Notes under the pieces: model-generated | Databases searched by the model: none | The model's input: the letters and a program-made list of their open reading frames with translations, nothing else | Told to the model about the DNA's origin: nothing | Translations under genes and position numbers: made by a program | Shown here: positions 1-64,000 of the stretch, piece by piece | Layout of the letters: the number at the start of each line of letters is the position of its first letter | Numbering within the stretch: position 1 is the first letter of the stretch | Source: Novosphingobium resinovorum | GTDB taxonomy: Bacteria; Pseudomonadota; Alphaproteobacteria; Sphingomonadales; Sphingomonadaceae | DNA: 64,000 nucleotides | NCBI RefSeq assembly: GCF_001742225.1 | Contig: NZ_CP017075.1 | Span: forward strand, 2,418,001 to 2,482,000 | Direction: 5' to 3'

Positions 1-128
1 TAATTGAGACGCCACAGCTTCGTGCCGTTGGGTCGGACAAGAAGATAGAGACCACCGCCGTCGGATAGCTTATAATCCCGCTCGCGCGGTTTGGCGCTGG
101 CGACGGTCGTGGCAAAAAGGGTGGCCAT
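1..128 (-). CDS. Tyrosine recombinase/integrase, N-terminal fragment (runs off the window)
   Basis: Reading leftward from the ATG at 126-128, the frame stays open to base 1 and gives about 42 residues. They contain KLSDGGGLYLLV, then a PNG-x-KLWRL stretch. This is the N-terminal arm-DNA-binding (DUF4102-type) domain of P4-like tyrosine integrases, which catalyse site-specific insertion of genomic islands. The gene faces away from tRNA-Leu, about 165 bp from the tRNA 3' end, the usual arrangement for an island inserted in a tRNA. The catalytic domain lies outside the window, so activity cannot be judged. It differs from the broken integrase near guaA. Confidence 0.85.
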   Translation of the reverse strand, partial: MATLFATTVASAKPRERDYKLSDGGGLYLLVRPNGTKLWRLN

Positions 129-131
129 GAA

Positions 132-165
132 GGTATCGTCCTAGCAAAGGACGAAAATCGATACC
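132..165. promoter_or_regulatory. Nested inverted repeats upstream of the integrase
   Basis: GGTATCG (132-138) is mirrored by CGATACC (159-165). Inside it GTCCT (138-142) is mirrored by AGGAC (148-152). The element begins 4 bp upstream of the integrase start, so it may be an operator or a leader hairpin controlling integrase expression. This role is inferred from position only. Confidence 0.4.
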
Positions 166-175
166 CTCGGATATA

Positions 176-214
176 CCCGAATTGTTCCCGATTGGTGCCG
201 AATTCGCCCGGATT
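176..214. repeat. Four CCCGAATT-like repeats phased about 10-11 bp apart
   Basis: CCCGAATT (176), CCCGATT (187), GCCGAATT (197) and CCCGGATT (207) follow each other at roughly one helical turn. They lie between the integrase start and the tRNA 3' end, where arm-type integrase or excisionase binding sites are expected. No protein is known to bind them; the role is inferred. Confidence 0.4.
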
Positions 215-258
215 TGAGCGGACGATCATAACACGAAAAGTGGCGGATTTCAGCCCCT

Positions 259-284
259 CTCCGGACGTCCGTGGACGTCCGGAG
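259..284. terminator. Perfect 12-bp palindromic hairpin just past tRNA-Leu
   Basis: CTCCGGACGTCC (259-270), a 2-nt spacer, and GGACGTCCGGAG (273-284) form a perfect GC-rich stem 9 bp beyond the tRNA 3' end. It could terminate or process the tRNA transcript, although no run of T follows in the leftward direction. It could also be a recombination-protein site, because it sits at the integration junction. Confidence 0.45.
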
Positions 285-293
285 GAGAACAAA

Positions 294-380
294 TGGTGCC
301 CAGAAGAGGACTCGAACCTCCACGCCCTTGCGAGCGCCAGCACCTGAAGCTGGTGCGTCTACCAATTCCGCCATCTGGGC
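294..380 (-). tRNA. tRNA-Leu (anticodon CAG)
   Basis: On the minus strand the sequence folds as an 87-nt class II tRNA. The acceptor stem is GCCCAGA/TCTGGGC. The D region contains the usual GGTAGACGC. The anticodon stem CCAGC/GCTGG encloses loop TTCAGGT with anticodon CAG. A long variable arm is followed by the T arm with GTTCGAGTC, and CCA is encoded at 294-296. It reads CUG leucine codons. Its 3' end faces the integrase, so it is the likely insertion target of an element lying left of the window. Confidence 0.97.
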
Positions 381-631
381 ACTTTAGCGAGGGGGCGAAG
401 CGCCGTCCCCGCTGGGTAGGAGGGCGCCTCTAAGGGGCCGTCGAAGTCTTGTCAACACCATCCGATGCAACATTTTTCATTTCGGGAATTTATATATTCA
501 CAGCGGCCGCCGGACAGCTCAGGCCAACTGCCCGGTTGCCCCGTTCCCGGGCTTGTGGCAGGGGCGCAGATGCATGTGCTGCAGCGCGGGACACGTCGAG
601 CGCAGCGCGACCTGAAGGACCGAGCCAGACC

Positions 632-1585
632 ATGACCACCGACCCTCTCTCCGGCAAGATCGTCACCATTCTGGGGGGCAGCGGCTTCGTCGGCCGCCAC
701 CTCGCGCAGGAACTGCTCGCGCGCGGCGCGCGGCTGCGTATCGCCAGCCGTCACCCCAAGAAGGCCTTCGCCATCAAGCCGCTGGGCAACCTGGGCCAGG
801 TGCAGTTCGCCGGCGTCGATGTGACCAAGGCCGACACGGTTGCCACCGTACTTGCCGGGTCGGATGCGGTGGTGAACCTCGTGGGTGCTTTTGCGGGGAA
901 CCTCGATGCCCTGCAGGGCAAGGGCGCGGGCGACATCGCTGCTGCAGCCAAGGCTGCGGGCGCTGCCGCCTTCGTGCATGTCTCGGCAATAGGCGCGGAT
1001 GCCGGGTCGGAAGTCGCATATGCCCGTACCAAGGCCGAAGGCGAAGCCGCCGTGCTGGCCGCATTCCCAACCGCGACGATCGTGCGCCCCTCGCTGATGT
1101 TCGGGCCGGACGATAATTTCGTCAACATGTTCGGAGAACTGATCTCGCGGTTGCCCGCCCTGCCGGTCTTCGCCCCGGAGGCGAAGCTGCAGCCCGTTTT
1201 CGTCGATGACGTGGCCGTGGCAATCGCCAATGCGCTGGGCCGCGCGGACGCACAGGGCAAGACGTTCGAGCTCGCCGGGCCGGAAGTCGTCACCATGCTC
1301 GAACTTAACGAGCGTATCGCCAAGGCACAGGGCCGCTCGCGAGGCTTCGCCCAGTTGCCGGATGCAGTGTCCGGCCTCATAGCGGCGGCGACCGGCTGGC
1401 TGCCCGGCGCCCCGATCACCACCGACCAGTTCAAGCTGCTCCAGGCCGGCAGCGTGGCAAGCGGCTCGGCTCCGGGCATCGGCGGACTCGGCGTCACGCC
1501 GCGGCCTCTCGGCCTGTTCCTCGACCGCTGGATGGTGCGTTTCCGCAAGCACGGTCGCTTCGGCGCCAAGACTGCGAACGCCTGA
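632..1585 (+). CDS. NAD(P)-binding epimerase-like protein, complex I NDUFA9-type
   Basis: The 317-residue protein opens with a Rossmann nucleotide-binding motif, GGSGFVGRHL (about residues 14-23), followed by DVTKAD and the VHVSAIGAD strand typical of atypical SDR proteins related to the NDUFA9 subunit of complex I. In alphaproteobacteria this family is usually annotated as NADH dehydrogenase or NAD-dependent epimerase; the substrate is not known. The ATG at 632 was chosen because the fold starts right after it. The frame extends upstream to 449, but that extension has no homologous look. The gene stands alone, 250 bp past the tRNA. Confidence 0.85.
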   Translation: MTTDPLSGKIVTILGGSGFVGRHLAQELLARGARLRIASRHPKKAFAIKPLGNLGQVQFAGVDVTKADTVATVLAGSDAVVNLVGAFAGNLDALQGKGAGDIAAAAKAAGAAAFVHVSAIGADAGSEVAYARTKAEGEAAVLAAFPTATIVRPSLMFGPDDNFVNMFGELISRLPALPVFAPEAKLQPVFVDDVAVAIANALGRADAQGKTFELAGPEVVTMLELNERIAKAQGRSRGFAQLPDAVSGLIAAATGWLPGAPITTDQFKLLQAGSVASGSAPGIGGLGVTPRPLGLFLDRWMVRFRKHGRFGAKTANA

Positions 1586-1703
1586 CCAACGAGCTTCGAT
1601 TCGCGCTCGCCAAGACCCTGCCGGCCGGAACCCTCAGGCAGGCGGGGTTTTGTGTCTATGCCTCCGGGGCGACCCCCGCCCCGCAGCGAGAGGAGCACGC
1701 GCC

Positions 1704-1943
1704 ATGACTACCACCGACACCGCCTGGACGACGCAGCAGGGCACGATCCGCAAGGGCATGAAGGTGATCGCAGCGGACGGGGTCGTCATAGGTACCGTCG
1801 CCGCGCTGGAAGGCGAGGAACTGATGCTGGAGGGCGGCTCTCACGATTTCGTCGCGATCACGCAGATCGACGGGATAAGCGCCGACGCGGTGCTCCTGTC
1901 CGACCGGGGCGACGCCACCTTCGGCCTCGGTGCCACCCCCTGA
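1704..1943 (+). CDS. Small DUF2171-like (PRC-barrel-like) protein
   Basis: This 79-residue protein contains a KVIAADGVVIGTVAALEG strand pair, a pattern of small beta-barrel DUF2171 proteins. These often resemble PRC-barrels and are linked with stress in sphingomonads, but their function is unknown. A GAGAGGAG ribosome binding site at about 1688-1695 fits the ATG at 1704 better than upstream starts. It is followed 106 bp later by a second protein of the same type, suggesting an old tandem duplication. Confidence 0.7.
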   Translation: MTTTDTAWTTQQGTIRKGMKVIAADGVVIGTVAALEGEELMLEGGSHDFVAITQIDGISADAVLLSDRGDATFGLGATP

Positions 1944-2049
1944 ACGACCCGAATTGACGAGCCGTTTCCGGGCCGGGACGAACGACCGGAACGACTTTCC
2001 AGCTTGCGCCGTTTCCCCATCATACCCCCCGAGATGATGGAGATACACC

Positions 2050-2277
2050 ATGTTCGAGAAGCTGCGCGTGCGTGAGCACATGGAAGTTACGACCAGCACC
2101 GGTCAGCACGTCGGGACTATCGACGAGGTGAAGGACGACCAGATCAAGCTGACCCGTTCGGACAGTTCCGATGGTGCACATCACTACATCGCGTTCGAGA
2201 ACGTCGACAAGATCGAGGATAATCGCGTTTACCTCAAGCAAGGTACGCCGATCCCGATGGGCGTCGGCGCCAACTGA
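2050..2277 (+). CDS. DUF2171 family protein
   Basis: The 75-residue protein has the form EHMEVTTSTGQHVGTIDEV then DDQIKLTRSD, with VDKIEDNRVYL near the end, which is characteristic of DUF2171. It probably folds as a small beta barrel and is cytoplasmic, as no signal peptide is seen. A GGAGATACACC stretch precedes the ATG. Two strong hairpins directly follow the stop, so this gene and perhaps the one before it form a short transcription unit. The molecular role is unknown. Confidence 0.8.
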   Translation: MFEKLRVREHMEVTTSTGQHVGTIDEVKDDQIKLTRSDSSDGAHHYIAFENVDKIEDNRVYLKQGTPIPMGVGAN

Positions 2278-2294
2278 TCCAAGACCACCGAGCC

Positions 2295-2362
2295 GGCAGT
2301 GCGTACCCCCTCGCGCACTGCCTTGCGAGACCCCGGCTTTCCTGACGGAAGGCCGGGGTTTT
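2295..2362 (+). terminator. Tandem hairpins; the second is a rho-independent terminator
   Basis: The first stem is GGCAGTGCG (2295-2303) with CGCACTGCC (2314-2322). The second is a 12-bp stem with one G-T pair (2331-2342 with 2347-2358), followed by TTTT. Together they close the DUF2171 transcription unit. Confidence 0.8.
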
Positions 2363-2504
2363 CCTATTCGGACAATCCGGCGCAGCACATCCCCTCGGCG
2401 ATGCCTTGCCCGTTATGATCCATAGTGAATAGCATCTCTTCCCAGCTTCCGGCACAGCTGATAGTCGGAACATCAACAAAAAACGGATGCAAGGGGAGGA
2501 CGGC

Positions 2505-4925
2505 GTGGTCTCTGGCCTGGGAAAGATCGCTGTACCACTAGCGTTGACGTCGATGCTATTTGCGCTGTCTTCATGCAATCGCCCCGCTCAGCCGATAGAG
2601 GAACAGACCGTCGTTGACCCGGACGAATGGCCGAGTTGGGGTCGGACGGGAACCGAGACGCATTATTCGCCGCTCGAGGAGATCGATACCGGCAATGTCT
2701 CCGGCCTGAAGCTGGCCTGGCACTTCGACCTCGAGCCGGGCTACACGCCCACGACGCCGCTGATGGCGGAGGGGAAGGTCTTCATCACCACCGGCCATTC
2801 GCACATCCGCGCACTCGACGCCGTCACTGGCAAACAGCTGTGGGAATACGACGGCGGCACGCGCGAGCGGGCGAAGACGGCGCTGCAGATGTCGTGGGGC
2901 AGCAAGGGCATCGCCTATGATGCGGGACATGTCTTCCTCGTCACGACGGACGGCTATGTGGTCTCGCTCGATGCGAAGACCGGCCGGGAGACCTGGAAGA
3001 CGATGGACTTCCCCGACAATGCCCCGCGCAATGCCAATGGTCCGCCGCGCGTATTCGGCGGCAAGGTGATTACCGGCTTCGGTGGCGGCGACATCAGCCC
3101 GGCGCGCGGCTTCGTCAGCGCCTACGACGCGAAGACCGGCAAGCTGTCGTGGCGCTTCTACACCACGCCCGGCGACGAGGTGACGCCCGCCAACCGCAAG
3201 GCAGAAGAGGTCATGCGGGGGACATGGCCGGGCGGGTGGAAGAACCCCGACGGCACCCGGCGCGGTGGCGGCGGAACGGCGTGGAACGCCTTTGCCTATG
3301 ATGCGCAGCTGCGGCTGGTCTATCTCGGCGTCGGCAACGGCTTTCCCTACAACCAGAAGCTGCGCAGCCCCGGCGGCGGAGACAACCTGTTCCTCGCCTC
3401 TGTGGTGGCGGTGAACGTCGATACCGGCGAATATAAGTGGCACTACCAGCTATGCCCGGCGGAGCAGTGGGACTGCACGGCGACGTCCGACATGACGCTC
3501 GCCACGCTGTCGATCGACGGCAAGGATCGCAAGGTGCTGATGCAGGCGCCCAAGAATGGCTTCTTCTACGTGATCGACCGCGCGACCGGCCAGTTCATCT
3601 CCGCGCAGAAGATCGCCAAGGTCACTTGGGCCGAGCGCATCGATGCGAAGACCGGACGTCCTGTCGAAAATCCCGGCATCCGTTACAACGGCAAGCCCGG
3701 GCTGTTCGAGATGTGGCCGGGGCCGACCGGCGCGCATTCCTGGCAGCCGCAGGCCTACAGCCCGCAGACCGGCCTCGTCTACGTGCCGGTGATGGACATG
3801 CCCGCCCTGATCGGCGACGGCCAGAAGGGCGGCGGCGAACTCGCCGCAGGCATGGGCGTTACGCTCATCCCCGAAGTCGAACTGCCCGGCGGCCACCGCA
3901 GCTACCTCAAGGCATGGAACCCGGTCACGCAGACCGAGGCATGGCGGATCGACCTGCCCGGAACCTGGCCGGGCGGGGTCATGGCCTCGGCCGGCGGGCT
4001 GGTGTGGCAGGGCCAGATCGACGGCAAGTTCATCGCCCGCGATGCGAAGACCGGCAAGGCACTATGGTCGTACAAGACCGAGAGCCCGATCATCGGCGCA
4101 CCGATCTCCTACCGCGTGAACGGACGGCAGTACGTCACCGTGCTCACCGGCGCGGGCGGGCAAGGCGCAGGCATGCAGACGCTGGGCAATGCCGCCTATC
4201 GCACCGACTACCGCCTGCCGCGCCGCGTGCTGACGTTCGCGCTGGACGGCAAGGACACGATCCCGCCTTTCGCGGTGCCGCCGCTGGAGCCGGTTTCCGA
4301 TCTCGACTTCAGCCCAGACCTCGCGCGGGCACAAGCTGGGGCGATGCTGTTCGGCACCCGTTCGTGCATCGTATGCCACGGATGGAATGCGGTTGCGGGC
4401 GGAGCGGCGCCGGACTTGCGCTATTCGCCGGTCATCACCGACGCGGCGACCTTCCGCACGATCGTCAAGGAAGGCGGCCTCAAGCTGAACGGCATGCCGC
4501 CCTTCCCGGAGTTCACCGACGCGGAACTGGAAACCCTGCGATTCTATCTGCGCGCCCGCGCCCAGGCCGCTCCGGCCGAACGAAAGGCGCTGCTAGAAAA
4601 GGCGAAGGCCTCGAAAATCAGCAATGCAAAACCGCAGGACTTCGCAGGGCGCTGGAACGTGATCATCCAGTCGCCGATCGGCCCGCAGAAGGCGGTCATG
4701 GACCTCATCGTCAAAGGCAGCGTCGTGACCGGGAAAGTCTCGGCGGAACAAGGCACTGTCGATGTCGCCGGGGGGATCAGGGACGGCCGCGCGAAGTTCC
4801 AGGGACGTGCCTCGATGCCCATGCCGATCACCGTGAAATACGATGTAACGGTGCGGGACGGAGAGCTCGTCGGCGAAAATTCCAATGGTCCTTTTGGAAC
4901 TTTTCCCGTCTCAGGCGTTCGCTAA
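2505..4925 (+). CDS. Lipoprotein PQQ-dependent dehydrogenase with C-terminal cytochrome c (quinohemoprotein ADH-like)
   Basis: This protein of about 806 residues probably oxidises alcohols or polyols in the periplasm using PQQ, passing electrons to its own haem c. It has a signal peptide ending in a lipobox, LSSC (Cys about 24), then repeated beta-propeller blades (W-motifs such as DAKTGRETW). The active-site segment EQWDCTATSDM keeps the WD aspartate, and there is the family motif APKNGFFYVIDR. Haem is bound at CIVCH (about residue 621), with a methionine ligand likely in NGMPPF. About 100 extra residues follow the cytochrome. The vicinal Cys-Cys of classical quinohemoproteins is absent (SWGSKG instead). 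GTG 2505 lies 6 nt after AGGGGAGGA, so it is preferred to ATG 2487. No PQQ synthesis genes are nearby. Confidence 0.88.
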   Translation: MVSGLGKIAVPLALTSMLFALSSCNRPAQPIEEQTVVDPDEWPSWGRTGTETHYSPLEEIDTGNVSGLKLAWHFDLEPGYTPTTPLMAEGKVFITTGHSHIRALDAVTGKQLWEYDGGTRERAKTALQMSWGSKGIAYDAGHVFLVTTDGYVVSLDAKTGRETWKTMDFPDNAPRNANGPPRVFGGKVITGFGGGDISPARGFVSAYDAKTGKLSWRFYTTPGDEVTPANRKAEEVMRGTWPGGWKNPDGTRRGGGGTAWNAFAYDAQLRLVYLGVGNGFPYNQKLRSPGGGDNLFLASVVAVNVDTGEYKWHYQLCPAEQWDCTATSDMTLATLSIDGKDRKVLMQAPKNGFFYVIDRATGQFISAQKIAKVTWAERIDAKTGRPVENPGIRYNGKPGLFEMWPGPTGAHSWQPQAYSPQTGLVYVPVMDMPALIGDGQKGGGELAAGMGVTLIPEVELPGGHRSYLKAWNPVTQTEAWRIDLPGTWPGGVMASAGGLVWQGQIDGKFIARDAKTGKALWSYKTESPIIGAPISYRVNGRQYVTVLTGAGGQGAGMQTLGNAAYRTDYRLPRRVLTFALDGKDTIPPFAVPPLEPVSDLDFSPDLARAQAGAMLFGTRSCIVCHGWNAVAGGAAPDLRYSPVITDAATFRTIVKEGGLKLNGMPPFPEFTDAELETLRFYLRARAQAAPAERKALLEKAKASKISNAKPQDFAGRWNVIIQSPIGPQKAVMDLIVKGSVVTGKVSAEQGTVDVAGGIRDGRAKFQGRASMPMPITVKYDVTVRDGELVGENSNGPFGTFPVSGVR

Positions 4926-5037
4926 CCTAAGGATTTCCGTTCATCGGAGCGGAAGCACGACCGGCCAGAATCGAATTGTCGAACCCCGAAGGCTGGGCTT
5001 GGACGATTCCGGTCTGTTGACCGTTAGGAGAAAAACA

Positions 5038-5340
5038 ATGTCGCCCACCTTCAAGAAAATCGCTCCGGCCGTGGTCATCCTGGCCGGCTCCATGGGTCTC
5101 GGCGGCTGCGCCACCAAGGGTTTCGTGCGCGAACAGGTCGCCGTCGTGAACCAGCGCGTCGATGCGCTCGACAGCAAGCTGCAGCAGACCGACGCCACCG
5201 CGCAGGCCGCCCGCTCCGAAGCGCAGGCCGCATCCGGCCAGGCCCAGCAGAACAGCCAGCGCATCGACCAGCTCGGCGCCCGCGTCGACAGCGTCGAACA
5301 GCGCATGGCCGAAGCCCAGCGCAAGCGCGCCCGCAACTGA
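5038..5340 (+). CDS. Small coiled-coil outer-membrane lipoprotein (Lpp-like)
   Basis: This 100-residue protein has a signal peptide ending in the lipobox LGGC (Cys about 24). A long alanine/glutamine-rich helix with heptad-like spacing follows (VVNQRVDALDSKLQQ, RIDQLGARVDSVEQR), so a coiled coil is expected. Such small lipoproteins anchor or space the outer membrane from the peptidoglycan; the role is inferred. The ATG at 5038 has a TAGGAG ribosome binding site 8 nt upstream. A L,D-transpeptidase-like gene follows at 62 bp, which fits a shared envelope function. Confidence 0.8.
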   Translation: MSPTFKKIAPAVVILAGSMGLGGCATKGFVREQVAVVNQRVDALDSKLQQTDATAQAARSEAQAASGQAQQNSQRIDQLGARVDSVEQRMAEAQRKRARN

Positions 5341-5401
5341 CGCCGACTGCCCGAGCTTTCTGGCCTGATCTTCCCGGCTTGATTCGAGTACTTTGACAGC
5401 G

Positions 5402-6112
5402 ATGAGCACGGTTTCCAGGGCGCTCGCCGGACTATTTCTGACCGGCGCGGCGCTGACAGGCTCCGCTCCTGCGTGGGCGGCACAGGTTTCCCGGTCCGCG
5501 GGGCCGAAGACATCGCAGACGCAAGAAACTGCCGAACCGAGCCCGGCGATCCAGCCGCAAGACGCCACCCGCGTCGCCGACTGGATCGCCGCGTCGGGAG
5601 ATAACAACGCCCTGCCCTACGCGATCGTCGACAAGAAGGCGGCAGCGCTGCTGCTGTTCGACGCGAAGGGCAAGAAGCTCGGGCAGGTTCCCGTCCTGCT
5701 CGGCATAGCGCCGGGAGACGATGCGAGTCCGGGCATCGGCAGCAAGAACCTGTCGGAAATCGGTCCCGCCGAAAAGACGACGCCTGCCGGGAGGTTTCTT
5801 GCTCGGTTCGGCGTGGCGGCGGGCAACACGCGGGTCCTGTGGGTAGATTACGCCACCTCGGTGGCGCTTCATCCCATTCCCCGCCCCGGCAAGCCCAAGG
5901 AAAAGCGCCGCGAACGGATGCTCTCTCCCACCAGCGATGACAACCGCATCACCTTCGGCTGCATCAACGTGCCGATCGCGTTCTACACGAAGACGATCAG
6001 CCCGCTATTCCGCAAGAAAGGCGGCTACGTTTACGTCACCCCCGACGTGAAGCCGCTGGAAGAGGTGTTCCCGCGCATCCGCCTGCAGTCCTTCGCGAAT
6101 ACTGGGGGCTGA
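5402..6112 (+). CDS. L,D-transpeptidase-like (YkuD-type) periplasmic protein
   Basis: The protein has about 236 residues with a signal peptide ending near AWA, a proline-rich linker, and a C-terminal half resembling YkuD L,D-transpeptidases, which cross-link peptidoglycan through a catalytic cysteine. The supporting segments are KTTPAGRF, a histidine in SVALHPIP, and ITFGCINVP holding the presumed catalytic Cys. Classical enzymes have SHGC at that point; here it is TFGC, so the conserved Ser and His are replaced. The family fit is good, but catalysis is uncertain. ATG 5402 was chosen over an upstream TTG at 5393. Confidence 0.75.
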   Translation: MSTVSRALAGLFLTGAALTGSAPAWAAQVSRSAGPKTSQTQETAEPSPAIQPQDATRVADWIAASGDNNALPYAIVDKKAAALLLFDAKGKKLGQVPVLLGIAPGDDASPGIGSKNLSEIGPAEKTTPAGRFLARFGVAAGNTRVLWVDYATSVALHPIPRPGKPKEKRRERMLSPTSDDNRITFGCINVPIAFYTKTISPLFRKKGGYVYVTPDVKPLEEVFPRIRLQSFANTGG

Positions 6113-6144
6113 TCCCGGACGAAGCAAATCGATCGGCGCGCCCG

Positions 6145-6522
6145 CTACCTTGCCTTTTTGGCACAGGGCCAAGCCTGACGCGTCGCGGCGAAGACCAGTG
6201 CCGATCCGGCCTCCTCGCGCTTGCCCGGATTATCCTGCAGATAAGCCACCGTCACCCTGCGAAGCTGGGCGATCGTCACGTCCTCGGGGATGCAGCTCTT
6301 CATGCTGATGGTGCGACGATACGTGTTGAAGGCATCGACGCTACCCGTGATGTAGGCGATGCATTCGTAGGTGTTCTCGACATAGGCCGCGCTGCCGCGC
6401 TGCGCGGTGCAGACTTTGAGAAGCTCCTCGCCGGAATAGAAGCTGGCCTCGGCCGGGACCGGCATAACTCCCGCACCCAGCACCGCTGCCGCCATCAGGC
6501 AGACTGACTTTCCGGACTTCAT
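6145..6522 (-). CDS. Rap1a/Tai-type secreted protein
   Basis: The 125-residue protein has a signal peptide (cleavage near EAS) and a small domain with FYSGEELLKVC, then YECIAYITGSVDAF, and two later cysteines. This cysteine spacing and the C-x-AYI-x-G core match the Rap1a/Tai family, whose members include periplasmic immunity proteins against type VI amidase effectors. Many chromosomal members stand alone with no known effector. No T6SS gene or amidase is nearby, so an immunity role is not supported here. Confidence 0.7.
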   Translation of the reverse strand: MKSGKSVCLMAAAVLGAGVMPVPAEASFYSGEELLKVCTAQRGSAAYVENTYECIAYITGSVDAFNTYRRTISMKSCIPEDVTIAQLRRVTVAYLQDNPGKREEAGSALVFAATRQAWPCAKKAR

Positions 6523-6568
6523 CGCCCTTCATCTCCGAGTCATGACGGCCCATTGCCGCCTGCGGCCA

Positions 6569-7483
6569 TCAACGCGGCAAGGCGATACCCGTTCCGAGCC
6601 GCGAGCCGGGCGGGGGATAGCCCGGCGGCGTCACTCCGGTCAGCCAGATCAGGCGCCCGTGCGCGGCGTCGGGATGAATGGCGAAGCGGTCTTCCACCTC
6701 ACCGATCAGCGGCAGACCCTGACCGCGCAGCCTAGCGGCCGCGGCCGCCGCATCGCGCAGCTTGAACACAAGGTGGCAGATCCCCTTCACCTCCGCAGCG
6801 TGGTGTGCAGCGGCGGAGCCGGGTGTGCCTTCCAGCGTTTCCAGCACAGTGTCACCAATGGCAAAAGCTGCGCAGCGCGCTTCGGGAAGATCGCGTCCGC
6901 CGAGGTCCTTGCATCCCAGCTTATCCGCGAACAGCGCCTGCGCCTCTGCCAGCGTGGGCGTGCTGACGCCCACCGCCTGCAGGCCCTCGATGCCGAGCGG
7001 ATCGTCCTTCGCCGGAAACCATGCCGGATCACGGCGCGGATCGTTCGGCATGTCCTGCTTCACGATTTCCAGCCGCATCCCCAGCATCTGCCCCTTGGGC
7101 ACGAGGAAATAGTGCGCTTCCATTCCCGGATCGTAGAACCGCTTGAAACCGCGCGCGGCGAACCAGGCGTCCGCCTGCGCCAGATCACCGACCTTGAGCG
7201 CCAGCCCGATCCAGCGGCCCGGCGCGGCCGAGCGGCGCAGCATTTCGCCCAGCGGGTTGCCCTTCTCGGCGCCCCGGCCCGCGGGCGCGATCGGGATGAC
7301 CATGGTATCGCCGATCATCAGCAGCGATTCCTCGCGGTCGAGGCCCAGCTTTTCCGTCTCGGGCGTGACGCGAATCTCGTAGGCGGTCTGCGCGCCGAAC
7401 ACCTCGCGGAAGAAGGCGTCGCAAGCCGGGCGCTGCGCGTTATCGGCCAACGCCCAGCTGACGTGGACGAGAGGGAATTGCAT
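6569..7483 (-). CDS. VOC family protein (two glyoxalase-like modules)
   Basis: The 304-residue protein starts VHVSWALADN and contains two vicinal-oxygen-chelate modules: residues about 3-140, and about 150-290 (VGVSTPTLAEAQALFADKLG, then GICHLVFKLRD). VOC proteins include extradiol dioxygenases, glyoxalases and isomerases that use a metal centre; the exact reaction cannot be read. The ATG at 7483 follows GGGAGGAAACAGGCC, a good ribosome binding site. It lies in the minus-strand catabolic cluster but is cut off from the Rieske gene by a repeat A palindrome. Confidence 0.8.
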   Translation of the reverse strand: MQFPLVHVSWALADNAQRPACDAFFREVFGAQTAYEIRVTPETEKLGLDREESLLMIGDTMVIPIAPAGRGAEKGNPLGEMLRRSAAPGRWIGLALKVGDLAQADAWFAARGFKRFYDPGMEAHYFLVPKGQMLGMRLEIVKQDMPNDPRRDPAWFPAKDDPLGIEGLQAVGVSTPTLAEAQALFADKLGCKDLGGRDLPEARCAAFAIGDTVLETLEGTPGSAAAHHAAEVKGICHLVFKLRDAAAAAARLRGQGLPLIGEVEDRFAIHPDAAHGRLIWLTGVTPPGYPPPGSRLGTGIALPR

Positions 7484-7518
7484 GGCCTGTTTCCTCCCTT
7501 TGCCGCGTCTCGCGCGCA

Positions 7519-7594
7519 CGGGCTTCGACAAGCTCAGCCTGAGCGGGTTGAGGGCTTTAGATTACCCCCGCTCCCCTGAGTTTGTCGAAGCCCG
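7519..7594. repeat. Intergenic palindromic repeat, family A (copy 1)
   Basis: The left arm contains GCTTCGACAAGCTCAG and the right arm its inverted form CTGAGTTTGTCGAAGC, about 30 bp apart. The same element occurs at 22088, 36057 and 53574. It can form a long hairpin and may act as a bidirectional terminator or a REP-like element. Confidence 0.85.
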
Positions 7595-7607
7595 CTCGGG
7601 TTACACC

Positions 7608-8966
7608 TCAGTACGTCTTGGGCGCGCCTGTCCCCATGAACTTCGCGAGGTTCATGTGCAGCGAGGCGACCGAGCGTTCCATGTAGGGATTGGGCTGCGC
7701 CCCCCGGAAGCCGACGTTCTTCATCCCCTGCTGCACCGCCGCCATGTTGGCAAAGTCCTGCTGCAGCACCGGCGGCCAGTCGGCCGGCTCGGTGTATTCC
7801 CAGTCGGTCTGCGGGGCCTGCCCCTCAGGCCAGAGTTCGTAAACGGCCGCCTCGAAAATGCACTTGTCCGGATCGGTGCCATAGGGCCGCGCCTGGTAGC
7901 ACAGCATGTTGTTGACCGCATGGCCGATCTGGAAGTTCGGGAAAATCTGCCAGGCCGTCCCCGCCTGTGCGGTATGGAGCGGATCGACCTGCGCCCAGAC
8001 GACGCCGCGCGCCGCGTCCTCGGCCTTGGCGGTCTGGATCCAGTATTTGGAAACCTCCGCCGCCGGGGTGCCTTCGGGCAGCTCGTCCCGGAGCCGGTTG
8101 GCCACGCCCACCAGCGTCATCGTGGTGTTGGTATTGGCATTGGCCCAGGTGAAGTTCTGCATATCCGCCGTGGTCAGGCGCGGGTCTTCGCCGGCACCGA
8201 GGCGCAGCTTGCCGGAGTCCTCCTCCTGACCTTTCGGCGCCTCGTAGCCGATGTTGGAATGCAGGCCCTGATTGCGCGCCCAGCCCCGGAACTGGCCAAA
8301 CTCCATGAATTCGGGATGTGTAGTGGAGACGTGGTAAGTCTCGCAGAAGGCCTCCATCGCCACCTTCCAGTTGCATTCGAACACCACCCACTTGCGCCAG
8401 CGCGGGCGCATGTTCTGGAGGCCGTAAGGATCGAGCATCGTCGCGGCCGGGCTAAGGTATTCCGCCAGCGGCATCGCCTCGGGGTCGAGCGTGATCCACA
8501 GCCAGCCGCCCCACGTCTCCACCCGCACTTTGCCCAGATCGGCGCGGCCCGCGCAAAGATGTCCCTGCCAGTCGTCCTGATGCTCGACATAGGAGTTTGC
8601 GCCGTCGAGGCCGAAGGTCCAGCCATGATAGCCGCAGATCAACGTTTTGCGATTGCCGCGCGCGTTGCGTTGGCCGGGAGGCGTATCGACCAGCCTGCGG
8701 CCCCTGTGCGGGCAGACGTTGTGGAAGGCGTGAATGTCGTCCGCCGAAGCACGCACGATGACGACCGAGTCGTGGACGATATCGAAGGTGATGAAGTCGC
8801 CCACCTCGGGGATGTCCTCCACCCGCCCGGCCTGCAGCCAGACCTTGCGCCACAGCTTGTCCACTTCGGCACGCGCGTATTCGGGGGAGACGTAAGCCTC
8901 GGCGGGCACGTTGACCGGCGCGACCAGTTCTTCGGGCGCCTGAACGATCTTGCCGATTTCGCCCAT
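7608..8966 (-). CDS. Rieske non-haem iron oxygenase, alpha subunit
   Basis: The 452-residue protein is a ring-hydroxylating-type oxygenase subunit. The N-terminal Rieske domain binds [2Fe-2S] through CPHRG (Cys85, His87) and CGYHGW (Cys111, His114). The catalytic domain carries EAFCETYHVSTTHPE, with the mononuclear iron histidines at about 212 and 217. Such enzymes hydroxylate aromatic or terpenoid substrates using electrons from a ferredoxin or reductase. Neither partner, nor a beta subunit, is encoded nearby, so electrons must come from elsewhere. It lies downstream of the MFS gene (82 bp) on the same strand. Confidence 0.93.
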   Translation of the reverse strand: MGEIGKIVQAPEELVAPVNVPAEAYVSPEYARAEVDKLWRKVWLQAGRVEDIPEVGDFITFDIVHDSVVIVRASADDIHAFHNVCPHRGRRLVDTPPGQRNARGNRKTLICGYHGWTFGLDGANSYVEHQDDWQGHLCAGRADLGKVRVETWGGWLWITLDPEAMPLAEYLSPAATMLDPYGLQNMRPRWRKWVVFECNWKVAMEAFCETYHVSTTHPEFMEFGQFRGWARNQGLHSNIGYEAPKGQEEDSGKLRLGAGEDPRLTTADMQNFTWANANTNTTMTLVGVANRLRDELPEGTPAAEVSKYWIQTAKAEDAARGVVWAQVDPLHTAQAGTAWQIFPNFQIGHAVNNMLCYQARPYGTDPDKCIFEAAVYELWPEGQAPQTDWEYTEPADWPPVLQQDFANMAAVQQGMKNVGFRGAQPNPYMERSVASLHMNLAKFMGTGAPKTY

Positions 8967-9048
8967 GGATATCCTCGTTCCTGCTTGTTCGGGTTTGCGG
9001 CCGTTATCTCATTATCGGCATGGCGGGGCAAACCGCCCGGGCGTTCCT

Positions 9049-10296
9049 TCAATGTGCGGCATAGGCGGCCTTGCCCCTTGGCAGCGTGCCGATCGCCACG
9101 CTGCTCGCGGCCATGAAGGCGAGCGCCAGCCACAGAAAGCCCGCGTAACTGCCGGTCCGGTCGTAGAACTGCGCGGCGGCGAGCGGCCCGGTGGCCGTGC
9201 CGATCGACAGCGCCGCCAGCAGCCCGCCATAGAGCCCCCCGAAGTTGCGCAGCCCGAAATGCCGGGTGAGCAGGTAGACGACAACGTCGATCTCCGCCCC
9301 CAGCGTCAGCCCGATCAGCGCCGAGGCCACACCCATCGCCCACAGCGATCCGCCGCCGAGCAGGAGCAGCAGGCAGCCTAGGACCGGCAGCATAAACACC
9401 GCCGCGCCCACCAGCGAGGCGGGGAGCCGGTCGAGCAGCGCTCCGGTCCCCAGCCGCCCGGCCAGCGAGAACCAGCCTACGAACGAGGCGATCGCGGCGG
9501 CCATCATCGGGCTTGCCCCGGCATCGCCGAGAATCGCGGTGAAGTGAACCACCAGCGCGATCACCGTGAAGGTGAACAGCAGACAGGCGATGAACAGGCG
9601 GTGGTAGACGCTGGAGGTCATCCCATCGCGCAAGCTGGCGCCGGGCAGGTCTGCGGGGCGAGCCGCAGCGTCCTGTGCCTTCTGCTTGCGGCCTTTGTCA
9701 TAGCGGCCGTGGAAGAAAACGAAGATCACAGGAAACGCAACGCCCAGCCAGATCGCCGCCTGCACCGGGAAGGCCCCGCGCCAGCCGAGCGCGCTGATCA
9801 GCCAGGTCGCCATTGGCGGGAACACCCCTGCGGCGATGGAGGCTCCACACAAGGTCACCGCAAAGGCCATCCCACGCGATACCGTGAATCGCGAGGCGAC
9901 AGCGCTCGTCCATACCGATGCCTGGACCGGCAGTGCCGCCAGCGCGACCAGACCCCATAGCAGATACCAATTGAGCAGCGATCCGTCGGCGGTGCCTAGC
10001 AGGGCGAAGGCGATGCCCAGCAGCACCAGCCCGATCACCCCGAACCGGCGCGGGCCGAAGCGGTCGACCGCGAGGCCGATGAACACACCGCCCACCGCCT
10101 GCACCAGCGTCGCCAGCGTCAGGCCGAAGGTGACTTCGGTGCGGCTCCAGCCGAACTCGGTCGCGACAGGGCCGTAGAACGGGCCGATGCCGTAGATGTG
10201 GATGACGCTGGTGGCATAGCCCAGTCCCGCCGCCACCGGCAGCAGCGGATGCGCGCGCCATTCGTCGCGAGCGGTTGGAGATGTGGGGGCGTGCAT
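9049..10296 (-). CDS. MFS transporter
   Basis: The protein has about 415 residues with around 12 hydrophobic segments. A loop signature of the DRFGPRR type lies after the second segment (AVDRFGPRRFGVIG), which is typical of the major facilitator superfamily of inner-membrane proton symporters or uniporters. A charged central loop (HGRYDKGRKQKAQDAA) separates the two six-helix halves. Its place between the Rieske oxygenase and the SMP-30/EthD genes suggests uptake of the cluster's substrate. ATG 10296 is preferred to GTG 10302, which overlaps a repeat B element. Confidence 0.9.
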   Translation of the reverse strand: MHAPTSPTARDEWRAHPLLPVAAGLGYATSVIHIYGIGPFYGPVATEFGWSRTEVTFGLTLATLVQAVGGVFIGLAVDRFGPRRFGVIGLVLLGIAFALLGTADGSLLNWYLLWGLVALAALPVQASVWTSAVASRFTVSRGMAFAVTLCGASIAAGVFPPMATWLISALGWRGAFPVQAAIWLGVAFPVIFVFFHGRYDKGRKQKAQDAAARPADLPGASLRDGMTSSVYHRLFIACLLFTFTVIALVVHFTAILGDAGASPMMAAAIASFVGWFSLAGRLGTGALLDRLPASLVGAAVFMLPVLGCLLLLLGGGSLWAMGVASALIGLTLGAEIDVVVYLLTRHFGLRNFGGLYGGLLAALSIGTATGPLAAAQFYDRTGSYAGFLWLALAFMAASSVAIGTLPRGKAAYAAH

Positions 10297-10301
10297 GCTC
10301 A

Positions 10302-10425
10302 CGTCGTCCGGGGCTCGACCCGGGACCGCGGGCCGGTCGTGAGGCGCAGCCTCGCGTGGGGGCGCCTTGCCGATGGCGCGCGGCTAGAGACAGCCACCGG
10401 TCCTGGATCAAGTCCGGGACGACGA
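10302..10425. repeat. Intergenic palindromic repeat, family B (copy 1)
   Basis: The outer arms read CGTCGTCCGGGGCTCGACC and, inverted, GGATCAAGTCCGGGACGACG. The middle differs between copies. Related copies lie at 15595 and 32336. It sits between the EthD and MFS genes and may end or attenuate the upstream transcript. Confidence 0.85.
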
Positions 10426-10431
10426 GCGGGG

Positions 10432-10845
10432 TCACCCCTCATAGCGCAAGTCCACATGCGTCGCCTCGCCGTTCGGACCCATCGGCGAATCGTACTCGAT
10501 GCAGGTCACGACCGGGTTGTCGTGGCTCGCGAAGAGCTTTTCCTCATCCGCCCTGGTCATCGGCAGGCGTTCGGGCGAGGCGATGATCGCCTGCGAGCGC
10601 TCGAAATCCTCGCGGCTGTTCCACCAGATTTCCATGATGCAGTCGTAGCCCGGATCGTGGATTTGCCCGGTGATGGGGTTCTTCTCCGGCACCAGATAGC
10701 GCCGCACATAGCGCACCGCATTGGGGATCGCGGGCTTGGCGCCGGACTTCTTCGCCAGCTGCGAGTGCTGGTTCTCGTAGTAGTCCATGAATTCGTCCAT
10801 GGTCATGTCCGAGCGCTTGCGGAAGAAGCAGATCTGCTTGAGCAT
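10432..10845 (-). CDS. EthD domain-containing protein
   Basis: The 137-residue cytoplasmic protein begins MLKQICFFRKRSDMTMDEF, continues DYYENQH, and has IMEIWWNSREDFERS. This is the ferredoxin-like dimeric alpha/beta barrel of the EthD family, named from ethyl tert-butyl ether degradation and common in sphingomonad catabolic clusters. The chemistry is undefined; members may be small dehydratases or cyclases. It is 12 bp downstream of the SMP-30-like gene and is very probably co-transcribed with it. Confidence 0.85.
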   Translation of the reverse strand: MLKQICFFRKRSDMTMDEFMDYYENQHSQLAKKSGAKPAIPNAVRYVRRYLVPEKNPITGQIHDPGYDCIMEIWWNSREDFERSQAIIASPERLPMTRADEEKLFASHDNPVVTCIEYDSPMGPNGEATHVDLRYEG

Positions 10846-10857
10846 CGGAAGGCCCCC

Positions 10858-12450
10858 TTAGAGACGGCGAAGGGCGAGGACGCTGCCCTCGGCATCGGCG
10901 GAGAGGTAGACGGTGCCGTCGGGCGCCACGGCGACGCCGGTAAATGTGTTCATCGGCCCGCACATGTCGCCCACGCCGCCAAGCTGTACCGGCTGCAACC
11001 CGCCCGGCCCGCCCATCGGCAAGTCACTGGCGACGACCTCGCGCGCGCCGCCCGCCAGATCACTGGCGACAAGCGCATTCCCGCCCGGATCGGCGACAAA
11101 CAGCGTGCCGCCCGCGATGGCCAGCCCCTCGGGCCGGGCGAGACCGTCGAGCACCACTTCCTTGCGCCCGCCGACCAGCTTCACCACGCGGCCCGCGCCG
11201 CTTTCGGCGACGTAGACGGTGCTGTCGCCGGACACCGCGACGCCCATCGGCCGGTCGAGGCCGCTGGCCAGTTCGGCGACGTTGCCGCCCTCGATCGCAT
11301 GGACCTTGCCGGTGCCGAACTCGGCGAAGACGACGCCGCCGGGGGTGACGGCAACGCCCATCAGCAGGTCGTGGCCGCTCGTCAGCACCTCGCTGGTCGC
11401 CGCCGCCGGGTTCCAGCGGGCGACGTCGCCGTTGGCGGTGGTGACGATCCATTCGTCGGGGCCGCTCGCCGCGACGTCGCGCACCCAGCCGGGGAAGCCG
11501 GGCGAGAACAGCATGCCCGCCAGTTGCAACGGCTCGCCGGTGCGCAGCAGGTAGGTGAACCCGCCGTCCGCCACCAAAACGTGCCCGTTGGCATCGACCG
11601 CGAGGCCGAGCGGCCACTGCAGCCCTTTCTCCACCAGCGGCCGGGTCTGCCCCGGCGCGGTGATCTCGGTGATCGAGCCGTTGATGTGGCTGACGAACGT
11701 GCGCCCGTTCACGAAGGCCACGTTGTCGAGCCCCGGCCCGATGTCGGCCAGCACCGTCTTGGTGCCGGTGCGCGGGTCGATCTTGAGCACTTGCCCCGAA
11801 TAGACCTGCGTGGAGATGATGGAGCCGTCGGGGTGGAACTTCACCGAATCCGGCACGCCGAGGTCCCTCGCTACGACTTCCGGCTCGCCGCCGTCGAGGC
11901 CGATGCGCCAGATCTCGTTCGCGCCCTGAGCCGGGAAGTAGAGCTTGCCGTCCGGGCCCACCTCGAAGGCATTGGCCATCGGCACCCCCTCGAAGATGAC
12001 GCGCGGTGCGCCGCCGTCGCGGTCGAGTTCCATGATGCGCCCGCCGATGCGCAGTTCGCCCGCGATCAGGCGGCCCTGATGGTACGTGATCGGGTTCGCC
12101 ACCGGCATGTCGCCGTGGATCACCCGGTATTGCCCCGAGGGCGTCATCATCGAGACGCGGCCCTCGGTGATCTCGGTGCAATACAGGTTGCCCGCCTCGT
12201 CGAAGGCGAGGTCGTCCGGACCGACGATGCCGCCACCATTGGCACTGATCGTCTCGATCGCGCCGCTGTCGACGTCGATCGCGCTGACCTTGCTGCCCGC
12301 CACTTGCGCCACGTAGATGCGCCCATCGCCACCGGCGCGGATGCCGTTGGCGCCGTTGAGGCGGCTCGCCGGGGTCATGCGGTGCAGGCCCCAGCCCTCG
12401 CCAGGCTTCGCGGTTATCGCATTGGCATTACGGCCAGCGGCTTCCAGCAT
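10858..12450 (-). CDS. SMP-30/NHL-type beta-propeller protein
   Basis: The 530-residue protein is made of repeated propeller blades such as GPDDLAFDEAGNLYCTE, FEVGPDGKLYFPAQG, PLGLAVDANGHVLVADGG and MGVAVSGDSTVYVAESG, the pattern of SMP-30/gluconolactonase/LRE and NHL propellers. Enzymatic relatives are lactonases, so ring opening of a lactone made by the neighbouring Baeyer-Villiger-type enzyme is a reasonable inference. At about 530 residues it is roughly twice the length of a single SMP-30 propeller and may hold two. There is no signal peptide. It is the first gene of the minus-strand arm of the cluster. Confidence 0.8.
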   Translation of the reverse strand: MLEAAGRNANAITAKPGEGWGLHRMTPASRLNGANGIRAGGDGRIYVAQVAGSKVSAIDVDSGAIETISANGGGIVGPDDLAFDEAGNLYCTEITEGRVSMMTPSGQYRVIHGDMPVANPITYHQGRLIAGELRIGGRIMELDRDGGAPRVIFEGVPMANAFEVGPDGKLYFPAQGANEIWRIGLDGGEPEVVARDLGVPDSVKFHPDGSIISTQVYSGQVLKIDPRTGTKTVLADIGPGLDNVAFVNGRTFVSHINGSITEITAPGQTRPLVEKGLQWPLGLAVDANGHVLVADGGFTYLLRTGEPLQLAGMLFSPGFPGWVRDVAASGPDEWIVTTANGDVARWNPAAATSEVLTSGHDLLMGVAVTPGGVVFAEFGTGKVHAIEGGNVAELASGLDRPMGVAVSGDSTVYVAESGAGRVVKLVGGRKEVVLDGLARPEGLAIAGGTLFVADPGGNALVASDLAGGAREVVASDLPMGGPGGLQPVQLGGVGDMCGPMNTFTGVAVAPDGTVYLSADAEGSVLALRRL

Positions 12451-12722
12451 GTATACATCCCTCTCCTCTGGCGCGTCGCCAGATCTTTGGCCGGACGGTA
12501 TAGGCGGGCGCGAATGCGCGCAACGCGATGTGCCTGTCTCCGTCAGGCTTCAGACACAGCATCGCCTGAGCGACGTGCCCGTCGTTGCCAAGCGCGGCTG
12601 CGTGCAGATATTCGTCCACCAGACCGAATAACCCATTGAGACGCGCCCCGACCGGAACGCCGAGCCCCGAACGCCGCCGGTTTTCCCGGCGGACGCGCTC
12701 GCCCCGAGAGAGGACAGTCCCC

Positions 12723-13649
12723 ATGCCTACCCCTGAACTGCGTTTCGACGGCCGCGTCGCGGTAGTCACTGGCGGTGGCCGTGGCCTCGGCCGCTCCTAT
12801 GCCCTGCTGCTCGCCGAGCGCGGCTGCAAGGTCGTCGTCAACGATCTGGGCGGAGCGATCCGTGGGGATGGACCGGATACAAGCGTCGCGCAAAGCGTGG
12901 TGGATGAGATCGTCGCGGCGGGCGGCGAGGCGATCGCCAACGCCGATACCGTCGCTACGCCGGAAGGCGGCCGCGCCATCGTCCAGGCCGCGCTCGACAC
13001 CTGGGGCCGCATCGACGTGCTGATCCACAATGCGGGCAACGTGCGCTACGGATCGATCCGCGACATCCCCTACGAGGACTTCCGCGCGGTGGTGGACGTC
13101 CACCTGCTCGGCGCCTTCCACGTCGTGCAGGCGGCGTTCGGACCGATGTGCGACGCGGGCTACGGGCGCATCGTGCTGACCAGCTCGATCGGCGGCGCCT
13201 ACGGCAACGTCAACTGCGTCAACTACGGCGTTTCGAAGTCGGGCATGATCGGCCTCAACAACATCGCCGCGCTGGAGGGCGAGGCGCACGGGGTGAAATG
13301 CAACATCATCGCTCCCGGCGCAGTCACCCGCATGGCCGACGGCCTCGACATCTCGCAGTATCCGCCGATGGGACCGGAACTGGTCGCCCCGGTGGTGGGC
13401 TGGCTGTGCCATGAAAGCTGCTCGGTTTCGGGGGAGATGGTGTCTTCGATGGCGGGTCGCATCTCGCGCATGTTCATCGCCGAGACCGTCGGCACCTACC
13501 GCCCGCACTGGACGATCGAGGACGTCGGCAGCGCGACCGAGGCATGGCACGACAAGGACGGCCTGCTCGATCTCGGCCTGCACGGATACATCGAACACCT
13601 CGGCTACAGCTTCGCCATGGCGCGTTCCGAAATCGCCGAGGCGCAATAA
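12723..13649 (+). CDS. Short-chain dehydrogenase/reductase (MFE-2/17beta-HSD4-like)
   Basis: The 308-residue protein has the cofactor motif TGGGRGLGRSYALLLAERG, VVNDLGG and the NAG strand (IHNAGN). Catalytic residues are Ser in LTSSIG and Tyr/Lys in YGVSKSG. The long loop after VVNDLGG (RGDGPDTS) and the extended C-terminus resemble the dehydrogenase half of peroxisomal multifunctional enzyme 2 rather than plain FabG, pointing to hydroxyacyl or hydroxysteroid-like substrates. A GAGAGAGGA site precedes ATG 12723. The BVMO gene follows 81 bp later on the same strand. Confidence 0.9.
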   Translation: MPTPELRFDGRVAVVTGGGRGLGRSYALLLAERGCKVVVNDLGGAIRGDGPDTSVAQSVVDEIVAAGGEAIANADTVATPEGGRAIVQAALDTWGRIDVLIHNAGNVRYGSIRDIPYEDFRAVVDVHLLGAFHVVQAAFGPMCDAGYGRIVLTSSIGGAYGNVNCVNYGVSKSGMIGLNNIAALEGEAHGVKCNIIAPGAVTRMADGLDISQYPPMGPELVAPVVGWLCHESCSVSGEMVSSMAGRISRMFIAETVGTYRPHWTIEDVGSATEAWHDKDGLLDLGLHGYIEHLGYSFAMARSEIAEAQ

Positions 13650-13730
13650 TCAACACCACTGTTGACTTATACTGCCGTGCGAGCCACCGCCACTCACAGA
13701 TCAGCGCCCTCGAACGAAGTGGGATTGGAC

Positions 13731-15575
13731 ATGACCTGCCTTAAAACCGACGTGCCCGCGCCGGACGAACTCGACATTCCGGCGCTCAAGGCGAAGTACC
13801 TCGCCGAGCGTGACAAGCGCCTGCGCCGCGAGGGCGGCGAGCAGTACGTGCGCCCGACCGGGGACTTCTCGGACAACTATGCCCATGATCCCTTCACGCC
13901 CGTTGCCGAGCGCGCGCCGCTGGTCGAGGACATCGACGTGGCGATCCTGGGCGCCGGGTTCTCCGGCATCCTTGCGGGCTATCACTTGCGCAAGCAGGGC
14001 GTGACCAACGTGCGCAACATCGACCATGCGGGCGGTTTCGGCGGCGTCTGGTACTGGAACCGCTATCCCGGCGTGCAGTGCGACAACGACGCCTACTGCT
14101 ACCTGCCGCTGCTCGAAGAGACGGGCTACATGCCGTCGAAGAAGTTCTCCGACGGCTGGGAAATCCAGGCCTATTGCCAGAAGATGGCCGAGGATTTCGA
14201 GCTGGCCGACAAGGCGCTGTTCCACACGCTGGTGGAAGGGATCGTCTGGGACGAATCCATCAAGCGCTGGCACGTCAGGACCAATCGCGGCGACGACATC
14301 CGCGCGCGTTTCGTGGTCATGGCGGGCGGCGTGATGAACATGCCCAAGCTGCCCGGCATCCCCGGCATCCACGACTTCAAGGGCAAGATGTTCCACACCA
14401 GCCGCTGGGAGCATGACTACAGCGGCGGATCGTGGACCGCACCCGAGCTGGAAAAGCTGCGTGACAAGCGCGTCGCCATCGTCGGCACCGGCGCGACCTC
14501 GGTTCAGGCGGTGCCCTATCTCGGCAAGTACGCCAAGCAACTCTACGTCCTGCAGCGTACGCCGTCGAACATCGACGAGCGGCCCAATCCGCCGACCGAT
14601 CCCGACTGGGCAGCCTCGCTCCAGCCCGGCTGGCAGCAGGAGCGCATGGCGAACTTCCATCGGGGCGCGCAAGCTTTCTTCCTGCCCGGCGAGCCCGACC
14701 AGATCTGCGACATCTGGACCGAGATCAGCCGCAACCTGAACCTCGAACTGGAAGCGGACGGCTTCCCGCAACTCGATATCGGCGAGATCATGGCGCGGCG
14801 CGACGTGGTGGACTATCAGGTCATGGAACGCCTGCGCCGCCGCGTCGATGCGATCGTCGAGGACAAGGAAACCGCCGAAAGCCTCAAGCCGTGGTTCCGG
14901 TTCATGTGCAAGCGGCCGCTGTCGAACAACGACTACTACCCCACCTTCAACCAGCCCAACGTCAAGCTGATCGACGTTTCCGCCACGCAGGGCGTGGAGC
15001 GCATGACCGAAAAGGGCTTTGTCGCCGACGGCGTGGAGTACGAAGTCGACCTGATGATCTTCGCCTCCGGCTTCGAGGTGACGTCGGACCTGAAACGCCG
15101 CTGGGGCATCGCCACCGTCAAGGGCGAGAACGGGTTGTCGATCTACGACCACTGGGAGAACGGCCCCGCCACCCTCCACGGCGTCACCACCGACAAGTTC
15201 CCCGGAATGTTCTACATGGGCTACATCCAGGGTGCGACAAACTCCAGCACCACCGAGCAGTTCGGGCGGCAGGCCGAACACCTGGCCTTCATGATCGGTG
15301 AGACCGTGCGGCGCGGTGCCGACAAGTTCTGCGCCACCGCCGAGGGCGTCGCCGGCTACGTGGCGCACTGCCGCGCCAACGAGGTCGACATGTCCGAGTT
15401 CCAGCAGGGCTGCACGCCCAGCTACTTCAACAACGAAGGCGACAAGGAACTGAAGTGGGCGCTGTTCAAGGGCTACCTGCCCGGCTGGGACGCCTGGCGC
15501 GACATGCTGGCGGACTGGCGCCTGTCGCCCGACCTGCCGGGCGTGGCGTTCGAGGCGCGTGAGCCGGTGAATTGA
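13731..15575 (+). CDS. Flavin-dependent Baeyer-Villiger-type monooxygenase
   Basis: This 614-residue protein has an FAD Rossmann motif GAGFSG (about residue 73), the BVMO fingerprint FxGxxxHxxxW as FKGKMFHTSRW (about residues 216-226), and an NADPH Rossmann motif GTGATS (about 253). These enzymes insert oxygen next to a ketone to give an ester or lactone. The N-terminal extension before the first Rossmann fold is typical of the larger BVMOs. Together with the SDR (alcohol to ketone) and the SMP-30-like protein (possible lactonase) it suggests a ketone-to-lactone route. ATG 13731 follows AGTGGGATTGG. Confidence 0.93.
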   Translation: MTCLKTDVPAPDELDIPALKAKYLAERDKRLRREGGEQYVRPTGDFSDNYAHDPFTPVAERAPLVEDIDVAILGAGFSGILAGYHLRKQGVTNVRNIDHAGGFGGVWYWNRYPGVQCDNDAYCYLPLLEETGYMPSKKFSDGWEIQAYCQKMAEDFELADKALFHTLVEGIVWDESIKRWHVRTNRGDDIRARFVVMAGGVMNMPKLPGIPGIHDFKGKMFHTSRWEHDYSGGSWTAPELEKLRDKRVAIVGTGATSVQAVPYLGKYAKQLYVLQRTPSNIDERPNPPTDPDWAASLQPGWQQERMANFHRGAQAFFLPGEPDQICDIWTEISRNLNLELEADGFPQLDIGEIMARRDVVDYQVMERLRRRVDAIVEDKETAESLKPWFRFMCKRPLSNNDYYPTFNQPNVKLIDVSATQGVERMTEKGFVADGVEYEVDLMIFASGFEVTSDLKRRWGIATVKGENGLSIYDHWENGPATLHGVTTDKFPGMFYMGYIQGATNSSTTEQFGRQAEHLAFMIGETVRRGADKFCATAEGVAGYVAHCRANEVDMSEFQQGCTPSYFNNEGDKELKWALFKGYLPGWDAWRDMLADWRLSPDLPGVAFEAREPVN

Positions 15576-15594
15576 AGTGAGGGGCGGTTGATCC

Positions 15595-15715
15595 CGTCGT
15601 CCCGGACTTGATCCGGGACCGCTGGCCATGAACCGCCCACCTCACGTCGGCGTGCCCGGCTGATGGCTCACACCTGAAGACAGCCACCGGTCCCGGGTCA
15701 AGTCCTGGACGACGA
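15595..15715. repeat. Intergenic palindromic repeat, family B (copy 2)
   Basis: CGTCGTCCCGGACTTGATCC on the left is mirrored by GGGTCAAGTCCTGGACGACG on the right. The left arm is nearly identical to that of the copy at 32336. It separates the BVMO gene from ftsK. Confidence 0.9.
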
Positions 15716-15756
15716 TGCGGCTCACCGGCCTCCACAGCCCTGTTCCCGGTCTATTC

Positions 15757-15786
15757 TTGACGCGGAGTCCCCCGCGAACGCATAAT
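15757..15786 (+). promoter_or_regulatory. Likely sigma-70-type promoter for ftsK
   Basis: TTGACG (15757-15762) and CATAAT (15781-15786) are 18 bp apart and lie 30 bp upstream of the ftsK ATG. This is close to the housekeeping consensus. Confidence 0.5.
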
Positions 15787-15815
15787 CGCCCCCGGAAACC
15801 CCGAGGGAAATTTTA

Positions 15816-18215
15816 ATGGCCACCCGCCCCATCGCGCCCGGTCGGCGTATCGCCAAGCCGGACTGGCGCGCCGTACTCAAGCGCTCGCTGCGCCGTGCCG
15901 GAGAGCTGTCCGGCGCGCTGGTGCTCTTTGCGGGCATGGTGTTCCTCGCCCTCGCGCTGGTGAGCTACCACCAGACCGACCCCTCCACCTCCACCGCCGC
16001 GGGCGGCGACGTGCAGAACTGGATGGGCGTGACCGGCGCCTGGACGGCCGAGCGCGCGCTGTTCCTGTTCGGTCCGGTTTCCGCGCTGTTCGTGCCTCTG
16101 CTCTACGTCTTCGGCCGCAAGCTGTGGTTGCTGGTAGAGGAGGACGACGGCGAGGTCGAGCATACCGACCAGCGCTGGTGGGTGCCGGTCGGGGTGCTGG
16201 CGCTGTCGATGCTGCTGATCGCCACGGTTCTCTCGCTATGGTTCACCAAGCCGGGCGGTACCCTACCCGCCTCGATGGGCGGCATTTCCGGGCTGCTGGG
16301 CGCCAAGGCGATCACCGCGCTGGCGGGCCTTGCGCCCGAGGCGGCGCATGGCGGGATCAAGTTCGCTCTGGCCGTGATCTGCCTCGGCCTCGGCCTCGTG
16401 CTGGCGGGCCGCGTCTTCGCCTTCGACTGGGCGCGCCTGCTGACCTTACCAGGCCGCATCGGCCGCCTCCCGATCAGCCTCCCGTCCGCCGAAGACCTGC
16501 CGTTCAAGCCCGGCAAGGAACGGGAGCCCAAGGCCGAGCGTGCGGACAAGCCGGAGAAGGCCGAAGCCCCGCTGCGCGCCGCCGAGATGCCTGCTGCTGC
16601 CTCTGCGCCTGCCCGCAAGGCACCCGAAATCAGCGCCCCCAAGGCCGCGCCGATCCCCGCGCAGTTCGGTTCGGACAGCCGCCAGAAGGACATGTTCGAC
16701 AAATACGAGTTGCCTAGCCTCGACCTCCTGGCCGACCCGGCACCGAACTCGCAGCCCAAGATCGACAAGCTCAGCCTAGAACGCAACGCCCGCCTACTGG
16801 AAACGGTGCTCGACGACTTCAACGTCAAGGGCGAGATCACCGCCGTGCGCACCGGCCCGGTCGTCACCATGTACGAACTGGAACCGGCGCCCGGTATCAA
16901 GGCCAGCCGCGTCATCGGTCTGGCGGACGACATCGCGCGCAATATGTCGGCGATCTCGGCCCGCGTGTCCTCGATCCCCGGCCGCACGGTCATGGGCATC
17001 GAGCTGCCCAACGCCAACCGCCAGATGGTCTCCTTCAAGGAGATGGTCGCCTCCGAAGCCTTCGCCCATCACAAGGGCATGCTGCCGATCATCCTGGGCA
17101 AGGACATCGCCGGCGAGCCGGTCGTCGCCGATCTGGCGACGATGCCGCACCTGCTCGTCGCGGGTACGACGGGTTCGGGCAAGTCGGTCGGTCTCAACGC
17201 CATCCTGCTGTCGCTGCTGTACCGCCTGACGCCTGCGCAGTGTCGCCTGATCCTCGTCGATCCCAAGGTTCTCGAACTCAAGAGCTACGACGACATCCCG
17301 CACCTGCTCTCGCCCGTGGTCACCGAACCGCCCAAGGCGATCCGCGCGCTCAAGTGGGCGGTCGAGGAAATGGAGCGCCGCTATCGCCAGATGAGCGAGA
17401 TTTCGGTCCGCAACCTCGCCAGCTTCAACGAGAAGGTCCGCACCGCCGCCGCCAAGGGCAAGCCGCTGGGCCGCCGCATCCAGATCGGCTTCGATCCCGA
17501 AACGGGCGAGGAACTCTACGAGGACCGCCAGCTCGACTATGAGGCGCTGCCGCAGATCGTCCTGATCGTCGACGAACTCGCCGACCTCATGGTCACCGTC
17601 GGCAAGGAAATCGAAGTTCTCATCCAGCGTCTCTCCCAGAAGAGCCGCGCGGCGGGCATCCACCTCATCATGGCGACGCAGCGTCCGTCGGTCGACGTCA
17701 TCACCGGCGTCATCAAGGCCAACCTGCCGACCCGCGTGTCCTTCGCCGTCACCAGCCGCATCGACAGCCGCACGATCCTTGGCGAACAGGGCGCGGAGCA
17801 GCTGCTGGGCAAGGGCGACATGCTCTACAAGCCCAGCTCCGACCCCATCAAGCGCGTCCATGGGCCCTTCGTCTCGGACGAAGAAGTCGAGCACGTCGCC
17901 ACGTACTGGCGCTCGCAGGGCAAGCCGGACTACGTGGACGCCGTCACCAACGAGCCCGAGGAAGGCAGCTTCGGCTTCGACGACCTCGACGCGACGGCCT
18001 CGGACCAGCCCGACGAGCGCAAGTACCGGCAGGTTTGCCAGTTGGTGTTCGAGAACCAGAAGGTCTCGGTATCGTGGCTGCAGCGCCAGATGGGCGTGGG
18101 CTACAACACCGCCGCCAAATGGGTCGAGCGCATGGAGCAGGACGGCTACGTCGGCCCCGCCAACCACGTCGGCCGCCGCGACATCTACCGTGACGAGAAC
18201 GGGAGCCCGCTTTGA
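15816..18215 (+). CDS. ftsK: DNA translocase FtsK
   Basis: This 799-residue protein anchors at the division septum and pumps DNA to resolve and segregate chromosome ends. The first 200 residues hold about four membrane helices. An alanine/proline/lysine-rich linker (about 225-300) follows. The motor has Walker A GTTGSGKS (about 450-457) and Walker B LIVDELADL (about 583). The C-terminal gamma winged helix (about 735-799, with VSWLQRQMGVGYNTAAKW) reads polarised KOPS-like sites. Length and domain order are normal for alphaproteobacteria. A small secreted-protein gene overlaps its stop codon. Confidence 0.97.
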   Translation: MATRPIAPGRRIAKPDWRAVLKRSLRRAGELSGALVLFAGMVFLALALVSYHQTDPSTSTAAGGDVQNWMGVTGAWTAERALFLFGPVSALFVPLLYVFGRKLWLLVEEDDGEVEHTDQRWWVPVGVLALSMLLIATVLSLWFTKPGGTLPASMGGISGLLGAKAITALAGLAPEAAHGGIKFALAVICLGLGLVLAGRVFAFDWARLLTLPGRIGRLPISLPSAEDLPFKPGKEREPKAERADKPEKAEAPLRAAEMPAAASAPARKAPEISAPKAAPIPAQFGSDSRQKDMFDKYELPSLDLLADPAPNSQPKIDKLSLERNARLLETVLDDFNVKGEITAVRTGPVVTMYELEPAPGIKASRVIGLADDIARNMSAISARVSSIPGRTVMGIELPNANRQMVSFKEMVASEAFAHHKGMLPIILGKDIAGEPVVADLATMPHLLVAGTTGSGKSVGLNAILLSLLYRLTPAQCRLILVDPKVLELKSYDDIPHLLSPVVTEPPKAIRALKWAVEEMERRYRQMSEISVRNLASFNEKVRTAAAKGKPLGRRIQIGFDPETGEELYEDRQLDYEALPQIVLIVDELADLMVTVGKEIEVLIQRLSQKSRAAGIHLIMATQRPSVDVITGVIKANLPTRVSFAVTSRIDSRTILGEQGAEQLLGKGDMLYKPSSDPIKRVHGPFVSDEEVEHVATYWRSQGKPDYVDAVTNEPEEGSFGFDDLDATASDQPDERKYRQVCQLVFENQKVSVSWLQRQMGVGYNTAAKWVERMEQDGYVGPANHVGRRDIYRDENGSPL

Positions 18216-18637
18216 GGCTCATCGTCGCGCTGGTGCTGGCCGGTGCCCCCGTGGTTTCCGTCGCGGCGACATCCACGCTCACCGCGACCTCGGGCAACTG
18301 GGTGCGCGTGTTCAAGCAGGAGGTCGAGACCGCCGTGGGCCGCAGCGTCCGCATCGACACGGCGAGTATGAGGGCGGGCGGTCTCGGCCGCACCTTCCGC
18401 GAACTGGATGTACTGACCAAGGCGCAAGGCCAGATGCCGCGCGGCACCATGCAGTTCATGCTGCGCAGCGTGAACTGCACCGCAGGAACCACGCGGGTGG
18501 AGCAATGGCAGGTGCTCAATCCGGGCGGCGCGCCGCTTGGCGGCTCGGCGACGCCGGGCGCGACGCAGCGGGTGCGCTGGGACAACGAGGACGGCCTGGT
18601 CATCCGCTACGTGTGCCAGGGGATACTGACCCGGTGA
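18212..18637 (+). CDS. Small secreted protein, possibly surface-adhesin E-like
   Basis: The 141-residue product has a signal peptide (cleavage near SVAA), then a single domain with WVRVFKQEVETAVGRSVRIDTASMR and two cysteines (VNCTAG, YVCQG). The pattern of a short W, a DTAS strand and spaced cysteines loosely resembles Adhesin_E proteins; this is a weak match. The start is a TTG whose last two bases are shared with the ftsK stop (TTGA), so translation is probably coupled to ftsK. No function is assigned. Confidence 0.6.
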   Translation: MRLIVALVLAGAPVVSVAATSTLTATSGNWVRVFKQEVETAVGRSVRIDTASMRAGGLGRTFRELDVLTKAQGQMPRGTMQFMLRSVNCTAGTTRVEQWQVLNPGGAPLGGSATPGATQRVRWDNEDGLVIRYVCQGILTR

Positions 18638-18643
18638 CGGTCG

Positions 18644-19633
18644 CTACTTGCGGGCGGCGAAAGCCGTACTGATCCGTATCGAGGTCTGCGGCGCAACCGG
18701 ATCGCTGACCTCGTTCTCGAATGCTCCCATCACTTCCTGCGCCGTGGCACCGGCGAAGTTGGCCTGAAACCGACTGTTTCTTCCGGCATCGCCGCCCAGC
18801 GTGTCGAGCACCCCGCGCGGCGGAAAAGGCGTGATCGTCATGCGCGAAAAGGTGACTTTCTCCCCGGTTCGATCGTTCGTACCTGAAAGGTCAAGATAGC
18901 AGGTAAAGGCGGTCGTCTGATAGTCGATCGAAAGGTGTATCGTACCCGTTATTGCATAGACATTGGAACTTCCCACGCCCCGGGCATTGCCGATTACCAG
19001 CCCTTCGTAGACCGCAGCGCCAGTCACGGTGGTCCGGTAAGCATCGAACGGAATACCGAATGCGAATGGCACGACGCCGTGCAGTGTCTCGCCAGTCGCG
19101 GTGTTCGTGTAGCTCGTCTGCCCCAGCGCGATCGACGAGAACTGCAAGGGCAAGCCGGGATTGCTCGTGCCCATTCGCAACTGCCGCACATTGAAGCTCA
19201 CGCCGTTGCTAGCCCCGGTATAGACCGCATAAGTCGCGTCCGACTGCCCGCTGGCCAGCGAGAGCGTGCCGCTTCCGATGCTCGGCATGCCATAATAGAG
19301 GAAGCCGGAAGCGCTGTAAGTGAAGCTGCCTCGTTGCGCGTCATAGGTGATCGGCGTGCCCGGGCCGAACACCGTGCTGTTGACCGCCGTGACCAGCCCG
19401 CTGCCGTTGCGCGCATAGCCGTTGTCACCCTCGTAGCCAGTCAACTGTGTCGATGCCGTCAGCGACAGCAATGTCGGTTCACCGCTTGCAGGTGGCGTCG
19501 GTGTCGGGCTTGGGCTGGACGTGGGGACTGACGTTGGCGTAGCCGATGGCGTAGACGATGAACCGTCCGATCCGCCGCACCCGGAAATCGCCAGACACAT
19601 GAGAGCAAACAGCGGCAATCGCCCGAATTTCAT
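18644..19633 (-). CDS. TbpB-like surface lipoprotein (transferrin-binding-protein-like beta-barrel)
   Basis: The 329-residue product has a signal peptide ending in the lipobox ISGC. It continues through a serine/threonine/proline linker (about residues 25-50) into a beta-rich domain. Near the end is the signature FQANFAGATAQEVMGAFE, close to the closing strand of the C-terminal eight-stranded barrel of TbpB/Slam-dependent lipoproteins. Family members bind host proteins or metal-carrying ligands at the cell surface, but environmental ones have unknown ligands. No TonB receptor or Slam gene is next to it. It converges with the ftsK-linked gene, leaving only 6 bp between stops. Confidence 0.7.
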   Translation of the reverse strand: MKFGRLPLFALMCLAISGCGGSDGSSSTPSATPTSVPTSSPSPTPTPPASGEPTLLSLTASTQLTGYEGDNGYARNGSGLVTAVNSTVFGPGTPITYDAQRGSFTYSASGFLYYGMPSIGSGTLSLASGQSDATYAVYTGASNGVSFNVRQLRMGTSNPGLPLQFSSIALGQTSYTNTATGETLHGVVPFAFGIPFDAYRTTVTGAAVYEGLVIGNARGVGSSNVYAITGTIHLSIDYQTTAFTCYLDLSGTNDRTGEKVTFSRMTITPFPPRGVLDTLGGDAGRNSRFQANFAGATAQEVMGAFENEVSDPVAPQTSIRISTAFAARK

Positions 19634-19816
19634 CTACACCCCCGGTTGCAGGTTCCCTGAGAGCTGGATCGGCCATGGCGACGCCCATGGCAAGATCAAA
19701 CCATAAGAAACATTATCTTTTCCAGCATTCATGCACCCCAAACCGAAGTGCAGCTTGGCCTCAGCGCACTACTTATCTAACTAGGTCCGTCCACCCAAGA
19801 ACCGCTGAAGGATTTC

Positions 19817-21574
19817 ATGGAACAACATGCCCAGGCATTCCTGCTGCGCGACGGATTTTTCCTGCTGGGAACCGCGCTCGGCTTCGTGCTGCTGTTCCGG
19901 CGGCTGGGGATCGGCGCCACGCTGGGGTTCCTGACCACCGGCGCGGTGCTGGGTCCCTATGTCCTGAACCTCGTCGGCGATCCCGAAAGCAAGATGGGCA
20001 TCGCCGAACTGGGCATCACCCTGCTGCTGTTCATCGTCGGGCTCGAACTCGCGCCAGCGCGCCTGTGGAAGATGCGGCACGAGATTTTCGGGCTCGGCTT
20101 GCTGCAGGTGGTGCTGTGCGGGCTGGCGGTTTCGGCCGTTATCTATTTCTTCACCGGCTTCAGCCTGCAGGCCTCGCTGGCGCTGGGTCTGCCGCTGGGG
20201 CTGTCGTCCACCGCGCAGGTGCTGCCGATGCTGCAGAGCGCCGGGCGCCTGCACACGCCGTTCGGCGAGCGATCCTTCGCGATCCTGTTGTTCCAGGACC
20301 TGTCGATCATCCCGCTGATCACCATCATCGCGGCAATGAACCGCAATCCGGCGCTGCCTTCCGGCCCGCCGGGATGGGTGCTGGGGCTGGAGACGGTCGC
20401 CGCCATCGTCGGCCTGATCCTCGCGGGGCGCTTCGTCATCCGGCCGCTGTTCGGCCTGATCGGCAACCTCGGCGAGCGCGAAATGTTCGTCTTCGCCGCG
20501 CTGTTCACGGTCATGGCCTCGGGCGCCTTGATGCAGGCGCTCGGCCTTTCGACCGCGCTTGGCGCCTTCATCGCAGGCGTCATGCTGGCGGATTCGCCCT
20601 ATCGCCACGAACTTGAGGCCGACGTCGAACCGTTCCGCGCGATCCTGCTGGGGCTGTTCTTCATGTCGGTGGGCATGATGCTGGACCTCTCGGCCATCGC
20701 CGAACGCCCCTTGTTCGTCATGGCGATGGCGCTCGCGCTGATCGCGGTGAAGGGCGGCATCATCTTCCTGCTCGGCCTCGCCTTCCGGATGGAGTGGCGC
20801 AGCGCCCTCGCGCTCGGCCTGCTGCTCAGTCAGGGGGGTGAATTCGCCTTCGTCCTGTTTGCGCAGGCCAGCAATGCGATGCTGGTGGATGCGCAGGCGA
20901 CCAGTCTGTTCAGCGCCATCGTCACTCTCTCGATGGTCACCACGCCGTTCCTGATGATGGCGACGCGCGGCATCCGCGAACGACCCGAGGGCAAGAAGGA
21001 AGTCCGCGAGGGCCCGCACGAGGACGGCGCCAACGCGATCGTCGTGGGCTATGGCCGCTTCGGGCAGACGGTGGCGCAGATGCTGATCGCCGCCGACATT
21101 CCGGTGACGATGATCGACACCGACATCGAGATGATCGACATCGCCCGGGACTTCGGCGCGCAAGTCTGGTTCGGTGACGGCACCCGCATCGACATGCTGC
21201 GGCAGGCGGGCGCGGCGGAGGCCGAACTGATCGTCTTCTGCATCGACGGCGACCAGTTGACCGAGCCGTTCCTGCAGGCCGTCCACCAGGCTTTCCCCAA
21301 TGCGCAAGTCCACGCCCGCGTGTTCGACCGCCGCGCGCTGGTGCGGCTGAAGGACGCGCCGATCGCCTCGATGGCGCGCGAGGTGATGGAATCGGCGGTG
21401 GTGCTGGCGCGCAAGGCGCTCAAGGGGCTGGACGTGGCGCTCGGCGACATCGATCGCGCCGAACAGATGTACCGCAAGAGCGACAAGGAACGCCTGACCG
21501 TGCAGTACGAAGGCGGCGACGTGCGTGCCGCGCGGGAGCACATCATCACGCAGCGGCCGAGGGACCGGCGGTAG
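19817..21574 (+). CDS. Kef-type cation/proton antiporter (CPA2) with RCK domain
   Basis: The 585-residue protein has about 12-13 membrane helices (residues 1-385) with the CPA2 features LLLFIVGLEL, FQDLSIIP and LSTALGAFIAGVMLADS. A TrkA-N/RCK regulatory domain follows (residues about 400-520) with the nucleotide fold IVVGYGRFGQTVAQ. It probably extrudes potassium in exchange for protons and protects against electrophiles or pH stress. No KefF/KefG ancillary flavoprotein is adjacent. The repeat D element lies just after the stop. Confidence 0.92.
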   Translation: MEQHAQAFLLRDGFFLLGTALGFVLLFRRLGIGATLGFLTTGAVLGPYVLNLVGDPESKMGIAELGITLLLFIVGLELAPARLWKMRHEIFGLGLLQVVLCGLAVSAVIYFFTGFSLQASLALGLPLGLSSTAQVLPMLQSAGRLHTPFGERSFAILLFQDLSIIPLITIIAAMNRNPALPSGPPGWVLGLETVAAIVGLILAGRFVIRPLFGLIGNLGEREMFVFAALFTVMASGALMQALGLSTALGAFIAGVMLADSPYRHELEADVEPFRAILLGLFFMSVGMMLDLSAIAERPLFVMAMALALIAVKGGIIFLLGLAFRMEWRSALALGLLLSQGGEFAFVLFAQASNAMLVDAQATSLFSAIVTLSMVTTPFLMMATRGIRERPEGKKEVREGPHEDGANAIVVGYGRFGQTVAQMLIAADIPVTMIDTDIEMIDIARDFGAQVWFGDGTRIDMLRQAGAAEAELIVFCIDGDQLTEPFLQAVHQAFPNAQVHARVFDRRALVRLKDAPIASMAREVMESAVVLARKALKGLDVALGDIDRAEQMYRKSDKERLTVQYEGGDVRAAREHIITQRPRDRR

Positions 21575-21580
21575 CTAGGT

Positions 21581-21662
21581 GTCGTCATTGCAAGCGCAGC
21601 GAAGCAATCCAGAGCAGTATCAAGCCGCCCTGGATTGCTTCGCTACGCTCGCGGGTGACGAA
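21581..21662. repeat. Intergenic palindromic repeat, family D (single copy)
   Basis: GTCGTCATTGCAAGCGCAGC and, after GAAGCAATCCAG, the inverted CTGGATTGCTTCGCTACGC and GGTGACG form an 80-bp imperfect palindrome. The 'attgcttcgctacgctcgc' type of repeat is widespread in proteobacterial genomes. It sits between two converging genes. Confidence 0.8.
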
Positions 21663-21668
21663 AGGTGG

Positions 21669-22058
21669 TCAGCCCACGAAAGGCGCCGCCACTTCCGGTG
21701 GCACACGCATCAGCCGGCCTGAGGCGATGTCGATCATCGCCCATGTCGTGCGGGCCGAGACGATCACCTTGCCCGCCGCGTTACGGAAATCCACCCGCCG
21801 GTCGAACCGCGCGCCGCTCGGTCCTTCGGGAATGAAGGTCTCGCCGGTCACGCTCTCGCCTTCGCGGATGTTGCCGCGGTAATCGATCTCGTGACGGGTG
21901 ACGAGCCAAGCGTACTTCTCCTGATGCTCAGGCGGGGCGACGGCGGCCCAGTGCGCGCCCGCCATCGCCTCCATCCACTGCACCCACACCGCATTGTTGA
22001 CGTGGCCCATCACATCGATGTGCTCGGGCAACGCGGTGAAGGTGAGCGTGAAGGTCAT
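21669..22058 (-). CDS. Acyl-CoA thioesterase (4-HBT hotdog family)
   Basis: The 129-residue protein has the 4-hydroxybenzoyl-CoA thioesterase pattern: DVMGHVNNAVWVQWMEAM near the N-terminus and ARTTWAMIDIASGRLMRVPPEV at the end. The asparagine pair follows the usual catalytic Asp position, where the sequence is DVMGHVNN. It hydrolyses acyl-CoA thioesters in the cytoplasm; the chain specificity is unknown. A repeat A element separates it from the upstream peptidase region. Confidence 0.88.
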   Translation of the reverse strand: MTFTLTFTALPEHIDVMGHVNNAVWVQWMEAMAGAHWAAVAPPEHQEKYAWLVTRHEIDYRGNIREGESVTGETFIPEGPSGARFDRRVDFRNAAGKVIVSARTTWAMIDIASGRLMRVPPEVAAPFVG

Positions 22059-22087
22059 AACGGATGAACTCGCTAGATCGGCGTGGG

Positions 22088-22160
22088 GGCTTCGACAAGC
22101 TCAGCCTGAGCGGGAATGGGAGGTTTGCGCCAGCCCCGCTCACCCTGAGCTTGTCGAAGG
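22088..22160. repeat. Intergenic palindromic repeat, family A (copy 2)
   Basis: GGCTTCGACAAGCTCAGCC on the left and CCCTGAGCTTGTCGAAGG on the right. It lies between the thioesterase start and the stop of the oligopeptidase, reaching to 1 bp from that stop. Confidence 0.88.
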
Positions 22161-22161
22161 G

Positions 22162-24225
22162 TCAGACGCCCAGCTGCCACAGGATGAAGGCGAACTCCTC
22201 CGCCGTTTCCTTCAGGCTCTCGAAGCGGCCCGACTTGCCGCCGTGGCCCGCGCCCATGTTGGTCTTGAGGATCAGTTCGTTGCCGTCGGTCTTCACCTCG
22301 CGCAGCTTCGCGACCCACTTCGCGGGCTCCCAGTAGGTTACGCGCGGGTCGTTGAGGCCCGCAGTCACCATCAGCGGCGGATAGGCCTGCGGCTTGACCT
22401 GATCGTAGGGGCTGTAGCTCAGGATCAGATCGAAGGCGGCCTTGTCCTCGATCGGGTTGCCCCATTCGGGCCACTCGCCCGGCGTCAGCGGCAGGGTGTC
22501 GTCGAGCATGGTGCTCAGCACATCCACGAAGGGCACGTGCGCCACCACCGCGCCGAACAGCTCGGGGTCGGAGTTGATGACCGCGCCCATCAGTTCACCG
22601 CCCGCCGAGCCGCCGGAGATGCTGATCCGGCCCGCTTCGGTGAAGCCGCGCTGGATCAGGCCCTTGGCGACATCGACGAAGTCGTTGAAGGTATTCTCGC
22701 GCCGCTCCAGCTTGCCCGCCTTGTACCACGCGCGGCCGAGGTCGTCACCGCCGCGGATATGCGCGATGGCATAGGCGAACCCGCGATCGACCAGGCTGAG
22801 GCGCGAGATCGAGAAGCCCGGATCGATGGCGATTCCGTAAGCGCCGTAGCCATAGAGGTGCAGCGGCCCGGCTCCCGTCCGGTCCTTGCGATAGACGATG
22901 GAAACGGGGATCGCGGTGCCGTCGCGCGCAGGTATCTCCAGCCGCTCGGTGGCATAGAGCGAAGCGTCGTAGCCCGAGGGAATTTCCTGGACCTTGAGCG
23001 TCTCGAGCGTGCGCGCCGCGACGTCGTAATCCATCACCGAAGACGGCGCGACCATCGACTCGTACGTCAGCCGCAGCGTCTCCATGTGCCATTCGGGGTT
23101 GTTGGACAGCCCCGCCGAGTAGCTCGCCTCGGGGAAGGCGATCGGCTCGATCCGCGCCGGATCGTCGTAGTAGCGCAGCTCGATCTGGTCGAGACCAGCG
23201 CGGCGCCCCTCGATCACGTAGAAATCGCGGAACAGATCGAAGCCCGTCAGGTAAAACTCGTCCGTGCCCTCGATCAGCGTCGTCCACTCGCCGGGGTTCG
23301 CCAGCGGCGCGGTGGCGAGGCGGAAGTTCTCGTGGGTGTCGTTGGTGTGGATGTAGAGCACGTCGCCGCGCTCATCGACATCGTATTCCACGCCCTTGAC
23401 GCGGGCCTTCACGAGAATCTGCTCGCCGAGCGGATCGTCGGCGAGGACCATGCGGCATTCGCTGGTCTCATGGTCGCTGGTGCCGATCAGCAGCCACTTC
23501 TCGTTCGAGGAGAGCGAGGAGCCGACGCGGAAACCTTCGTCGTCCTCGTGGTAAAGTTCGACGTCGTCTTCCACCGGCTGGCCCAGCCAGTGCAGGCGGG
23601 CATTGTCGGTACGCCATTGCTCGTTCGCCAGCGAGTAGACGAGGCCCTTGTCCTTCGCCACCCAGACCAGCGAGGACAGCGTGCCGGGGATCTCGTCCGG
23701 CAGCAGTTCGCCGGTGGTCAGATCCTTGATCCGCGCGGTGAAGCGCTCCGACCCGCTGTCGTCATACGCGTAAGCGAGCAAGCGCCCGTCCGTCGTCGTC
23801 GAGATCGCGCCGAGGCGGAAGTAGTCCTTGCCCTCGGCGAGCGCCACTTCGTCGAGCATCAGTTCGGGCTCGCCGCCCGCGACGGGTTTGCGCCACCACT
23901 TCTTGTATTCGGCGCCTTCCTCGAACTCGATCCAGTAGAGCCAGTCGCCATCCTTCTGCGGGACCGACGAATCGGCTTCCTTGATGCGGCCGCGCATTTC
24001 CTTGAACAGCGCGTCGATGCGGCCCTTGTGCTGGTCCATCTTCGATTCGAACCAGCGGTTCTCCGCCTCGAGATGGTCGAGGACCTCCTTGTCCTTCACC
24101 TCGGGATAGCCGGGATCGCGCAGCCAGGCGTAGTCGTCGCTGACGGTGACGCCGTGATGGGTGAAGGAATGCGGCTTCTTCGCCGCCTGCGGGGGACCGA
24201 TGAGGGTCGGGGTGGAATCTGCCAT
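22162..24225 (-). CDS. ptrB: S9 family peptidase, oligopeptidase B-like
   Basis: The 687-residue serine peptidase has an N-terminal seven-bladed propeller that filters peptides (about residues 75-400) and a C-terminal alpha/beta hydrolase. The nucleophile is in ISGGSAGGELM (about residue 537), acid and base residues are near LNDPRVTYWEPAKW and AGHGGKSGR. Oligopeptidase B cleaves short peptides after basic residues in the cytosol; no signal peptide is seen. ATG 24225 is preferred to 24234, nine bases upstream. It is divergent from an aminopeptidase P gene across about 50 bp, so the two peptidases may share regulation. Confidence 0.9.
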   Translation of the reverse strand: MADSTPTLIGPPQAAKKPHSFTHHGVTVSDDYAWLRDPGYPEVKDKEVLDHLEAENRWFESKMDQHKGRIDALFKEMRGRIKEADSSVPQKDGDWLYWIEFEEGAEYKKWWRKPVAGGEPELMLDEVALAEGKDYFRLGAISTTTDGRLLAYAYDDSGSERFTARIKDLTTGELLPDEIPGTLSSLVWVAKDKGLVYSLANEQWRTDNARLHWLGQPVEDDVELYHEDDEGFRVGSSLSSNEKWLLIGTSDHETSECRMVLADDPLGEQILVKARVKGVEYDVDERGDVLYIHTNDTHENFRLATAPLANPGEWTTLIEGTDEFYLTGFDLFRDFYVIEGRRAGLDQIELRYYDDPARIEPIAFPEASYSAGLSNNPEWHMETLRLTYESMVAPSSVMDYDVAARTLETLKVQEIPSGYDASLYATERLEIPARDGTAIPVSIVYRKDRTGAGPLHLYGYGAYGIAIDPGFSISRLSLVDRGFAYAIAHIRGGDDLGRAWYKAGKLERRENTFNDFVDVAKGLIQRGFTEAGRISISGGSAGGELMGAVINSDPELFGAVVAHVPFVDVLSTMLDDTLPLTPGEWPEWGNPIEDKAAFDLILSYSPYDQVKPQAYPPLMVTAGLNDPRVTYWEPAKWVAKLREVKTDGNELILKTNMGAGHGGKSGRFESLKETAEEFAFILWQLGV

Positions 24226-24275
24226 GCGCACCATCTATGATTGCTCAATACCCCCCGCAAGCCGGAACCCATGAC

Positions 24276-26108
24276 ATGCTGATGAATACCCACGAAGCCC
24301 GCCTCGATGCGCTCCGCAAGGAACTGAAGGCGCGCGGCCTCGATGGCTTCGTGATCCCTATCTCCGACGAGCACATGAGCGAGTACGTCGGCGCCTATGC
24401 CCAGCGGCTGGAATGGCTGACCGGCTTCGGCGGCTCGGCCGGAACCGCCGTTGTGCTGACCAACGCAGGCCGCTCGCCTGCCGCTGCCATGTTCGTGGAC
24501 GGACGCTATACCCTGCAGGTGCGCGATCAGGTCGATGGCAGGCTCTATGCCTACGAAAGCGTGCCTGCGACCAGCGTTCCGGCATGGCTCGCCGAGCATG
24601 CGCCCAAGGGCGCGCGGATCGGCTACGACGCATGGCTTCACGGCTCGAAGTGGGCGCAGGCGGTGGAAGCCACGCTCGCGGCCAAGGGCGGCGCGCTGAT
24701 CGCGGTCGAGGGCAACCCGATCGATGCCGTGTGGCAAGACCAGCCCGCCCCTTCGGCCGCTCCCGCCGTGGTCCACCCGGACACGTTCACCGGCGAGGCG
24801 AGCGAGGCCAAGCGCGCCGCCATTTCCGAATGGCTCGCCGCCAAGAACCTCGACGCGACGGTGATCACCGCACTCGATTCGATCGCCTGGCTGCTCAACA
24901 TCCGCGGCGCTGACGTGGACCGCACCCCCGTCGCGCTGTCCTACGTCATCGCGCGGCAGGACGGCACCGCCGACCTGTTCATCGCCGGGGAAAAGGTGAC
25001 CGACGAAGTCCGCCGCCACCTCGGCAACGCGGTGAATGTGCGCGAGCGCGCCGCCTTCACCCAGGGCCTGCGCGAACTGGCGGGCAAGCGCGTCGCCGTC
25101 GACCCCGAGCGCGCCGTCAGCGCCATCTTCGAGGAACTTCGCGCCGCCGGTGCCACGCTGGTGGAGGAACGCGATCCCACAGTGCTGCCCAAGGCCGTCA
25201 AGAACCCTGTCGAGCAGGCCGGCCACCGCGCCGCGCAAGGTCGCGACGCCGCCGCCGTGACGCGCTTCCTGCACTGGCTCGCGGTCGAGGCGCCCAAGGG
25301 CGAGGTCACCGAACTGTCAGCCGCCGCGAAACTGCAGGACTTGCGCGCCGTCGATCCCAGCCTGCGCGACCTGTCGTTCGACACGATCTCCGGCGCCGGT
25401 CCTAACGGAGCGAGCCCGCACTACCGCGTGTCGGAAGAGACCAGCCTCACGCTGGAGCCCAACTCGGTCTACCTCGTCGATTCGGGTGGGCAGTACCTCG
25501 ACGGTACCACCGACATCACCCGCACCGTCTGGGTCGGGCCTGATGCGCCCTTCGCCGAAGTGAAGGACCGCTTCACCCGCGTGCTCAAGGGCCACATCGC
25601 GCTGGCCCTTGCGGTCTTCCCCAAGGGCACGGCGGGCAGCCAGCTCGACGTGCTGGCGCGCCATGCGCTGTGGCAGGTGGGGCTCGACTATGCCCACGGC
25701 ACCGGCCACGGCGTCGGCAGCTTCCTTGCCGTCCACGAAGGGCCGCAGCGCATCGCCAAGTCCTCGGGCGGGCAGGCGGGCACCGACCAGCCGCTGCTGC
25801 CGGGCATGTTCCTCTCGAACGAGCCGGGCTACTATAAGACCGGCGAATACGGCATCCGCATCGAAAACCTGATCCTCGTCGAAAAGCGCGAGATCGCGGG
25901 CTCGGACGGCGAATACTACGGCTTCGAGACGCTCACCCACGTGCCGATTGAGCGGCGCCTGGTGGACACATCGCTGCTATCTCCAGCCGAAATCGCGTGG
26001 TGGAACGACTATCACGCGCGGGTGCTGGAGATCGTGGCGCCGCAGCTTGAGGGCCCGGATTCGGCGGCCGCTCTGGACTGGCTGCGTGCCCAGTGCGAGC
26101 CGCTCTGA
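24276..26108 (+). CDS. Aminopeptidase P family protein (Xaa-Pro aminopeptidase)
   Basis: The protein of about 610 residues has two creatinase-like N-terminal domains and a C-terminal pita-bread metallopeptidase. The metal ligands are visible as VDSGGQYLDGTTDITRT (two Asp), GTGHGVGSFLAVHEGP (His), NEPGYYKTGEYGIRIEN (two Glu). It removes N-terminal residues before proline, in the cytoplasm. The long form resembles the eukaryotic-type XPNPEP1 rather than short E. coli PepP. Starts at 24276 and 24282 are equally possible. A cupin gene begins 1 bp after the stop. Confidence 0.92.
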   Translation: MLMNTHEARLDALRKELKARGLDGFVIPISDEHMSEYVGAYAQRLEWLTGFGGSAGTAVVLTNAGRSPAAAMFVDGRYTLQVRDQVDGRLYAYESVPATSVPAWLAEHAPKGARIGYDAWLHGSKWAQAVEATLAAKGGALIAVEGNPIDAVWQDQPAPSAAPAVVHPDTFTGEASEAKRAAISEWLAAKNLDATVITALDSIAWLLNIRGADVDRTPVALSYVIARQDGTADLFIAGEKVTDEVRRHLGNAVNVRERAAFTQGLRELAGKRVAVDPERAVSAIFEELRAAGATLVEERDPTVLPKAVKNPVEQAGHRAAQGRDAAAVTRFLHWLAVEAPKGEVTELSAAAKLQDLRAVDPSLRDLSFDTISGAGPNGASPHYRVSEETSLTLEPNSVYLVDSGGQYLDGTTDITRTVWVGPDAPFAEVKDRFTRVLKGHIALALAVFPKGTAGSQLDVLARHALWQVGLDYAHGTGHGVGSFLAVHEGPQRIAKSSGGQAGTDQPLLPGMFLSNEPGYYKTGEYGIRIENLILVEKREIAGSDGEYYGFETLTHVPIERRLVDTSLLSPAEIAWWNDYHARVLEIVAPQLEGPDSAAALDWLRAQCEPL

Positions 26109-26109
26109 G

Positions 26110-26505
26110 ATGACGGCGCGCGACCTTCGCACTTATCCGGTCCACCTCGGCCTTGGTGCGAAGGTCGCGGACCAGCCTGCCTTCACCGGGATGGACTGGT
26201 ACGCAGCCTATGGGGAGCGCACCGCAGCCGATGGGAAGGAGGGCCGCCTCGTCAGCATGTACGATTTCTCGACCAGCTGGGATTCGTGGGAAATGCACCC
26301 GGAGGGCGACGAATTGGTCGTGTGCCTCTCCGGCGAAATGACGCTGATCCAGGAATATCCCGATGGCCGCCTCCATTCCGAGACCTTGCAGGCGGGGCAG
26401 TACATCGTGAACCCGGCGGGCGTGTGGCACACCGCCGACGTCTCGCAACCCGTGAGCGCGCTGTTCGTGACGGCGGGAATGGGCACACAGGGCCGCCCGC
26501 GCTAA
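26110..26505 (+). CDS. Cupin domain protein
   Basis: This 131-residue protein has the cupin motifs: SWEMHPEGDELVVCLSGEM and AGQYIVNPAGVWHTADV, which supply the histidine and glutamate positions of a small metal-binding beta barrel. The substrate is not evident; it could be a dioxygenase, isomerase or storage barrel. Its ATG lies 1 bp past the peptidase stop, so the two are probably translated from one message. Confidence 0.85.
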   Translation: MTARDLRTYPVHLGLGAKVADQPAFTGMDWYAAYGERTAADGKEGRLVSMYDFSTSWDSWEMHPEGDELVVCLSGEMTLIQEYPDGRLHSETLQAGQYIVNPAGVWHTADVSQPVSALFVTAGMGTQGRPR

Positions 26506-26637
26506 ATCCTCCTCCAAGACAAGCGCGGGGAGGGATAGCTTGCAGATGAACGCCCCGCTCTACTTGTGACAATTGACGACAATAAACGCATGTCCCGGCA
26601 CAACTGCGCGACAACCGGCGTTTAGACAGGATCATAG

Positions 26638-26689
26638 AGAGTCGCAGGACAGTTCTTCCCCCTCCCTTCCCTTGCTGTCCTGTGGCTCT
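26638..26689 (+). promoter_or_regulatory. Long leader hairpin with a pyrimidine-only-like loop before the EF-hand gene
   Basis: AGAGTCGCAGGACAG (26638-26652) pairs with CTGTCCTGTGGCTCT (26675-26689) with two non-Watson-Crick positions in 15. The 22-nt loop is almost all C and T and includes CCCCCTCCC, which is complementary to a Shine-Dalgarno sequence. It ends 26 bp before the EF-hand ATG. It may be a 5' UTR control element or a small RNA of the anti-SD-loop type known in alphaproteobacteria. The stem is seen directly; the role is inferred. Confidence 0.5.
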
Positions 26690-26715
26690 CATCCAATTGT
26701 TACGGGACAAGACAC

Positions 26716-27474
26716 ATGACCTCGATGAAGACCCTGCTGCTCGGCCTTTCGGCTGCTGCACTGACGATCGGCGGCGTGGCCTGCGCCCAGGCCCCGGCAA
26801 ACAACGCCCCTGCCGCGCAAAAGCCCCGCATGGAGCGTCCCAGGATGGACGCCGACGGCGACGGCGTGATCACCCGCGCCGAGGCCCAGACCCGAGCGAC
26901 CGAACTCTTCGCGAAGCTCGACGTCAACAAGGACGGCAAGCTCGACAAGGCCGACCGCGAACTGATGCACCAGCAGATGCGCGAGAAAATGTTCGCGAAG
27001 CTCGATACCAACGGCGACGGCTCGATCTCCAAGGCTGAGTTCATGGCCGATCGCGGTCCCGAAGGGCGTGGCCCCGGCGGCCCCGGTCCTGACGGCATGG
27101 ACGGCCCCCCGCCCCCGCCTCCCGCCGGTGAAGACGGCGCTCCTCCCCCGCCCCCTCCCGGCGGCGAGCATGACGGCATGCGCGCCGGAATGCACGGGGG
27201 TATGCACGGCGGCAAGATGGGCCGCGGCGGCCCCGGTCGCTTCGGCGGTCCGCGCGGCGGCAAGATGATGGAGAAGCAGGCCGACGCCAACAACGACGGC
27301 GCCGTCACCCAGGCCGAATTCATTGCCGCTGCCCTCAAGCGCTTCGATGCGCAGGACACCAACCACGACGGCAAGGTGACCAAGGAAGAGCGCGCAGCCG
27401 CCCGCAAGGCGCACATGGACGAGCGCAAGGCCCGCTGGGAGACCAAGAAGGCTGACAAGAAGGCTGCGAACTGA
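26716..27474 (+). CDS. Periplasmic EF-hand calcium-binding protein with polyproline loops
   Basis: The 252-residue protein has a signal peptide (AQA near residue 26) and five EF-hand loops: DADGDGVITRAE, DVNKDGKLDKAD, DTNGDGSISKAE, DANNDGAVTQAE and DTNHDGKVTKEE. Between the third and fourth lies a glycine/methionine/histidine-rich stretch with two runs of six prolines. It probably buffers or senses Ca2+ in the periplasm; the His/Met-rich linker could also bind other metals. A response regulator and histidine kinase follow directly, so it may be the sensor partner or target of that system. A long hairpin precedes the start. Confidence 0.9.
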   Translation: MTSMKTLLLGLSAAALTIGGVACAQAPANNAPAAQKPRMERPRMDADGDGVITRAEAQTRATELFAKLDVNKDGKLDKADRELMHQQMREKMFAKLDTNGDGSISKAEFMADRGPEGRGPGGPGPDGMDGPPPPPPAGEDGAPPPPPPGGEHDGMRAGMHGGMHGGKMGRGGPGRFGGPRGGKMMEKQADANNDGAVTQAEFIAAALKRFDAQDTNHDGKVTKEERAAARKAHMDERKARWETKKADKKAAN

Positions 27475-27494
27475 CAGGAAGGCGCGGTAACGCC

Positions 27495-28250
27495 ATGGAT
27501 TTAGAGATGAACGATACCGCGCCTGCTCCTTCTCCGGCCAAGCTGCTGCTCGTCGACGACGAGGCTTCCCTTCGCGAACCCCTGGGCGACTACCTGTCGC
27601 GGCAGGGGTTCGCCGTCGTCCAGGCGTCGAGCGCGGCCGAGGCCCGCTCGCGCCTGCGGGACGCCAAATTCGACCTCGTCCTGCTGGACATCATGATGCC
27701 CGGCGAGGACGGCCTGTCGCTCTGCCGCCATCTGGTCGAGGCGCAGGACGTGCCGGTGATCTTCCTCACCGCGCGCGGCGAGGCGACCGACCGCATCGTC
27801 GGGCTGGAGATCGGCGCCGACGACTACGTCGTGAAGCCCTTCGAGCCGCGCGAACTGGTCGCCCGCGTGCGCAGCGTCCTGCGCCGCGCCAACCGCGCCG
27901 CGCCCGCGCCGGTCGAGAACGAGGCCTTCGAGTTCGAGGGCTGGCGGCTCGATCCGCTCAAGCGCCGCCTGATCGATGCCGAAGGCGCGGTCGTCGCCAT
28001 TTCCTCGGTGGAATACCGGCTGCTGATGGCCTTCCTCGAACACCCCCGGCAAGTGCTCAACCGCGACCGCCTGCTCGACATGGTGCAGGGCCGCGAGGCG
28101 CACCTGTTCGACCGCGCGGTGGACAACCAGGTCAGCCGCCTGCGCCGCAAGATCGAGCAGGACAGCCGCAACGCCCAGCTTATCCAGACGGTCTGGGGCG
28201 GCGGCTACATGCTGGCGGCGGACGTGCGCCGCGTACCGATAGAGGACTGA
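27495..28250 (+). CDS. OmpR/PhoB-type response regulator
   Basis: The 251-residue protein has a receiver domain with acidic residues in VDDEASLR, phospho-acceptor Asp about 65 in LLDIMMPGEDG, Thr in FLTARG and Lys in YVVKPFEPREL. A winged-helix DNA-binding domain follows (about 145-245) with VDNQVSRLRRKIE and the closing WGGGYML. It is the partner of the histidine kinase whose ATG overlaps its stop (TGATG). It begins 20 bp after the EF-hand gene. A second in-frame ATG at 27507 is possible. Confidence 0.95.
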   Translation: MDLEMNDTAPAPSPAKLLLVDDEASLREPLGDYLSRQGFAVVQASSAAEARSRLRDAKFDLVLLDIMMPGEDGLSLCRHLVEAQDVPVIFLTARGEATDRIVGLEIGADDYVVKPFEPRELVARVRSVLRRANRAAPAPVENEAFEFEGWRLDPLKRRLIDAEGAVVAISSVEYRLLMAFLEHPRQVLNRDRLLDMVQGREAHLFDRAVDNQVSRLRRKIEQDSRNAQLIQTVWGGGYMLAADVRRVPIED

Positions 28251-29701
28251 TGCGCCTTGCGATCCCTTCCGTGATCAGGCCCCGCAGCCTGATGGGCCAG
28301 ATGCTGCTCGCGGTGGCGGCGGCGCTGCTGCTGGTGCAGGGCATCGGCGCCCTGCTCGTCTACCGCGCCCAGCGCGAGGGCTACGAGGCCGGCATGAGCA
28401 ATGCCGTCGCCTTCAAGCTCATTGCCGAGACGCGCGGACGCGGTGCCCTTGGACGGATGCTGCGCGGCAACGATCGGGACCGGGATCGCGCGCCTTTCGG
28501 TGGGCCGCCCCTGCGCGGCTTCCCGCTGGAACTCAGCGAGGGCTCCCCGCTGCGCACCGGCGAAAAGCGTGACGCCGACATGGAAGAGCGGCTGCAGCAC
28601 ACGCTGGCCGAACAGGACTTTCCCGCTTCGCAGATCGTGGTCGTCCACCGCACCGTCGGCCGGGATGCGTTCGCCCGCACTCATACCTACAAACGCGCCG
28701 CGCATGGTCGGCTCGAAGGGCCGGAAGTCAGCGAGATGATGGACGATCACTTGCTGGTGGTCGGCGTCAAGCAGCCAGGCAAGACCAGCTGGATGGTCGC
28801 CCGCGTGCGCAGCCCGCGCGCCTTCAACGTCATGATCCGCCCGCTGATCGTGCAGACCGTGATCATCTACCTCGTGCTCGTCGGCGCCGTCGCGCTCATC
28901 CTGCGGCGTATCACCAGGCCGCTGGCCGCGCTCACCCGCCGGGTCGAGCAATTCGCCGTCAGCCCCGGCTCGGCCGGCCAGCTCGATCCCAGCGGGCCGG
29001 ACGACATGCAGCGCCTGATCGTCGCGCACAACGCGATGGAAGCGCGCATCGTCGCCATGCTGGATGAGAAGGACGTGATGCTGGGCGCCATCGGCCACGA
29101 CCTCAAGACCCCGCTCGCGGCCCTGCGCGTCCGCATCGAATCGGTCGAGGACGATACCGAGCGCGGCCGCATGGCCGCGACGATCGAGGACATCGTGCGC
29201 ACCCTCGACGACATCCTCTCGCTCGCCCGCGTCGGCCGCCCAAGCGACCCGCGCGAGCGTACCGAACTTTCCGCGCTCGTGGCCTCGGTCGTCGAGGAAT
29301 ACGAGGACATGGGTGAGCCGGTCGATCTCGGCGACACCCAGCGCACCGTCCTCGAACTGCGCTCGACCTGGCTGCGGCGCGCCTTGCGCAATCTCATCGA
29401 CAACGCGCTGCGCTACGGCGGCGGTGCCAGGGTGGGGCTGGAGAAGGACGGAGACCATGCGGTGATCCGCATCGAGGACGACGGCCCCGGCATCCCCGAC
29501 GACGAGATCGAGGCGATGACCAATCCTTTCGTGCGGGGCGACCCTTCGCGCAACAAGGCGACCGGCGGGGCGGGCCTCGGTCTGGCTCTGGCGCGGGCCA
29601 TCGCCGACCAGCACGGCGGCGCTCTGGTGCTGGCAAACCGGCTTTCGCCCACCGGCGAGGTCGAAGGACTGACGGTGAGACTGGAGCTGCCGCTGAGCTG
29701 A
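28250..29701 (+). CDS. Sensor histidine kinase (EnvZ/RstB-like)
   Basis: The 483-residue kinase has a membrane helix at about 15-38, a periplasmic sensor domain of about 165 residues with a charged stretch (RGNDRDRDRAPF) and a second helix at about 205-225. A HAMP linker (RRITRPLAALTRRV), H-box AIGHDLKTPL with His about 283, N-box NLIDNALRYGG and G boxes DDGPGIP and GAGLGLALA follow. The signal is unknown; the EF-hand neighbour makes Ca2+ or another divalent cation a testable guess. It overlaps the regulator by the shared TGATG. Confidence 0.95.
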   Translation: MRLAIPSVIRPRSLMGQMLLAVAAALLLVQGIGALLVYRAQREGYEAGMSNAVAFKLIAETRGRGALGRMLRGNDRDRDRAPFGGPPLRGFPLELSEGSPLRTGEKRDADMEERLQHTLAEQDFPASQIVVVHRTVGRDAFARTHTYKRAAHGRLEGPEVSEMMDDHLLVVGVKQPGKTSWMVARVRSPRAFNVMIRPLIVQTVIIYLVLVGAVALILRRITRPLAALTRRVEQFAVSPGSAGQLDPSGPDDMQRLIVAHNAMEARIVAMLDEKDVMLGAIGHDLKTPLAALRVRIESVEDDTERGRMAATIEDIVRTLDDILSLARVGRPSDPRERTELSALVASVVEEYEDMGEPVDLGDTQRTVLELRSTWLRRALRNLIDNALRYGGGARVGLEKDGDHAVIRIEDDGPGIPDDEIEAMTNPFVRGDPSRNKATGGAGLGLALARAIADQHGGALVLANRLSPTGEVEGLTVRLELPLS

Positions 29702-29727
29702 GTGCCTCCCCGGCTCGGGCAGGAACC

Positions 29728-32328
29728 TTACCGCAACGTCGCGAATTCCGCGTCGATCTGGGCCCCCATCATGTCGTCGAGCAGCCCGCAGTTGCGCACC
29801 CGCTCGACCGCGCGGTCCAGTTCGAGCGCCCCCGGCGTCGCCGCGAACGCCGCCTTGAAATCCCGCGCGATCCGGTCCGCCCAGGCCACCGAGCAGAACC
29901 GTCCGAGCATCTGCGGCAGGCGCGTCGAAACCGCCTGCCCGTCCGCCCCGCCGAGCAAGGCCCCGACGTGGGACAGCGCCCAGGCGTAGCCATATTCGCG
30001 GCTGGCACTGCGCGCCATGATACCGTCGAGCAGATCGCGCCGCTCGCTCTCGCGCAGGCGCGGATCGTCGAGCGAAAGCAGCCACGCCGCCATCGCCGGA
30101 AAGCCCGTGCGCGCCGCCGCGCCAAGCGCTGCCGGGCGAAATACCGGGTCCTCCGAAGCCAGCGCCTTGTCCACCAGCGTGCGCACCGCCGCTCCATCGC
30201 GGTCGTAAAGGTACAGATCGAACGCATGGTCGAACCACGCGGGGTCAAGCGCAGCCCCATCACCCGCCAGGTAAGCCACAGCAGCCGCGCCCAGCTGCTT
30301 TCGCAGCTGCCGCCCGGCGCTGGTGCCGACGAGCGCATTGACCACCTGCACCCGCCGCTGCGCGCGTGCTGCTCCCTCATGCGCATAAACGCCGGCGCGC
30401 GGGTCGAAGCCATACTCCTTCAGAAGCGGCCCGTAGAGCTTCTCGCGCAGGAGCCGGAACCCCCGCCGTCCCGGTGCGCCGACGATGTTCTCGCGCACCA
30501 GCTTCGCCAGCGCCTTGTCGGCGGCGTCGGCGGCATGAGGATCGGGGTGCCGGATGAGCCTGCGCTCCAGCCGCGCCATCTCGCCGATGGTGCCGCGCCC
30601 CGCGCGGATCGAAGCCCAGAGCGAATCGACCAGCGCCAGTGCCTCGCCGCCCGGCAGGCGGTCGGCCCCGGCGATCAGTTCCTGCCAGTGGCCGGCGGTC
30701 AGCTCGAAGCGGTAGTAGCCGGTGCCGCCCGCGTTGGGGAACACCGGCCCCTCTCCGGGCAGCATGAAGCTCTGCGTGTGCTGGTCCATGATGAAGCAGC
30801 GGCGCGCTTCTCCCCCTTTGCCATCCCGGCGTCGCAGGCACAGCGGGATCGTCCAGCGCGTTTCGGGCGGCGCGACGCCCGCCGTGGTGTAGCGCAACTG
30901 CGTGACCATGACCCGGTCCCCGTCGCGCCGCATGGCAAGGAGCGGCACGCCCTGCTGCTCGACGAAGCTGCGCATCGCCGGCACCAGCTTGGGATTGCCC
31001 GCGACTTCGGCGAGCGCGGCGAAGAAGTCCTCGCTGGTGGCGGTGCCCCCCGCATGCGCGGCGATATACCGGCGCACACCCTCGCGGAACCGCTCGTCGC
31101 CCAGCCATGCCGCGACCATGCCAACGACGTGGCCGCCCTTGCCGTACGTGATCGCATCGAAGGCGGTTTCGATCCGGCGGCTGTCGTCGATGGACTGGTG
31201 CACCGGCCGACCGACGAGGAGTGCGTCGGTTTCCATCGCCTCGAATCCGGTGCCCAGCGCATCTCGGGCGATGCCGAGGTCCGGGCGCCAGGCGTCACCG
31301 ATGCGGTAGCCGATCCAGTTGGCGAAGCTCTCGTTCAGCCACAAGTCGTCCCACCATGCCGGAGTGACGAGATCGCCGAACCACTGATGGCCGAGTTCGT
31401 GCGCCACGATCGTGCCGAAGGCGCGCTGGCGGGTGACCGGCGCCCCGGCATCCACCACCAGCAGGTCGTCGCGATAGAGCGCCGCGCCCGCGTTCTCCAT
31501 GGCGCCGGGCAGGACCGGCGTGGTGATCTGGTCCAGCTTGGGGAAGGGAAAGGGCGTGCCAAAATAATCCTCCAGCAGCCCGGTGATGCGGCGCGTACCG
31601 TCAAGCGCGAAAGCCAGCCTGTCGGCGTTCTGGCGGGTCGAGACGATGCGCAGGGGCAAAGACTTCGCCTCCCCCGCCAGCGAAGCGAAAGGGCCGACCA
31701 TCATCGCGGCGAGGTATGTCGGCAGCGGTGCGGTGGGCGCGAAGCGGTGCACCTCCAGCCCGTTCTCGATGACCGGCGGCCCGGCTTCGGGCGCATTGCC
31801 GATCGCGGTCAGGCCCTTGGGCGTGCGCAGGGTGAGGGTGAAGGGCGTCTTGAAGCCGGGCTGGTCGAAGCCGGGGAACGCGGCGCGGGCATCGATCGCC
31901 TCGAAATGGGACCAGACATGCCATGCGCCTTCGACCTGCTCGCGGAAAAGTCCGGCCGGTCCGTCGGCAAAGGGGGCGCCGTAATCGAAGGCCAGCGTGA
32001 CCGGCCCGGCGGGCAGGTCTTCCGGGAATGCGATTCGCGCGACGCCGATGGGGTCGATCTGCTGCCAGCGCCCGGCAATCGACCGGCCCTCTGCCCGCGC
32101 AATGACGCGCGACACGTCGAGCCCGCGCCCGTGCAGCACGATGGAAGAGGCGGGCGCGGCGAGCATGACGTCGATCTCGACATGCCCGGAAAAGCGCGGG
32201 CGAGACGGATCGATGGTGAGGTCCAGCCGGTAGGCCGCAGGTTTGGCGGTGTCGTCGAGCCGCCCGAGCGGGACCGATTGCGCCTGTGCGGCTACGGTCA
32301 TGCTGCCGAACAGAAGGGCAAGCAGCAT
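29728..32328 (-). CDS. M1 family metallopeptidase (aminopeptidase N-like)
   Basis: The protein of about 866 residues is exported (signal peptide ending near AQA). The exopeptidase motif PGAMENAG and the zinc site HELGHQW with a later Glu in NESFAN (about residues 305-330) mark it as a gluzincin aminopeptidase releasing N-terminal residues in the periplasm. The C-terminal half is helical, as in ERAP/PepN proteins. The open frame continues upstream to 32460, but that part is translated repeat B; the signal peptide starts at ATG 32328. It converges with the kinase gene. Confidence 0.92.
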   Translation of the reverse strand: MLLALLFGSMTVAAQAQSVPLGRLDDTAKPAAYRLDLTIDPSRPRFSGHVEIDVMLAAPASSIVLHGRGLDVSRVIARAEGRSIAGRWQQIDPIGVARIAFPEDLPAGPVTLAFDYGAPFADGPAGLFREQVEGAWHVWSHFEAIDARAAFPGFDQPGFKTPFTLTLRTPKGLTAIGNAPEAGPPVIENGLEVHRFAPTAPLPTYLAAMMVGPFASLAGEAKSLPLRIVSTRQNADRLAFALDGTRRITGLLEDYFGTPFPFPKLDQITTPVLPGAMENAGAALYRDDLLVVDAGAPVTRQRAFGTIVAHELGHQWFGDLVTPAWWDDLWLNESFANWIGYRIGDAWRPDLGIARDALGTGFEAMETDALLVGRPVHQSIDDSRRIETAFDAITYGKGGHVVGMVAAWLGDERFREGVRRYIAAHAGGTATSEDFFAALAEVAGNPKLVPAMRSFVEQQGVPLLAMRRDGDRVMVTQLRYTTAGVAPPETRWTIPLCLRRRDGKGGEARRCFIMDQHTQSFMLPGEGPVFPNAGGTGYYRFELTAGHWQELIAGADRLPGGEALALVDSLWASIRAGRGTIGEMARLERRLIRHPDPHAADAADKALAKLVRENIVGAPGRRGFRLLREKLYGPLLKEYGFDPRAGVYAHEGAARAQRRVQVVNALVGTSAGRQLRKQLGAAAVAYLAGDGAALDPAWFDHAFDLYLYDRDGAAVRTLVDKALASEDPVFRPAALGAAARTGFPAMAAWLLSLDDPRLRESERRDLLDGIMARSASREYGYAWALSHVGALLGGADGQAVSTRLPQMLGRFCSVAWADRIARDFKAAFAATPGALELDRAVERVRNCGLLDDMMGAQIDAEFATLR

Positions 32329-32335
32329 CACGATA

Positions 32336-32450
32336 CGTCGTCCCGGACTTGATCCGGGACCGCTGGCCGTGACCCGGCCGCCGGCCAGCGCGTGCAACGC
32401 GCTTCTGCCCAAGGATCGCCACCTGTCCCGGATCAAGTCCGGGACGACGA
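32336..32450. repeat. Intergenic palindromic repeat, family B (copy 3)
   Basis: CGTCGTCCCGGACTTGATCC and its inverse GGATCAAGTCCGGGACGACG are perfect arms separated by about 75 bp. The element lies between the HerA-like ATPase stop and the M1 peptidase start, both on the minus strand. Confidence 0.92.
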
Positions 32451-32459
32451 GCCTTCGCA

Positions 32460-34058
32460 CTATCGCATCAATCCGCCGATGAGATTGCGCGCGAACCTGC
32501 CAAGTCCGGGGAAGCCGATCGCCTTGCCCAGCGCATCACCCACCGTCCCGGCGGCGGCGCTGGCGGCCGAGGCCTTGGGGCTGGCGCGGCTCTTCTTGCC
32601 CTGCATCGTCTGCGCGAGGATCGACCCGGCGCTGGCGGCCGCAGCCCCGGCGGCGGCCTTGGCGACCTTGCCGCCGATGCCGTCCCACAGGCCGGGGCTC
32701 CTGCGCTCCTGCTTGGCGACCTCGTCGCGGCCTTTCTCCTCCACCTCCTGCGCAGTGGCGGCGGCGTCGGCGGCCTTGGCGGCGAGCACTTCCTCCGCGC
32801 TCTCGCGGTCGACGCGGGTGTCGTATTTGCCCTCGAAGGGGCTGATCGACTGGACGATCGCACGCTCCTTGTCGGTGATCGGCCCCAGCCTCGAGCGCGG
32901 CGGCGCCACCAGCGTGCGCTGTACCACCGAAGGCGCGCCGTCGTCGCCCAGCGTGGAGACCAGCGCCTCGCCCACCTTCAACTCGGTGATCGCCGCCTCG
33001 ACGTCGAGCTGCGGGTTGATGCGGAAGGTATCGGCGGCCGCCTTGATCGCGCGCTTGTCACGCGGGGTGAAGGCGCGCAGCGCATGCTGGACGCGGTTGC
33101 CGAGCTGCCCGGCGATCTCCTCGGGAATGTCGATCGGGTTCTGCGTCACGAAGTAGACGCCCACGCCCTTGGAACGGACGAGGCGAACGACCTGCTCGAC
33201 CTTGTCCTGCAGCGCCTTGGGCGCATCGTCGAACAGCAGGTGCGCCTCGTCGAAGAAGAACACCAGCTTGGGCTTTTCCGGATCGCCGACTTCGGGCAGC
33301 ACCTCAAACAGTTCGGACAGCAGCCAGAGCAGGAACGTGGCGTAGAGCTTCGGGCTGCGCATCAGCTTGTCGGCGGCAAGGACGTTGATGTAGCCGCGCC
33401 CCTGATCGTCGCACTTGATGAAATCGGCGATCTCCAGCGCGGGCTCACCGAAGAACTGCGCCGCCCCCTGGCTGTCGAGCGCGAGGAGCTGGCGCTGGAT
33501 GGTGCCGACGCTCGCCTTGGACACGTTGCCGTACTTGACGCCCAGATCGGCGGCGTTCTGCCCCACATACGTCAGCATCGCCTGCAGGTCTTCGAGGTCC
33601 AGCAGCAGCAGGCCCTGTTCGTCGGCATAGCGAAAGACGATGTTGAGCACGCCCTCCTGCGTCTCGTTGAGGTCCATCAGCCGGGACAGCAGCAGCGGTC
33701 CCATCTCGGAGATCGTAGTGCGCACCGGATGGCCCTGCTCGCCGTAGATATCCCAGAAGACCGCGGGGTTGTCGGCGTAGGCATAGTCGGCGATGCCGAT
33801 CTCCTTCGCCCGCGATTCCAGGATGGCGGCGTTCTTGAACTGCGGGCTCCCGGCCATGCACACGCCCGAGAGGTCGCCCTTCACGTCGGCCATGAACACC
33901 GGCACCCCGGCAGCGGAGAATTGCTCGGCAATGGTCTGCAGGGTCACCGTCTTGCCGGTGCCGGTCGCGCCCGCGATCAGGCCATGGCGGTTGGCGCGGC
34001 CAAGGCGCAGCACCTGCCGCTCTCCATCGCCGCCTAGTCCGAGGAAAATCTCGTTCAT
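32460..34058 (-). CDS. HerA-like ATPase, DUF853 family
   Basis: The 532-residue protein has Walker [14 protein letters not shown] (about residues 30-37), Walker [13 protein letters not shown] and the arginine-containing [14 protein letters not shown]. This is the DUF853/HerA-helicase C-terminal family of RecA-fold ATPases. A low-complexity alanine/serine/lysine tail (about 420-510) ends in a glycine-rich patch. The function is poorly known; relatives pump DNA or act on membranes. The nuclease partner NurA of archaeal HerA is absent. ATG 34058 follows GGAGACGACGGG. Confidence 0.88.
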
Positions 34059-34119
34059 CCCGTCGTCTCCAAGCCCTGTCGCACCATGGGTGTAGCGTGG
34101 CAATCGGTGCTGCGGAAGG

Positions 34120-34196
34120 GCCCACCCCCAACCCCTCCCGCTTGCGGGAGGGGAGCGAGACTTACGAAGCCGCAGGCGTAGTTAGTCGCAGCGGGG
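34120..34196. repeat. Intergenic palindromic repeat, family C (copy 1)
   Basis: The core CCCCTCCCGC-TT-GCGGGAGGGG (34132-34153) is a perfect 22-bp palindrome preceded by CCCACCCCCAA. It lies in the divergent gap between the HerA-like gene and pabBC. Confidence 0.88.
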
Positions 34197-34238
34197 TGTG
34201 CACAGCGGCAAACTCCCGCTAAAGGCCCGCCCGATCCC

Positions 34239-36035
34239 ATGACCGACCCTTTCGTCCTCCTCGATGACGCCCGCAGCGAAGGCGCCGCCGATGCCCGGCT
34301 CTACCGCGGCGCCCGCGAAACCGTAGTGGCGATGCGCGGTGACGAAGTGCTGCCCGCGCTGGAGCGTCTGCAGGCCCTCTCGCGGCAGGGCCTGCATTTG
34401 GCGGGCTACATGACCTACGAGGCCGGACTGGCGCTGGAACCGCGCCTCGCCGGGCGCTTGCGGGAAACCGGTGCCCCGCTGCTGTGGTTCGGCGCCTTCG
34501 AGGGGTACGAGACGCTTTCTCCCGCCCAGGTCCCGCTCTGGCTGGTCGCCGGTGCCGGGCCGGAGCGCCCCGCCATCGGGCCGCTGGAGCCGCAAGTCGA
34601 TCTCGGCGGCTACGAACGGGCCTTCGCCGCTATCCACGGCGCGATTCAAGCGGGCGACATCTACCAGGCGAACCTCACGCTGCCGCTTGCAGGCCCGTGG
34701 AGCGGCGACCCGCTGGCGCTCTACGCCGCGCTGCGCCCGCGCGCGGCGGCCGGTTACGGCGCGGTCATCCACGACGGCGCGCGCTGGCACCTCAGCTTCT
34801 CGCCGGAGCTGTTCTTCAGCCTTTCGGGCCGCGAGGCGGAAGTGCGCCCGATGAAAGGCACCCGCCCGCGCGGCCGCGATGCCGCCGGCGATGCCGCGCT
34901 GGCCGCCGATCTTGCCGCCAGCGCCAAGGACCGCGCCGAGAACCTGATGATCCTCGACCTCATGCGCAACGACCTGTCGCGCGTGGCCGAGCCGGGCAGC
35001 GTCCGGGTGGAAAACCCTTTCGCGATCGAGAGCTACCCCACCGTCCACCAGATGGTCTCAACAGTGCGCGCCACGCTTCCCGAGGGGCGCGGCGGACTCG
35101 ACCTTTTGCGTGCCCTGTTCCCCTGCGGCTCGATCACCGGAGCGCCCAAGATCCGCGCCATGGAACTGATCGCCGAAGCCGAGCGGACACCGCGCGGGCT
35201 TTACTGCGGTTCTATCGGTTATCTCGAACCCTCTGGCGATGCGGCTTTCAATGTGGCAATCCGCACTCTGCGTCTCGACCGTGACGGTCGCGCTGTCCTA
35301 GGGGTCGGGTCCGCCGTGGTCGCGGATTCGCAAGCGCTTCCCGAATGGCGGGAATGTCTGGTCAAAGGGGGTTTCGTGCGAGAGTCGCAAGTGCAGGTTG
35401 CCGGAGAAGTGGTGTCGCCTGCCAGCTTCGATCTGATCGAGACGATGCGCTTCACGCCCGAAGACGGCATCGCGCTGCTTGAGCCGCACCTTGAACGCAT
35501 AGCTGCGAGCGCCGCGACGCTGGGCTTCGGCTTCGACCGGCATGCGGTGCGCAACGCCATCCAGGCGCTGTGTTTCGAGGCGGAAGCCGCATCGAAGCTG
35601 CGCCTTGTGGTCGGCCGGACCGGGGCATTCTCGCTCGAACTGTCCGAGTTGCCCGCTCCTCTGACGGAGCCCGCCACCGTCGCGGCACTGCGCCTGCCGG
35701 TCGACAGCGGCGACTGGCGGCTCGCCCACAAGACCACCGATCGCGGCTTCTACGACAAGGGCCTCGAAGTGGCGCGCGCGAACGGCGCGGACGAGGCGAT
35801 CCTGCTGCGCGACGACGGCCTCGTCACCGAGGGCTGCTTCACCAACCTGTTCGTCGAGAGCGGCGGCATGCTGCTGACCCCGCCCGCGGCGCTGGGCCTG
35901 CTGCCGGGCGTGCTGCGCCGTTCGCTGCTGGATTCGGGCCGCGCGGTGGAAGCGCAGCTGACGCTGGACGATCTGGCGGGTGGGTTCTTCATCGGCAATG
36001 CCCTGCGCGGGCTGATCCCGGCTCGGCTGCTGTAA
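34239..36035 (+). CDS. pabBC: Fused aminodeoxychorismate synthase component I / aminodeoxychorismate lyase (PabB-PabC)
   Basis: This 598-residue fusion makes p-aminobenzoate for folate. Residues about 1-385 are the chorismate-binding synthase (IQAGDIYQANLTLPL, PMKGTRPRG, LMRNDLSRVAEPGSV, GSITGAPKIRAMELI). Residues about 395-598 are a class IV aminotransferase-like lyase with a PLP lysine in AHKTTDRGFY and LVTEGCFTNLFVE. The glutaminase subunit PabA is not in the window. The fused arrangement is common in alphaproteobacteria. It lies alone between repeats C and A. Confidence 0.93.
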   Translation: MTDPFVLLDDARSEGAADARLYRGARETVVAMRGDEVLPALERLQALSRQGLHLAGYMTYEAGLALEPRLAGRLRETGAPLLWFGAFEGYETLSPAQVPLWLVAGAGPERPAIGPLEPQVDLGGYERAFAAIHGAIQAGDIYQANLTLPLAGPWSGDPLALYAALRPRAAAGYGAVIHDGARWHLSFSPELFFSLSGREAEVRPMKGTRPRGRDAAGDAALAADLAASAKDRAENLMILDLMRNDLSRVAEPGSVRVENPFAIESYPTVHQMVSTVRATLPEGRGGLDLLRALFPCGSITGAPKIRAMELIAEAERTPRGLYCGSIGYLEPSGDAAFNVAIRTLRLDRDGRAVLGVGSAVVADSQALPEWRECLVKGGFVRESQVQVAGEVVSPASFDLIETMRFTPEDGIALLEPHLERIAASAATLGFGFDRHAVRNAIQALCFEAEAASKLRLVVGRTGAFSLELSELPAPLTEPATVAALRLPVDSGDWRLAHKTTDRGFYDKGLEVARANGADEAILLRDDGLVTEGCFTNLFVESGGMLLTPPAALGLLPGVLRRSLLDSGRAVEAQLTLDDLAGGFFIGNALRGLIPARLL

Positions 36036-36056
36036 ATGGTAGATGTTCGGCCTGAT

Positions 36057-36136
36057 GGGGCTTCGACAAGCTCAGCCTGAGCGGTTTTGAGAGCAGGTCT
36101 TTAAATTCCGCTCAGGCTGAGCTTGTCGAAGCCCCC
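36057..36136. repeat. Intergenic palindromic repeat, family A (copy 3)
   Basis: GGCTTCGACAAGCTCAGCC and the exact inverse GGCTGAGCTTGTCGAAGCC form a near-perfect hairpin around a 30-bp centre. It separates pabBC from the aminotransferase gene. Confidence 0.92.
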
Positions 36137-36187
36137 GCCGGACGATGCTTTGCGATCCTCGGCTCCTGTTCTAAGAGACGCCCCACA

Positions 36188-37354
36188 ATGCACCTGTCCA
36201 CCGCCCTTTCCCGCATCGCCCCGTCGCAGACCACGGCGATGACCGACCGCGCCACCCAGCTTCGCGAAGCGGGGCGCGACATCATATCGCTTTCCGTGGG
36301 TGAGCCCGACTTCGCCACTCCGCCGCATGTGCTGGAGGCCGCCAAGGCCGCGCTCGACGGCGGCCAGACGAAATACACGCCGGTCGGCGGCACCTCGCGG
36401 CTCAAGCAGGCCGCCGCGCTGCACTTCGCGCGCGACCTCGGGATCGAGGTTCCCGTGTCGCAGGTGACCGTCAGCGCGGGCGGCAAGCAGGCGATCTTCC
36501 ACGCCATGCTTGCAACCATCAGTGAGGGTGACGAGGTGATCGTCCCTGCTCCATGGTGGGTCAGCTACCCGGAAATCGTGCGCTTCGCGGGCGGCAAGGT
36601 GGTGCCGCTGCACACCCACGCCAAGGACAACTTCCGCTTCACGCCCGCAGACCTCGAAGCGCAGATCGGGCCGAATACCTTGTGGGTGCTCCTCAACAGC
36701 CCCGGCAACCCAACCGGCGCCTGCCTGCCTGCGGAAACGCTGCTCGGCATCGGCGAAGTGCTGCGCCATCATCCGCGCGTGCTGGTCCTGTCGGACGATA
36801 TCTACGCGCCGATCAACTATACAGGCGGCCCGCATGCCACGCTGGCGAACCTGTGCCCGGACCTTGCCGACCGCATCCTGACCGTCTCGGGCGTTTCCAA
36901 GAGCCACGCGATGACGGGTTTCCGCATCGGCGTCGCCGCCGGGCCGGAGTGGCTGATCAAGGCGATGGAGCGACTGCAGTCGCACTCCTCGGGCAATCCC
37001 TGCTCGATCAGCCAGGCCGCCGCCGTCGCCGCGTTCGAGGGGCCGCAGGATTTCCTCGGCCAGTGGTGCGAACGCTTCCGCGCCCGACGCGATCTGGTGG
37101 TCTCGGCGATCAACGCGATCCCCGGCCTGTCGACGCCGGTGCCCGACGGCGCCTTCTACTGCATGGTCGATGCCGCGCCGTTGATGGAGCGCTTCGGTGA
37201 CGACGCCAAGCTGGCGCTGCACCTGCTGGACCACGGCGTTGCGATCGTGCCGGCCTCGGCCTTCGGCGGCAAGGGCGGCTTCCGCATCAGCTTCGCGGCG
37301 GACGAGGCGAAGCTGATAGAGGCCTGCAGGCGGATTGCCGAAGCGGTGGGTTGA
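36188..37354 (+). CDS. Class I pyridoxal-phosphate aminotransferase (aspartate aminotransferase-like)
   Basis: The 388-residue enzyme has the fold type I pattern: SVGEPDFATPPHV near the N-terminus, YTPVGGTSRLKQA, NSPGNPTGACLP (PLP-binding Asn), DDIYAPINY, and the Schiff-base lysine about 238 in SGVSKSHAMTGFRIG. It belongs to the AAT-Ib subgroup, which acts on aspartate or related amino acids, in some cases prephenate. The substrate is not settled by sequence alone. It is a single-gene unit bounded by repeats A and C. Confidence 0.9.
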   Translation: MHLSTALSRIAPSQTTAMTDRATQLREAGRDIISLSVGEPDFATPPHVLEAAKAALDGGQTKYTPVGGTSRLKQAAALHFARDLGIEVPVSQVTVSAGGKQAIFHAMLATISEGDEVIVPAPWWVSYPEIVRFAGGKVVPLHTHAKDNFRFTPADLEAQIGPNTLWVLLNSPGNPTGACLPAETLLGIGEVLRHHPRVLVLSDDIYAPINYTGGPHATLANLCPDLADRILTVSGVSKSHAMTGFRIGVAAGPEWLIKAMERLQSHSSGNPCSISQAAAVAAFEGPQDFLGQWCERFRARRDLVVSAINAIPGLSTPVPDGAFYCMVDAAPLMERFGDDAKLALHLLDHGVAIVPASAFGGKGGFRISFAADEAKLIEACRRIAEAVG

Positions 37355-37359
37355 GGTAA

Positions 37360-37470
37360 GGCCCACCCCCAACCCCTCCCGCAAGCGGGAGGGGAGACGA
37401 GAATATCACCCTCTCGCTTGCGGGAGGGTCGGGAGGCTTGGTCCGAAGGGACCTAGCCGGACGGGGTGGG
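37360..37470. repeat. Intergenic palindromic repeat, family C (copy 2)
   Basis: CCCCTCCCGCAAGCGGGAGGGG occurs here as a perfect palindrome with CCCACCCCCAA before it. A second, partial unit CTCGCTTGCGGGAGGG follows, giving a double element. Confidence 0.88.
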
Positions 37471-37497
37471 CAAGTACCGCTCAAGACGAAAGAAACG

Positions 37498-38202
37498 ATG
37501 ATGCAACTCGAAATCCTCTTCGAAGACGGCGAAGCGCTCGTCATCGACAAGCCTGCGGGCCTTCCGCTCGACCGTCCCCGCGCGGGCGGCCAGTGCCTGG
37601 AAGACCGGCTCGACGAACTCAAGCTCGGCTTTCACCGCGAACCCGCGCCGGTCCACCGCCTCGACCAGGCCACCTCGGGCTGCCTGCTGCTGGCGCGCAA
37701 CCCCAAGGCGCTCAAGCGTTTCTCCGCCGCTTTCGAGGAGCGCACAGTCGAAAAGCGCTACCTCGGCATCGTCGCGGGCGAAGTCGCCGAAGACGAGGGC
37801 ACGATCGCGCTGAACCTTTCCAAGGTCAGCACCGCGAAGGATGGCTGGCGCATGATCCCCGCGCGCAAGGGCAAGCCCGCCGTCACCCACTGGCGCAAGC
37901 TGGACGCAAGGAACGGCCTCACCCTCGTCGAATTCCGCCCGGAAACCGGCCGCACGCACCAGATCCGCGTCCATGCCGCCTCGGGCCTCGGCTTCCCGCT
38001 GCTGGGCGATCCGGTCTACGGGACCAAGAGCGGCGCCCCGCGCACCATGCTCCACGCGGCGGGCCTGACGGTGCCGCGCGGCGGAGAGAAGGCGCCGATC
38101 GTCGCCGTAGCCCCCCTGCCCGCCGACTTCGCCGCTTTCGGCTTTGCGGACATCGCGTCCGAAGCCCCGTCCCAACCCGTGCCCGAATCTCCCGATGAAT
38201 GA
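37498..38202 (+). CDS. RluA family pseudouridine synthase
   Basis: The 234-residue enzyme isomerises uridine to pseudouridine in rRNA or tRNA. It has VIDKPAGLPLDRP near the N-terminus, catalytic Asp about 56 in HRLDQATSGCLL, and RTHQIRVHAASGLGFPLLGDPVYG in the C-terminal part. No S4 RNA-binding domain is present, so it resembles the short RluA/TruC type. Its stop overlaps the ATG of the ArfB-like gene (ATGA), linking two ribosome-related functions. Starts at 37498 and 37501 are both possible. Confidence 0.92.
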   Translation: MMQLEILFEDGEALVIDKPAGLPLDRPRAGGQCLEDRLDELKLGFHREPAPVHRLDQATSGCLLLARNPKALKRFSAAFEERTVEKRYLGIVAGEVAEDEGTIALNLSKVSTAKDGWRMIPARKGKPAVTHWRKLDARNGLTLVEFRPETGRTHQIRVHAASGLGFPLLGDPVYGTKSGAPRTMLHAAGLTVPRGGEKAPIVAVAPLPADFAAFGFADIASEAPSQPVPESPDE

Positions 38203-38615
38203 GCGATCTTGAGGCCACGATAGGCCGCGCGCAGGCGCTGGCGAGCGAGAGCTTCATCGCCTCCGCCGGTCCGGGCGGCCAGAACGTCAACAAAGTGGCG
38301 ACGGCGGTGCAACTGCGCCTCGACGTCTATGCGCTGCGATTGATCCCGCCGGTCTTCGCGCGGCTGAAGGAACTGGCCGGCAGCCGCATGACCGCGCGCG
38401 GCGAACTGGTCTTCACCGCGCGCCGCTTCCGCACGCAGGAAGCCAACCGCGCCGACGCGCGCGAGCGGTTGGCCGAAATGCTCACCGAAGCACACAAGCT
38501 GCCCGAAAAACGCGCCAAGAGCCGTCTCAACCGCGTCGGCAAGGAGCAGCGCCTGAAAGGCAAGAAGCTGCGCGGCTCGGTCAAGGCCGGGCGCGGCAAA
38601 GTCAGCTTCGATTGA
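38199..38615 (+). CDS. arfB: Peptidyl-tRNA hydrolase ArfB (ribosome rescue)
   Basis: The 138-residue protein releases nascent chains from stalled ribosomes. It carries the release-factor loop GPGGQNVNK (GGQ at about 26-28) and the basic tail RLNRVGKEQRLKGKKLRGSVK, which in ArfB enters the empty mRNA channel. Length and domain order are standard. It starts inside the last codons of the pseudouridine synthase gene and is presumably translationally coupled. Confidence 0.95.
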   Translation: MSDLEATIGRAQALASESFIASAGPGGQNVNKVATAVQLRLDVYALRLIPPVFARLKELAGSRMTARGELVFTARRFRTQEANRADARERLAEMLTEAHKLPEKRAKSRLNRVGKEQRLKGKKLRGSVKAGRGKVSFD

Positions 38616-38813
38616 TTACTGCGCAGCCTCGCTAGCCTGCGCCTCGGCAGGGGCGACGGCCTCCGCAGGCGGCCGCCGCTCATCCAGCATCGCTGCCGCC
38701 TCGTCGAGCGCGCGGGCCTCGCCCATCGTCACGCCGCCCGGACCGGGCGCGGTGTCGGACTTCGAGCAGGCGGCCAGTGCAAGCACGGCCATGGCGAGGC
38801 AGGCGGTTTTCAT
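38616..38813 (-). CDS. Small lipoprotein of unknown function
   Basis: The 65-residue product has a short signal peptide with lipobox LAAC (Cys about 16), followed by about 50 mostly alanine/glutamate/proline residues with no recognisable domain. It converges head-on with arfB with no space between the stops. Nothing in the sequence indicates its function. Confidence 0.6.
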   Translation of the reverse strand: MKTACLAMAVLALAACSKSDTAPGPGGVTMGEARALDEAAAMLDERRPPAEAVAPAEAQASEAAQ

Positions 38814-38837
38814 GCCCCGCTCATAGCCGCGAAGAGG

Positions 38838-39251
38838 TCAGGCGTCGATAACCCGGGTATGCGGATGATGCTTGTCGAGATGCTTGCGGATGATCTTGAG
38901 GTTGCGGCTGTTCGAGCGGAACAGGAAGTCGAACAGGTCGCCCGCCACGGGGATCGCACCGACCAGCGTATCGAACCCGACATTGGCGGTCATGCGCGCC
39001 AGCTGCCATTTCGACATGCCGAGATTACGCGCCTCCCACACGATGTAGAGACCCATGGCGGCCGCGATCAGGTCACCTGCGACCGGCACCAGTCCGATCA
39101 CGGCGTCAAGGCCGACCTCCCGGCGGATGCCCGGTACGACGAAGGCACGCTCCAGCACGCGTTCCAGCGCCTCTACCCGGCGGCGGATCGAAACGGGATC
39201 GTTGCCGAGCGGAACCTCGAAGTCCATGCGCCGTGCCGATTGCGTAACCAC
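38838..39251 (-). CDS. DUF4112 domain protein
   Basis: The protein has 137 residues with two hydrophobic segments sharing the motif pattern GLDAVIGLVPVAGDLIAAAMG and GFDTLVGAIPVAGDLFDFLF, typical of DUF4112. It is probably a small inner-membrane protein with two hairpin-like helices. The function is unknown. The GTG at 39251 has GAGGCGGG upstream; ATG 39227 is an alternative. Confidence 0.85.
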   Translation of the reverse strand: MVTQSARRMDFEVPLGNDPVSIRRRVEALERVLERAFVVPGIRREVGLDAVIGLVPVAGDLIAAAMGLYIVWEARNLGMSKWQLARMTANVGFDTLVGAIPVAGDLFDFLFRSNSRNLKIIRKHLDKHHPHTRVIDA

Positions 39252-39299
39252 GTGTCTACCCGCCTCTTGTCGAACAGCGGCCTCGGGTGCCGCAGACTT

Positions 39300-40820
39300 C
39301 TATTTGGGAAGCCAGGCCAGCGGCATCAAGGGATGCCAGCCCCAGGGGTTCGCCGAGAACCCGTCCACACTTCCGCGAACCAGCGACCAGCGGATCGGCG
39401 TGCCGAAGGGAATGAAGACGTTGGCGCCGGTCAGTTCGGCCTCGGCCTCGGTCAGCAGCGCGGCGCGCTCTGCGGGGGTGGAAGCCGCCCCGGCCTCGGC
39501 CACCCGCGCATCGGCCTCCTGCGAGCAGAGCCCGCGGCGCGCATGACAGGACAGGCGATTGAGATACCACGCCGCGCGCGGATAACGGGCGACGTCGTCG
39601 ATCAGCGCGAGGTCGGCCCTGTCCACGTCTTTCGCCCGGTCCAGCCCGACCCCGATCGCCGCGAAATCCCCTGCGAGCCGATTGAACAGCGCGGTGGCGC
39701 CCACGCCTTCGGGCAGCCAGAGGCTCAGGCGGAGGCGAGGCGTTCCCGATGCGGGCACCGATGCGGCCACCGATGCGGAATGCTGTTCCGTCGGCGGTTG
39801 CCACGCCCTCACGCGCGCAGCGGCGACAGCGCGGCGCTGTTCGAGGGTCTGCTCGCCCCAGCGTTCGCCGATGGTGCCGAGATCGCCGTCGAGGCTGGGC
39901 GTGACGATGCGCGTGGTCGCGGCCCAGCCGCCGACGCCGAAGGGCGAGATCAGTCCCTCCCGGTCGACCGCCATGGCCAGCGCCTCGCGGTTGGCGGGCT
40001 CGGACAGGAAGCCCTTGTCGTTCATCACCTGCAGCCCGAACAGGCCGACCACCGGATCGAGCTGGATCGTCCCGCGCAGGATGCCGACCGAGCGGGTCTG
40101 CAGGAAATCCTGGATGCGTCCGCCGAGCACGAGATCGACGCTGCCGTCGTTGAAAGCCGCCACCGCCTGCGCGCCCGGCAGCGCGCGCAAGTGGATCTGC
40201 CGCGTGCGCTCCGCCCACTTGTCGATCGGCGGCATGCCCAGCTTCGCCGGATCGATCGCGCTGAGCGTCGCCATGCTGCCCGCGCGCGTCACGCTCATCG
40301 GGCCGGTGCCCCGGCCCTTGCGGTAGAGGCCCAGTTCCGGCTGCGCCAGCAGCTGGAGCAGATAGGGCGTCGGCCGCGCGAGGCGGATCTCGATCACGCG
40401 CCCGGTCATCGCGCGCACTTCGTCTATGCCTGACAGATCATGCGCCAAAGGCCCGTCATCGAGCGCCTTGAGCGCGGCATTGATCGCCCGGCGCGCCGAA
40501 TCGGCAGTGATCGGCTCGCCGGTGACCCAGTTACCGTCGCGCAGGCGGAAGATGTAGCTCTGTCCGTCGTCGGTGACGATCCAGCGATCCGCGAGCGCCG
40601 GGATCACCCGCCCCGCATCGTCGAAGGCGACCAGCCCCTCCACCGTCGAGGCGCGGACCAGTACGGCTCCGGCCGAGAGATCGGAACTTTCGGAGAAGGG
40701 ATCGCCGGGCTGGCCGACCACGGCGACGCCCAGCGCCGAGTTATCGTAGCCGCTGCAGGAGGCGAGCGTGAAGGCGGCCGCAACGGCCAGCACCCGCGAG
40801 GCTTGGCGCTTGGACAGCAT
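39300..40820 (-). CDS. Family 5 ABC transporter substrate-binding lipoprotein (oligopeptide-type), orphan
   Basis: The 506-residue protein has a signal peptide and lipobox LASC (Cys about 22). It then shows the SBP_bac_5 fold: EGLVAFDDAGRVIPALADRW, YIFRLRDGNWVTGEPITADSARR and MNDKGFLSEPANREALAMAVDR. Such proteins bind peptides, nickel or sugars for ABC importers. No permease or ATPase gene is nearby, so it must work with distant subunits or have another role. In the middle there is a low-complexity insert (about 345-365). Confidence 0.85.
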   Translation of the reverse strand: MLSKRQASRVLAVAAAFTLASCSGYDNSALGVAVVGQPGDPFSESSDLSAGAVLVRASTVEGLVAFDDAGRVIPALADRWIVTDDGQSYIFRLRDGNWVTGEPITADSARRAINAALKALDDGPLAHDLSGIDEVRAMTGRVIEIRLARPTPYLLQLLAQPELGLYRKGRGTGPMSVTRAGSMATLSAIDPAKLGMPPIDKWAERTRQIHLRALPGAQAVAAFNDGSVDLVLGGRIQDFLQTRSVGILRGTIQLDPVVGLFGLQVMNDKGFLSEPANREALAMAVDREGLISPFGVGGWAATTRIVTPSLDGDLGTIGERWGEQTLEQRRAVAAARVRAWQPPTEQHSASVAASVPASGTPRLRLSLWLPEGVGATALFNRLAGDFAAIGVGLDRAKDVDRADLALIDDVARYPRAAWYLNRLSCHARRGLCSQEADARVAEAGAASTPAERAALLTEAEAELTGANVFIPFGTPIRWSLVRGSVDGFSANPWGWHPLMPLAWLPK

Positions 40821-40885
40821 GGAACAGGGAGTAGCCGATTTCCCGCGCCTCGCAACCGGCGCGCGGGATTTTTCCGCTTTCCCTC

Positions 40886-41260
40886 TCAGATCTTGCGCAG
40901 GAGCGTCGCGTCGGTCGTCGGGGCCTGGTAGTTGCGCAAGTAATCGGGGGTCATATGCTCGACCCGCCCGGCCTGGCCGGCCTGCGCGCGGGCGAGGCGC
41001 GGATCGATGTCCTCGCGGAAAGCGACGCCGAAGCGGCTTTCCTGCACCCAGGCGACCGAGCCTTCGACCCAGCCGATATTGCGGATGTTGACCGAGACGA
41101 CGGTACCGCGCACGACGCGCACGTTGCCTTCGCCCATCATGCCGCCGGCCGAGAGGTTGCGCACCTTGATCCGGAAATCGCCGTCGAGACCGTCCACGCG
41201 AAGGTCAGCCATGAGGAACAGGCTGTCGCGCGCAATCTGCCGATTTTCACCTTGGTTCAT
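40886..41260 (-). CDS. PilZ domain protein
   Basis: The 124-residue protein resembles PilZ domains that bind cyclic di-GMP. The second half of the motif is visible as NLSAGGMMG (D/NxSxxG) followed by hydrophobic beta strands ending in FGVAFRE. The first RxxxR motif is only loosely met by NRQIARDS. It may adjust motility or polysaccharide production; no target is adjacent. Confidence 0.75.
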   Translation of the reverse strand: MNQGENRQIARDSLFLMADLRVDGLDGDFRIKVRNLSAGGMMGEGNVRVVRGTVVSVNIRNIGWVEGSVAWVQESRFGVAFREDIDPRLARAQAGQAGRVEHMTPDYLRNYQAPTTDATLLRKI

Positions 41261-41377
41261 GCGATCTTCGTCCGGGGCGTTTCAAAATGCACGTCACGAT
41301 CGTGCCGCCAATGCGCGGCAAACTACCGTGCTTTGGCCCGTATTCCTAGCCGCCATTGGCAAACAAAGGCTTAATGT

Positions 41378-41405
41378 CCCGGCTCCGGACAGAGTCGGAG
41401 CCGGG
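41378..41405 (-). terminator. Strong hairpin downstream of dksA
   Basis: CCCGGCTCCG (41378-41387) and CGGAGCCGGG (41396-41405) form a perfect 10-bp stem with an 8-nt loop, 50 bp past the dksA stop. No clear T-run follows leftward, so termination is likely but not certain. Confidence 0.5.
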
Positions 41406-41456
41406 TCTTGACCTTGTTTGTCGGAATTGCAGCACCGGGCCGGTGCCGCGATCCAA

Positions 41457-41915
41457 TCAGTCGTCGCGCGAGACTTTTTCGCGGCGCTCGTGCGCTTCCT
41501 GCGCCTCGACCGTCATGGTCGCGATCGGACGCGCTTCGAGACGACCGAGGCCGATCGGCTCGCCGGTGACCTCGCAGTAGCCGTATTCGCCTTCCTCGAT
41601 ACGGCGCATGGCCGAATCGATCTTGGCGATCAGCTTGCGCTGGCGGTCGCGGGTGCGCAGTTCGATACCCCAGTCGGTCTCGCTCGAGGCGCGGTCGTTG
41701 AGGTCGGGTTCGCGAATCGGGCCGTCCTGCAACTGCTGCAGCGTGCCCGCTGCCGCATCGAGGATCGACTTTTTCCATGCCAGAAGCAGCCGCCGGAAAT
41801 AATCCTGCTGTGCCTCATTCATGTATTCTTCGTCAGGTTCGGAAATGTAGGCGCCGCCAATTGCACGCTTTGCCTTGGCGAGTACATCAATTTCGTCAGC
41901 TAGGGCCGTTGCCAT
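41457..41915 (-). CDS. dksA: RNA polymerase-binding transcription factor DksA
   Basis: The 152-residue protein enters the secondary channel of RNA polymerase and, with ppGpp, resets rRNA and amino acid promoters. An N-terminal coiled coil (about 35-110) contains the loop acidic residues (DLNDRASSETD). The C-terminal finger reads YGYCEVTGEPIGLGRLEARPI, with only the first cysteine of the usual four. This incomplete zinc site is a known alphaproteobacterial variation. ATG 41915 was chosen because the family N-terminus (MATALADEID) starts there; the upstream open frame is not coding. Confidence 0.93.
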   Translation of the reverse strand: MATALADEIDVLAKAKRAIGGAYISEPDEEYMNEAQQDYFRRLLLAWKKSILDAAAGTLQQLQDGPIREPDLNDRASSETDWGIELRTRDRQRKLIAKIDSAMRRIEEGEYGYCEVTGEPIGLGRLEARPIATMTVEAQEAHERREKVSRDD

Positions 41916-42240
41916 CCAGAGAAACTCCGCAGTGCTTCCACAGATCGCCAACGCCCTGCAGCCCCGAATTTTTTCCGGTAACCGTACAACGATCCGCAGT
42001 TGAGGCGGCCTATAATTCCGCACTCTTGACCGCACAAGCGTATATCCGTGGCGATCCACAAAATTCTTAACGCCGTCTCCGGGTGACACAGAGTTAATCC
42101 GCAGGCGGGACCTGCTCGCAGTCGCCGTTAACCATTTCTTGATCGCCGTCGGACAGATTGGCCAAATCGAACGCAGGGGCCATTTGCAAACGATTGAGGT
42201 CCACGCGGTCACAACCCTTTTTGAAGGCACGGGGATTACG
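41916..42240. other. 325-bp divergent gap between dksA and the Sel1-like gene
   Basis: No gene is seen here. It should hold the dksA promoter and that of the Sel1-like gene. A CtrA-like box at 42128-42142 is the only site recognised. Confidence 0.6.
42128..42142 (+). promoter_or_regulatory. Candidate CtrA-binding box
   Basis: TTAA-CCATTTC-TTGA fits the alphaproteobacterial CtrA consensus TTAA-N7-TTAA with one mismatch. It lies about 98 bp upstream of the Sel1-like ATG. A single degenerate match can occur by chance. Confidence 0.3.
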
Positions 42241-42576
42241 ATGGAAACTGTCTGGATTAACCAGGATCTCGCCACGCCGGCCGCCGCGAACGACTTCGCA
42301 GGCGACATGCTCATCGCCGAGGCGCTGTCCGCCGCCGCGCAGGGAGATGCTTCGGCTTATTTCGATCTCGGTGTCGCATTCTCGACCGGCAGCCACGGCG
42401 CCCCCTGCGACCTCATCGAAGCGCACAAGTGGTTCAACCTCGCCGCCGTGGGCGGGCACGAGGAAGCCACCGTCTGCCGCGCTGAAGTCGCCGACGACAT
42501 GACGGCCCGTGAAATCGCGGAAGCCCAGCGCCGCGCGCGCCAGTGGCTGGGCGCGACGGTCCGCAAGGCTGCCTGA
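42241..42576 (+). CDS. Small Sel1/TPR-like repeat protein
   Basis: The 111-residue protein contains one to two Sel1-type repeats: AEALSAAAQGDASAYFDLGVAF and LIEAHKWFNLAAVGGHEEA. Sel1 repeats form helical scaffolds for protein binding. No signal peptide is present, so it is probably cytoplasmic. ATG 42241 follows GGGGATTACG and is preferred to upstream starts. It converges with the GNAT gene, the stops lying 1 bp apart. Confidence 0.8.
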   Translation: METVWINQDLATPAAANDFAGDMLIAEALSAAAQGDASAYFDLGVAFSTGSHGAPCDLIEAHKWFNLAAVGGHEEATVCRAEVADDMTAREIAEAQRRARQWLGATVRKAA

Positions 42577-42577
42577 G

Positions 42578-43714
42578 CTAGGCCTTGCGGAAGGGCGAAT
42601 GCCCGCCTAGCCGGAGCTGGTCGGTGGCGATCCCTGCCCGCTCCTGCTCGAGATAGTCGGCAATCGCGGCCCGCAGGCCATCATGGACGATGTAGTGCGC
42701 CGAGATCGTGCGCACCGGCTCGTATCCTCGCGCCAGCTTGTGCCCGCCCTGCGCGCCCGCCTCGACACGGCCGAGGCCCAGCCGGATCGCGGCATCGATC
42801 GCCTGATAGTAGCACAGTTCGAAGTGCAGGAACGGCTTGTCGACGACGGCGCCCCAGTAGCGTCCGTACAGCGCCTCCTCGCCAATGAAGTTCAGCGCGC
42901 CCGCCACCGGGTGCCCGTCGATGAAGGCCAGCACCATCAGGATGCGATCGGCCATCGTCTCGCCCAGCAGGCTGAACGCCTCGCGCGTGAGATAGGGGCG
43001 TCCCCATTTGCGCGCGCCTGTGTCCTGGTAGAAATCCCAGAAGGCTTCCCAATGCGCCTCGGTGATCTCATCGCCTGACAGAGCGCGAATCTCGACGCCC
43101 TCCTGCGCTTTCTCCCGCTCCTTGCGCAGATCCTTGCGCTTGCGCGACGACAGTTGCCCAAGGAAATCGTCGAAAGTCGCGTAGCCGCGATTCTCCCAAT
43201 GAAACTGAATGTCCTCGCGCAGCAGCCATCCGGCGTTCTGGAACACGGGGACCTGCGCCGGTTCGATGAAGGTCGCGTGGGCGGAGGAGAGGCCATTGTC
43301 ACGGCACAGCGTCTCCGCCGCGCGCAGTAGCGGCAGCATGAGTTCGGGATGCGGTGTTAGCAGGCGCGGGCCGGTGGCCGGGGTGAAAGGCACCGCAATC
43401 TGCAGCTTGGGATAGTACGATCCGCCCGCCCGGTGCCAGGCATCGGCCCAGGCATGGTCGAAGACGTACTCGCCCTGCGAGTGCTCCTTCAGGTATGCCG
43501 GAAGCGCGGCGGCAAGGCTGCCGTCAGGACCGTCGATCACCAGCGGTAATGGCGTCCAGCCGCTGCGGCCGCCGACGCTGCCCGATTCCTCCATCGCAGT
43601 GAGGAAGGCGTGAGCGACGAAGGGATTCGCCCCATCGGTCAGCGCATCCCACTGATCGGCGGGCAGATCGCCCACGGCGCCGAGCAGGCGGGCGGTGAAG
43701 GCGCCCTCGCTCAC
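42578..43714 (-). CDS. GNAT/FemAB-like N-acyltransferase (DUF482)
   Basis: This 378-residue protein matches the DUF482/peptidogalycan-biosynthesis family: FVAHAFLTAMEESGSVGG, AYLKEHSQGEYVFDHAWADA, then HFELCYYQAIDAAIRLGL and EAGAQGGHKLARGYEP near the end. It is built of two GNAT-like domains like FemAB proteins, which transfer aminoacyl groups; the acceptor is unknown. The start is a GTG sharing four bases (GTGA) with the stop of the GDPD gene, so translation is coupled. It is the last gene of a five-gene operon. Confidence 0.85.
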   Translation of the reverse strand: MSEGAFTARLLGAVGDLPADQWDALTDGANPFVAHAFLTAMEESGSVGGRSGWTPLPLVIDGPDGSLAAALPAYLKEHSQGEYVFDHAWADAWHRAGGSYYPKLQIAVPFTPATGPRLLTPHPELMLPLLRAAETLCRDNGLSSAHATFIEPAQVPVFQNAGWLLREDIQFHWENRGYATFDDFLGQLSSRKRKDLRKEREKAQEGVEIRALSGDEITEAHWEAFWDFYQDTGARKWGRPYLTREAFSLLGETMADRILMVLAFIDGHPVAGALNFIGEEALYGRYWGAVVDKPFLHFELCYYQAIDAAIRLGLGRVEAGAQGGHKLARGYEPVRTISAHYIVHDGLRAAIADYLEQERAGIATDQLRLGGHSPFRKA

Positions 43715-44478
43715 GCGTCCCCTTCGCGAATCTCGAAAATGGCCGCATCGGCGTAAGCGGCGGCGCGCTCGTCGTGCTCGGGCTCGCGCACCGTCCAGGT
43801 CGCGACGGGGAGGCCCCGGCCGCGCTGCGCGGCAGCGAAGCGGCTCGGCAGATCGCGCACGTCGTAGGCGAGGAAATCGGGCCGGGCATGCCACAGCGAC
43901 AGGCGGCGGCGGATCTTGCCGGGCAGCGCCCGGTCCTCGCCCTCGGAAACGATGAGGCCGCGCACGGTGTGCGGCGAATGGCGCCAGTACCAGCGCGAAA
44001 CGCGCGGGTCGAAGCTCATGACCGCGTGGTTGCCGGTATAACCCTCCAGCACCCGGCGCACCGCCAGGCACAGCGCGGCGATGCGGACCTTGCGGTCGGA
44101 CTTGATCTCGATGAGTACCGGGACCTTGCCGCCGACTTGCGCCAGAACCTGCCGCAGCGTCGGGATGGTCTCTGCCGTGCCCGACAAAGTTATGGTGCCG
44201 AGCTGCGCCGCGCTGCGGCGCTCGGTGGGGCCGCTCTCGCTGGTCAAGCGGTCGAGCGTATCGTCATGGAAGATGACCGGTTGCCCATCGCCGGAACGCT
44301 GCACGTCCAGTTCGATGCCGTTGCCCGCCGCGATGGCCCTGGCAAAGGCCGCGCGCGAGTTTTCCGGCACGCCGCTGCCGTGTAGCCCCCGATGGGCATA
44401 GTCCTGCGCCCCGATCCACGCGACCTTGCGCGGATCGGGTGCAGGCGCACGCCAGCGATCAAGCAGGGCGAACGGCAA
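43711..44478 (-). CDS. Glycerophosphodiester phosphodiesterase family protein
   Basis: The 255-residue enzyme has the GDPD signature AHRGLHGSGVPENSRAAFARA then GIELDVQRSGDGQPVIFHDDTLDRLT (metal-binding Glu/Asp and His pair) and PVLIEIKSD. It hydrolyses glycerophosphodiesters to glycerol-3-phosphate and an alcohol, probably in the cytoplasm as no signal peptide is seen. The start is placed at TTG 44478, inside the end of the RidA gene (20-bp overlap); no ATG lies in a suitable position. Confidence 0.88.
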   Translation of the reverse strand: MPFALLDRWRAPAPDPRKVAWIGAQDYAHRGLHGSGVPENSRAAFARAIAAGNGIELDVQRSGDGQPVIFHDDTLDRLTSESGPTERRSAAQLGTITLSGTAETIPTLRQVLAQVGGKVPVLIEIKSDRKVRIAALCLAVRRVLEGYTGNHAVMSFDPRVSRWYWRHSPHTVRGLIVSEGEDRALPGKIRRRLSLWHARPDFLAYDVRDLPSRFAAAQRGRGLPVATWTVREPEHDERAAAYADAAIFEIREGDA

Positions 44479-44923
44479 CGATGGCGTCCACTTCGACGGC
44501 GGCGCCCAGCGGCAGCACCGGCACGCCGACCGCGCTGCGCGCATGCTTGCCGGCATCGCCGAACACCGCGACCATCAGCTCGGAGGCGCCGTTGATGACC
44601 TTGGGCTGGTCGGTGAAATCGCCGGTGGAATTGACGAAACCGCCCAGCTTGACGATCCGCTCCACCCGGTCGAGCGAGCCGAGCGCCGCCTTGAGCTGCG
44701 CCAGGATCATCACGCCGCAGGCCTGTGCTGCTTCGGTGCCCGCCTCGATGGAGACATCCTCGCCCAGACGGCCGGTGACGAGCTTGCCATCGACGAAAGG
44801 CAACTGGCCGGAAACGTGGGCCAGGCCACCCGCCTCGACCACGGCAACGTACGCGGCAACCGGGGCCGCCGCCGCAGGCAGGGTCAGGCCGAGTTCGGCG
44901 AGACGGTCATCAATCTTGCTCAT
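44459..44923 (-). CDS. RidA family protein (reactive imine/enamine deaminase-like)
   Basis: The 154-residue protein belongs to the YjgF/YER057c/UK114 family, the longer subgroup with VAAYVAVVEAGGLAHVSGQLP and GVPVLPLGAAVEVDAIVAV. Family members hydrolyse 2-aminoacrylate and related enamines, sparing PLP enzymes from damage. The arginine that binds the carboxylate in classical RidA is not obvious near the end, where VPVLP appears instead, so the exact activity is uncertain. It overlaps the HAD gene by 14 bp. Confidence 0.88.
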   Translation of the reverse strand: MSKIDDRLAELGLTLPAAAAPVAAYVAVVEAGGLAHVSGQLPFVDGKLVTGRLGEDVSIEAGTEAAQACGVMILAQLKAALGSLDRVERIVKLGGFVNSTGDFTDQPKVINGASELMVAVFGDAGKHARSAVGVPVLPLGAAVEVDAIVAVRPA

Positions 44924-45572
44924 GGAATTCCTCTTCTTCGCGGGTCAGGCTGGGGGCCGTAAGATTGGTCAGCAGCCAGGGGAGCGCGGTCTTCCAGTCA
45001 TCGATCCGCGCGTGGGCGTGGCCGAGCTGGAGAGCGCACTTGATGTTGGGGGCGATCTTCGGTTCACCGCACAAGTGCAGTCGGCGAACTTGGGGGGAAA
45101 CCTCGAAGACCGAGCCATGATGCTGCGACAGGTCGTCGATGAAGACCGCACGGCTGGGCTGGTACTCGTCGAGGATCGCCTGGAGCGCCGGGCCTTTCGG
45201 TCCCTGGTTGGTGAAGACGCGCAGCGGCATGCCGTGTTCGATCAGCTGCGCTTCGCGCGCCTCGCGGCGGAAATCCATGAGGTTGGTGAGGACCACCACG
45301 TCGGCGTGCTCGCGGATCGCGGCGATCGCATCGACGGCGCCTTCGATCGGCGTCTGGCGGTGCATCTGCGAATCGAAGAAGCCGTTGAGCAGCGTCCACA
45401 TCTCCGCCTGTTCCAGCGGCGTGTCGCTGCCGATCCGGCGCATCGACTTGTAGAACTCGCCGTTCTCGATATCGAAATGGACGCCTTCTTCCTCGGCCAG
45501 CCAGTCGCGGAAGTGCTTGATCATGTGGAGCAGCACTTCGTCGCAGTCGGTGATGAGCAGCGGTTTCGTCAT
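44910..45572 (-). CDS. HAD-like hydrolase
   Basis: The 220-residue protein begins LLITDCDEVLLHM, with the nucleophile Asp of HAD motif I (DxDxV). A motif II threonine is in VVLTNLMDF, lysine in NQGPKGPAL, and the acidic motif IV in AVFIDDLSQHH. It is probably a small-molecule phosphatase; the substrate is not known. It overlaps both neighbours by 4 and 14 bp. Confidence 0.85.
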   Translation of the reverse strand: MTKPLLITDCDEVLLHMIKHFRDWLAEEEGVHFDIENGEFYKSMRRIGSDTPLEQAEMWTLLNGFFDSQMHRQTPIEGAVDAIAAIREHADVVVLTNLMDFRREAREAQLIEHGMPLRVFTNQGPKGPALQAILDEYQPSRAVFIDDLSQHHGSVFEVSPQVRRLHLCGEPKIAPNIKCALQLGHAHARIDDWKTALPWLLTNLTAPSLTREEEEFHEQD

Positions 45573-45853
45573 GCGCCCAGCTTCCTTTGTGCGGCGACCA
45601 GCATCTCGGGCTGAACGTCCAGCGCGTCGGCCGCGCCCAGCAGGTCCGGCTCGTGCGCGCAGAGGAAATCCATTACCGCACCCAGGGTGGAGGGCTCACC
45701 CAGCGAGGCGCGCAGTTCCTCCGGCGTCAGGCCGGTGAGCGAAAGGAAACGCTCGGCACGGTCCTGATCGCTCAGCACCCAGCCGAGGGCATTCAGGGCC
45801 AGCGCCTGCGGATCGGATGGGGATGAGGGCTCTCGAAGAATTGTCAGTCTCAC
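45569..45853 (-). CDS. DUF3572 family protein
   Basis: This 94-residue helical protein has ALNALGWVLSDQDRAERFLSLTG and AVMDFLCAHEPDLLGAADALDV, the pattern of DUF3572, found almost only in alphaproteobacteria. It is often next to divK, as here (divergent, 51 bp between starts). The function is unknown. The only workable start is GTG 45853. It heads the overlapping minus-strand operon. Confidence 0.85.
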   Translation of the reverse strand: MRLTILREPSSPSDPQALALNALGWVLSDQDRAERFLSLTGLTPEELRASLGEPSTLGAVMDFLCAHEPDLLGAADALDVQPEMLVAAQRKLGA

Positions 45854-45904
45854 TCGGACGGAATAGACGGGGTGTATTACCCCAGATGGTCATCAGGGCG
45901 TCGA

Positions 45905-46267
45905 ATGGCAAAGCGAATCCTCGTTGTCGAGGACAACGATCTCAACCGGAAGCTGTTTTGCGACGTGCTTCGCAGTCAGGGCTACGCGGTGGAGCCGTGT
46001 GCCGATGGCCTGGACGCGCTCGACAAGGCGCGGCAATTCGTGCCGAATCTCGTCATCATGGACATCCAGCTGCCCAATGTCTCAGGGCTGGACCTGATCG
46101 AGGCGGCGAAGAAGGACCCCGTCCTGCGCACGATTCCCGTACTCGCGGTGACCGCTTACGCCGGCAAGGGCGACGAGGAACGCATCCGCGAGGCAGGCGC
46201 CGAAGGCTATCTGGCGAAGCCGGTTTCGATCGGCCCGTTCATGCAGGCGGTACGGGCGCTGCTGTAA
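45905..46267 (+). CDS. divK: Single-domain response regulator DivK
   Basis: The 120-residue protein is a lone receiver domain: ILVVEDNDLNRKLF, phosphorylated Asp about 53 in VIMDIQLPNVSGL, Thr in LAVTAYAG and Lys in YLAKPVSI. Its neighbours and sequence agree with DivK, which relays polarity signals from DivJ/PleC kinases to the CckA-CtrA cell-cycle pathway. No output domain is present. ATG 45905 starts the conserved fold. Confidence 0.88.
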   Translation: MAKRILVVEDNDLNRKLFCDVLRSQGYAVEPCADGLDALDKARQFVPNLVIMDIQLPNVSGLDLIEAAKKDPVLRTIPVLAVTAYAGKGDEERIREAGAEGYLAKPVSIGPFMQAVRALL

Positions 46268-46355
46268 GCGCGCCCTTGACATGTTACACCCGCGCCGCTT
46301 TTGCGCCGCAATTCCCGGCCAGAGAGCCGCCCGACGCTTTCGGAGTTAGATACCC

Positions 46356-46595
46356 ATGGACCGCGCAGAGACTTCGGCCCGCATCGCCGCGCTGATCGAG
46401 CCCTTCAACAAGAAGGGCGTCGAAGTGACCGATGCCACCCGTTTCACCGACGACCTGGAATTCGACAGCCTGACGGTGATGGACTTCGTCGCCGCCATCG
46501 AGGACGAGTTCGACATCATCATCTCGATGAATGCCCAGGCCGAGATCGAGAACTACGGCCAGCTCGTCGATGCCGTGGTCAAGCTCAAGGGCTGA
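46356..46595 (+). CDS. Acyl carrier protein dedicated to sphingolipid synthesis
   Basis: The 79-residue acidic four-helix protein carries the phosphopantetheine serine (about 38) in LEFDSLTVMDF. It is 5 bp before the serine palmitoyltransferase gene, and in sphingomonads such an ACP supplies the acyl group to that enzyme. The Leu-Thr after the serine differs from the DSLDSV-type motif of AcpP, which fits a specialised carrier. Confidence 0.9.
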   Translation: MDRAETSARIAALIEPFNKKGVEVTDATRFTDDLEFDSLTVMDFVAAIEDEFDIIISMNAQAEIENYGQLVDAVVKLKG

Positions 46596-46600
46596 ACGCG

Positions 46601-47821
46601 ATGACCGAGACCGTTGAAAGCACCGATCTTTTCAGCAAGTTCGATCCGCTCATCAAGATGCGGAGCGACCTTCTGGCCACCGGCGTGACCGATCCGTTCG
46701 GGCTGGTCATGGAGCGTGTCATCTCCCCCACCGTCGCCCTGTGCAACGGGCGCGAGACGATTCTGCTGGGCACGTACAACTACATGGGCATGACCTTCGA
46801 CCCCGACGTGATCGCGGCGGGCAAGCAGGCGCTCGACAACTTCGGTTCCGGCACAACCGGCAGCCGGGTACTCAACGGCACCTACGCAGGCCATAAGGCG
46901 GTAGAAGAGGCGCTTTGCGACTTCTACGCCATGGACCACGCGATGGTGTTCTCGACCGGCTACCAGGCCAACCTCGGGATCATCTCGACCATCGCCGGCA
47001 AGGGCGATTACATCGTCCTCGACATCGACAGCCACGCCTCGATCTGGGACGGCTGCAAGATGGGCGACGCCGAAGTCGTGCCCTTCAAGCACAACGACAT
47101 CGAGGCGATGGAAAAGCGCCTCAAGCGCATTCCCGAGGGCGCCGGCAAGCTGGTGATCCTGGAGGGCGTCTACTCGATGCTGGGCGACATCGCGCCGCTC
47201 AAGGCAATGATCGCGGTCGCCAAGAAGTACGGCGCGATGGTGCTGGTCGACGAGGCGCACTCGATGGGCTTCATCGGCCCCAACGGACGCGGCGTGGCCG
47301 AGGAGCAGGGCTGCCTCGATGACGTCGATTTCGTGATCGGCACCTTCTCCAAGTCGGTCGGCACCGTCGGCGGCTTCTGCGTCTCGAACCATCCCAAGTT
47401 CGAGATCATGCGCCTGGTCTGCCGCCCCTACGTGTTCACCGCCAGCCTGCCGCCGAGCGTCGTCGCCACCGCGACCACCTCGATTCGCAAGCTGATGACC
47501 GCCGCCGACAAGCGCGCCCACCTGTGGGACAGCTCGCGCACGCTGCACAAGGGCCTGACCGACGCGGGCTTCCAGCTCGGCACCACCGAACCGCAGAGCG
47601 CGATCATCTCGGTCATCATGCCCGATCTGGAGCGCGGCGCGATGATGTGGGAAGCGCTGCTGCACGAGGGCCTCTACGTGAACCTCGCGCGTCCGCCGGC
47701 GACGCCTGCGAACATGACGCTGCTGCGCTGCTCGCTCTGCGCCGAGCATTCGGCCGAACAGGTCCAGCAGATCATCGGCATGTTCACGCGGGCCGGGACG
47801 GCGGTGGGCATCATCGGCTGA
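46601..47821 (+). CDS. spt: Serine palmitoyltransferase
   Basis: The 406-residue PLP enzyme condenses serine with an acyl thioester, the first step of sphingolipid synthesis. The alpha-oxoamine synthase pattern is clear: NYMGMTFDPDV, GSGTTGSRVLNGTYAGH, FSTGYQANLG, DEAHSMGFIGPNGRG, and the Schiff-base lysine about 251 in GTFSKSVGTVGGF. Unlike the eukaryotic enzyme it is a soluble single-subunit form. The ACP gene lies just upstream and a strong terminator follows. Other ceramide genes (bcerS, cerR) are not in the window. Confidence 0.96.
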   Translation: MTETVESTDLFSKFDPLIKMRSDLLATGVTDPFGLVMERVISPTVALCNGRETILLGTYNYMGMTFDPDVIAAGKQALDNFGSGTTGSRVLNGTYAGHKAVEEALCDFYAMDHAMVFSTGYQANLGIISTIAGKGDYIVLDIDSHASIWDGCKMGDAEVVPFKHNDIEAMEKRLKRIPEGAGKLVILEGVYSMLGDIAPLKAMIAVAKKYGAMVLVDEAHSMGFIGPNGRGVAEEQGCLDDVDFVIGTFSKSVGTVGGFCVSNHPKFEIMRLVCRPYVFTASLPPSVVATATTSIRKLMTAADKRAHLWDSSRTLHKGLTDAGFQLGTTEPQSAIISVIMPDLERGAMMWEALLHEGLYVNLARPPATPANMTLLRCSLCAEHSAEQVQQIIGMFTRAGTAVGIIG

Positions 47822-47851
47822 CCTCGCCGGCCGCGACAGGCCCGGACATCC

Positions 47852-47885
47852 AAAGGCGCGCCAGAACAACGGCGCGCCTTTTTTT
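47852..47885 (+). terminator. Rho-independent terminator after spt
   Basis: AAAGGCGCGCC pairs with GGCGCGCCTTT around an 8-nt loop and is followed by a run of seven T's. It closes the acp-spt unit. Confidence 0.92.
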
Positions 47886-47974
47886 GTCCTTTATTTGTCT
47901 CAAGCAGACCGTGCTTGCCTGCCTGTCCAAAGTATATTCTAACCGGGTACTACGAAAAACGGGGCTATTACAGA

Positions 47975-49474
47975 ATGTTAACAGGTATGACCCGCGGCGC
48001 ATCGCGTCGCGGCATGACGATCGTCGCGACTTCGATGCTGGCGCTCGCCCTCGCGGCTTGTGGCGGCAGCGGCGGTAGCGGCGGCACGGGTTCGGCCAAC
48101 ACCGCCCCCGCCTTCTCGTCTGCTGCAACAGGCACTGTCGCCGAAAACACGACCGGCGTCGCCTATCAGGCAAGCGCCAGCGATGCGCAGGGCGATGCGG
48201 TCACTTACACAATCTCCGGCGGGGCCGACGCGGCGGCCTTCGCGATCGCATCGGGCGGGGCGCTCAGCTTCGTCGCCGCGCCCAATTACGACCTGCCGGC
48301 CGACGCCGACGGCGACAATGTCTATCACGTCACGCTGCAGGCCAGCGACGGCAAGGCGAGCAGCACGCTCGGCGTCGCCATCACCGTCACCAACGACCGG
48401 GAAGGCATTCGTGTCGAGCGGATCGCCACCGGGCTCGCCGATCCGGTCGGCATCGCCAGCCTCGGCGTCGACGGCAATGTCGCGGTGGCGCTCAGGGCCA
48501 ACGCGATCATGCGGATCGACGGTCGCACCGGGGCGCAGTCCACCTATTATTCCTTCTTTCCCCACATCACGTCGCCGATTTCGGCAGTCTCTCTGCTGGG
48601 CATCGCCCGCGCCCGTTCCGAGGGATCACGCGAATCGATCTTCGTCCTGGGAACCCAGTTCGGACGCGCCTGGGTCGCCTGCCTGAGTTGCACGTATTTT
48701 TCTCTCGCAGACCTCGTTCCCGACAGCCAGGCTGCCAACCTCGCCATCGGCAAGGGCGCGGATGGCAACGCTTACGTCGCGATCGGCGATCCGGACGGCA
48801 CCTCCGCGCAGGATGCGTCATCACCGCTGGGCAAACTGGTGCGCTTCGTTCCCTTCCCTTCGAGCTACGACCCTTATTCGGGTGCATCGGTCCCGATGGA
48901 TTACTACACCCGCACGGTGGCGGGCAGCGGCCTGCGCGCGCCTGCCGGTGTCGCGGCGCTGCCCGATGGCCGCATGATCGTGTCCGACCGGGGCGGCACC
49001 GACTTCGACGAACTTTCCCTGACGGCCGACCTCGGCGCCCCGAATTTCGGCTGGCCCTATTTCGAAGGCACGAAGGAGAAGCGGGCCGGAGGCGCCGGGC
49101 TGGCCGGGCTCGTCACCCCGTCGCTGGTCGTCCCCCTCGGCACGGAGCCGCGACAGAGCCGCGGGATCGTCGGCGGGGTGGCCTATACCGGGTCGATCCC
49201 CGGCATCGCCAATCACTACGTCTTTTCGGACAAAGGCGGCCGGATCTGGTCCATCCCGCTGGCCCGCCTTTCGGGCACCGGCACGCTGCAGGCCTCCGCA
49301 CTGGAACTGCGCAGCGAGGACTTCATGCCGGACGCGGGCACGATCGACCGGCCGGTAGGCATGGCCATCGACGCGGACGGCACGCTCTACATCCTCGACG
49401 GTGATGGTGAACTGTTCCGGGTCGTACCGACCGGCACCGTCAAAATCGACGTTACCACGCCGCCCGCGTCGTGA
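47975..49474 (+). CDS. Lipoprotein with cadherin-like domain and sorbosone-dehydrogenase-like propeller
   Basis: The protein has about 499 residues with a signal peptide and lipobox LAAC followed by a glycine/serine linker. The first domain (about 35-135) has the cadherin-like pattern AENTTGVAYQASASDAQGD and VYHVTLQASDG. A six-bladed propeller (about 145-485) follows, including GVAALPDGRMIVSDRGG and PVGMAIDADGTLYILDGDG, as in PQQ-type sugar dehydrogenases of the sorbosone/GDH-B class. Cofactor residues are not evident. ATG 47975 and 47987 are both possible. Confidence 0.8.
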   Translation: MLTGMTRGASRRGMTIVATSMLALALAACGGSGGSGGTGSANTAPAFSSAATGTVAENTTGVAYQASASDAQGDAVTYTISGGADAAAFAIASGGALSFVAAPNYDLPADADGDNVYHVTLQASDGKASSTLGVAITVTNDREGIRVERIATGLADPVGIASLGVDGNVAVALRANAIMRIDGRTGAQSTYYSFFPHITSPISAVSLLGIARARSEGSRESIFVLGTQFGRAWVACLSCTYFSLADLVPDSQAANLAIGKGADGNAYVAIGDPDGTSAQDASSPLGKLVRFVPFPSSYDPYSGASVPMDYYTRTVAGSGLRAPAGVAALPDGRMIVSDRGGTDFDELSLTADLGAPNFGWPYFEGTKEKRAGGAGLAGLVTPSLVVPLGTEPRQSRGIVGGVAYTGSIPGIANHYVFSDKGGRIWSIPLARLSGTGTLQASALELRSEDFMPDAGTIDRPVGMAIDADGTLYILDGDGELFRVVPTGTVKIDVTTPPAS

Positions 49475-49482
49475 CGCCCGGC

Positions 49483-49516
49483 GGGCCCGGCCACAGTGCT
49501 GCCTGTGACCGGGTCC
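49483..49516. terminator. Long imperfect hairpin between converging genes
   Basis: GGGCCCGGCCACAG (49483-49496) pairs with CTGTGACCGGGTCC (49503-49516) around a 6-nt loop, with a few mismatches. No T-run follows, but the position between two stops suits a bidirectional terminator. Confidence 0.5.
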
Positions 49517-49521
49517 GCTTG

Positions 49522-50070
49522 TCAGGCGCTGTGAATGGCCACGTAGTCCAGGAAAGCCGTCATCCAGCCGCCAAGGAAGTCCGCCGACTGCGCGCCCACG
49601 GTGCCGTCCTCGTTCAGCAGGCCCTCCTTCCACTGCAGGAACGCCTCGGGTGCGCCCAGCGTCGGCATGTCGAGATAGGCCAGCACGTTGCGCAAGTGCT
49701 GCTGCGCCAGCGCGGTCCCGATCGCGCCAACCGACACGCCGATCACACCCGCAGGCTTGCCCGCCCAGGCGCTCTGCCCATAAGGCCGCGAGGCGTTGTC
49801 GATCGCGTTCTTGAGTACGCCCGGCATCGAGCGGTTGTATTCCGGCGTCACGAACATCACGCCGTCCGAACCTGAAACCAGCGCCTTCAGCGCCTTGACG
49901 CTTTCGGCCTGGTCATCGTCGTCGTCCTGATCGTAGAGCGGCAGCGCGCCGATGTCGGCGAAGGTGAAATCATGCCCCTCGGCGGCAGGCAGGCGGATCA
50001 GCGCCTCCGCCAGCTTGCGGTTGAACGATTCGGCGCGCAGGCTGCCGACGACGACGGCGATCTTGGACAT
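49522..50070 (-). CDS. NADPH-dependent FMN reductase (ChrR-like)
   Basis: The 182-residue flavodoxin-fold protein has the FMN phosphate loop GSLRAESFNRKLAEAL and the isoalloxazine-contact motif TPEYNRSMPGVLKNAID. Relatives (ChrR, YieF) reduce quinones and chromate with NADPH. An acidic run of five aspartates (about 49-53) is unusual but lies in a surface loop. It is a single-gene unit before usg on the same strand. Confidence 0.92.
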   Translation of the reverse strand: MSKIAVVVGSLRAESFNRKLAEALIRLPAAEGHDFTFADIGALPLYDQDDDDDQAESVKALKALVSGSDGVMFVTPEYNRSMPGVLKNAIDNASRPYGQSAWAGKPAGVIGVSVGAIGTALAQQHLRNVLAYLDMPTLGAPEAFLQWKEGLLNEDGTVGAQSADFLGGWMTAFLDYVAIHSA

Positions 50071-50147
50071 GGCTGTCTCCTCTTGCGAATGCGCCGGGTA
50101 TCCACCCGCAGCATGTCAGGAGCAAGACCCCGTCAGTGGCCAGTCTA

Positions 50148-50471
50148 TCAGTGGATCGAGATGATCCCGTCCACCGCACGCCATTCCTGCGGCCCGATCA
50201 GGTGATTGTGGGCGATACGCACCGAATGAAGCGGACCTTCAATCTCGCGCGTCCAGTAATCGAGGAAGCCCTTGAGCACGGGAAAGCGCGGTGCCACGTC
50301 GTATTGCTGAAAAGCGAAAAGCTGCAGGAAGCGGGGATGGTCGGGCAGGAAATAGTGAATCTCGACAGTCGTGAGGCCATAGCCCGCTAGCTGCCTGAGA
50401 AAATACCCGGAAGCCTGAGAATCCACAAGACCACGAAAATCCGACGAAGCTCCAACCGGTCGACCAGCCAT
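50148..50471 (-). CDS. usg: Usg family protein
   Basis: The 107-residue protein matches the Usg family by QLAGYGLTTVEIHYFLPDHPRFLQLF, YDVAPRFPVLKGFLDYW and GPLHSVRIAH. It was named from its location near trp genes and has no established function; it is largely confined to alphaproteobacteria. Here no trp gene is near. The start is ATG 50471 with AGGAGGTCT-like bases upstream (GGAAGGAGGTCT). Confidence 0.85.
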   Translation of the reverse strand: MAGRPVGASSDFRGLVDSQASGYFLRQLAGYGLTTVEIHYFLPDHPRFLQLFAFQQYDVAPRFPVLKGFLDYWTREIEGPLHSVRIAHNHLIGPQEWRAVDGIISIH

Positions 50472-50587
50472 AGACCTCCTTCCGGCACCGCTACCTTGCG
50501 GTGCAGCAATCGCAGGATGACATAACGGTTACAGCAGTCAAGCGCTTGTAGAGGAGCGGAAAATCCCGGTGGCTTGAAGATTTACCC

Positions 50588-51013
50588 TCATTGGGCATCG
50601 TGCTCCCGGTCGAACGCGGTGCGGCTCGCCTCGATCGCCGGACGTGCCCGGGCGGCCCAGGCGCCCAGCGCCTGCACCGGGCCTGCGAGCGACCGACCAA
50701 GGTCGCTCAGCGCATATTCCACCCGTACCGGCACACCGACATGGACGGTACGCTCGACCAGTCCGTCCCGCTCCAGCGCGCGCAGATTGCGCGAGAGCAT
50801 CTGCTGCGACACGCCCCGGATCGCGCGCTTCAACTCGTTGAAGTGCAGCGGCGCCTCGAGCAGCGTCATCACCACCAGCATCGACCACTTGTCCCCGACC
50901 CGTGCAAGAATGTCGCCGACGAGGCGGCAGTCCTTGCCGTTGGGGTCGTGGACGATCGCTTCCTGCGGGGCGGCGGCAGGCCGGTCAGCTTCGTCGAACG
51001 TAGTCAGCTTCAT
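50588..51013 (-). CDS. HxlR family transcriptional regulator
   Basis: The 141-residue winged-helix protein has the HxlR signature DKWSMLVVMTLLEAPLHFNELKRAIRGVSQQMLSR-type helices (about residues 40-75) and the wing LVERTVHVGVPVRVEYALSDLG. Members such as YodB and QorR sense quinones or electrophiles through a cysteine. A candidate cysteine sits in GKDCRLV (about residue 29). It is divergent from an azoreductase gene, its probable target. Confidence 0.93.
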   Translation of the reverse strand: MKLTTFDEADRPAAAPQEAIVHDPNGKDCRLVGDILARVGDKWSMLVVMTLLEAPLHFNELKRAIRGVSQQMLSRNLRALERDGLVERTVHVGVPVRVEYALSDLGRSLAGPVQALGAWAARARPAIEASRTAFDREHDAQ

Positions 51014-51016
51014 GGT

Positions 51017-51077
51017 ACCAGGTCCCGAAAATATGCGCTCTTGGCGCGATCATTCCAGCAACATAGCTAGACCTGGT
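51017..51077. promoter_or_regulatory. Candidate HxlR operator: inverted ACCAGGT / ACCTGGT
   Basis: ACCAGGT (51017-51023) and its exact inverse ACCTGGT (51071-51077) flank the middle of the hxlR-azoR divergent gap. The first abuts the hxlR start, the second is 27 bp before the azoR ATG. The symmetry supports a two-site operator. Confidence 0.4.
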
Positions 51078-51104
51078 CACATTTCCAGACTGAGGCACCC
51101 TCCC

Positions 51105-51674
51105 ATGAAGCTTCTCCACCTCGATTCCAGCATTCTCGGCGACAATTCGGCCAGCCGCGCCATTTCCGCCGCCATCGTATCCTCGCTGACCAAGGCCGAT
51201 CCCTCGCTCGAAGTCACCTACCGCGACCTCGCCGCCGAGCCGCTGGCGCACCTGACCCTCGACGTCCTCGGCAACCCCGAGGGAACGCCCGAACTGGCGC
51301 AGTTCCTCGACGCCGACGTGGTGGTGATCGGCGCGGGCTTCTACAACTTCTCGATCCCCAGCCAGCTCAAGGCCTGGATCGACCGCATCGCCATCGCCGG
51401 CAAGACCTTCCGCTATACCGCCGAAGGCCCCGTGGGCCTCGCCGGCGACAAGAAGGTCTACGTCGCGCTCGCCCGCGGCGGCTACTACGGCGAGGGCCAG
51501 CCTGCCGCCGCCTTCGAGCACGCAGAGAGCTACCTGCGCGCGGTGCTCGGCTTCATCGGCGTGACCGAGCCGACTTTCGTGCTGGCCGAAGGCATCGCCA
51601 TCGACGCCGACACCCGCGCGAAGTCGGTCGCTGCCGCGATCGAGGAAGCGGGTTCGCTGGCCGTCGCGGCCTGA
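51105..51674 (+). CDS. azoR: FMN-dependent NADH-azoreductase (AzoR family)
   Basis: This 189-residue flavodoxin-like enzyme has HLDSSILGDNSASRAIS near the start, FYNFSIPSQLKAWIDRIAIAGKTFRYT (FMN and substrate loop) and ALARGGYYG. AzoR proteins reduce quinones and azo dyes with NADH in two-electron steps, so protecting against quinone toxicity. The divergent HxlR gene and symmetrical sites in the gap suggest induction by electrophiles. Confidence 0.93.
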   Translation: MKLLHLDSSILGDNSASRAISAAIVSSLTKADPSLEVTYRDLAAEPLAHLTLDVLGNPEGTPELAQFLDADVVVIGAGFYNFSIPSQLKAWIDRIAIAGKTFRYTAEGPVGLAGDKKVYVALARGGYYGEGQPAAAFEHAESYLRAVLGFIGVTEPTFVLAEGIAIDADTRAKSVAAAIEEAGSLAVAA

Positions 51675-51678
51675 CAGA

Positions 51679-51797
51679 GCCCACCCCGCTGCGACTAGGA
51701 CCTGCGGTCCAAGTCTCGCTCCCCTCCCGCAAGCGGGAGGGGTAGCCCAGCGCTTTTCCTCGCCCCTCCCGCTTGCAGGAGGGGCCGGGGGTGGGCC
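51679..51797. repeat. Intergenic palindromic repeat, family C (copy 3)
   Basis: CCCCTCCCGCAAGCGGGAGGGG is perfect here, followed by a second CGCCCCTCCCGCTTGCAGGAGGGG unit. The ends GCCCACCCCG and GGGGGTGGGC are also inverted, giving a nested 119-bp palindrome. Confidence 0.9.
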
Positions 51798-51863
51798 TTC
51801 CTTCCCATCCCACGCGCATTCCATCTGGAAATCGCCGCAAACCCTTGGTAATCCGGCGACACC

Positions 51864-52073
51864 ATGACCAACGCGCCCGAAACCGTATTCACCGATTCCC
51901 ACCGCGTCTCCTGCGACGGGGCCACCGACATTCCCGGCGGAGCCGCGCTCGGCCATCCCCGCGTCTGGCTCGAAATCGACGAGAAGGGCTATGTCGAATG
52001 CGGCTACTGCGACCGCCGCTTCGTGCTCAAGGGCGGGGTTGCCGACAACGGGGCAGACCAGCAGGCCGCCTGA
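51864..52073 (+). CDS. Zinc-finger protein of the NDUFS6/zf-CHCC family
   Basis: The 69-residue protein has the HxxxCxGxxxxxxHP...CxYC type site: [17 protein letters not shown] and [12 protein letters not shown]. This is the zf-CHCC domain of the complex I accessory subunit NDUFS6, widespread in alphaproteobacteria. It may assist assembly of complex I, though the nuo operon is not here. tldD follows 54 bp later. Confidence 0.9.
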
Positions 52074-52127
52074 TCCCTTCGCGGTTCTTGTCTTTCGCGC
52101 GGGGATAATGCTGCCTATATCGGCGGC

Positions 52128-53546
52128 ATGACCATGACCGACCCGCGCTCGCTGCTCTACACCCAGCTCTCGCCCGAAGAGGCACAGGCGCTCGCCGCCG
52201 AGACGCTCAAGTCCTGCGAGGATGGCGAACTGTTCATGCAGTTCGTCGCCAGCGAGGCGTTCGGATTCGATGACGGCCGCCTCAAGACCGCCGACTATTC
52301 GCGCGACGCGGGCTTCGGCCTGCGCGGCGTCTCGGGCGAGATGACCGGCTTCGCCCATGCCAACGAGATTTCCGCCGCCGCCATCCGCCGCGCCGGTGAA
52401 ACGCTGCGCCTGCTCGATCCCGCGACCGGCATACGCCCGGCCGCCCCGCAGCGCACCAACGCCAAGCTTTACACCGACGTCTCCCCGCTCGACCTCGTGC
52501 CCTTCGCCGAGAAGGTACGCCTGCTGGAGATGATCGACGCCGCCGCCCGCGCCCGCGACCCGCGCGTGGCGCAAGTCAGCGCCAGCCTGTCGGGCTCATG
52601 GTCGGTGGTCGAGATCGTCCGCCCGGACGGCTACATCGCCACCGACGTGCGCCCGCTGGTGCGCCTCAACGTCTCGATCGTGGCGGAAAGCAACGGGCGG
52701 CGCGAAACCGGCTCGTTCGGCATGGGCGGCCGCTTCCTCTACGACGACCTGTTCAAGCCCGAGAACTGGAATGAGGGCATCGACACCGCCCTCGCCACCG
52801 CGCTGGTGAACCTCGAAAGCATCGACGCCCCCGCCGGTGAGTTCCCCGTGCTGCTCGGCCCCGGCTGGCCCGGCGTGATCCTGCACGAGGCGATCGGTCA
52901 CGGGCTCGAAGGCGACTTCAACCGTAAGGGCACCTCGGCCTTCTCCGGCCGCATCGGCGAGCGGGTGGCGGCGCCCGGCGTCACCATCGTCGATGACGGC
53001 TCGATTCCGAACCGCCGCGGCTCGCTCACCATCGACGACGAGGGCACCCCCACGCGCGAGACCGTGCTGATCGAGGACGGCATCCTCAAGGGCTACATGC
53101 AGGACCGCCTCAACGCCCGCCTGATGGGCGTCGAACCCACCGGTAACGGCCGCCGCGAGAACTACGCCCATGCCCCGCAGGTGCGCATGACCAACACTTT
53201 CATGAAGGCCGGCAACGACAATCCGGAAGAACTGCTCGCTGGCATGAAGAAGGGCATCTTCGCCAAGAACTTCGGCGGCGGCCAGGTCGACATCGTCTCG
53301 GGCAAGTTCGTGTTCTCCTGCACCGAGGCCTACATGGTCGAGAACGGCAAGCTGGGCGCTCCGATCAAGGGCGCGACGCTGATCGGCGACGGCCCCTCGG
53401 TGCTCACCAAGGTCAAGGGCATCGGCAACGACCTCGAACTCGACCGCGGCGTCGGCGTGTGCGGCAAGGGCGGCCAGAGCGTGCCCGCCGGTGTCGGACA
53501 GCCCACCCTGCTGATCGAGGGACTGACGGTGGGCGGCACCGCCTGA
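52128..53546 (+). CDS. tldD: Metalloprotease TldD
   Basis: The 472-residue protein is the TldD half of the TldD/TldE (PmbA) heterodimer, which degrades unfolded peptides and processes RiPP precursors and gyrase-linked toxins. The zinc motif is HEAIGHGLEGD (about 253-263) and later GGGQVDIVSGKFVF and GVGQPTLLIEGLTVGG are family-typical. TldE is not adjacent. The ATG at 52128 (MTMTDPRS) is slightly upstream of ATG 52134, which is also possible. Confidence 0.96.
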   Translation: MTMTDPRSLLYTQLSPEEAQALAAETLKSCEDGELFMQFVASEAFGFDDGRLKTADYSRDAGFGLRGVSGEMTGFAHANEISAAAIRRAGETLRLLDPATGIRPAAPQRTNAKLYTDVSPLDLVPFAEKVRLLEMIDAAARARDPRVAQVSASLSGSWSVVEIVRPDGYIATDVRPLVRLNVSIVAESNGRRETGSFGMGGRFLYDDLFKPENWNEGIDTALATALVNLESIDAPAGEFPVLLGPGWPGVILHEAIGHGLEGDFNRKGTSAFSGRIGERVAAPGVTIVDDGSIPNRRGSLTIDDEGTPTRETVLIEDGILKGYMQDRLNARLMGVEPTGNGRRENYAHAPQVRMTNTFMKAGNDNPEELLAGMKKGIFAKNFGGGQVDIVSGKFVFSCTEAYMVENGKLGAPIKGATLIGDGPSVLTKVKGIGNDLELDRGVGVCGKGGQSVPAGVGQPTLLIEGLTVGGTA

Positions 53547-53573
53547 GCCGAAGTATGGTCGGCGGGGCTTCGA

Positions 53574-53639
53574 CAAGCTCAGCCTGAGCGGGTTTGAGAG
53601 GATTACATTACTCCCGCTCACCCTGAGCCTGTCGAAGGG
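53574..53639. repeat. Intergenic palindromic repeat, family A (copy 4)
   Basis: GGCTTCGACAAGCTCAGCC and the inverse CACCCTGAGCCTGTCGAAGG surround a 25-bp centre. It separates tldD from the next gene. Confidence 0.9.
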
Positions 53640-53719
53640 CGCAAACAGTCAGCCCAAGTTCAGACGAATCGTGCTACACACAAGATCAACGCGGGGTGCG
53701 TTAACTGAGGAAGAAGGCC

Positions 53720-54127
53720 ATGAAGACGCTTGCGATCTGCGCGACACTCGCTGTCGCTTCGCTGCTCGCCATGCCTGCCGCCGAGGCCCGCACCAAGCTG
53801 ACCGGTGAGCAACAGCTCGCCAAGATGCTGGACGGGCGCGAAGCCGGCAAGCCGGTGAGTTGCATCCCCTATTCACAGACCCAGAACACGACCGTGATCG
53901 ACAAGACCGCGATCGTCTACCGGGTCGGCAGTACACTTTATGTCAACCGGCCGACCAACGTGGATCGGCTGGACGATGACGATGTCATGGTGACCAGGCT
54001 GTACACCTCGCAGCTGTGCCGCCTCGACACCGTGCAACTGCATGACCGCAATGCCAATTTCATGTGGAATGGCTTCGTCGGCCTGCAGGATTTCGTCCCT
54101 TACAAGAAGGTCGCATCGGCCAACTGA
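53720..54127 (+). CDS. Secreted protein of unknown function
   Basis: The 135-residue product has a clear signal peptide (cleavage near AEA, residue about 23), then a single beta-rich domain with two cysteines (VSCIPYSQTQ and SQLCRLDT) that could form a disulfide, and IVYRVGSTLYVNRP. The latter resembles DUF6491-like sphingomonad proteins, though not firmly. A GAGGAAGAAGG site lies upstream. A strong terminator follows, so it is transcribed alone. Confidence 0.75.
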   Translation: MKTLAICATLAVASLLAMPAAEARTKLTGEQQLAKMLDGREAGKPVSCIPYSQTQNTTVIDKTAIVYRVGSTLYVNRPTNVDRLDDDDVMVTRLYTSQLCRLDTVQLHDRNANFMWNGFVGLQDFVPYKKVASAN

Positions 54128-54144
54128 GCCTGAGCGGTCGCACG

Positions 54145-54180
54145 AAGAAGGCGGTCGGGGATTTCCCCGACCGTTTTCTT
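54145..54180 (+). terminator. Rho-independent terminator
   Basis: The stem CGGTCGGGGA / TCCCCGACCG (54152-54161 with 54164-54173), extended by AAGAAG/TTTTCTT, is followed by CGTTTTT. Confidence 0.88.
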
Positions 54181-54312
54181 CGTTTTTGCTGCATCGCAGC
54201 GACTATCCGAACGGGTTAGCCACTCCGATACGGTTGTCCTGCCCCGCCAAGTCTGAAAACCTCCTCATGTACCGAGATCAAATCGATCTCGTCACCGTGG
54301 AGGATTCGGGCC

Positions 54313-54510
54313 GTGCAGGACCCCACCCACCCGCAGGCCCTGACGCCTCTCAGGCGCGCGGCCGTCTACGCAAGCGTCATCCTGACCCTCGTGGGCATAG
54401 TCGATGCCTTGCACAATATCCCGGTGGTATCCGGCTGCGCCTTCTACGGCGACTGCGAGAGGGAATCCTTCCGCGATCCTCCCGGTAAACTCGGCAAGGA
54501 TGTCCCGTGA
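54313..54510 (+). CDS. Small single-pass membrane protein
   Basis: This 65-residue product starts at GTG with GGAGG 9 nt upstream. It has one hydrophobic segment (about residues 15-35, AAVYASVILTLVGIVDAL) and two cysteines (SGCAFYGDC). Its stop overlaps the GTG of the following DCC protein gene (GTGA), indicating a translationally coupled operon. No family is recognised; the cysteine pair may work with the thiol-disulfide partner. Confidence 0.65.
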   Translation: MQDPTHPQALTPLRRAAVYASVILTLVGIVDALHNIPVVSGCAFYGDCERESFRDPPGKLGKDVP

Positions 54511-54908
54511 GCGGCGAGGCGCCGGCGCTGGTCGTCTACGATGGCGAGTGCATCTTCTGCCAGAACTACGTGCGCATGCTCAGGCTGCGCGACAGCGTCG
54601 GCCCCGTCGAACTCGTCGATGCGCGCAGCGACGACCCGCGCGTGGCCGCGATCGCGGCGCAAGGCTTCGACCTCGACCACGGCATGGTCTTCTCCTACCG
54701 CGAGCGGATTTATCACGGCTCCGACGCTGTGCATGCGCTGGCGCTGCTGGCATCGCCCTCCAGCCTGTTCAACCGCATGAACGCCCTGCTTTTTTCCCGC
54801 CCCGCCATTGCCCGGCTCAGCTATCCCTGGCTGAAGGCGGGGCGAAGGGCGACCCTGTGGCTGCGCGGGCGCAAGCGCATCGCACAGTCCCCTGCCGCCG
54901 GGGACTGA
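54507..54908 (+). CDS. DCC (DUF393) thiol-disulfide oxidoreductase-like protein
   Basis: The 133-residue protein has the DUF393 motif VVYDGECIFCQNYVR, with Asp12 and a CxxC pair (Cys15, Cys18) on a thioredoxin-like start, then DARSDDPRVAAIAAQ and DAVHALALLA. DCC proteins are thought to transfer thiol-disulfide equivalents, often fused or adjacent to HTTM/VKGC-like membrane proteins, as here. Basic residues close the C-terminus. Confidence 0.9.
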   Translation: MSGEAPALVVYDGECIFCQNYVRMLRLRDSVGPVELVDARSDDPRVAAIAAQGFDLDHGMVFSYRERIYHGSDAVHALALLASPSSLFNRMNALLFSRPAIARLSYPWLKAGRRATLWLRGRKRIAQSPAAGD

Positions 54909-54937
54909 CCGGCACTAACGACACCGAGGGGAAACTT

Positions 54938-56416
54938 ATGTCGTCGGCACCAGGCACTCCGCTTTTCCGCCCGATCGCGTGGCGCAGCCTATCGCAGGGC
55001 GCAGCAATGCCCACATTCGACGGCCTGACCGCCGTAGCCCCTTGCTGGGGCGTCGCGGCACTGTTCAGCATCGTCGGCGATCCCTGGGGCCTGACCGGGC
55101 GCGAAGGCGCGCTCTACATGCTGCTGGCATGGTCGGTCGTGGCCACCAGCGTGATGACGATCCTGTTCCCGCGCAAGACTTACGCCTTCGTCGCCCTCGC
55201 CGCCTGCACAGTGCTGCTCTACGCACTGCGTCTGCCCGTCGCATCCAACAACAAGACGATCACCACGATGTTCGACTTGTGCATCCTGCTCAGCGGTACG
55301 GTGCTGGCCGCGCAGGGGAAACTGACCCGCGAGCGCCTTTACGAGTCCCTGCGCACCCCGGCGCGACTGATCCTCGCGACGATGTACTTCTACGGGATCT
55401 TCCATAAGATAAATACCGACTTCCTCGATCCCACCGTCAGTTGCGCGGTCGGCCTCTACAAGCCGCTGGCCGAGCCGTTCGGGCTGGAGGACAACCTCGT
55501 CGGCCGTTACCTTGCGATCTGGTCGACGTTCGTGATCGAGGGTATCGCCATCGTCGCGCTGTTCTGGAAGCGGTGGTTCGCGATCGGCCTGACCAGCGCT
55601 CTGGTGTTCCACTATATCATTCCGATCTCGGCCTACAGCTGGTACATGGACTTCTCCAGCCTCGTCTTCGCGCTCTACATGCTGACGATGCCGCGCGAGG
55701 CCAGCGCGAAGATCTACGAGATCACCTGCCGTCATGTCGTGGAGCCGCTGCGCAGCCTGTTCGGCCGCATCGGCATTCTGGCGCCGATAGCCGCGCTTCT
55801 GGCGATCGCCACGCTGGTCGTGCTGCTGCTGGCGCTCGCGAACCCGGGCCGCCCCGCGCTCATGCTGCTGCACTCAATCTTCATCCTGACCTGGGCAGTG
55901 GTCGGCGGCGTGGCCATGACCGCGATGATCTACGCAGCGATGCTGTACCTGCCCTATCGCGGAGGAACCGCCGGTCGCAGTCCTTATGCTGCATGGAACT
56001 GGATCGTCCCGGTACTCTACTTCGTCAGTTGCCTGTCACCCTACCTCGGGCTCAAGACCGAAAGTTCGATCAACATGTTCAGCAACCTGCACACAGAAGG
56101 CGGCACCACCAACCACCTGCTGTTCTCGCGCCCGCCCTATCTGTTCGACTACCAGCGGGACGTGGTGCAGGTCGTCGCCTCGTCAAGCCCCTCGCTCACC
56201 CGCACGGCGAACGAGGGCCGGATGAACGTGCTGTTCTCGATCGAGGAATTCCTGCGCCGTCATCCCGACCAGTGGGTAACCTATATTCACGACGGCCAGT
56301 TGATCGAGCAGGCGACGGCCGCCAGCCTGACGCTGGAATCCGCGACCTGGCTCGAACGCAAGCTGCTCATCTTCAAGCAGGTCGACCCCAACCGGCCCAA
56401 GGTCTGCACGCACTAG
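54938..56416 (+). CDS. Multi-pass HTTM-like membrane protein (VKGC-type family)
   Basis: The 492-residue protein has about 10 hydrophobic segments (residues 30-370) and a soluble C-terminal part. The segment YFYGIFHKINTDFLDP resembles the HTTM/vitamin-K-gamma-carboxylase-like motif (F-x-G-x-x-K-x-N). Human VKGC modifies glutamates using reduced vitamin K; bacterial members have unknown substrates. The DCC partner upstream fits a redox-linked reaction. GAGGGG before ATG 54938 supports the start. The catalytic lysine pair cannot be confirmed. Confidence 0.7.
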   Translation: MSSAPGTPLFRPIAWRSLSQGAAMPTFDGLTAVAPCWGVAALFSIVGDPWGLTGREGALYMLLAWSVVATSVMTILFPRKTYAFVALAACTVLLYALRLPVASNNKTITTMFDLCILLSGTVLAAQGKLTRERLYESLRTPARLILATMYFYGIFHKINTDFLDPTVSCAVGLYKPLAEPFGLEDNLVGRYLAIWSTFVIEGIAIVALFWKRWFAIGLTSALVFHYIIPISAYSWYMDFSSLVFALYMLTMPREASAKIYEITCRHVVEPLRSLFGRIGILAPIAALLAIATLVVLLLALANPGRPALMLLHSIFILTWAVVGGVAMTAMIYAAMLYLPYRGGTAGRSPYAAWNWIVPVLYFVSCLSPYLGLKTESSINMFSNLHTEGGTTNHLLFSRPPYLFDYQRDVVQVVASSSPSLTRTANEGRMNVLFSIEEFLRRHPDQWVTYIHDGQLIEQATAASLTLESATWLERKLLIFKQVDPNRPKVCTH

Positions 56417-56463
56417 GACCGGTCAGGAAGCCGACCCCCAGCCCATCGGACCGGGCTTGCCGC

Positions 56464-56478
56464 TTACTCCCACTCGAT
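56464..56478 (-). other. Left attachment site with the displaced guaA end
   Basis: Reads ATCGAGTGGGAGTAA on the minus strand: the codons ATC GAG TGG GAG and TAA, encoding IEWE and stop. These are the same last four residues as the present guaA. This shows the original gene ended here before insertion. Confidence 0.88.
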
Positions 56479-56536
56479 TATTTCCTAGAATTCTAACCAA
56501 TTGATTTTTAGGGAAAAAATATTTCTCACCCAAAGC

Positions 56537-56735
56537 TATACCGTCAGCGACACCGACAAAGAACAGCGCTTTTGAAATCATTGGACTTTTTGGCCATATG
56601 CCAAATTCAATGGTTTCGCCATCTATCGCCGACGACGGAATTGCAGGGTCCAAACTGCTCGTCCCCAGCGTCATTCGCCGTTTCTACGCCAGGTTACTCT
56701 GGCCGGCATTCGCGCCTCTCTGGCCTATACCGTCA
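56537..56735 (+). repeat. TATACCGTCA repeats, left cluster (2 copies)
   Basis: TATACCGTCAG at 56537-56547 and TATACCGTCA at 56726-56735. The second lies in the small palindrome CCTAT-ACCGTC-ATAGG. The same word recurs at the right end of the island, consistent with arm-type binding sites of its integrase. Confidence 0.75.
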
Positions 56736-56793
56736 TAGGCATTTTTTGCCAATCGGGCGACGGACCAATCGGCTCAGTTCCCTATAGAAAAAT

Positions 56794-56842
56794 TGTAATC
56801 TTCGTGCTACACATTTCTCCGGTCTGTAGTGCGAAGGTAGCA
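56794..56842. promoter_or_regulatory. Candidate HipB operator pair
   Basis: The 18-mer TGTAATCTTCGTGCTACA (56794-56811) is the inverted partner of TGTAGTGCGAAGGTAGCA (56825-56842), matching at 13 of 18 positions, 13 bp apart, and ending 1 bp before the hipB ATG. HipB-type antitoxins autoregulate by binding such inverted sites upstream of hipBA. The sites also cover the hipB ribosome binding sequence. Confidence 0.55.
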
Positions 56843-56843
56843 A

Positions 56844-57179
56844 ATGCCGACACCCCATAATCCGCCAGCCGCGGTGAGGCGCGCGCTGCGCAAGCTTGGC
56901 GCGGACATCCATGATGCCCGTCGCCGTCGTCGGCTGCCGATGGCAGTTGTGGCCGAGCGAGCCTTCACGTCGCGTTCGACGCTCCAAAAGATCGAGGCGG
57001 GCGATACCAATGTCAGCATCGGTATCTATGCCGGCGTCCTTCAGGCGCTCGGTCTCCTGGAAGGATTGAGCCAGATCGCCGATATCGGCAACGACAGCGT
57101 CGGCCAGGCATTGGCCAGCGCCGATTTGCCGAAGCACGCCCACCCGAAGCGGCCGACCGGAGCGTCGCGCGATGGCTGA
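56844..57179 (+). CDS. hipB: HipB-like antitoxin (XRE helix-turn-helix)
   Basis: The 111-residue protein has an XRE-type DNA-binding domain at about residues 15-75 (LGADIHDARRRRRLPMAVVAERAFTSRSTLQKIEAGDTNVSIGIYAGVLQALG, split as helix-turn-helix segments), then an unstructured tail. It should neutralise HipA and repress the hipBA promoter. It overlaps hipA by 8 bp. An inverted repeat precedes its ATG. Confidence 0.88.
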   Translation: MPTPHNPPAAVRRALRKLGADIHDARRRRRLPMAVVAERAFTSRSTLQKIEAGDTNVSIGIYAGVLQALGLLEGLSQIADIGNDSVGQALASADLPKHAHPKRPTGASRDG

Positions 57180-58419
57180 TTTCGAGGTTCATCTCGACCT
57201 TCATGGCCACACGCGCCCAATCGGGTTGGCGCGGGGCAATCGCGTCCGTGGCGCCGAGACCATCATGTTCGAATATGATCGCGGCTGGCTTGAGGACCCG
57301 GATCGCTTCTCGCTTGAGCCGGCTCTGGCCCTGACGCGCGGGGCATTCGCGCCACCCGCTGGTCTGGCGACCTTCGGCTCTATCGGCGATTCCGCGCCCG
57401 ACACCTGGGGACGCCGCCTCATGCAACGCTCGGAGCGGCGCAGCGCCGAGCGCGATGGCCGCCCCGTACGCAGTCTGGCCGAAAGCGATTATCTGCTCGG
57501 CGTCGCCGACGAGACCCGACTTGGCGCGCTTCGCTTCCGTTGGGTCGGCGAAGAACAATTCCAAGCGCCGATCCGCGCCGGCGTGCCCGCCCTGATCGAA
57601 CTCGGCCGACTGCTTCAGATCACCGAACGCATTCTGCGCGATGAGGAAACCGACGAAGACCTCCAGCTCATCTTCGCGCCCGGCTCGTCACTTGGCGGAG
57701 CGCGGCCCAAGGCCTCGGTCGTGGACCAGCACGGTCATCTCTCCATCGCCAAGTTTCCCAAAGAGACCGACGACTACAGCATGGAGACATGGGAGGAGAT
57801 CGCCCTACGACTGGCGGGCCAAGCCGGCATCGCCACGCCGCTCCACGAACTGATCGATGTCGCCGGCAAGAAGGTCATGCTGTCGCGGCGCTTCGATCGA
57901 GATGGTGCGGTCCGCATTCCCTTCCTGTCGGCGATGGCGATGATGGGAGCCAAGGATGGCGAGCGCGGCAGTTATCCGGAGATCGTCGACGCCCTGGCCG
58001 AGCATGGCGCGCAGGGGAAGACCGATGCCCACGCCCTTTATCGCCGTGTCGTCTTCAATGTGCTGATCTCAAATGTCGACGATCATCTGCGCAATCACGG
58101 CTTCCTCTGGCTGGGTAAGGCCGGATGGTCACTGTCCCCAGCGTATGACCTCAATCCCGTGCCGACCGATATCAAAGCGCGAGTGCTGACGACCAACATC
58201 GATCTCGATGAGGGCACCTGCTCGCTCGACCTTCTGGAAGAGGCCTCGGAGTTCTTCGCCCTCACGTTGGCGCAGGCTCGCACGGTCATCAAGGACGTGG
58301 CGACCGTGACCTCAACTTGGCGCGAAACTGCAAAGGCGGTCGGCGCGAGACCGGCTGAGATAAACCGCATGGCCAGCGCCTTCGAGCATGACGACCTCAA
58401 GCGGGCGCTGGCCCTATGA
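57172..58419 (+). CDS. hipA: HipA-like serine/threonine kinase toxin
   Basis: The 415-residue protein is a type II toxin of the HipA family. In the model toxin it phosphorylates glutamyl-tRNA synthetase and induces dormancy. It has the N-subdomain (GDSAPDTWGRRLMQRSE), the Ser-containing P-loop-like segment APGSSLGGARPKA (about 168-180) where the autophosphorylation site lies, IAKFPKETD, and the catalytic NVDDHLRNHGFL (about 301-312) followed by SPAYDLNPVP. All key motifs are intact, so it is probably active. It is inside the guaA island; its stop ATGA overlaps a spurious ORF. Confidence 0.93.
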   Translation: MADFEVHLDLHGHTRPIGLARGNRVRGAETIMFEYDRGWLEDPDRFSLEPALALTRGAFAPPAGLATFGSIGDSAPDTWGRRLMQRSERRSAERDGRPVRSLAESDYLLGVADETRLGALRFRWVGEEQFQAPIRAGVPALIELGRLLQITERILRDEETDEDLQLIFAPGSSLGGARPKASVVDQHGHLSIAKFPKETDDYSMETWEEIALRLAGQAGIATPLHELIDVAGKKVMLSRRFDRDGAVRIPFLSAMAMMGAKDGERGSYPEIVDALAEHGAQGKTDAHALYRRVVFNVLISNVDDHLRNHGFLWLGKAGWSLSPAYDLNPVPTDIKARVLTTNIDLDEGTCSLDLLEEASEFFALTLAQARTVIKDVATVTSTWRETAKAVGARPAEINRMASAFEHDDLKRALAL

Positions 58420-58548
58420 CGAGAACCTTCCTTCACAGCTTCGATCCACCGTCGGCCAGCCCCGTCAACGCCGCTACAGTCGACCTGGACGTGGCGGATA
58501 TCGAGGACGCCGGCATTCGCGAGGTGCTTCAGACGCCGGGCGCCGCCT

Positions 58549-59049
58549 ATGGCGCGTGGTCCAACCTCATCCGCTGGGTTGGCGACCATCTCGCCATGCA
58601 GGATGGCGAATGCAAAGATCAGCTTCACGATATCGCGCACATTGACGGCTGTGGCTGGAGCGCCGCGATCCTTCACTTTTCCCACACATCATACGGAGAT
58701 CGTCCGGCGTGATCTCCGTCAGCAGCCTGTTTCGGAATGTCGGCAGAATGTCGCGCTCGTAGATGGAGCGCCGCATAGCCCGCGTGCTGTCCGCCATGCG
58801 CGATTCCTGGAACCACTTTTCGCCGAACTCGCCGAACCGCTTCGCCTCCTTCAGTCGACGCTTGTCTTGTTGCTTCTCTTGAGCAGGCGACCGCCCCTCA
58901 GAAATGGCCCGCTTCGCGTCGATTAGCTTCTCGCGAGCCCTGGCTAGCGAAAGGGCGTCGGGACCATATCGACCGAGCGTCAGCGTCTCGCGCCGTCCGT
59001 TGAGCCGGTAGTCGCAGCGGAATACGATGGTCCCTGACGGCTGGACCAC
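58549..59049 (-). pseudogene. Broken tyrosine integrase of the guaA island
   Basis: Reading leftward from 59049, the frame matches P4-type integrases: PSGTIVFRCDYRLNGRRETLTLGRYG, SLARAREKL, FGEFGEKWF and LLTEITPDDLRMMCGK. At about 58685 it jumps frame and continues VKDRGAPATAVNVRDIVKLIFAFAILHG and ANPADEVGP, then leaves the family pattern at about 58555. It lacks about 40 N-terminal residues (TAA directly upstream) and the whole catalytic domain (RHRY residues). It is therefore non-functional, and the island cannot excise by itself. Confidence 0.88.
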
Positions 59050-59056
59050 GACTTAC

Positions 59057-59334
59057 ATACCGTCACGATCGCTCACCTTGTACAATTTTTTCTGTTATTT
59101 CAGTGCCTTAATAGAAGTGTTGGTAAGCATGAGAGCCTCCAATTCTGTCCAAACAACAGCAGAGAGGCGCCAATTATACCGTCAGGCCAAAACAGGCGTC
59201 GCTGGAAGCGATTTTATCTCGTAATTTCAAATATTTATGGTCAAAAACTATACCGTCAGCAGCTCTCTTAGCCCTGACGGTATAGGTAAACCCCTAACCG
59301 AACAAGTTCCCCCATACCGTCCGCTATACCGTCA
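59057..59334. repeat. TATACCGTCA repeats, right cluster (6 copies)
   Basis: Copies at 59057-59065 (ATACCGTCA), 59175-59185, 59249-59259, 59274-59284 (inverted, CTGACGGTATA), 59313-59321 (CATACCGTC) and 59325-59334. They lie between the integrase remnant and guaA. The pair at 59249/59274 is an inverted repeat with a 14-bp spacer. No gene is seen in 59066-59449. Confidence 0.75.
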
Positions 59335-59449
59335 AATCGGAGCATTGCCCCTCGATAGACGACGATAGATGATGATATTTTTATCGTTTTTTCTCATACG
59401 GTTAGATCGCAACATGGCGTGCAATCGGATACCGCCAGAGGGGTAAAAA

Positions 59450-61009
59450 TCATTCCCACTCGATCGTGCCGGGCGGCTTCGAGGTGTAATCGTAGACCAC
59501 GCGGTTGATGCCCTTGACCTCGTTGATGATGCGGGTCGCGACGCGGCTGAGGAAGGCCGCGTCGAAGGGGTAGATATCCGCCGTCATGCCGTCGGTCGAA
59601 GTGACCGCGCGCAGGCCGCAGACGCTGTCGTAAGTACGACCGTCGCCCATCACGCCCACCGTCTTGACCGGCAGCAGCACCGCAAAGGCCTGCCAGATCG
59701 CGTCGTAGAGACCGGCGTTGCGAATCTCCTCGAGGTAGACCGCGTCCGCCTTGCGCAGGATGTCGCAGCGCTCGCGGCTGACTTCGCCGGGGATGCGGAT
59801 GGCAAGACCCGGGCCGGGGAACGGGTGACGACCGACGAAGACGTCGGGCAGGCCCAGTTCGCGGCCCAGTTCGCGCACTTCGTCCTTGAACAGTTCGCGC
59901 AGCGGCTCGACGAGCTTCATGTTCATGCGCTCGGGCAGGCCGCCGACGTTATGGTGGCTCTTGATCGTCACCGAAGGACCGCCGGTAAACGAAACGCTTT
60001 CGATCACGTCCGGATACAAGGTGCCCTGCGCCAGGAACTCGGCGCCGCCGATCTTCTTGGCCTCGTCCTCGAACACGTCGATGAAGGTCTTGCCGATGAA
60101 CTTGCGCTTGGCTTCGGGGTCGGTGACGCCCTCAAGTCCGTTGAGGAACAGCGTCGAGGCATCGACGTGGACCAGCGGGATGTTGTAGTGGCCGCGGAAC
60201 AGGCTGACGACCTGGTCCGCCTCGCCCATGCGCATCAGGCCGTGATCGACGAACACGCACGTGAGCTGGTCGCCGATCGCCTCGTGGATCAGCACTGCCG
60301 CAACGGCGGAATCGACGCCGCCCGAAAGGCCGCAGATCACCCGGCCCTCGCCCACCTGCGCGCGGATTTCCTCGATCTTGGTCTTGCGAAATTCGGCCAT
60401 CGTCCAGTCACCGGTCAGACCGCAGACATGGCGCACGAAGTTCTTGAGCAGCTTGCCGCCGTCGGGCGTGTGCACGACCTCGGGGTGGAACTGCATCGCG
60501 TAGATGCGCTTCTCGTCGTTGGCGATCACCGCGAAAGGCGCGCCTGCGCTCGATGCGACCGGGCGGAAGCCGGGAGCGAGGCTGGTCACCTTGTCGCCGT
60601 GGCTCATCCAGACCTGATGCTTCTCGCCGACCTTCCACAGGCCGTTGAACAGAGCGCACTCATCGCCGATCTCGATGAAGGCGCGGCCGAACTCGCCCCC
60701 ATCGCCGCCGGTCACTTCACCGCCCATCTGATGCATCAGCGACTGCTGGCCGTAGCAGATACCCAGGATCGGGCGGCCGCTCTCGAGGATCACGTCGGGG
60801 ATGCGAGGACCGTTCTCATCCAGCACCGAGGCGGGCGAGCCGGAGAGGATTACGCCCACCGGGTTCATGCGGCGGAACGCCTCCTCAGCGGCGTTGAACG
60901 GGGCGATCTCGGAATAGACGCCGGCCTCGCGCACGCGCCGGGCAATCAGCTGCGTCACCTGGCTGCCGAAGTCGACGATCAGAACGGATTCGGTGGGCTG
61001 GATATTCAT
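59450..61009 (-). CDS. guaA: GMP synthase, glutamine-hydrolysing
   Basis: The 519-residue enzyme converts XMP to GMP. The amidotransferase domain has the nucleophile Cys about 85 in GICYGQQ and the His/Glu pair in [10 protein letters not shown]. The ATP pyrophosphatase domain has [10 protein letters not shown] (PP-loop, about 227-236). The dimerisation domain ends GTIEWE. Its last codon and stop now come from island DNA (GAA TGA), whereas the native GAG TAA lies 3 kb away; the protein is unchanged. It is presumably fully functional. Confidence 0.97.
59454..59464 (-). other. Right attachment site in guaA
   Basis: The 11-bp core TCCCACTCGAT on the plus strand, inside the last four codons of guaA. 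The same 11 bp at 56468-56478 mark the other end of the island. Confidence 0.88.
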
Positions 61010-61494
61010 GGCGAGCCACTAGTCGCGCGCGGGTTGGCTGTCCAGCCCCCGAAACGCGGCAGATGACGCATCATTACTGCGCCAGGCAACCCGTCAGGGC
61101 AGTTTTCCATTTCTTTGCGTAGGCTCCGCGATTTTGAGTTCGCATTGCAGCATTTAGCGTCGCACCGATAATTGCCTATTTTTTAGGCAATCCACTAAAG
61201 ACTGCTGAAGGCTTGCCGGAGGCCCACGTCAGTCAGATCGACACAGCGATAACAGCAACAGGAGAAAACCGGTCATTTTCGGCGATGACTTGAGCGCAAT
61301 GCACGCCGAATCGAGCCTCTGTTGCAAGACATGCAACATAACTTGCCCCTTTTGAATTTGCGCAAAATTTGTGCATCGCTATTTGCCGCATCGCAGCAAG
61401 AGGCGCCGGAACGCTTCCTGCCGCACGCAAGGCGGAGCGCCGGAACGCTCCGCATATGCGATGAAACGATAAGAATGTTTGCAGGAGCTTTATT
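61010..61494. other. 485-bp non-coding region upstream of guaA, with palindromes
   Basis: No convincing gene is seen until the small ORF at 61495. It holds a perfect inverted repeat, ATTGCCTA (61171-61178) with TAGGCAAT (61184-61191) around five T's, and a 13-bp direct repeat GCGCCGGAACGCT (61403-61415 and 61437-61449), 34 bp apart. The second copy sits in GGAGCG-CCGGAA-CGCTCC. Promoters of guaA and of the small ORF must be here. Confidence 0.6.
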
Positions 61495-61575
61495 ATGACC
61501 CTCGTGCACCGCACGTTCGGGTTCGCTGCCGCGCTGGGCACCAGCGCGCTGGCGTTCGCGCTTACCCTCGCCTGA
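61495..61575 (+). CDS. Very short ORF, 26-residue hydrophobic peptide
   Basis: ATG 61495 is 8 nt after GCAGGAG, a strong Shine-Dalgarno, and the frame ends at TGA 61573-61575. The peptide begins MTLVHRTFGFAA, then an alanine/leucine-rich run ending TLA. It has a short basic start and one hydrophobic stretch, as in a signal peptide or single-span small protein. A rho-independent terminator follows 41 bp later. It may be a membrane microprotein, a leader peptide or part of a small RNA. No family is recognised. Confidence 0.5.
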   Translation: MTLVHRTFGFAAALGTSALAFALTLA

Positions 61576-61616
61576 TTTTCCAGGCGCCGGTGGCGTTACC
61601 CTGAATTACCCATGAG

Positions 61617-61643
61617 AAGGGCGGCCCCAGGGCCGCCTTTTTT
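61617..61643 (+). terminator. Rho-independent terminator after the small ORF
   Basis: GGCGGCC (61620-61626) pairs with GGCCGCC (61631-61637), followed by six T's, with flanking AAG/CTT pairing. On the other strand it may also serve the converging acyltransferase gene. Confidence 0.85.
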
Positions 61644-61653
61644 CGTACCAACG

Positions 61654-62739
61654 TCATGCTGCCATCTTCACAGGCATGGTCACGCCGCCACGCGAAGAAA
61701 GCATTGCCTTGCGGCCAGTATCCGGCAAGCGCCATGCGGGCAGATCCAGCAGCCAGTCCGCCGCTCCCGTCCGCAACAACGCACCATGTGCCACCAGGCA
61801 CGCTGTCACGATCAGCGGCACAGCCAGGAGCGGATAGACTGCTCCTGCCCAGACACTGGTGAGGATAGGCGTAGCGCAGCGCTCGAGGAGGAAGGCCAGC
61901 CCGGGCATCATCAGGAAGTGCATGAGGTAGATCGGCAGGGTTCGCTTGGCGAGCCAGGAGGCAGGCGCGATCAGCGCCGAACTCCGACGCACCAAGAGCA
62001 TGCAAAGCATCGCACCGGCCGCTACCGCCAGAATATCCACCGGCAGCAGAAACGTGTCGGACTTCAAAGCCACGGCCGCCCCGACAAGGTACGCCCCGCC
62101 CAGTACCAATACGCGCGAAGCCGTTGCGCGCTCGACGAACGCCAGGACCTGGTCCTTCATGCGCACACCAGCGACAAAGAAAATCGCACAGCGCAGCATC
62201 TTGGGCTGATGTGCGGACAGGTGCCCTTCGAACATAGTCCCCAGCACTGACAGCACTGCACAGAGCAGCAGCGCCGCCCAGACCGGCAGCGGCAAAGTGA
62301 TCCTGGTCAGCAGGTAATACATGCCCAGCGCCAACAGGTACCATGACATGCGGGTCAGAAGCAGCACGGGCAGGAGGCGGTTATCCGCCGTCCATTCAAA
62401 CCAGGACGCGGCCGGGTCCATCGGCACCAGGACCTGGTAAATCACGCCCCAGGCGAAGTAGAGGTAGAGCGGCCTCACCAACCGGCTGCGCTGCGTATCG
62501 AGGCGCGGCCGCATGACCGACTCAGAAGCGAGAATCCCGGAGACAAGAAAGAACAGGGGCATACGCACCGGCCGGATGAAACCGTTCAAGACATGCCAAG
62601 CCGCCGCCAGTTCCACATTGTTCGCCCATGGCATCAACGCAACCTGCTCACCCAGATGCATCATCACCACCAGCAAAATACATCCCGCCTTGGCAAAATT
62701 GGGCCAGACAAGGTCCCTCTGGGAAACGTCCGTAATCAT
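61654..62739 (-). CDS. Acyltransferase family 3 membrane protein
   Basis: This 361-residue protein has about 10 membrane helices and the Acyl_transf_3 pattern: an N-terminal helix with LLVVMMHLGEQ (histidine of the active site), then RMPLFFLVSGILASES, RLVRPLYLYF and LPIYLMHFLMMPGL. Relatives O-acetylate exopolysaccharides, lipids or glucans in the inner membrane. The substrate is unknown. It converges with the small ORF and is about 280 bp from gyrB. Confidence 0.88.
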   Translation of the reverse strand: MITDVSQRDLVWPNFAKAGCILLVVMMHLGEQVALMPWANNVELAAAWHVLNGFIRPVRMPLFFLVSGILASESVMRPRLDTQRSRLVRPLYLYFAWGVIYQVLVPMDPAASWFEWTADNRLLPVLLLTRMSWYLLALGMYYLLTRITLPLPVWAALLLCAVLSVLGTMFEGHLSAHQPKMLRCAIFFVAGVRMKDQVLAFVERATASRVLVLGGAYLVGAAVALKSDTFLLPVDILAVAAGAMLCMLLVRRSSALIAPASWLAKRTLPIYLMHFLMMPGLAFLLERCATPILTSVWAGAVYPLLAVPLIVTACLVAHGALLRTGAADWLLDLPAWRLPDTGRKAMLSSRGGVTMPVKMAA

Positions 62740-63027
62740 GCGCTCTAACCCCCTGTTCAGAGCAGGAAGCTAAGGAGATATATTTATTCCGACGTTAATC
62801 ATTAGAAGCCGCAGACAAGTAACAATCAATTGCACTGGCGAAGACATCAGAATTACAGATATTTAATTCTGGTAGACGGGCGTCACCCCCCACGCATGTC
62901 GTTCCCGCCGCCTGCCTGCATCGCTTCGCCGCAGCCTCGCCGAACCACTGTCGCACCCTTGTGGAAAACCCCGGCCTCAGAGCCGGTTTCGCTTGGGTTT
63001 ACCCCCCTCAGACCCTATATGCTCGCC

Positions 63028-64000
<973 letters not shown>

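Follow-up and report, generated by a model that had tools for sequence, protein, structure and literature searches.

The end of guaA and the attachment borders

The 64-kb stretch of DNA that we analyzed (hereafter, the window) carries guaA, which encodes GMP synthase, on the minus strand (59450..61009; Pfam GMP_synt_C and GATase), with limits set by the ORF and by comparison to an empty site. At its 3′ end lies a small island bordered by two copies of the 11-mer ATCGAGTGGGA, both on the minus strand, one in the border beside guaA and the integrase (attL core, 59454..59464) and one in the distal border (attR core, 56468..56478); these are the only exact copies in the window. The same 11 bases occur in 83 of 98 attL intervals (own included), and homologous attR sites are found in two relatives, G123 and G027. 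On the plus strand, the borders read TTACTCCCACTCGAT at 56464-56478 and TCATTCCCACTCGAT at 59450-59464, and since the bases flanking the 11-mer on either side differ between the borders, the exact shared length is 11 bp, as the first-pass annotation of this DNA had proposed. Insertion at the guaA 3′ end with a core repeat at both ends is the arrangement of guaA islands and ICEs. A tRNA gene was ruled out as the target: the sole tRNA gene of the window, at 294-380, is far from the island.

The distal border retains a displaced guaA end, ATC GAG TGG GAG TAA (56464..56478, minus strand), which exactly matches how guaA ends at the empty site of the relative G029, and guaA itself now ends in GAA TGA. 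Relative to the empty site, then, the element supplies the last codon and the stop of guaA, with GAA a synonymous replacement for the native GAG; both the retained native end and the substitute, island-derived ending had been called correctly from the sequence alone. Similar endings prevail among the 98 attL intervals, in which the last codon is GAA in 94 and the stop is TGA in 70 (GAATGA, 67; GAATAA, 27; GAGTGA, 3; GAGTAA, 1).

Among the 149 genomes of the genus that we searched (own included), G029 is nearest by guaA (99%), and it is the one relative in which an empty site was found. There, the left-flank gene is followed by 18 bp and then by TTACTCCCACTCGAT, fused directly to the guaA codons; guaA ends in GAGTAA, followed by the same neighboring gene as in the window, and the integrase, hipBA and the TATACCGTCA repeats discussed below are all absent from the site. 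When the window flanks are joined at the core, 614 of 649 aligned positions match the G029 site. The first-pass annotation had predicted a direct join of flank to guaA end after a 47-bp spacer; the join is as predicted, but the spacer between flanking gene and guaA end, 47 bp here, is 29 bases shorter in G029. Neither outcome named in advance as fatal to an insertion was seen in G029, which has no repeats or hipBA at this place and a guaA ending other than GAATGA. The claim that the insertion can be reconstructed to the base holds down to the 11-bp core, within which the crossover cannot be placed because both copies are identical in sequence. The ends in G027, which disagree at positions 3 and 6 of the core, were not used for this placement, as later drift is possible.

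The left-flank gene itself is rare, present in five of 195 genus genomes (own included), and adjoins guaA only in our genome and G029; in G110, G503 and G437 the 1.5 kb fetched around it contains no guaA. Of 138 genomes in which guaA was matched, the survey of flanks covered 30 (own included); ten of the other 108, each with an integrase match, were also fetched.

Gene content and arm-type repeats

Next to attL lies an integrase pseudogene (58558..59130, minus strand; Arm-DNA-bind_3 and Phage_int_SAM_3) with a probable start at 59130, from which in-frame stops are counted at codons 12 and 26, and with a frameshift near 58680. Its similarity to relatives stops at about 58558, at a deletion junction and short of the catalytic domain; the integrase is dead, as had been claimed. 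The ORF called at 58567-59049 represents only the middle of a gene, which corrects an earlier reading. We take Arm-DNA-bind_3 to be the renamed DUF4102. Thus, a tyrosine integrase does lie beside an att site in guaA, at the same place as its relatives, but as a remnant and not as the working enzyme of a guaA island or ICE. In a total of 104 integrase loci examined, 99 have guaA upstream in the same orientation (75 of 80 named and 24 of 24 unnamed, own included), at near-constant spacing; for three of the five loci without guaA, at least 943 bases upstream were available. Of the 149 genomes, 14 besides our own have integrase relatives of at least 53% identity, which directly adjoin guaA in 13.

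The interval between the integrase and the attL core contains five copies of a short repeat, four oriented as TATACCGTCA (plus strand, 59325..59334, 59313..59322, 59249..59258 and 59175..59184) and one, the third in order from the core, opposite to the others (minus strand, 59275..59284). The second has one mismatch to the 8-base motif, and all five are borne out by the comparison of attL intervals. Two further plus-strand copies lie on the attR side. The first, at 56537..56546, is about 68-70 bp in from the core, a distance also seen in G123 and G027; the second, at 56726..56735, is separated from it by 189 bp (188 bp in G123). The island thus holds six exact copies of TATACCGTCA and one with a single mismatch. 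With one mismatch allowed, the whole window has nine copies compared to 0.53 expected, a number reached in none of 100 shuffles; exact copies number 16 in the 6.9-Mb genome, six of them in the island, compared to four for a reversed control pattern.

These repeats are a property of the family. Across the 98 attL intervals (31,143 bases), TACCGTCA or its complement occurs 357 times (mean in base shuffles, 1). On the integrase side the copies keep to five fixed positions; two positions are found on the other side, where the three elements examined have two, two and one exact copies. Arm-type sites are expected to keep their places to either side of the core throughout a family, as these do, and the repeats are probably arm-type integrase sites, which we predict would be bound by the arm domain of the integrase. 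Furthermore, repeats within one locus switch together between two variants, with two changes needed on the integrase tree; because the variants are uniform within loci, the predicted binding gains indirect support. No integrase residue separated the two variants above a 90% threshold. We found no arm-site map for the guaA integrase family in the literature searched, and among the matches listed for the literal TATACCGTCA, none appears from its title and the start of its abstract to concern integrase sites.

The island also has a pair of genes on the plus strand, a hipB-like antitoxin gene (56844..57179; HTH_31, with couple_hipB below its cut-off) and a hipA-like kinase toxin gene (57172..58419; HipA_C, E 2.6e-44), which are 93% and 90% identical, respectively, to their counterparts in G123. 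Both frames are open, and dN/dS for hipA is 0.058 against G123. The hipA product has the loops GGARPK, NVDDHLRNHGF and YDLNP, presumably the conserved loops of HipA-like kinases. By sequence, a HipA-like kinase domain with an upstream HTH antitoxin is the makeup of a HipBA type II toxin-antitoxin system, with NCBIfam matches of both proteins under cut-off, and the pair may still work. A role for HipA as a known defense gene was dropped, given a weak PADLOC match (PDC-M03A, E 2.9e-4).

Origin of the island

Comparison with G123 points to a larger ancestor. After hipA, the first ~49 codons of a gene (58416..58561, plus strand) that has 374 codons in G123 are fused to the integrase remnant; similarity to G123 on the hip side stops at 58561, and that on the integrase side begins at 58558. 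This one junction (58558..58561) truncates both the integrase and the gene 3′ of hipA, which are full length in G123, and the two halves, apart in G123, are joined only in our genome among the 195. We infer that the junction was produced by deletion. On the left, where the attR arms give way to the hip module (56737..56784), G123 has ~6.2 kb at the same place, including Qat genes; the Qat region may have been lost here or gained in G123, and the comparison fits both.

The G123 contig with the same hipBA, attR and arms also has T4SS-DNA_transf, TrbE-like, TrbL and TrbI genes and Qat defense genes, and its intact integrase with attL is on a separate contig; the two contigs presumably belong to one continuous element. 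Transfer genes were found in G104 as well as G123. Here, the cores enclose, among recognized genes, only hipBA, the gene fragment and the integrase remnant, with none of the genes for type IV secretion and for a relaxase or coupling protein that an ICE has. Because the parts diverge unequally from G123 (dS of 0.11 for the integrase part and ~1.0 for hipA and hipB; 71% match over 144 bases on the attR side), the island is a mosaic, and G123 is not its direct parent.

We conclude, with a probability of about 0.92, that the insert is the relic of a guaA-targeting ICE that integrated and then decayed by deletion, its ancestor presumably a full ICE. Observed directly are the unoccupied site in G029, a core at each border, an integrase that is dead, the junction at which two genes are fused, and the conservation of the repeats. 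Under this reading, an ICE with a tyrosine integrase bearing an N-terminal arm-binding domain would have recombined its attP with the last guaA codons, so that guaA took on a different stop and a synonymous final codon and the native GAGTAA ended up at the distal border. Deletion would subsequently have joined the gene after hipA to mid-integrase, taking out the transfer region together with the catalytic domain, and what was left of the integrase would have acquired two stops and a frameshift. What remains is ~3 kb: attL (core and five arm sites), the dead integrase, the open hipBA and attR (core and two arm sites).

We considered that the relic might still move. CIMEs are flanked by attL and attR and have no working recombinase, and the island resembles them in both respects as judged from its letters, with mobilization in trans hypothetical here. 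If an ICE with an integrase from this family entered the cell, it could excise the ends and mobilize them in trans, hipBA being either a passenger or an addiction module. The two cores can still be recognized despite the dead integrase, as can all seven arm positions (one with a single mismatch), and the genus holds integrases whose matched N-terminal part is 93% and 96% identical, with relatives encoded in 577 stretches of the genome collection. Against this, our genome has no family integrase other than the remnant at E ≤ 1e-12, and the fused unit is absent from all other of the 195 genus genomes, giving no sign of movement as a unit. Mobilization in trans is a possibility that we hold only tentatively. 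The first-pass description of the state as frozen is accurate within this genome, but the attachment ends look complete and an incoming related element might act on them. Conceivably, although we lean against it, the relic is a live substrate with its full code of core and seven arm sites, re-excisable by an incoming ICE of this widespread integrase family, with hipBA resisting loss and riding along and a five-repeat arm code that changes in concert with the integrase lineage.

We also considered that the island was small from the outset, a minimal element with hipBA at guaA, and that G123 became bigger by gain of Qat and transfer genes. On the left side, the similarity to G123 restarts just past the qatD stop, as a Qat insertion in G123 would also give. 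However, the double truncation on the right side disfavors this reading, since half an integrase is not expected in a working small element, and we consider it improbable. The core taken alone is weak evidence because, with one mismatch allowed, ATCGAGTGGGA has four copies in the window compared to 1.28 expected, a number reached in 4 of 100 shuffles; nevertheless, an explanation that needs no mobile element, by a chance match or by duplication of the guaA end locally, which so short a core and this unremarkable frequency might suggest, is refuted by the empty site and by the family comparison, in which integrase relatives occupy the same place and homologous attR sites recur.

Relation to known guaA elements

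The guaA target and the GAGTGGGA core are already published, and the island is a well-preserved case of a known type of event: a single example in which one can read the unoccupied site and a more complete element from relatives, attL and attR, and the guaA end that was pushed aside, and in which an ICE-type element has decayed down to its ends and a toxin-antitoxin pair. The by-product that may serve more widely is the set of arm-type sites predicted here for the guaA-targeting integrase family that many Alphaproteobacteria have.

Integrases of the IntSXT subgroup have an N-terminal DUF4102 arm-binding domain, and the Epsilon15/CMGI-3 cluster targets the guaA 3′ flank (PMC8138268). The remnant is like this cluster in its arm-binding domain and guaA target, but differs in being a dead fragment. 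GIsul2 and related islands share the guaA target and have a common core, 5′-GAGTGGGA-3′, that falls within the 11-bp core here; GIsul2 carries a third att site and its integrase is active, whereas the island has neither a working integrase nor a third exact core (PMC9376610). Tripartite ICEs with IntG and the guaA ICEs of Mesorhizobium are alphaproteobacterial and use guaA; likened by description rather than sequence, they differ from this relic, which lacks transfer genes (PMC8627217). Finally, CGI48, a Shewanella composite island, carries HipAB, described as stabilizing in the title of its report, and is alike in having hipAB inside a genomic island, but it is located in a tRNA-Trp gene rather than in guaA (PMC8978831).

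The guaA borders and the empty site

In the window, guaA (61009 to 59450, minus strand; Pfam GMP_synt_C and GATase) ends with the codons ATC GAG TGG GAA TGA, and the far border of the island (56464..59464) reads ATC GAG TGG GAG TAA at 56464-56478. The first-pass annotation had placed the island in the 3' end of guaA, with the gene's native end preserved in legible form at the opposite border; both statements are borne out by these sequences, with ATCGAGTGGGA common to the two borders. Exactly these 11 bases are shared, with 2 exact occurrences in the 64-kb window; because copies with one mismatch number 4 there vs 1.28 expected, the core alone is little proof. The insertion can indeed be reconstructed as had been claimed, not quite to the base, but to within the 11-bp core. 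Displaced guaA ends read GAGTAA in the window, GAGTGA in the relative genome G123 and GAATGA in another relative, G027. The last codon and stop that the element supplies to guaA in 98 attL intervals, at the border next to guaA and the integrase, are GAATGA (67), GAATAA (27), GAGTGA (3) or GAGTAA (1).

We searched 149 genomes of the genus (the window's own included), found a guaA match at E <= 1e-100 in 138, and inspected the guaA flank in 30 of the 138. The closest guaA (99% protein identity), that of G029, ends GAG TAA, followed by 18 bp and then the end of the neighboring gene. In G029, the 1.5 kb that follow guaA contain zero copies of the putative arm-type repeat TATACCGTCA, the integrase search gave no hit at E <= 1e-12, and the genome is absent from the 13 in which HipA matches at E <= 1e-60. 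When the window flanks were joined at the core and compared with the G029 site, 614 of 649 aligned positions matched, with the G029 spacer 29 bases shorter than that of the window. The left flank is present in 5 of 195 genus genomes, own included, and lies beside guaA only in the window's genome and G029, so that G029 is the single empty-site comparator; in the other three, the 1.5 kb fetched contained no guaA. The longest ORF of the left-flank gene itself (window 54404-56416), previously called HTTM-like, gave nothing in Pfam or NCBIfam at E <= 0.001. A DCC1-like ORF overlaps the start of this gene, and thus its true start probably lies further in.

A dead integrase in a guaA-associated family

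The integrase remnant, with a probable start at 59130, retains Arm-DNA-bind_3 and part of Phage_int_SAM_3. Relative to an intact relative, it carries in-frame stops at codons 12 and 26 and a frameshift near 58680, and similarity ends at about 58558, which confirms that the integrase is dead; the state described earlier as frozen is so for the window's genome, and for that genome only. Integrase matches at E <= 1e-12 occur in 34 of the 149 genus genomes; 14 besides our own show at least 53% identity, the remaining matches at most 39%. In 13 of these 14 the integrase lies directly beside guaA, and the fourteenth, G062, is without a guaA hit.

With the intact G123 integrase as query, 24 of 396 order-level genomes (own included) match at E <= 1e-90, and named genomes yielded 577 stretches that encode a match, the best 80 of which were used. 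By record title these 80 are mostly from Alphaproteobacteria, plus one Thauera MAG. A guaA end lies upstream in the same orientation in 99 of the resulting 104 loci, at 302-312 or 283-286 bp from the integrase (exceptions: L099, L114, L115, L116 and L117). No guaA was found upstream in L150 and L160, for which little upstream sequence was available, nor in L170, L172 and L179, with 943 to 3000 upstream bases available; these last three integrases perhaps belong to tandem elements or other target sites.

Individual loci showed further variations. The locus L077 (G035:C90:33200-35543) has a guaA flank with attL-type sequence and arm repeats, and its integrase similarity breaks off in the first codons, close to a contig end; it is possibly a second, independent relic. 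At L068/L099 (G092:C49), guaA similarity extends only to about residue 486-489, though an open family integrase frame comes next, and no core was found in the 420 bases before the L099 frame; the end of guaA could be altered or the result of misassembly. Two cores ~12 kb apart (guaA orientation 932 and 12905), with similar flank after each, make L076 (G005) look like a tandem array of islands in guaA.

The G123 element and a probable deletion junction

The contig of G123 that bears hipBA, whose HipA is 90% identical to that of the window, runs from attR through two arms, ~6 kb, hipBA and a 374-codon gene (no Pfam match) to transfer genes further on (T4SS-DNA_transf, CagE_TrbE_VirB, TrbL, TrbI). 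The ~6 kb segment holds an Mrr_cat gene and, at L090:10167-15174 (contig C3), a KAP ATPase gene and then strong QatB, QatC and QatD matches. The intact integrase and attL of G123 are on a different contig. Trb genes are also found in the element of another relative, G104, in which a second core was not found in the 56.7 kb fetched.

Similarity of the window to G123 continues on the hip side up to 58561 and on the integrase side starts from 58558, so that the two stretches overlap by 4 bases. The two halves are joined only in the window's genome among 195 genus genomes; 15 of the 195 match at E <= 1e-10, and all except own and G123 match the integrase side only. Since both genes at the junction are truncated, the simple reading is that a deletion, or an equivalent rearrangement, made it. 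At the left breakpoint, within 56737-56784, the Qat region may have been either lost in the window or gained in G123.

Identity to G123 varies from 75 to 93% along the hip region (75-base steps) and reaches 94% in the last 161 bases before the junction. Because divergence from G123 differs among its parts, the element is a mosaic and G123 a cousin. Against G123 (our own Nei-Gojobori script), dN/dS is 0.058 for hipA and 0.040 for hipB at dS about 1, so hipBA has evolved under purifying selection through most of its past, the greater part of which precedes the relic. The integrase part before the frameshift (dS 0.11; dN/dS 0.19; 11 synonymous and 7 nonsynonymous changes) looks relaxed, on small counts; the G123-G104 integrase pair gives 0.022.

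Predicted arm sites and known guaA elements

The interval between the core and the start of the integrase was cut out of 98 of the 104 loci; L150, L160, L170, L179, L099 (no recognizable core in the stretch searched) and L116 were dropped. These intervals (31,143 bases) contain 357 copies of TACCGTCA or its complement, compared to a mean of 1 and a maximum of 4 in 200 base shuffles, which exclude base composition only, since the loci share ancestry and include near-copies. Exact copies occur at five fixed positions in 58, 35, 74, 68 and 70 of the 76 intervals of at least 316 bases, and the window attL has four exact repeats and one with a single mismatch at these positions. At attR, the window and G123 each have two repeats in corresponding positions, and G027 has one exact repeat. 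A further near-copy at 59056, inside integrase codons, may be coding sequence.

In 83 loci the motif is mostly followed by T (317 T and 5 C copies), and in 12 mostly by C (0 T and 28 C); another base follows 7 copies, and 3 loci have no copy. A quick tree of 90 integrases (87 labeled) requires two changes of this variant; the repeats within a locus thus seem to change in step, which fits one protein reading all of them, although no integrase residue tracked the switch at the threshold used. CTATCG motifs, conserved in relatives, were also seen at 59353-59368 (attL side, twice, minus strand) and 56623-56628 (attR side, plus strand); an excision factor might act at these motifs.

Among the open-license papers listed for arm sites with guaA, sphingomonad guaA ICEs and the literal repeat, none describes the present arm-site set as far as title and abstract start show. 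The island is a genuine and well-documented relic of an element of a known type, and the insertion model of the first-pass annotation stands. Published work already has epsilon15-cluster integrases, which carry a DUF4102 arm domain, targeting guaA (PMC8138268), gives the GAGTGGGA core (PMC9376610) and describes guaA ICEs and IntG (PMC8627217); island stabilization by hipAB is named in the title of another report (PMC8978831).
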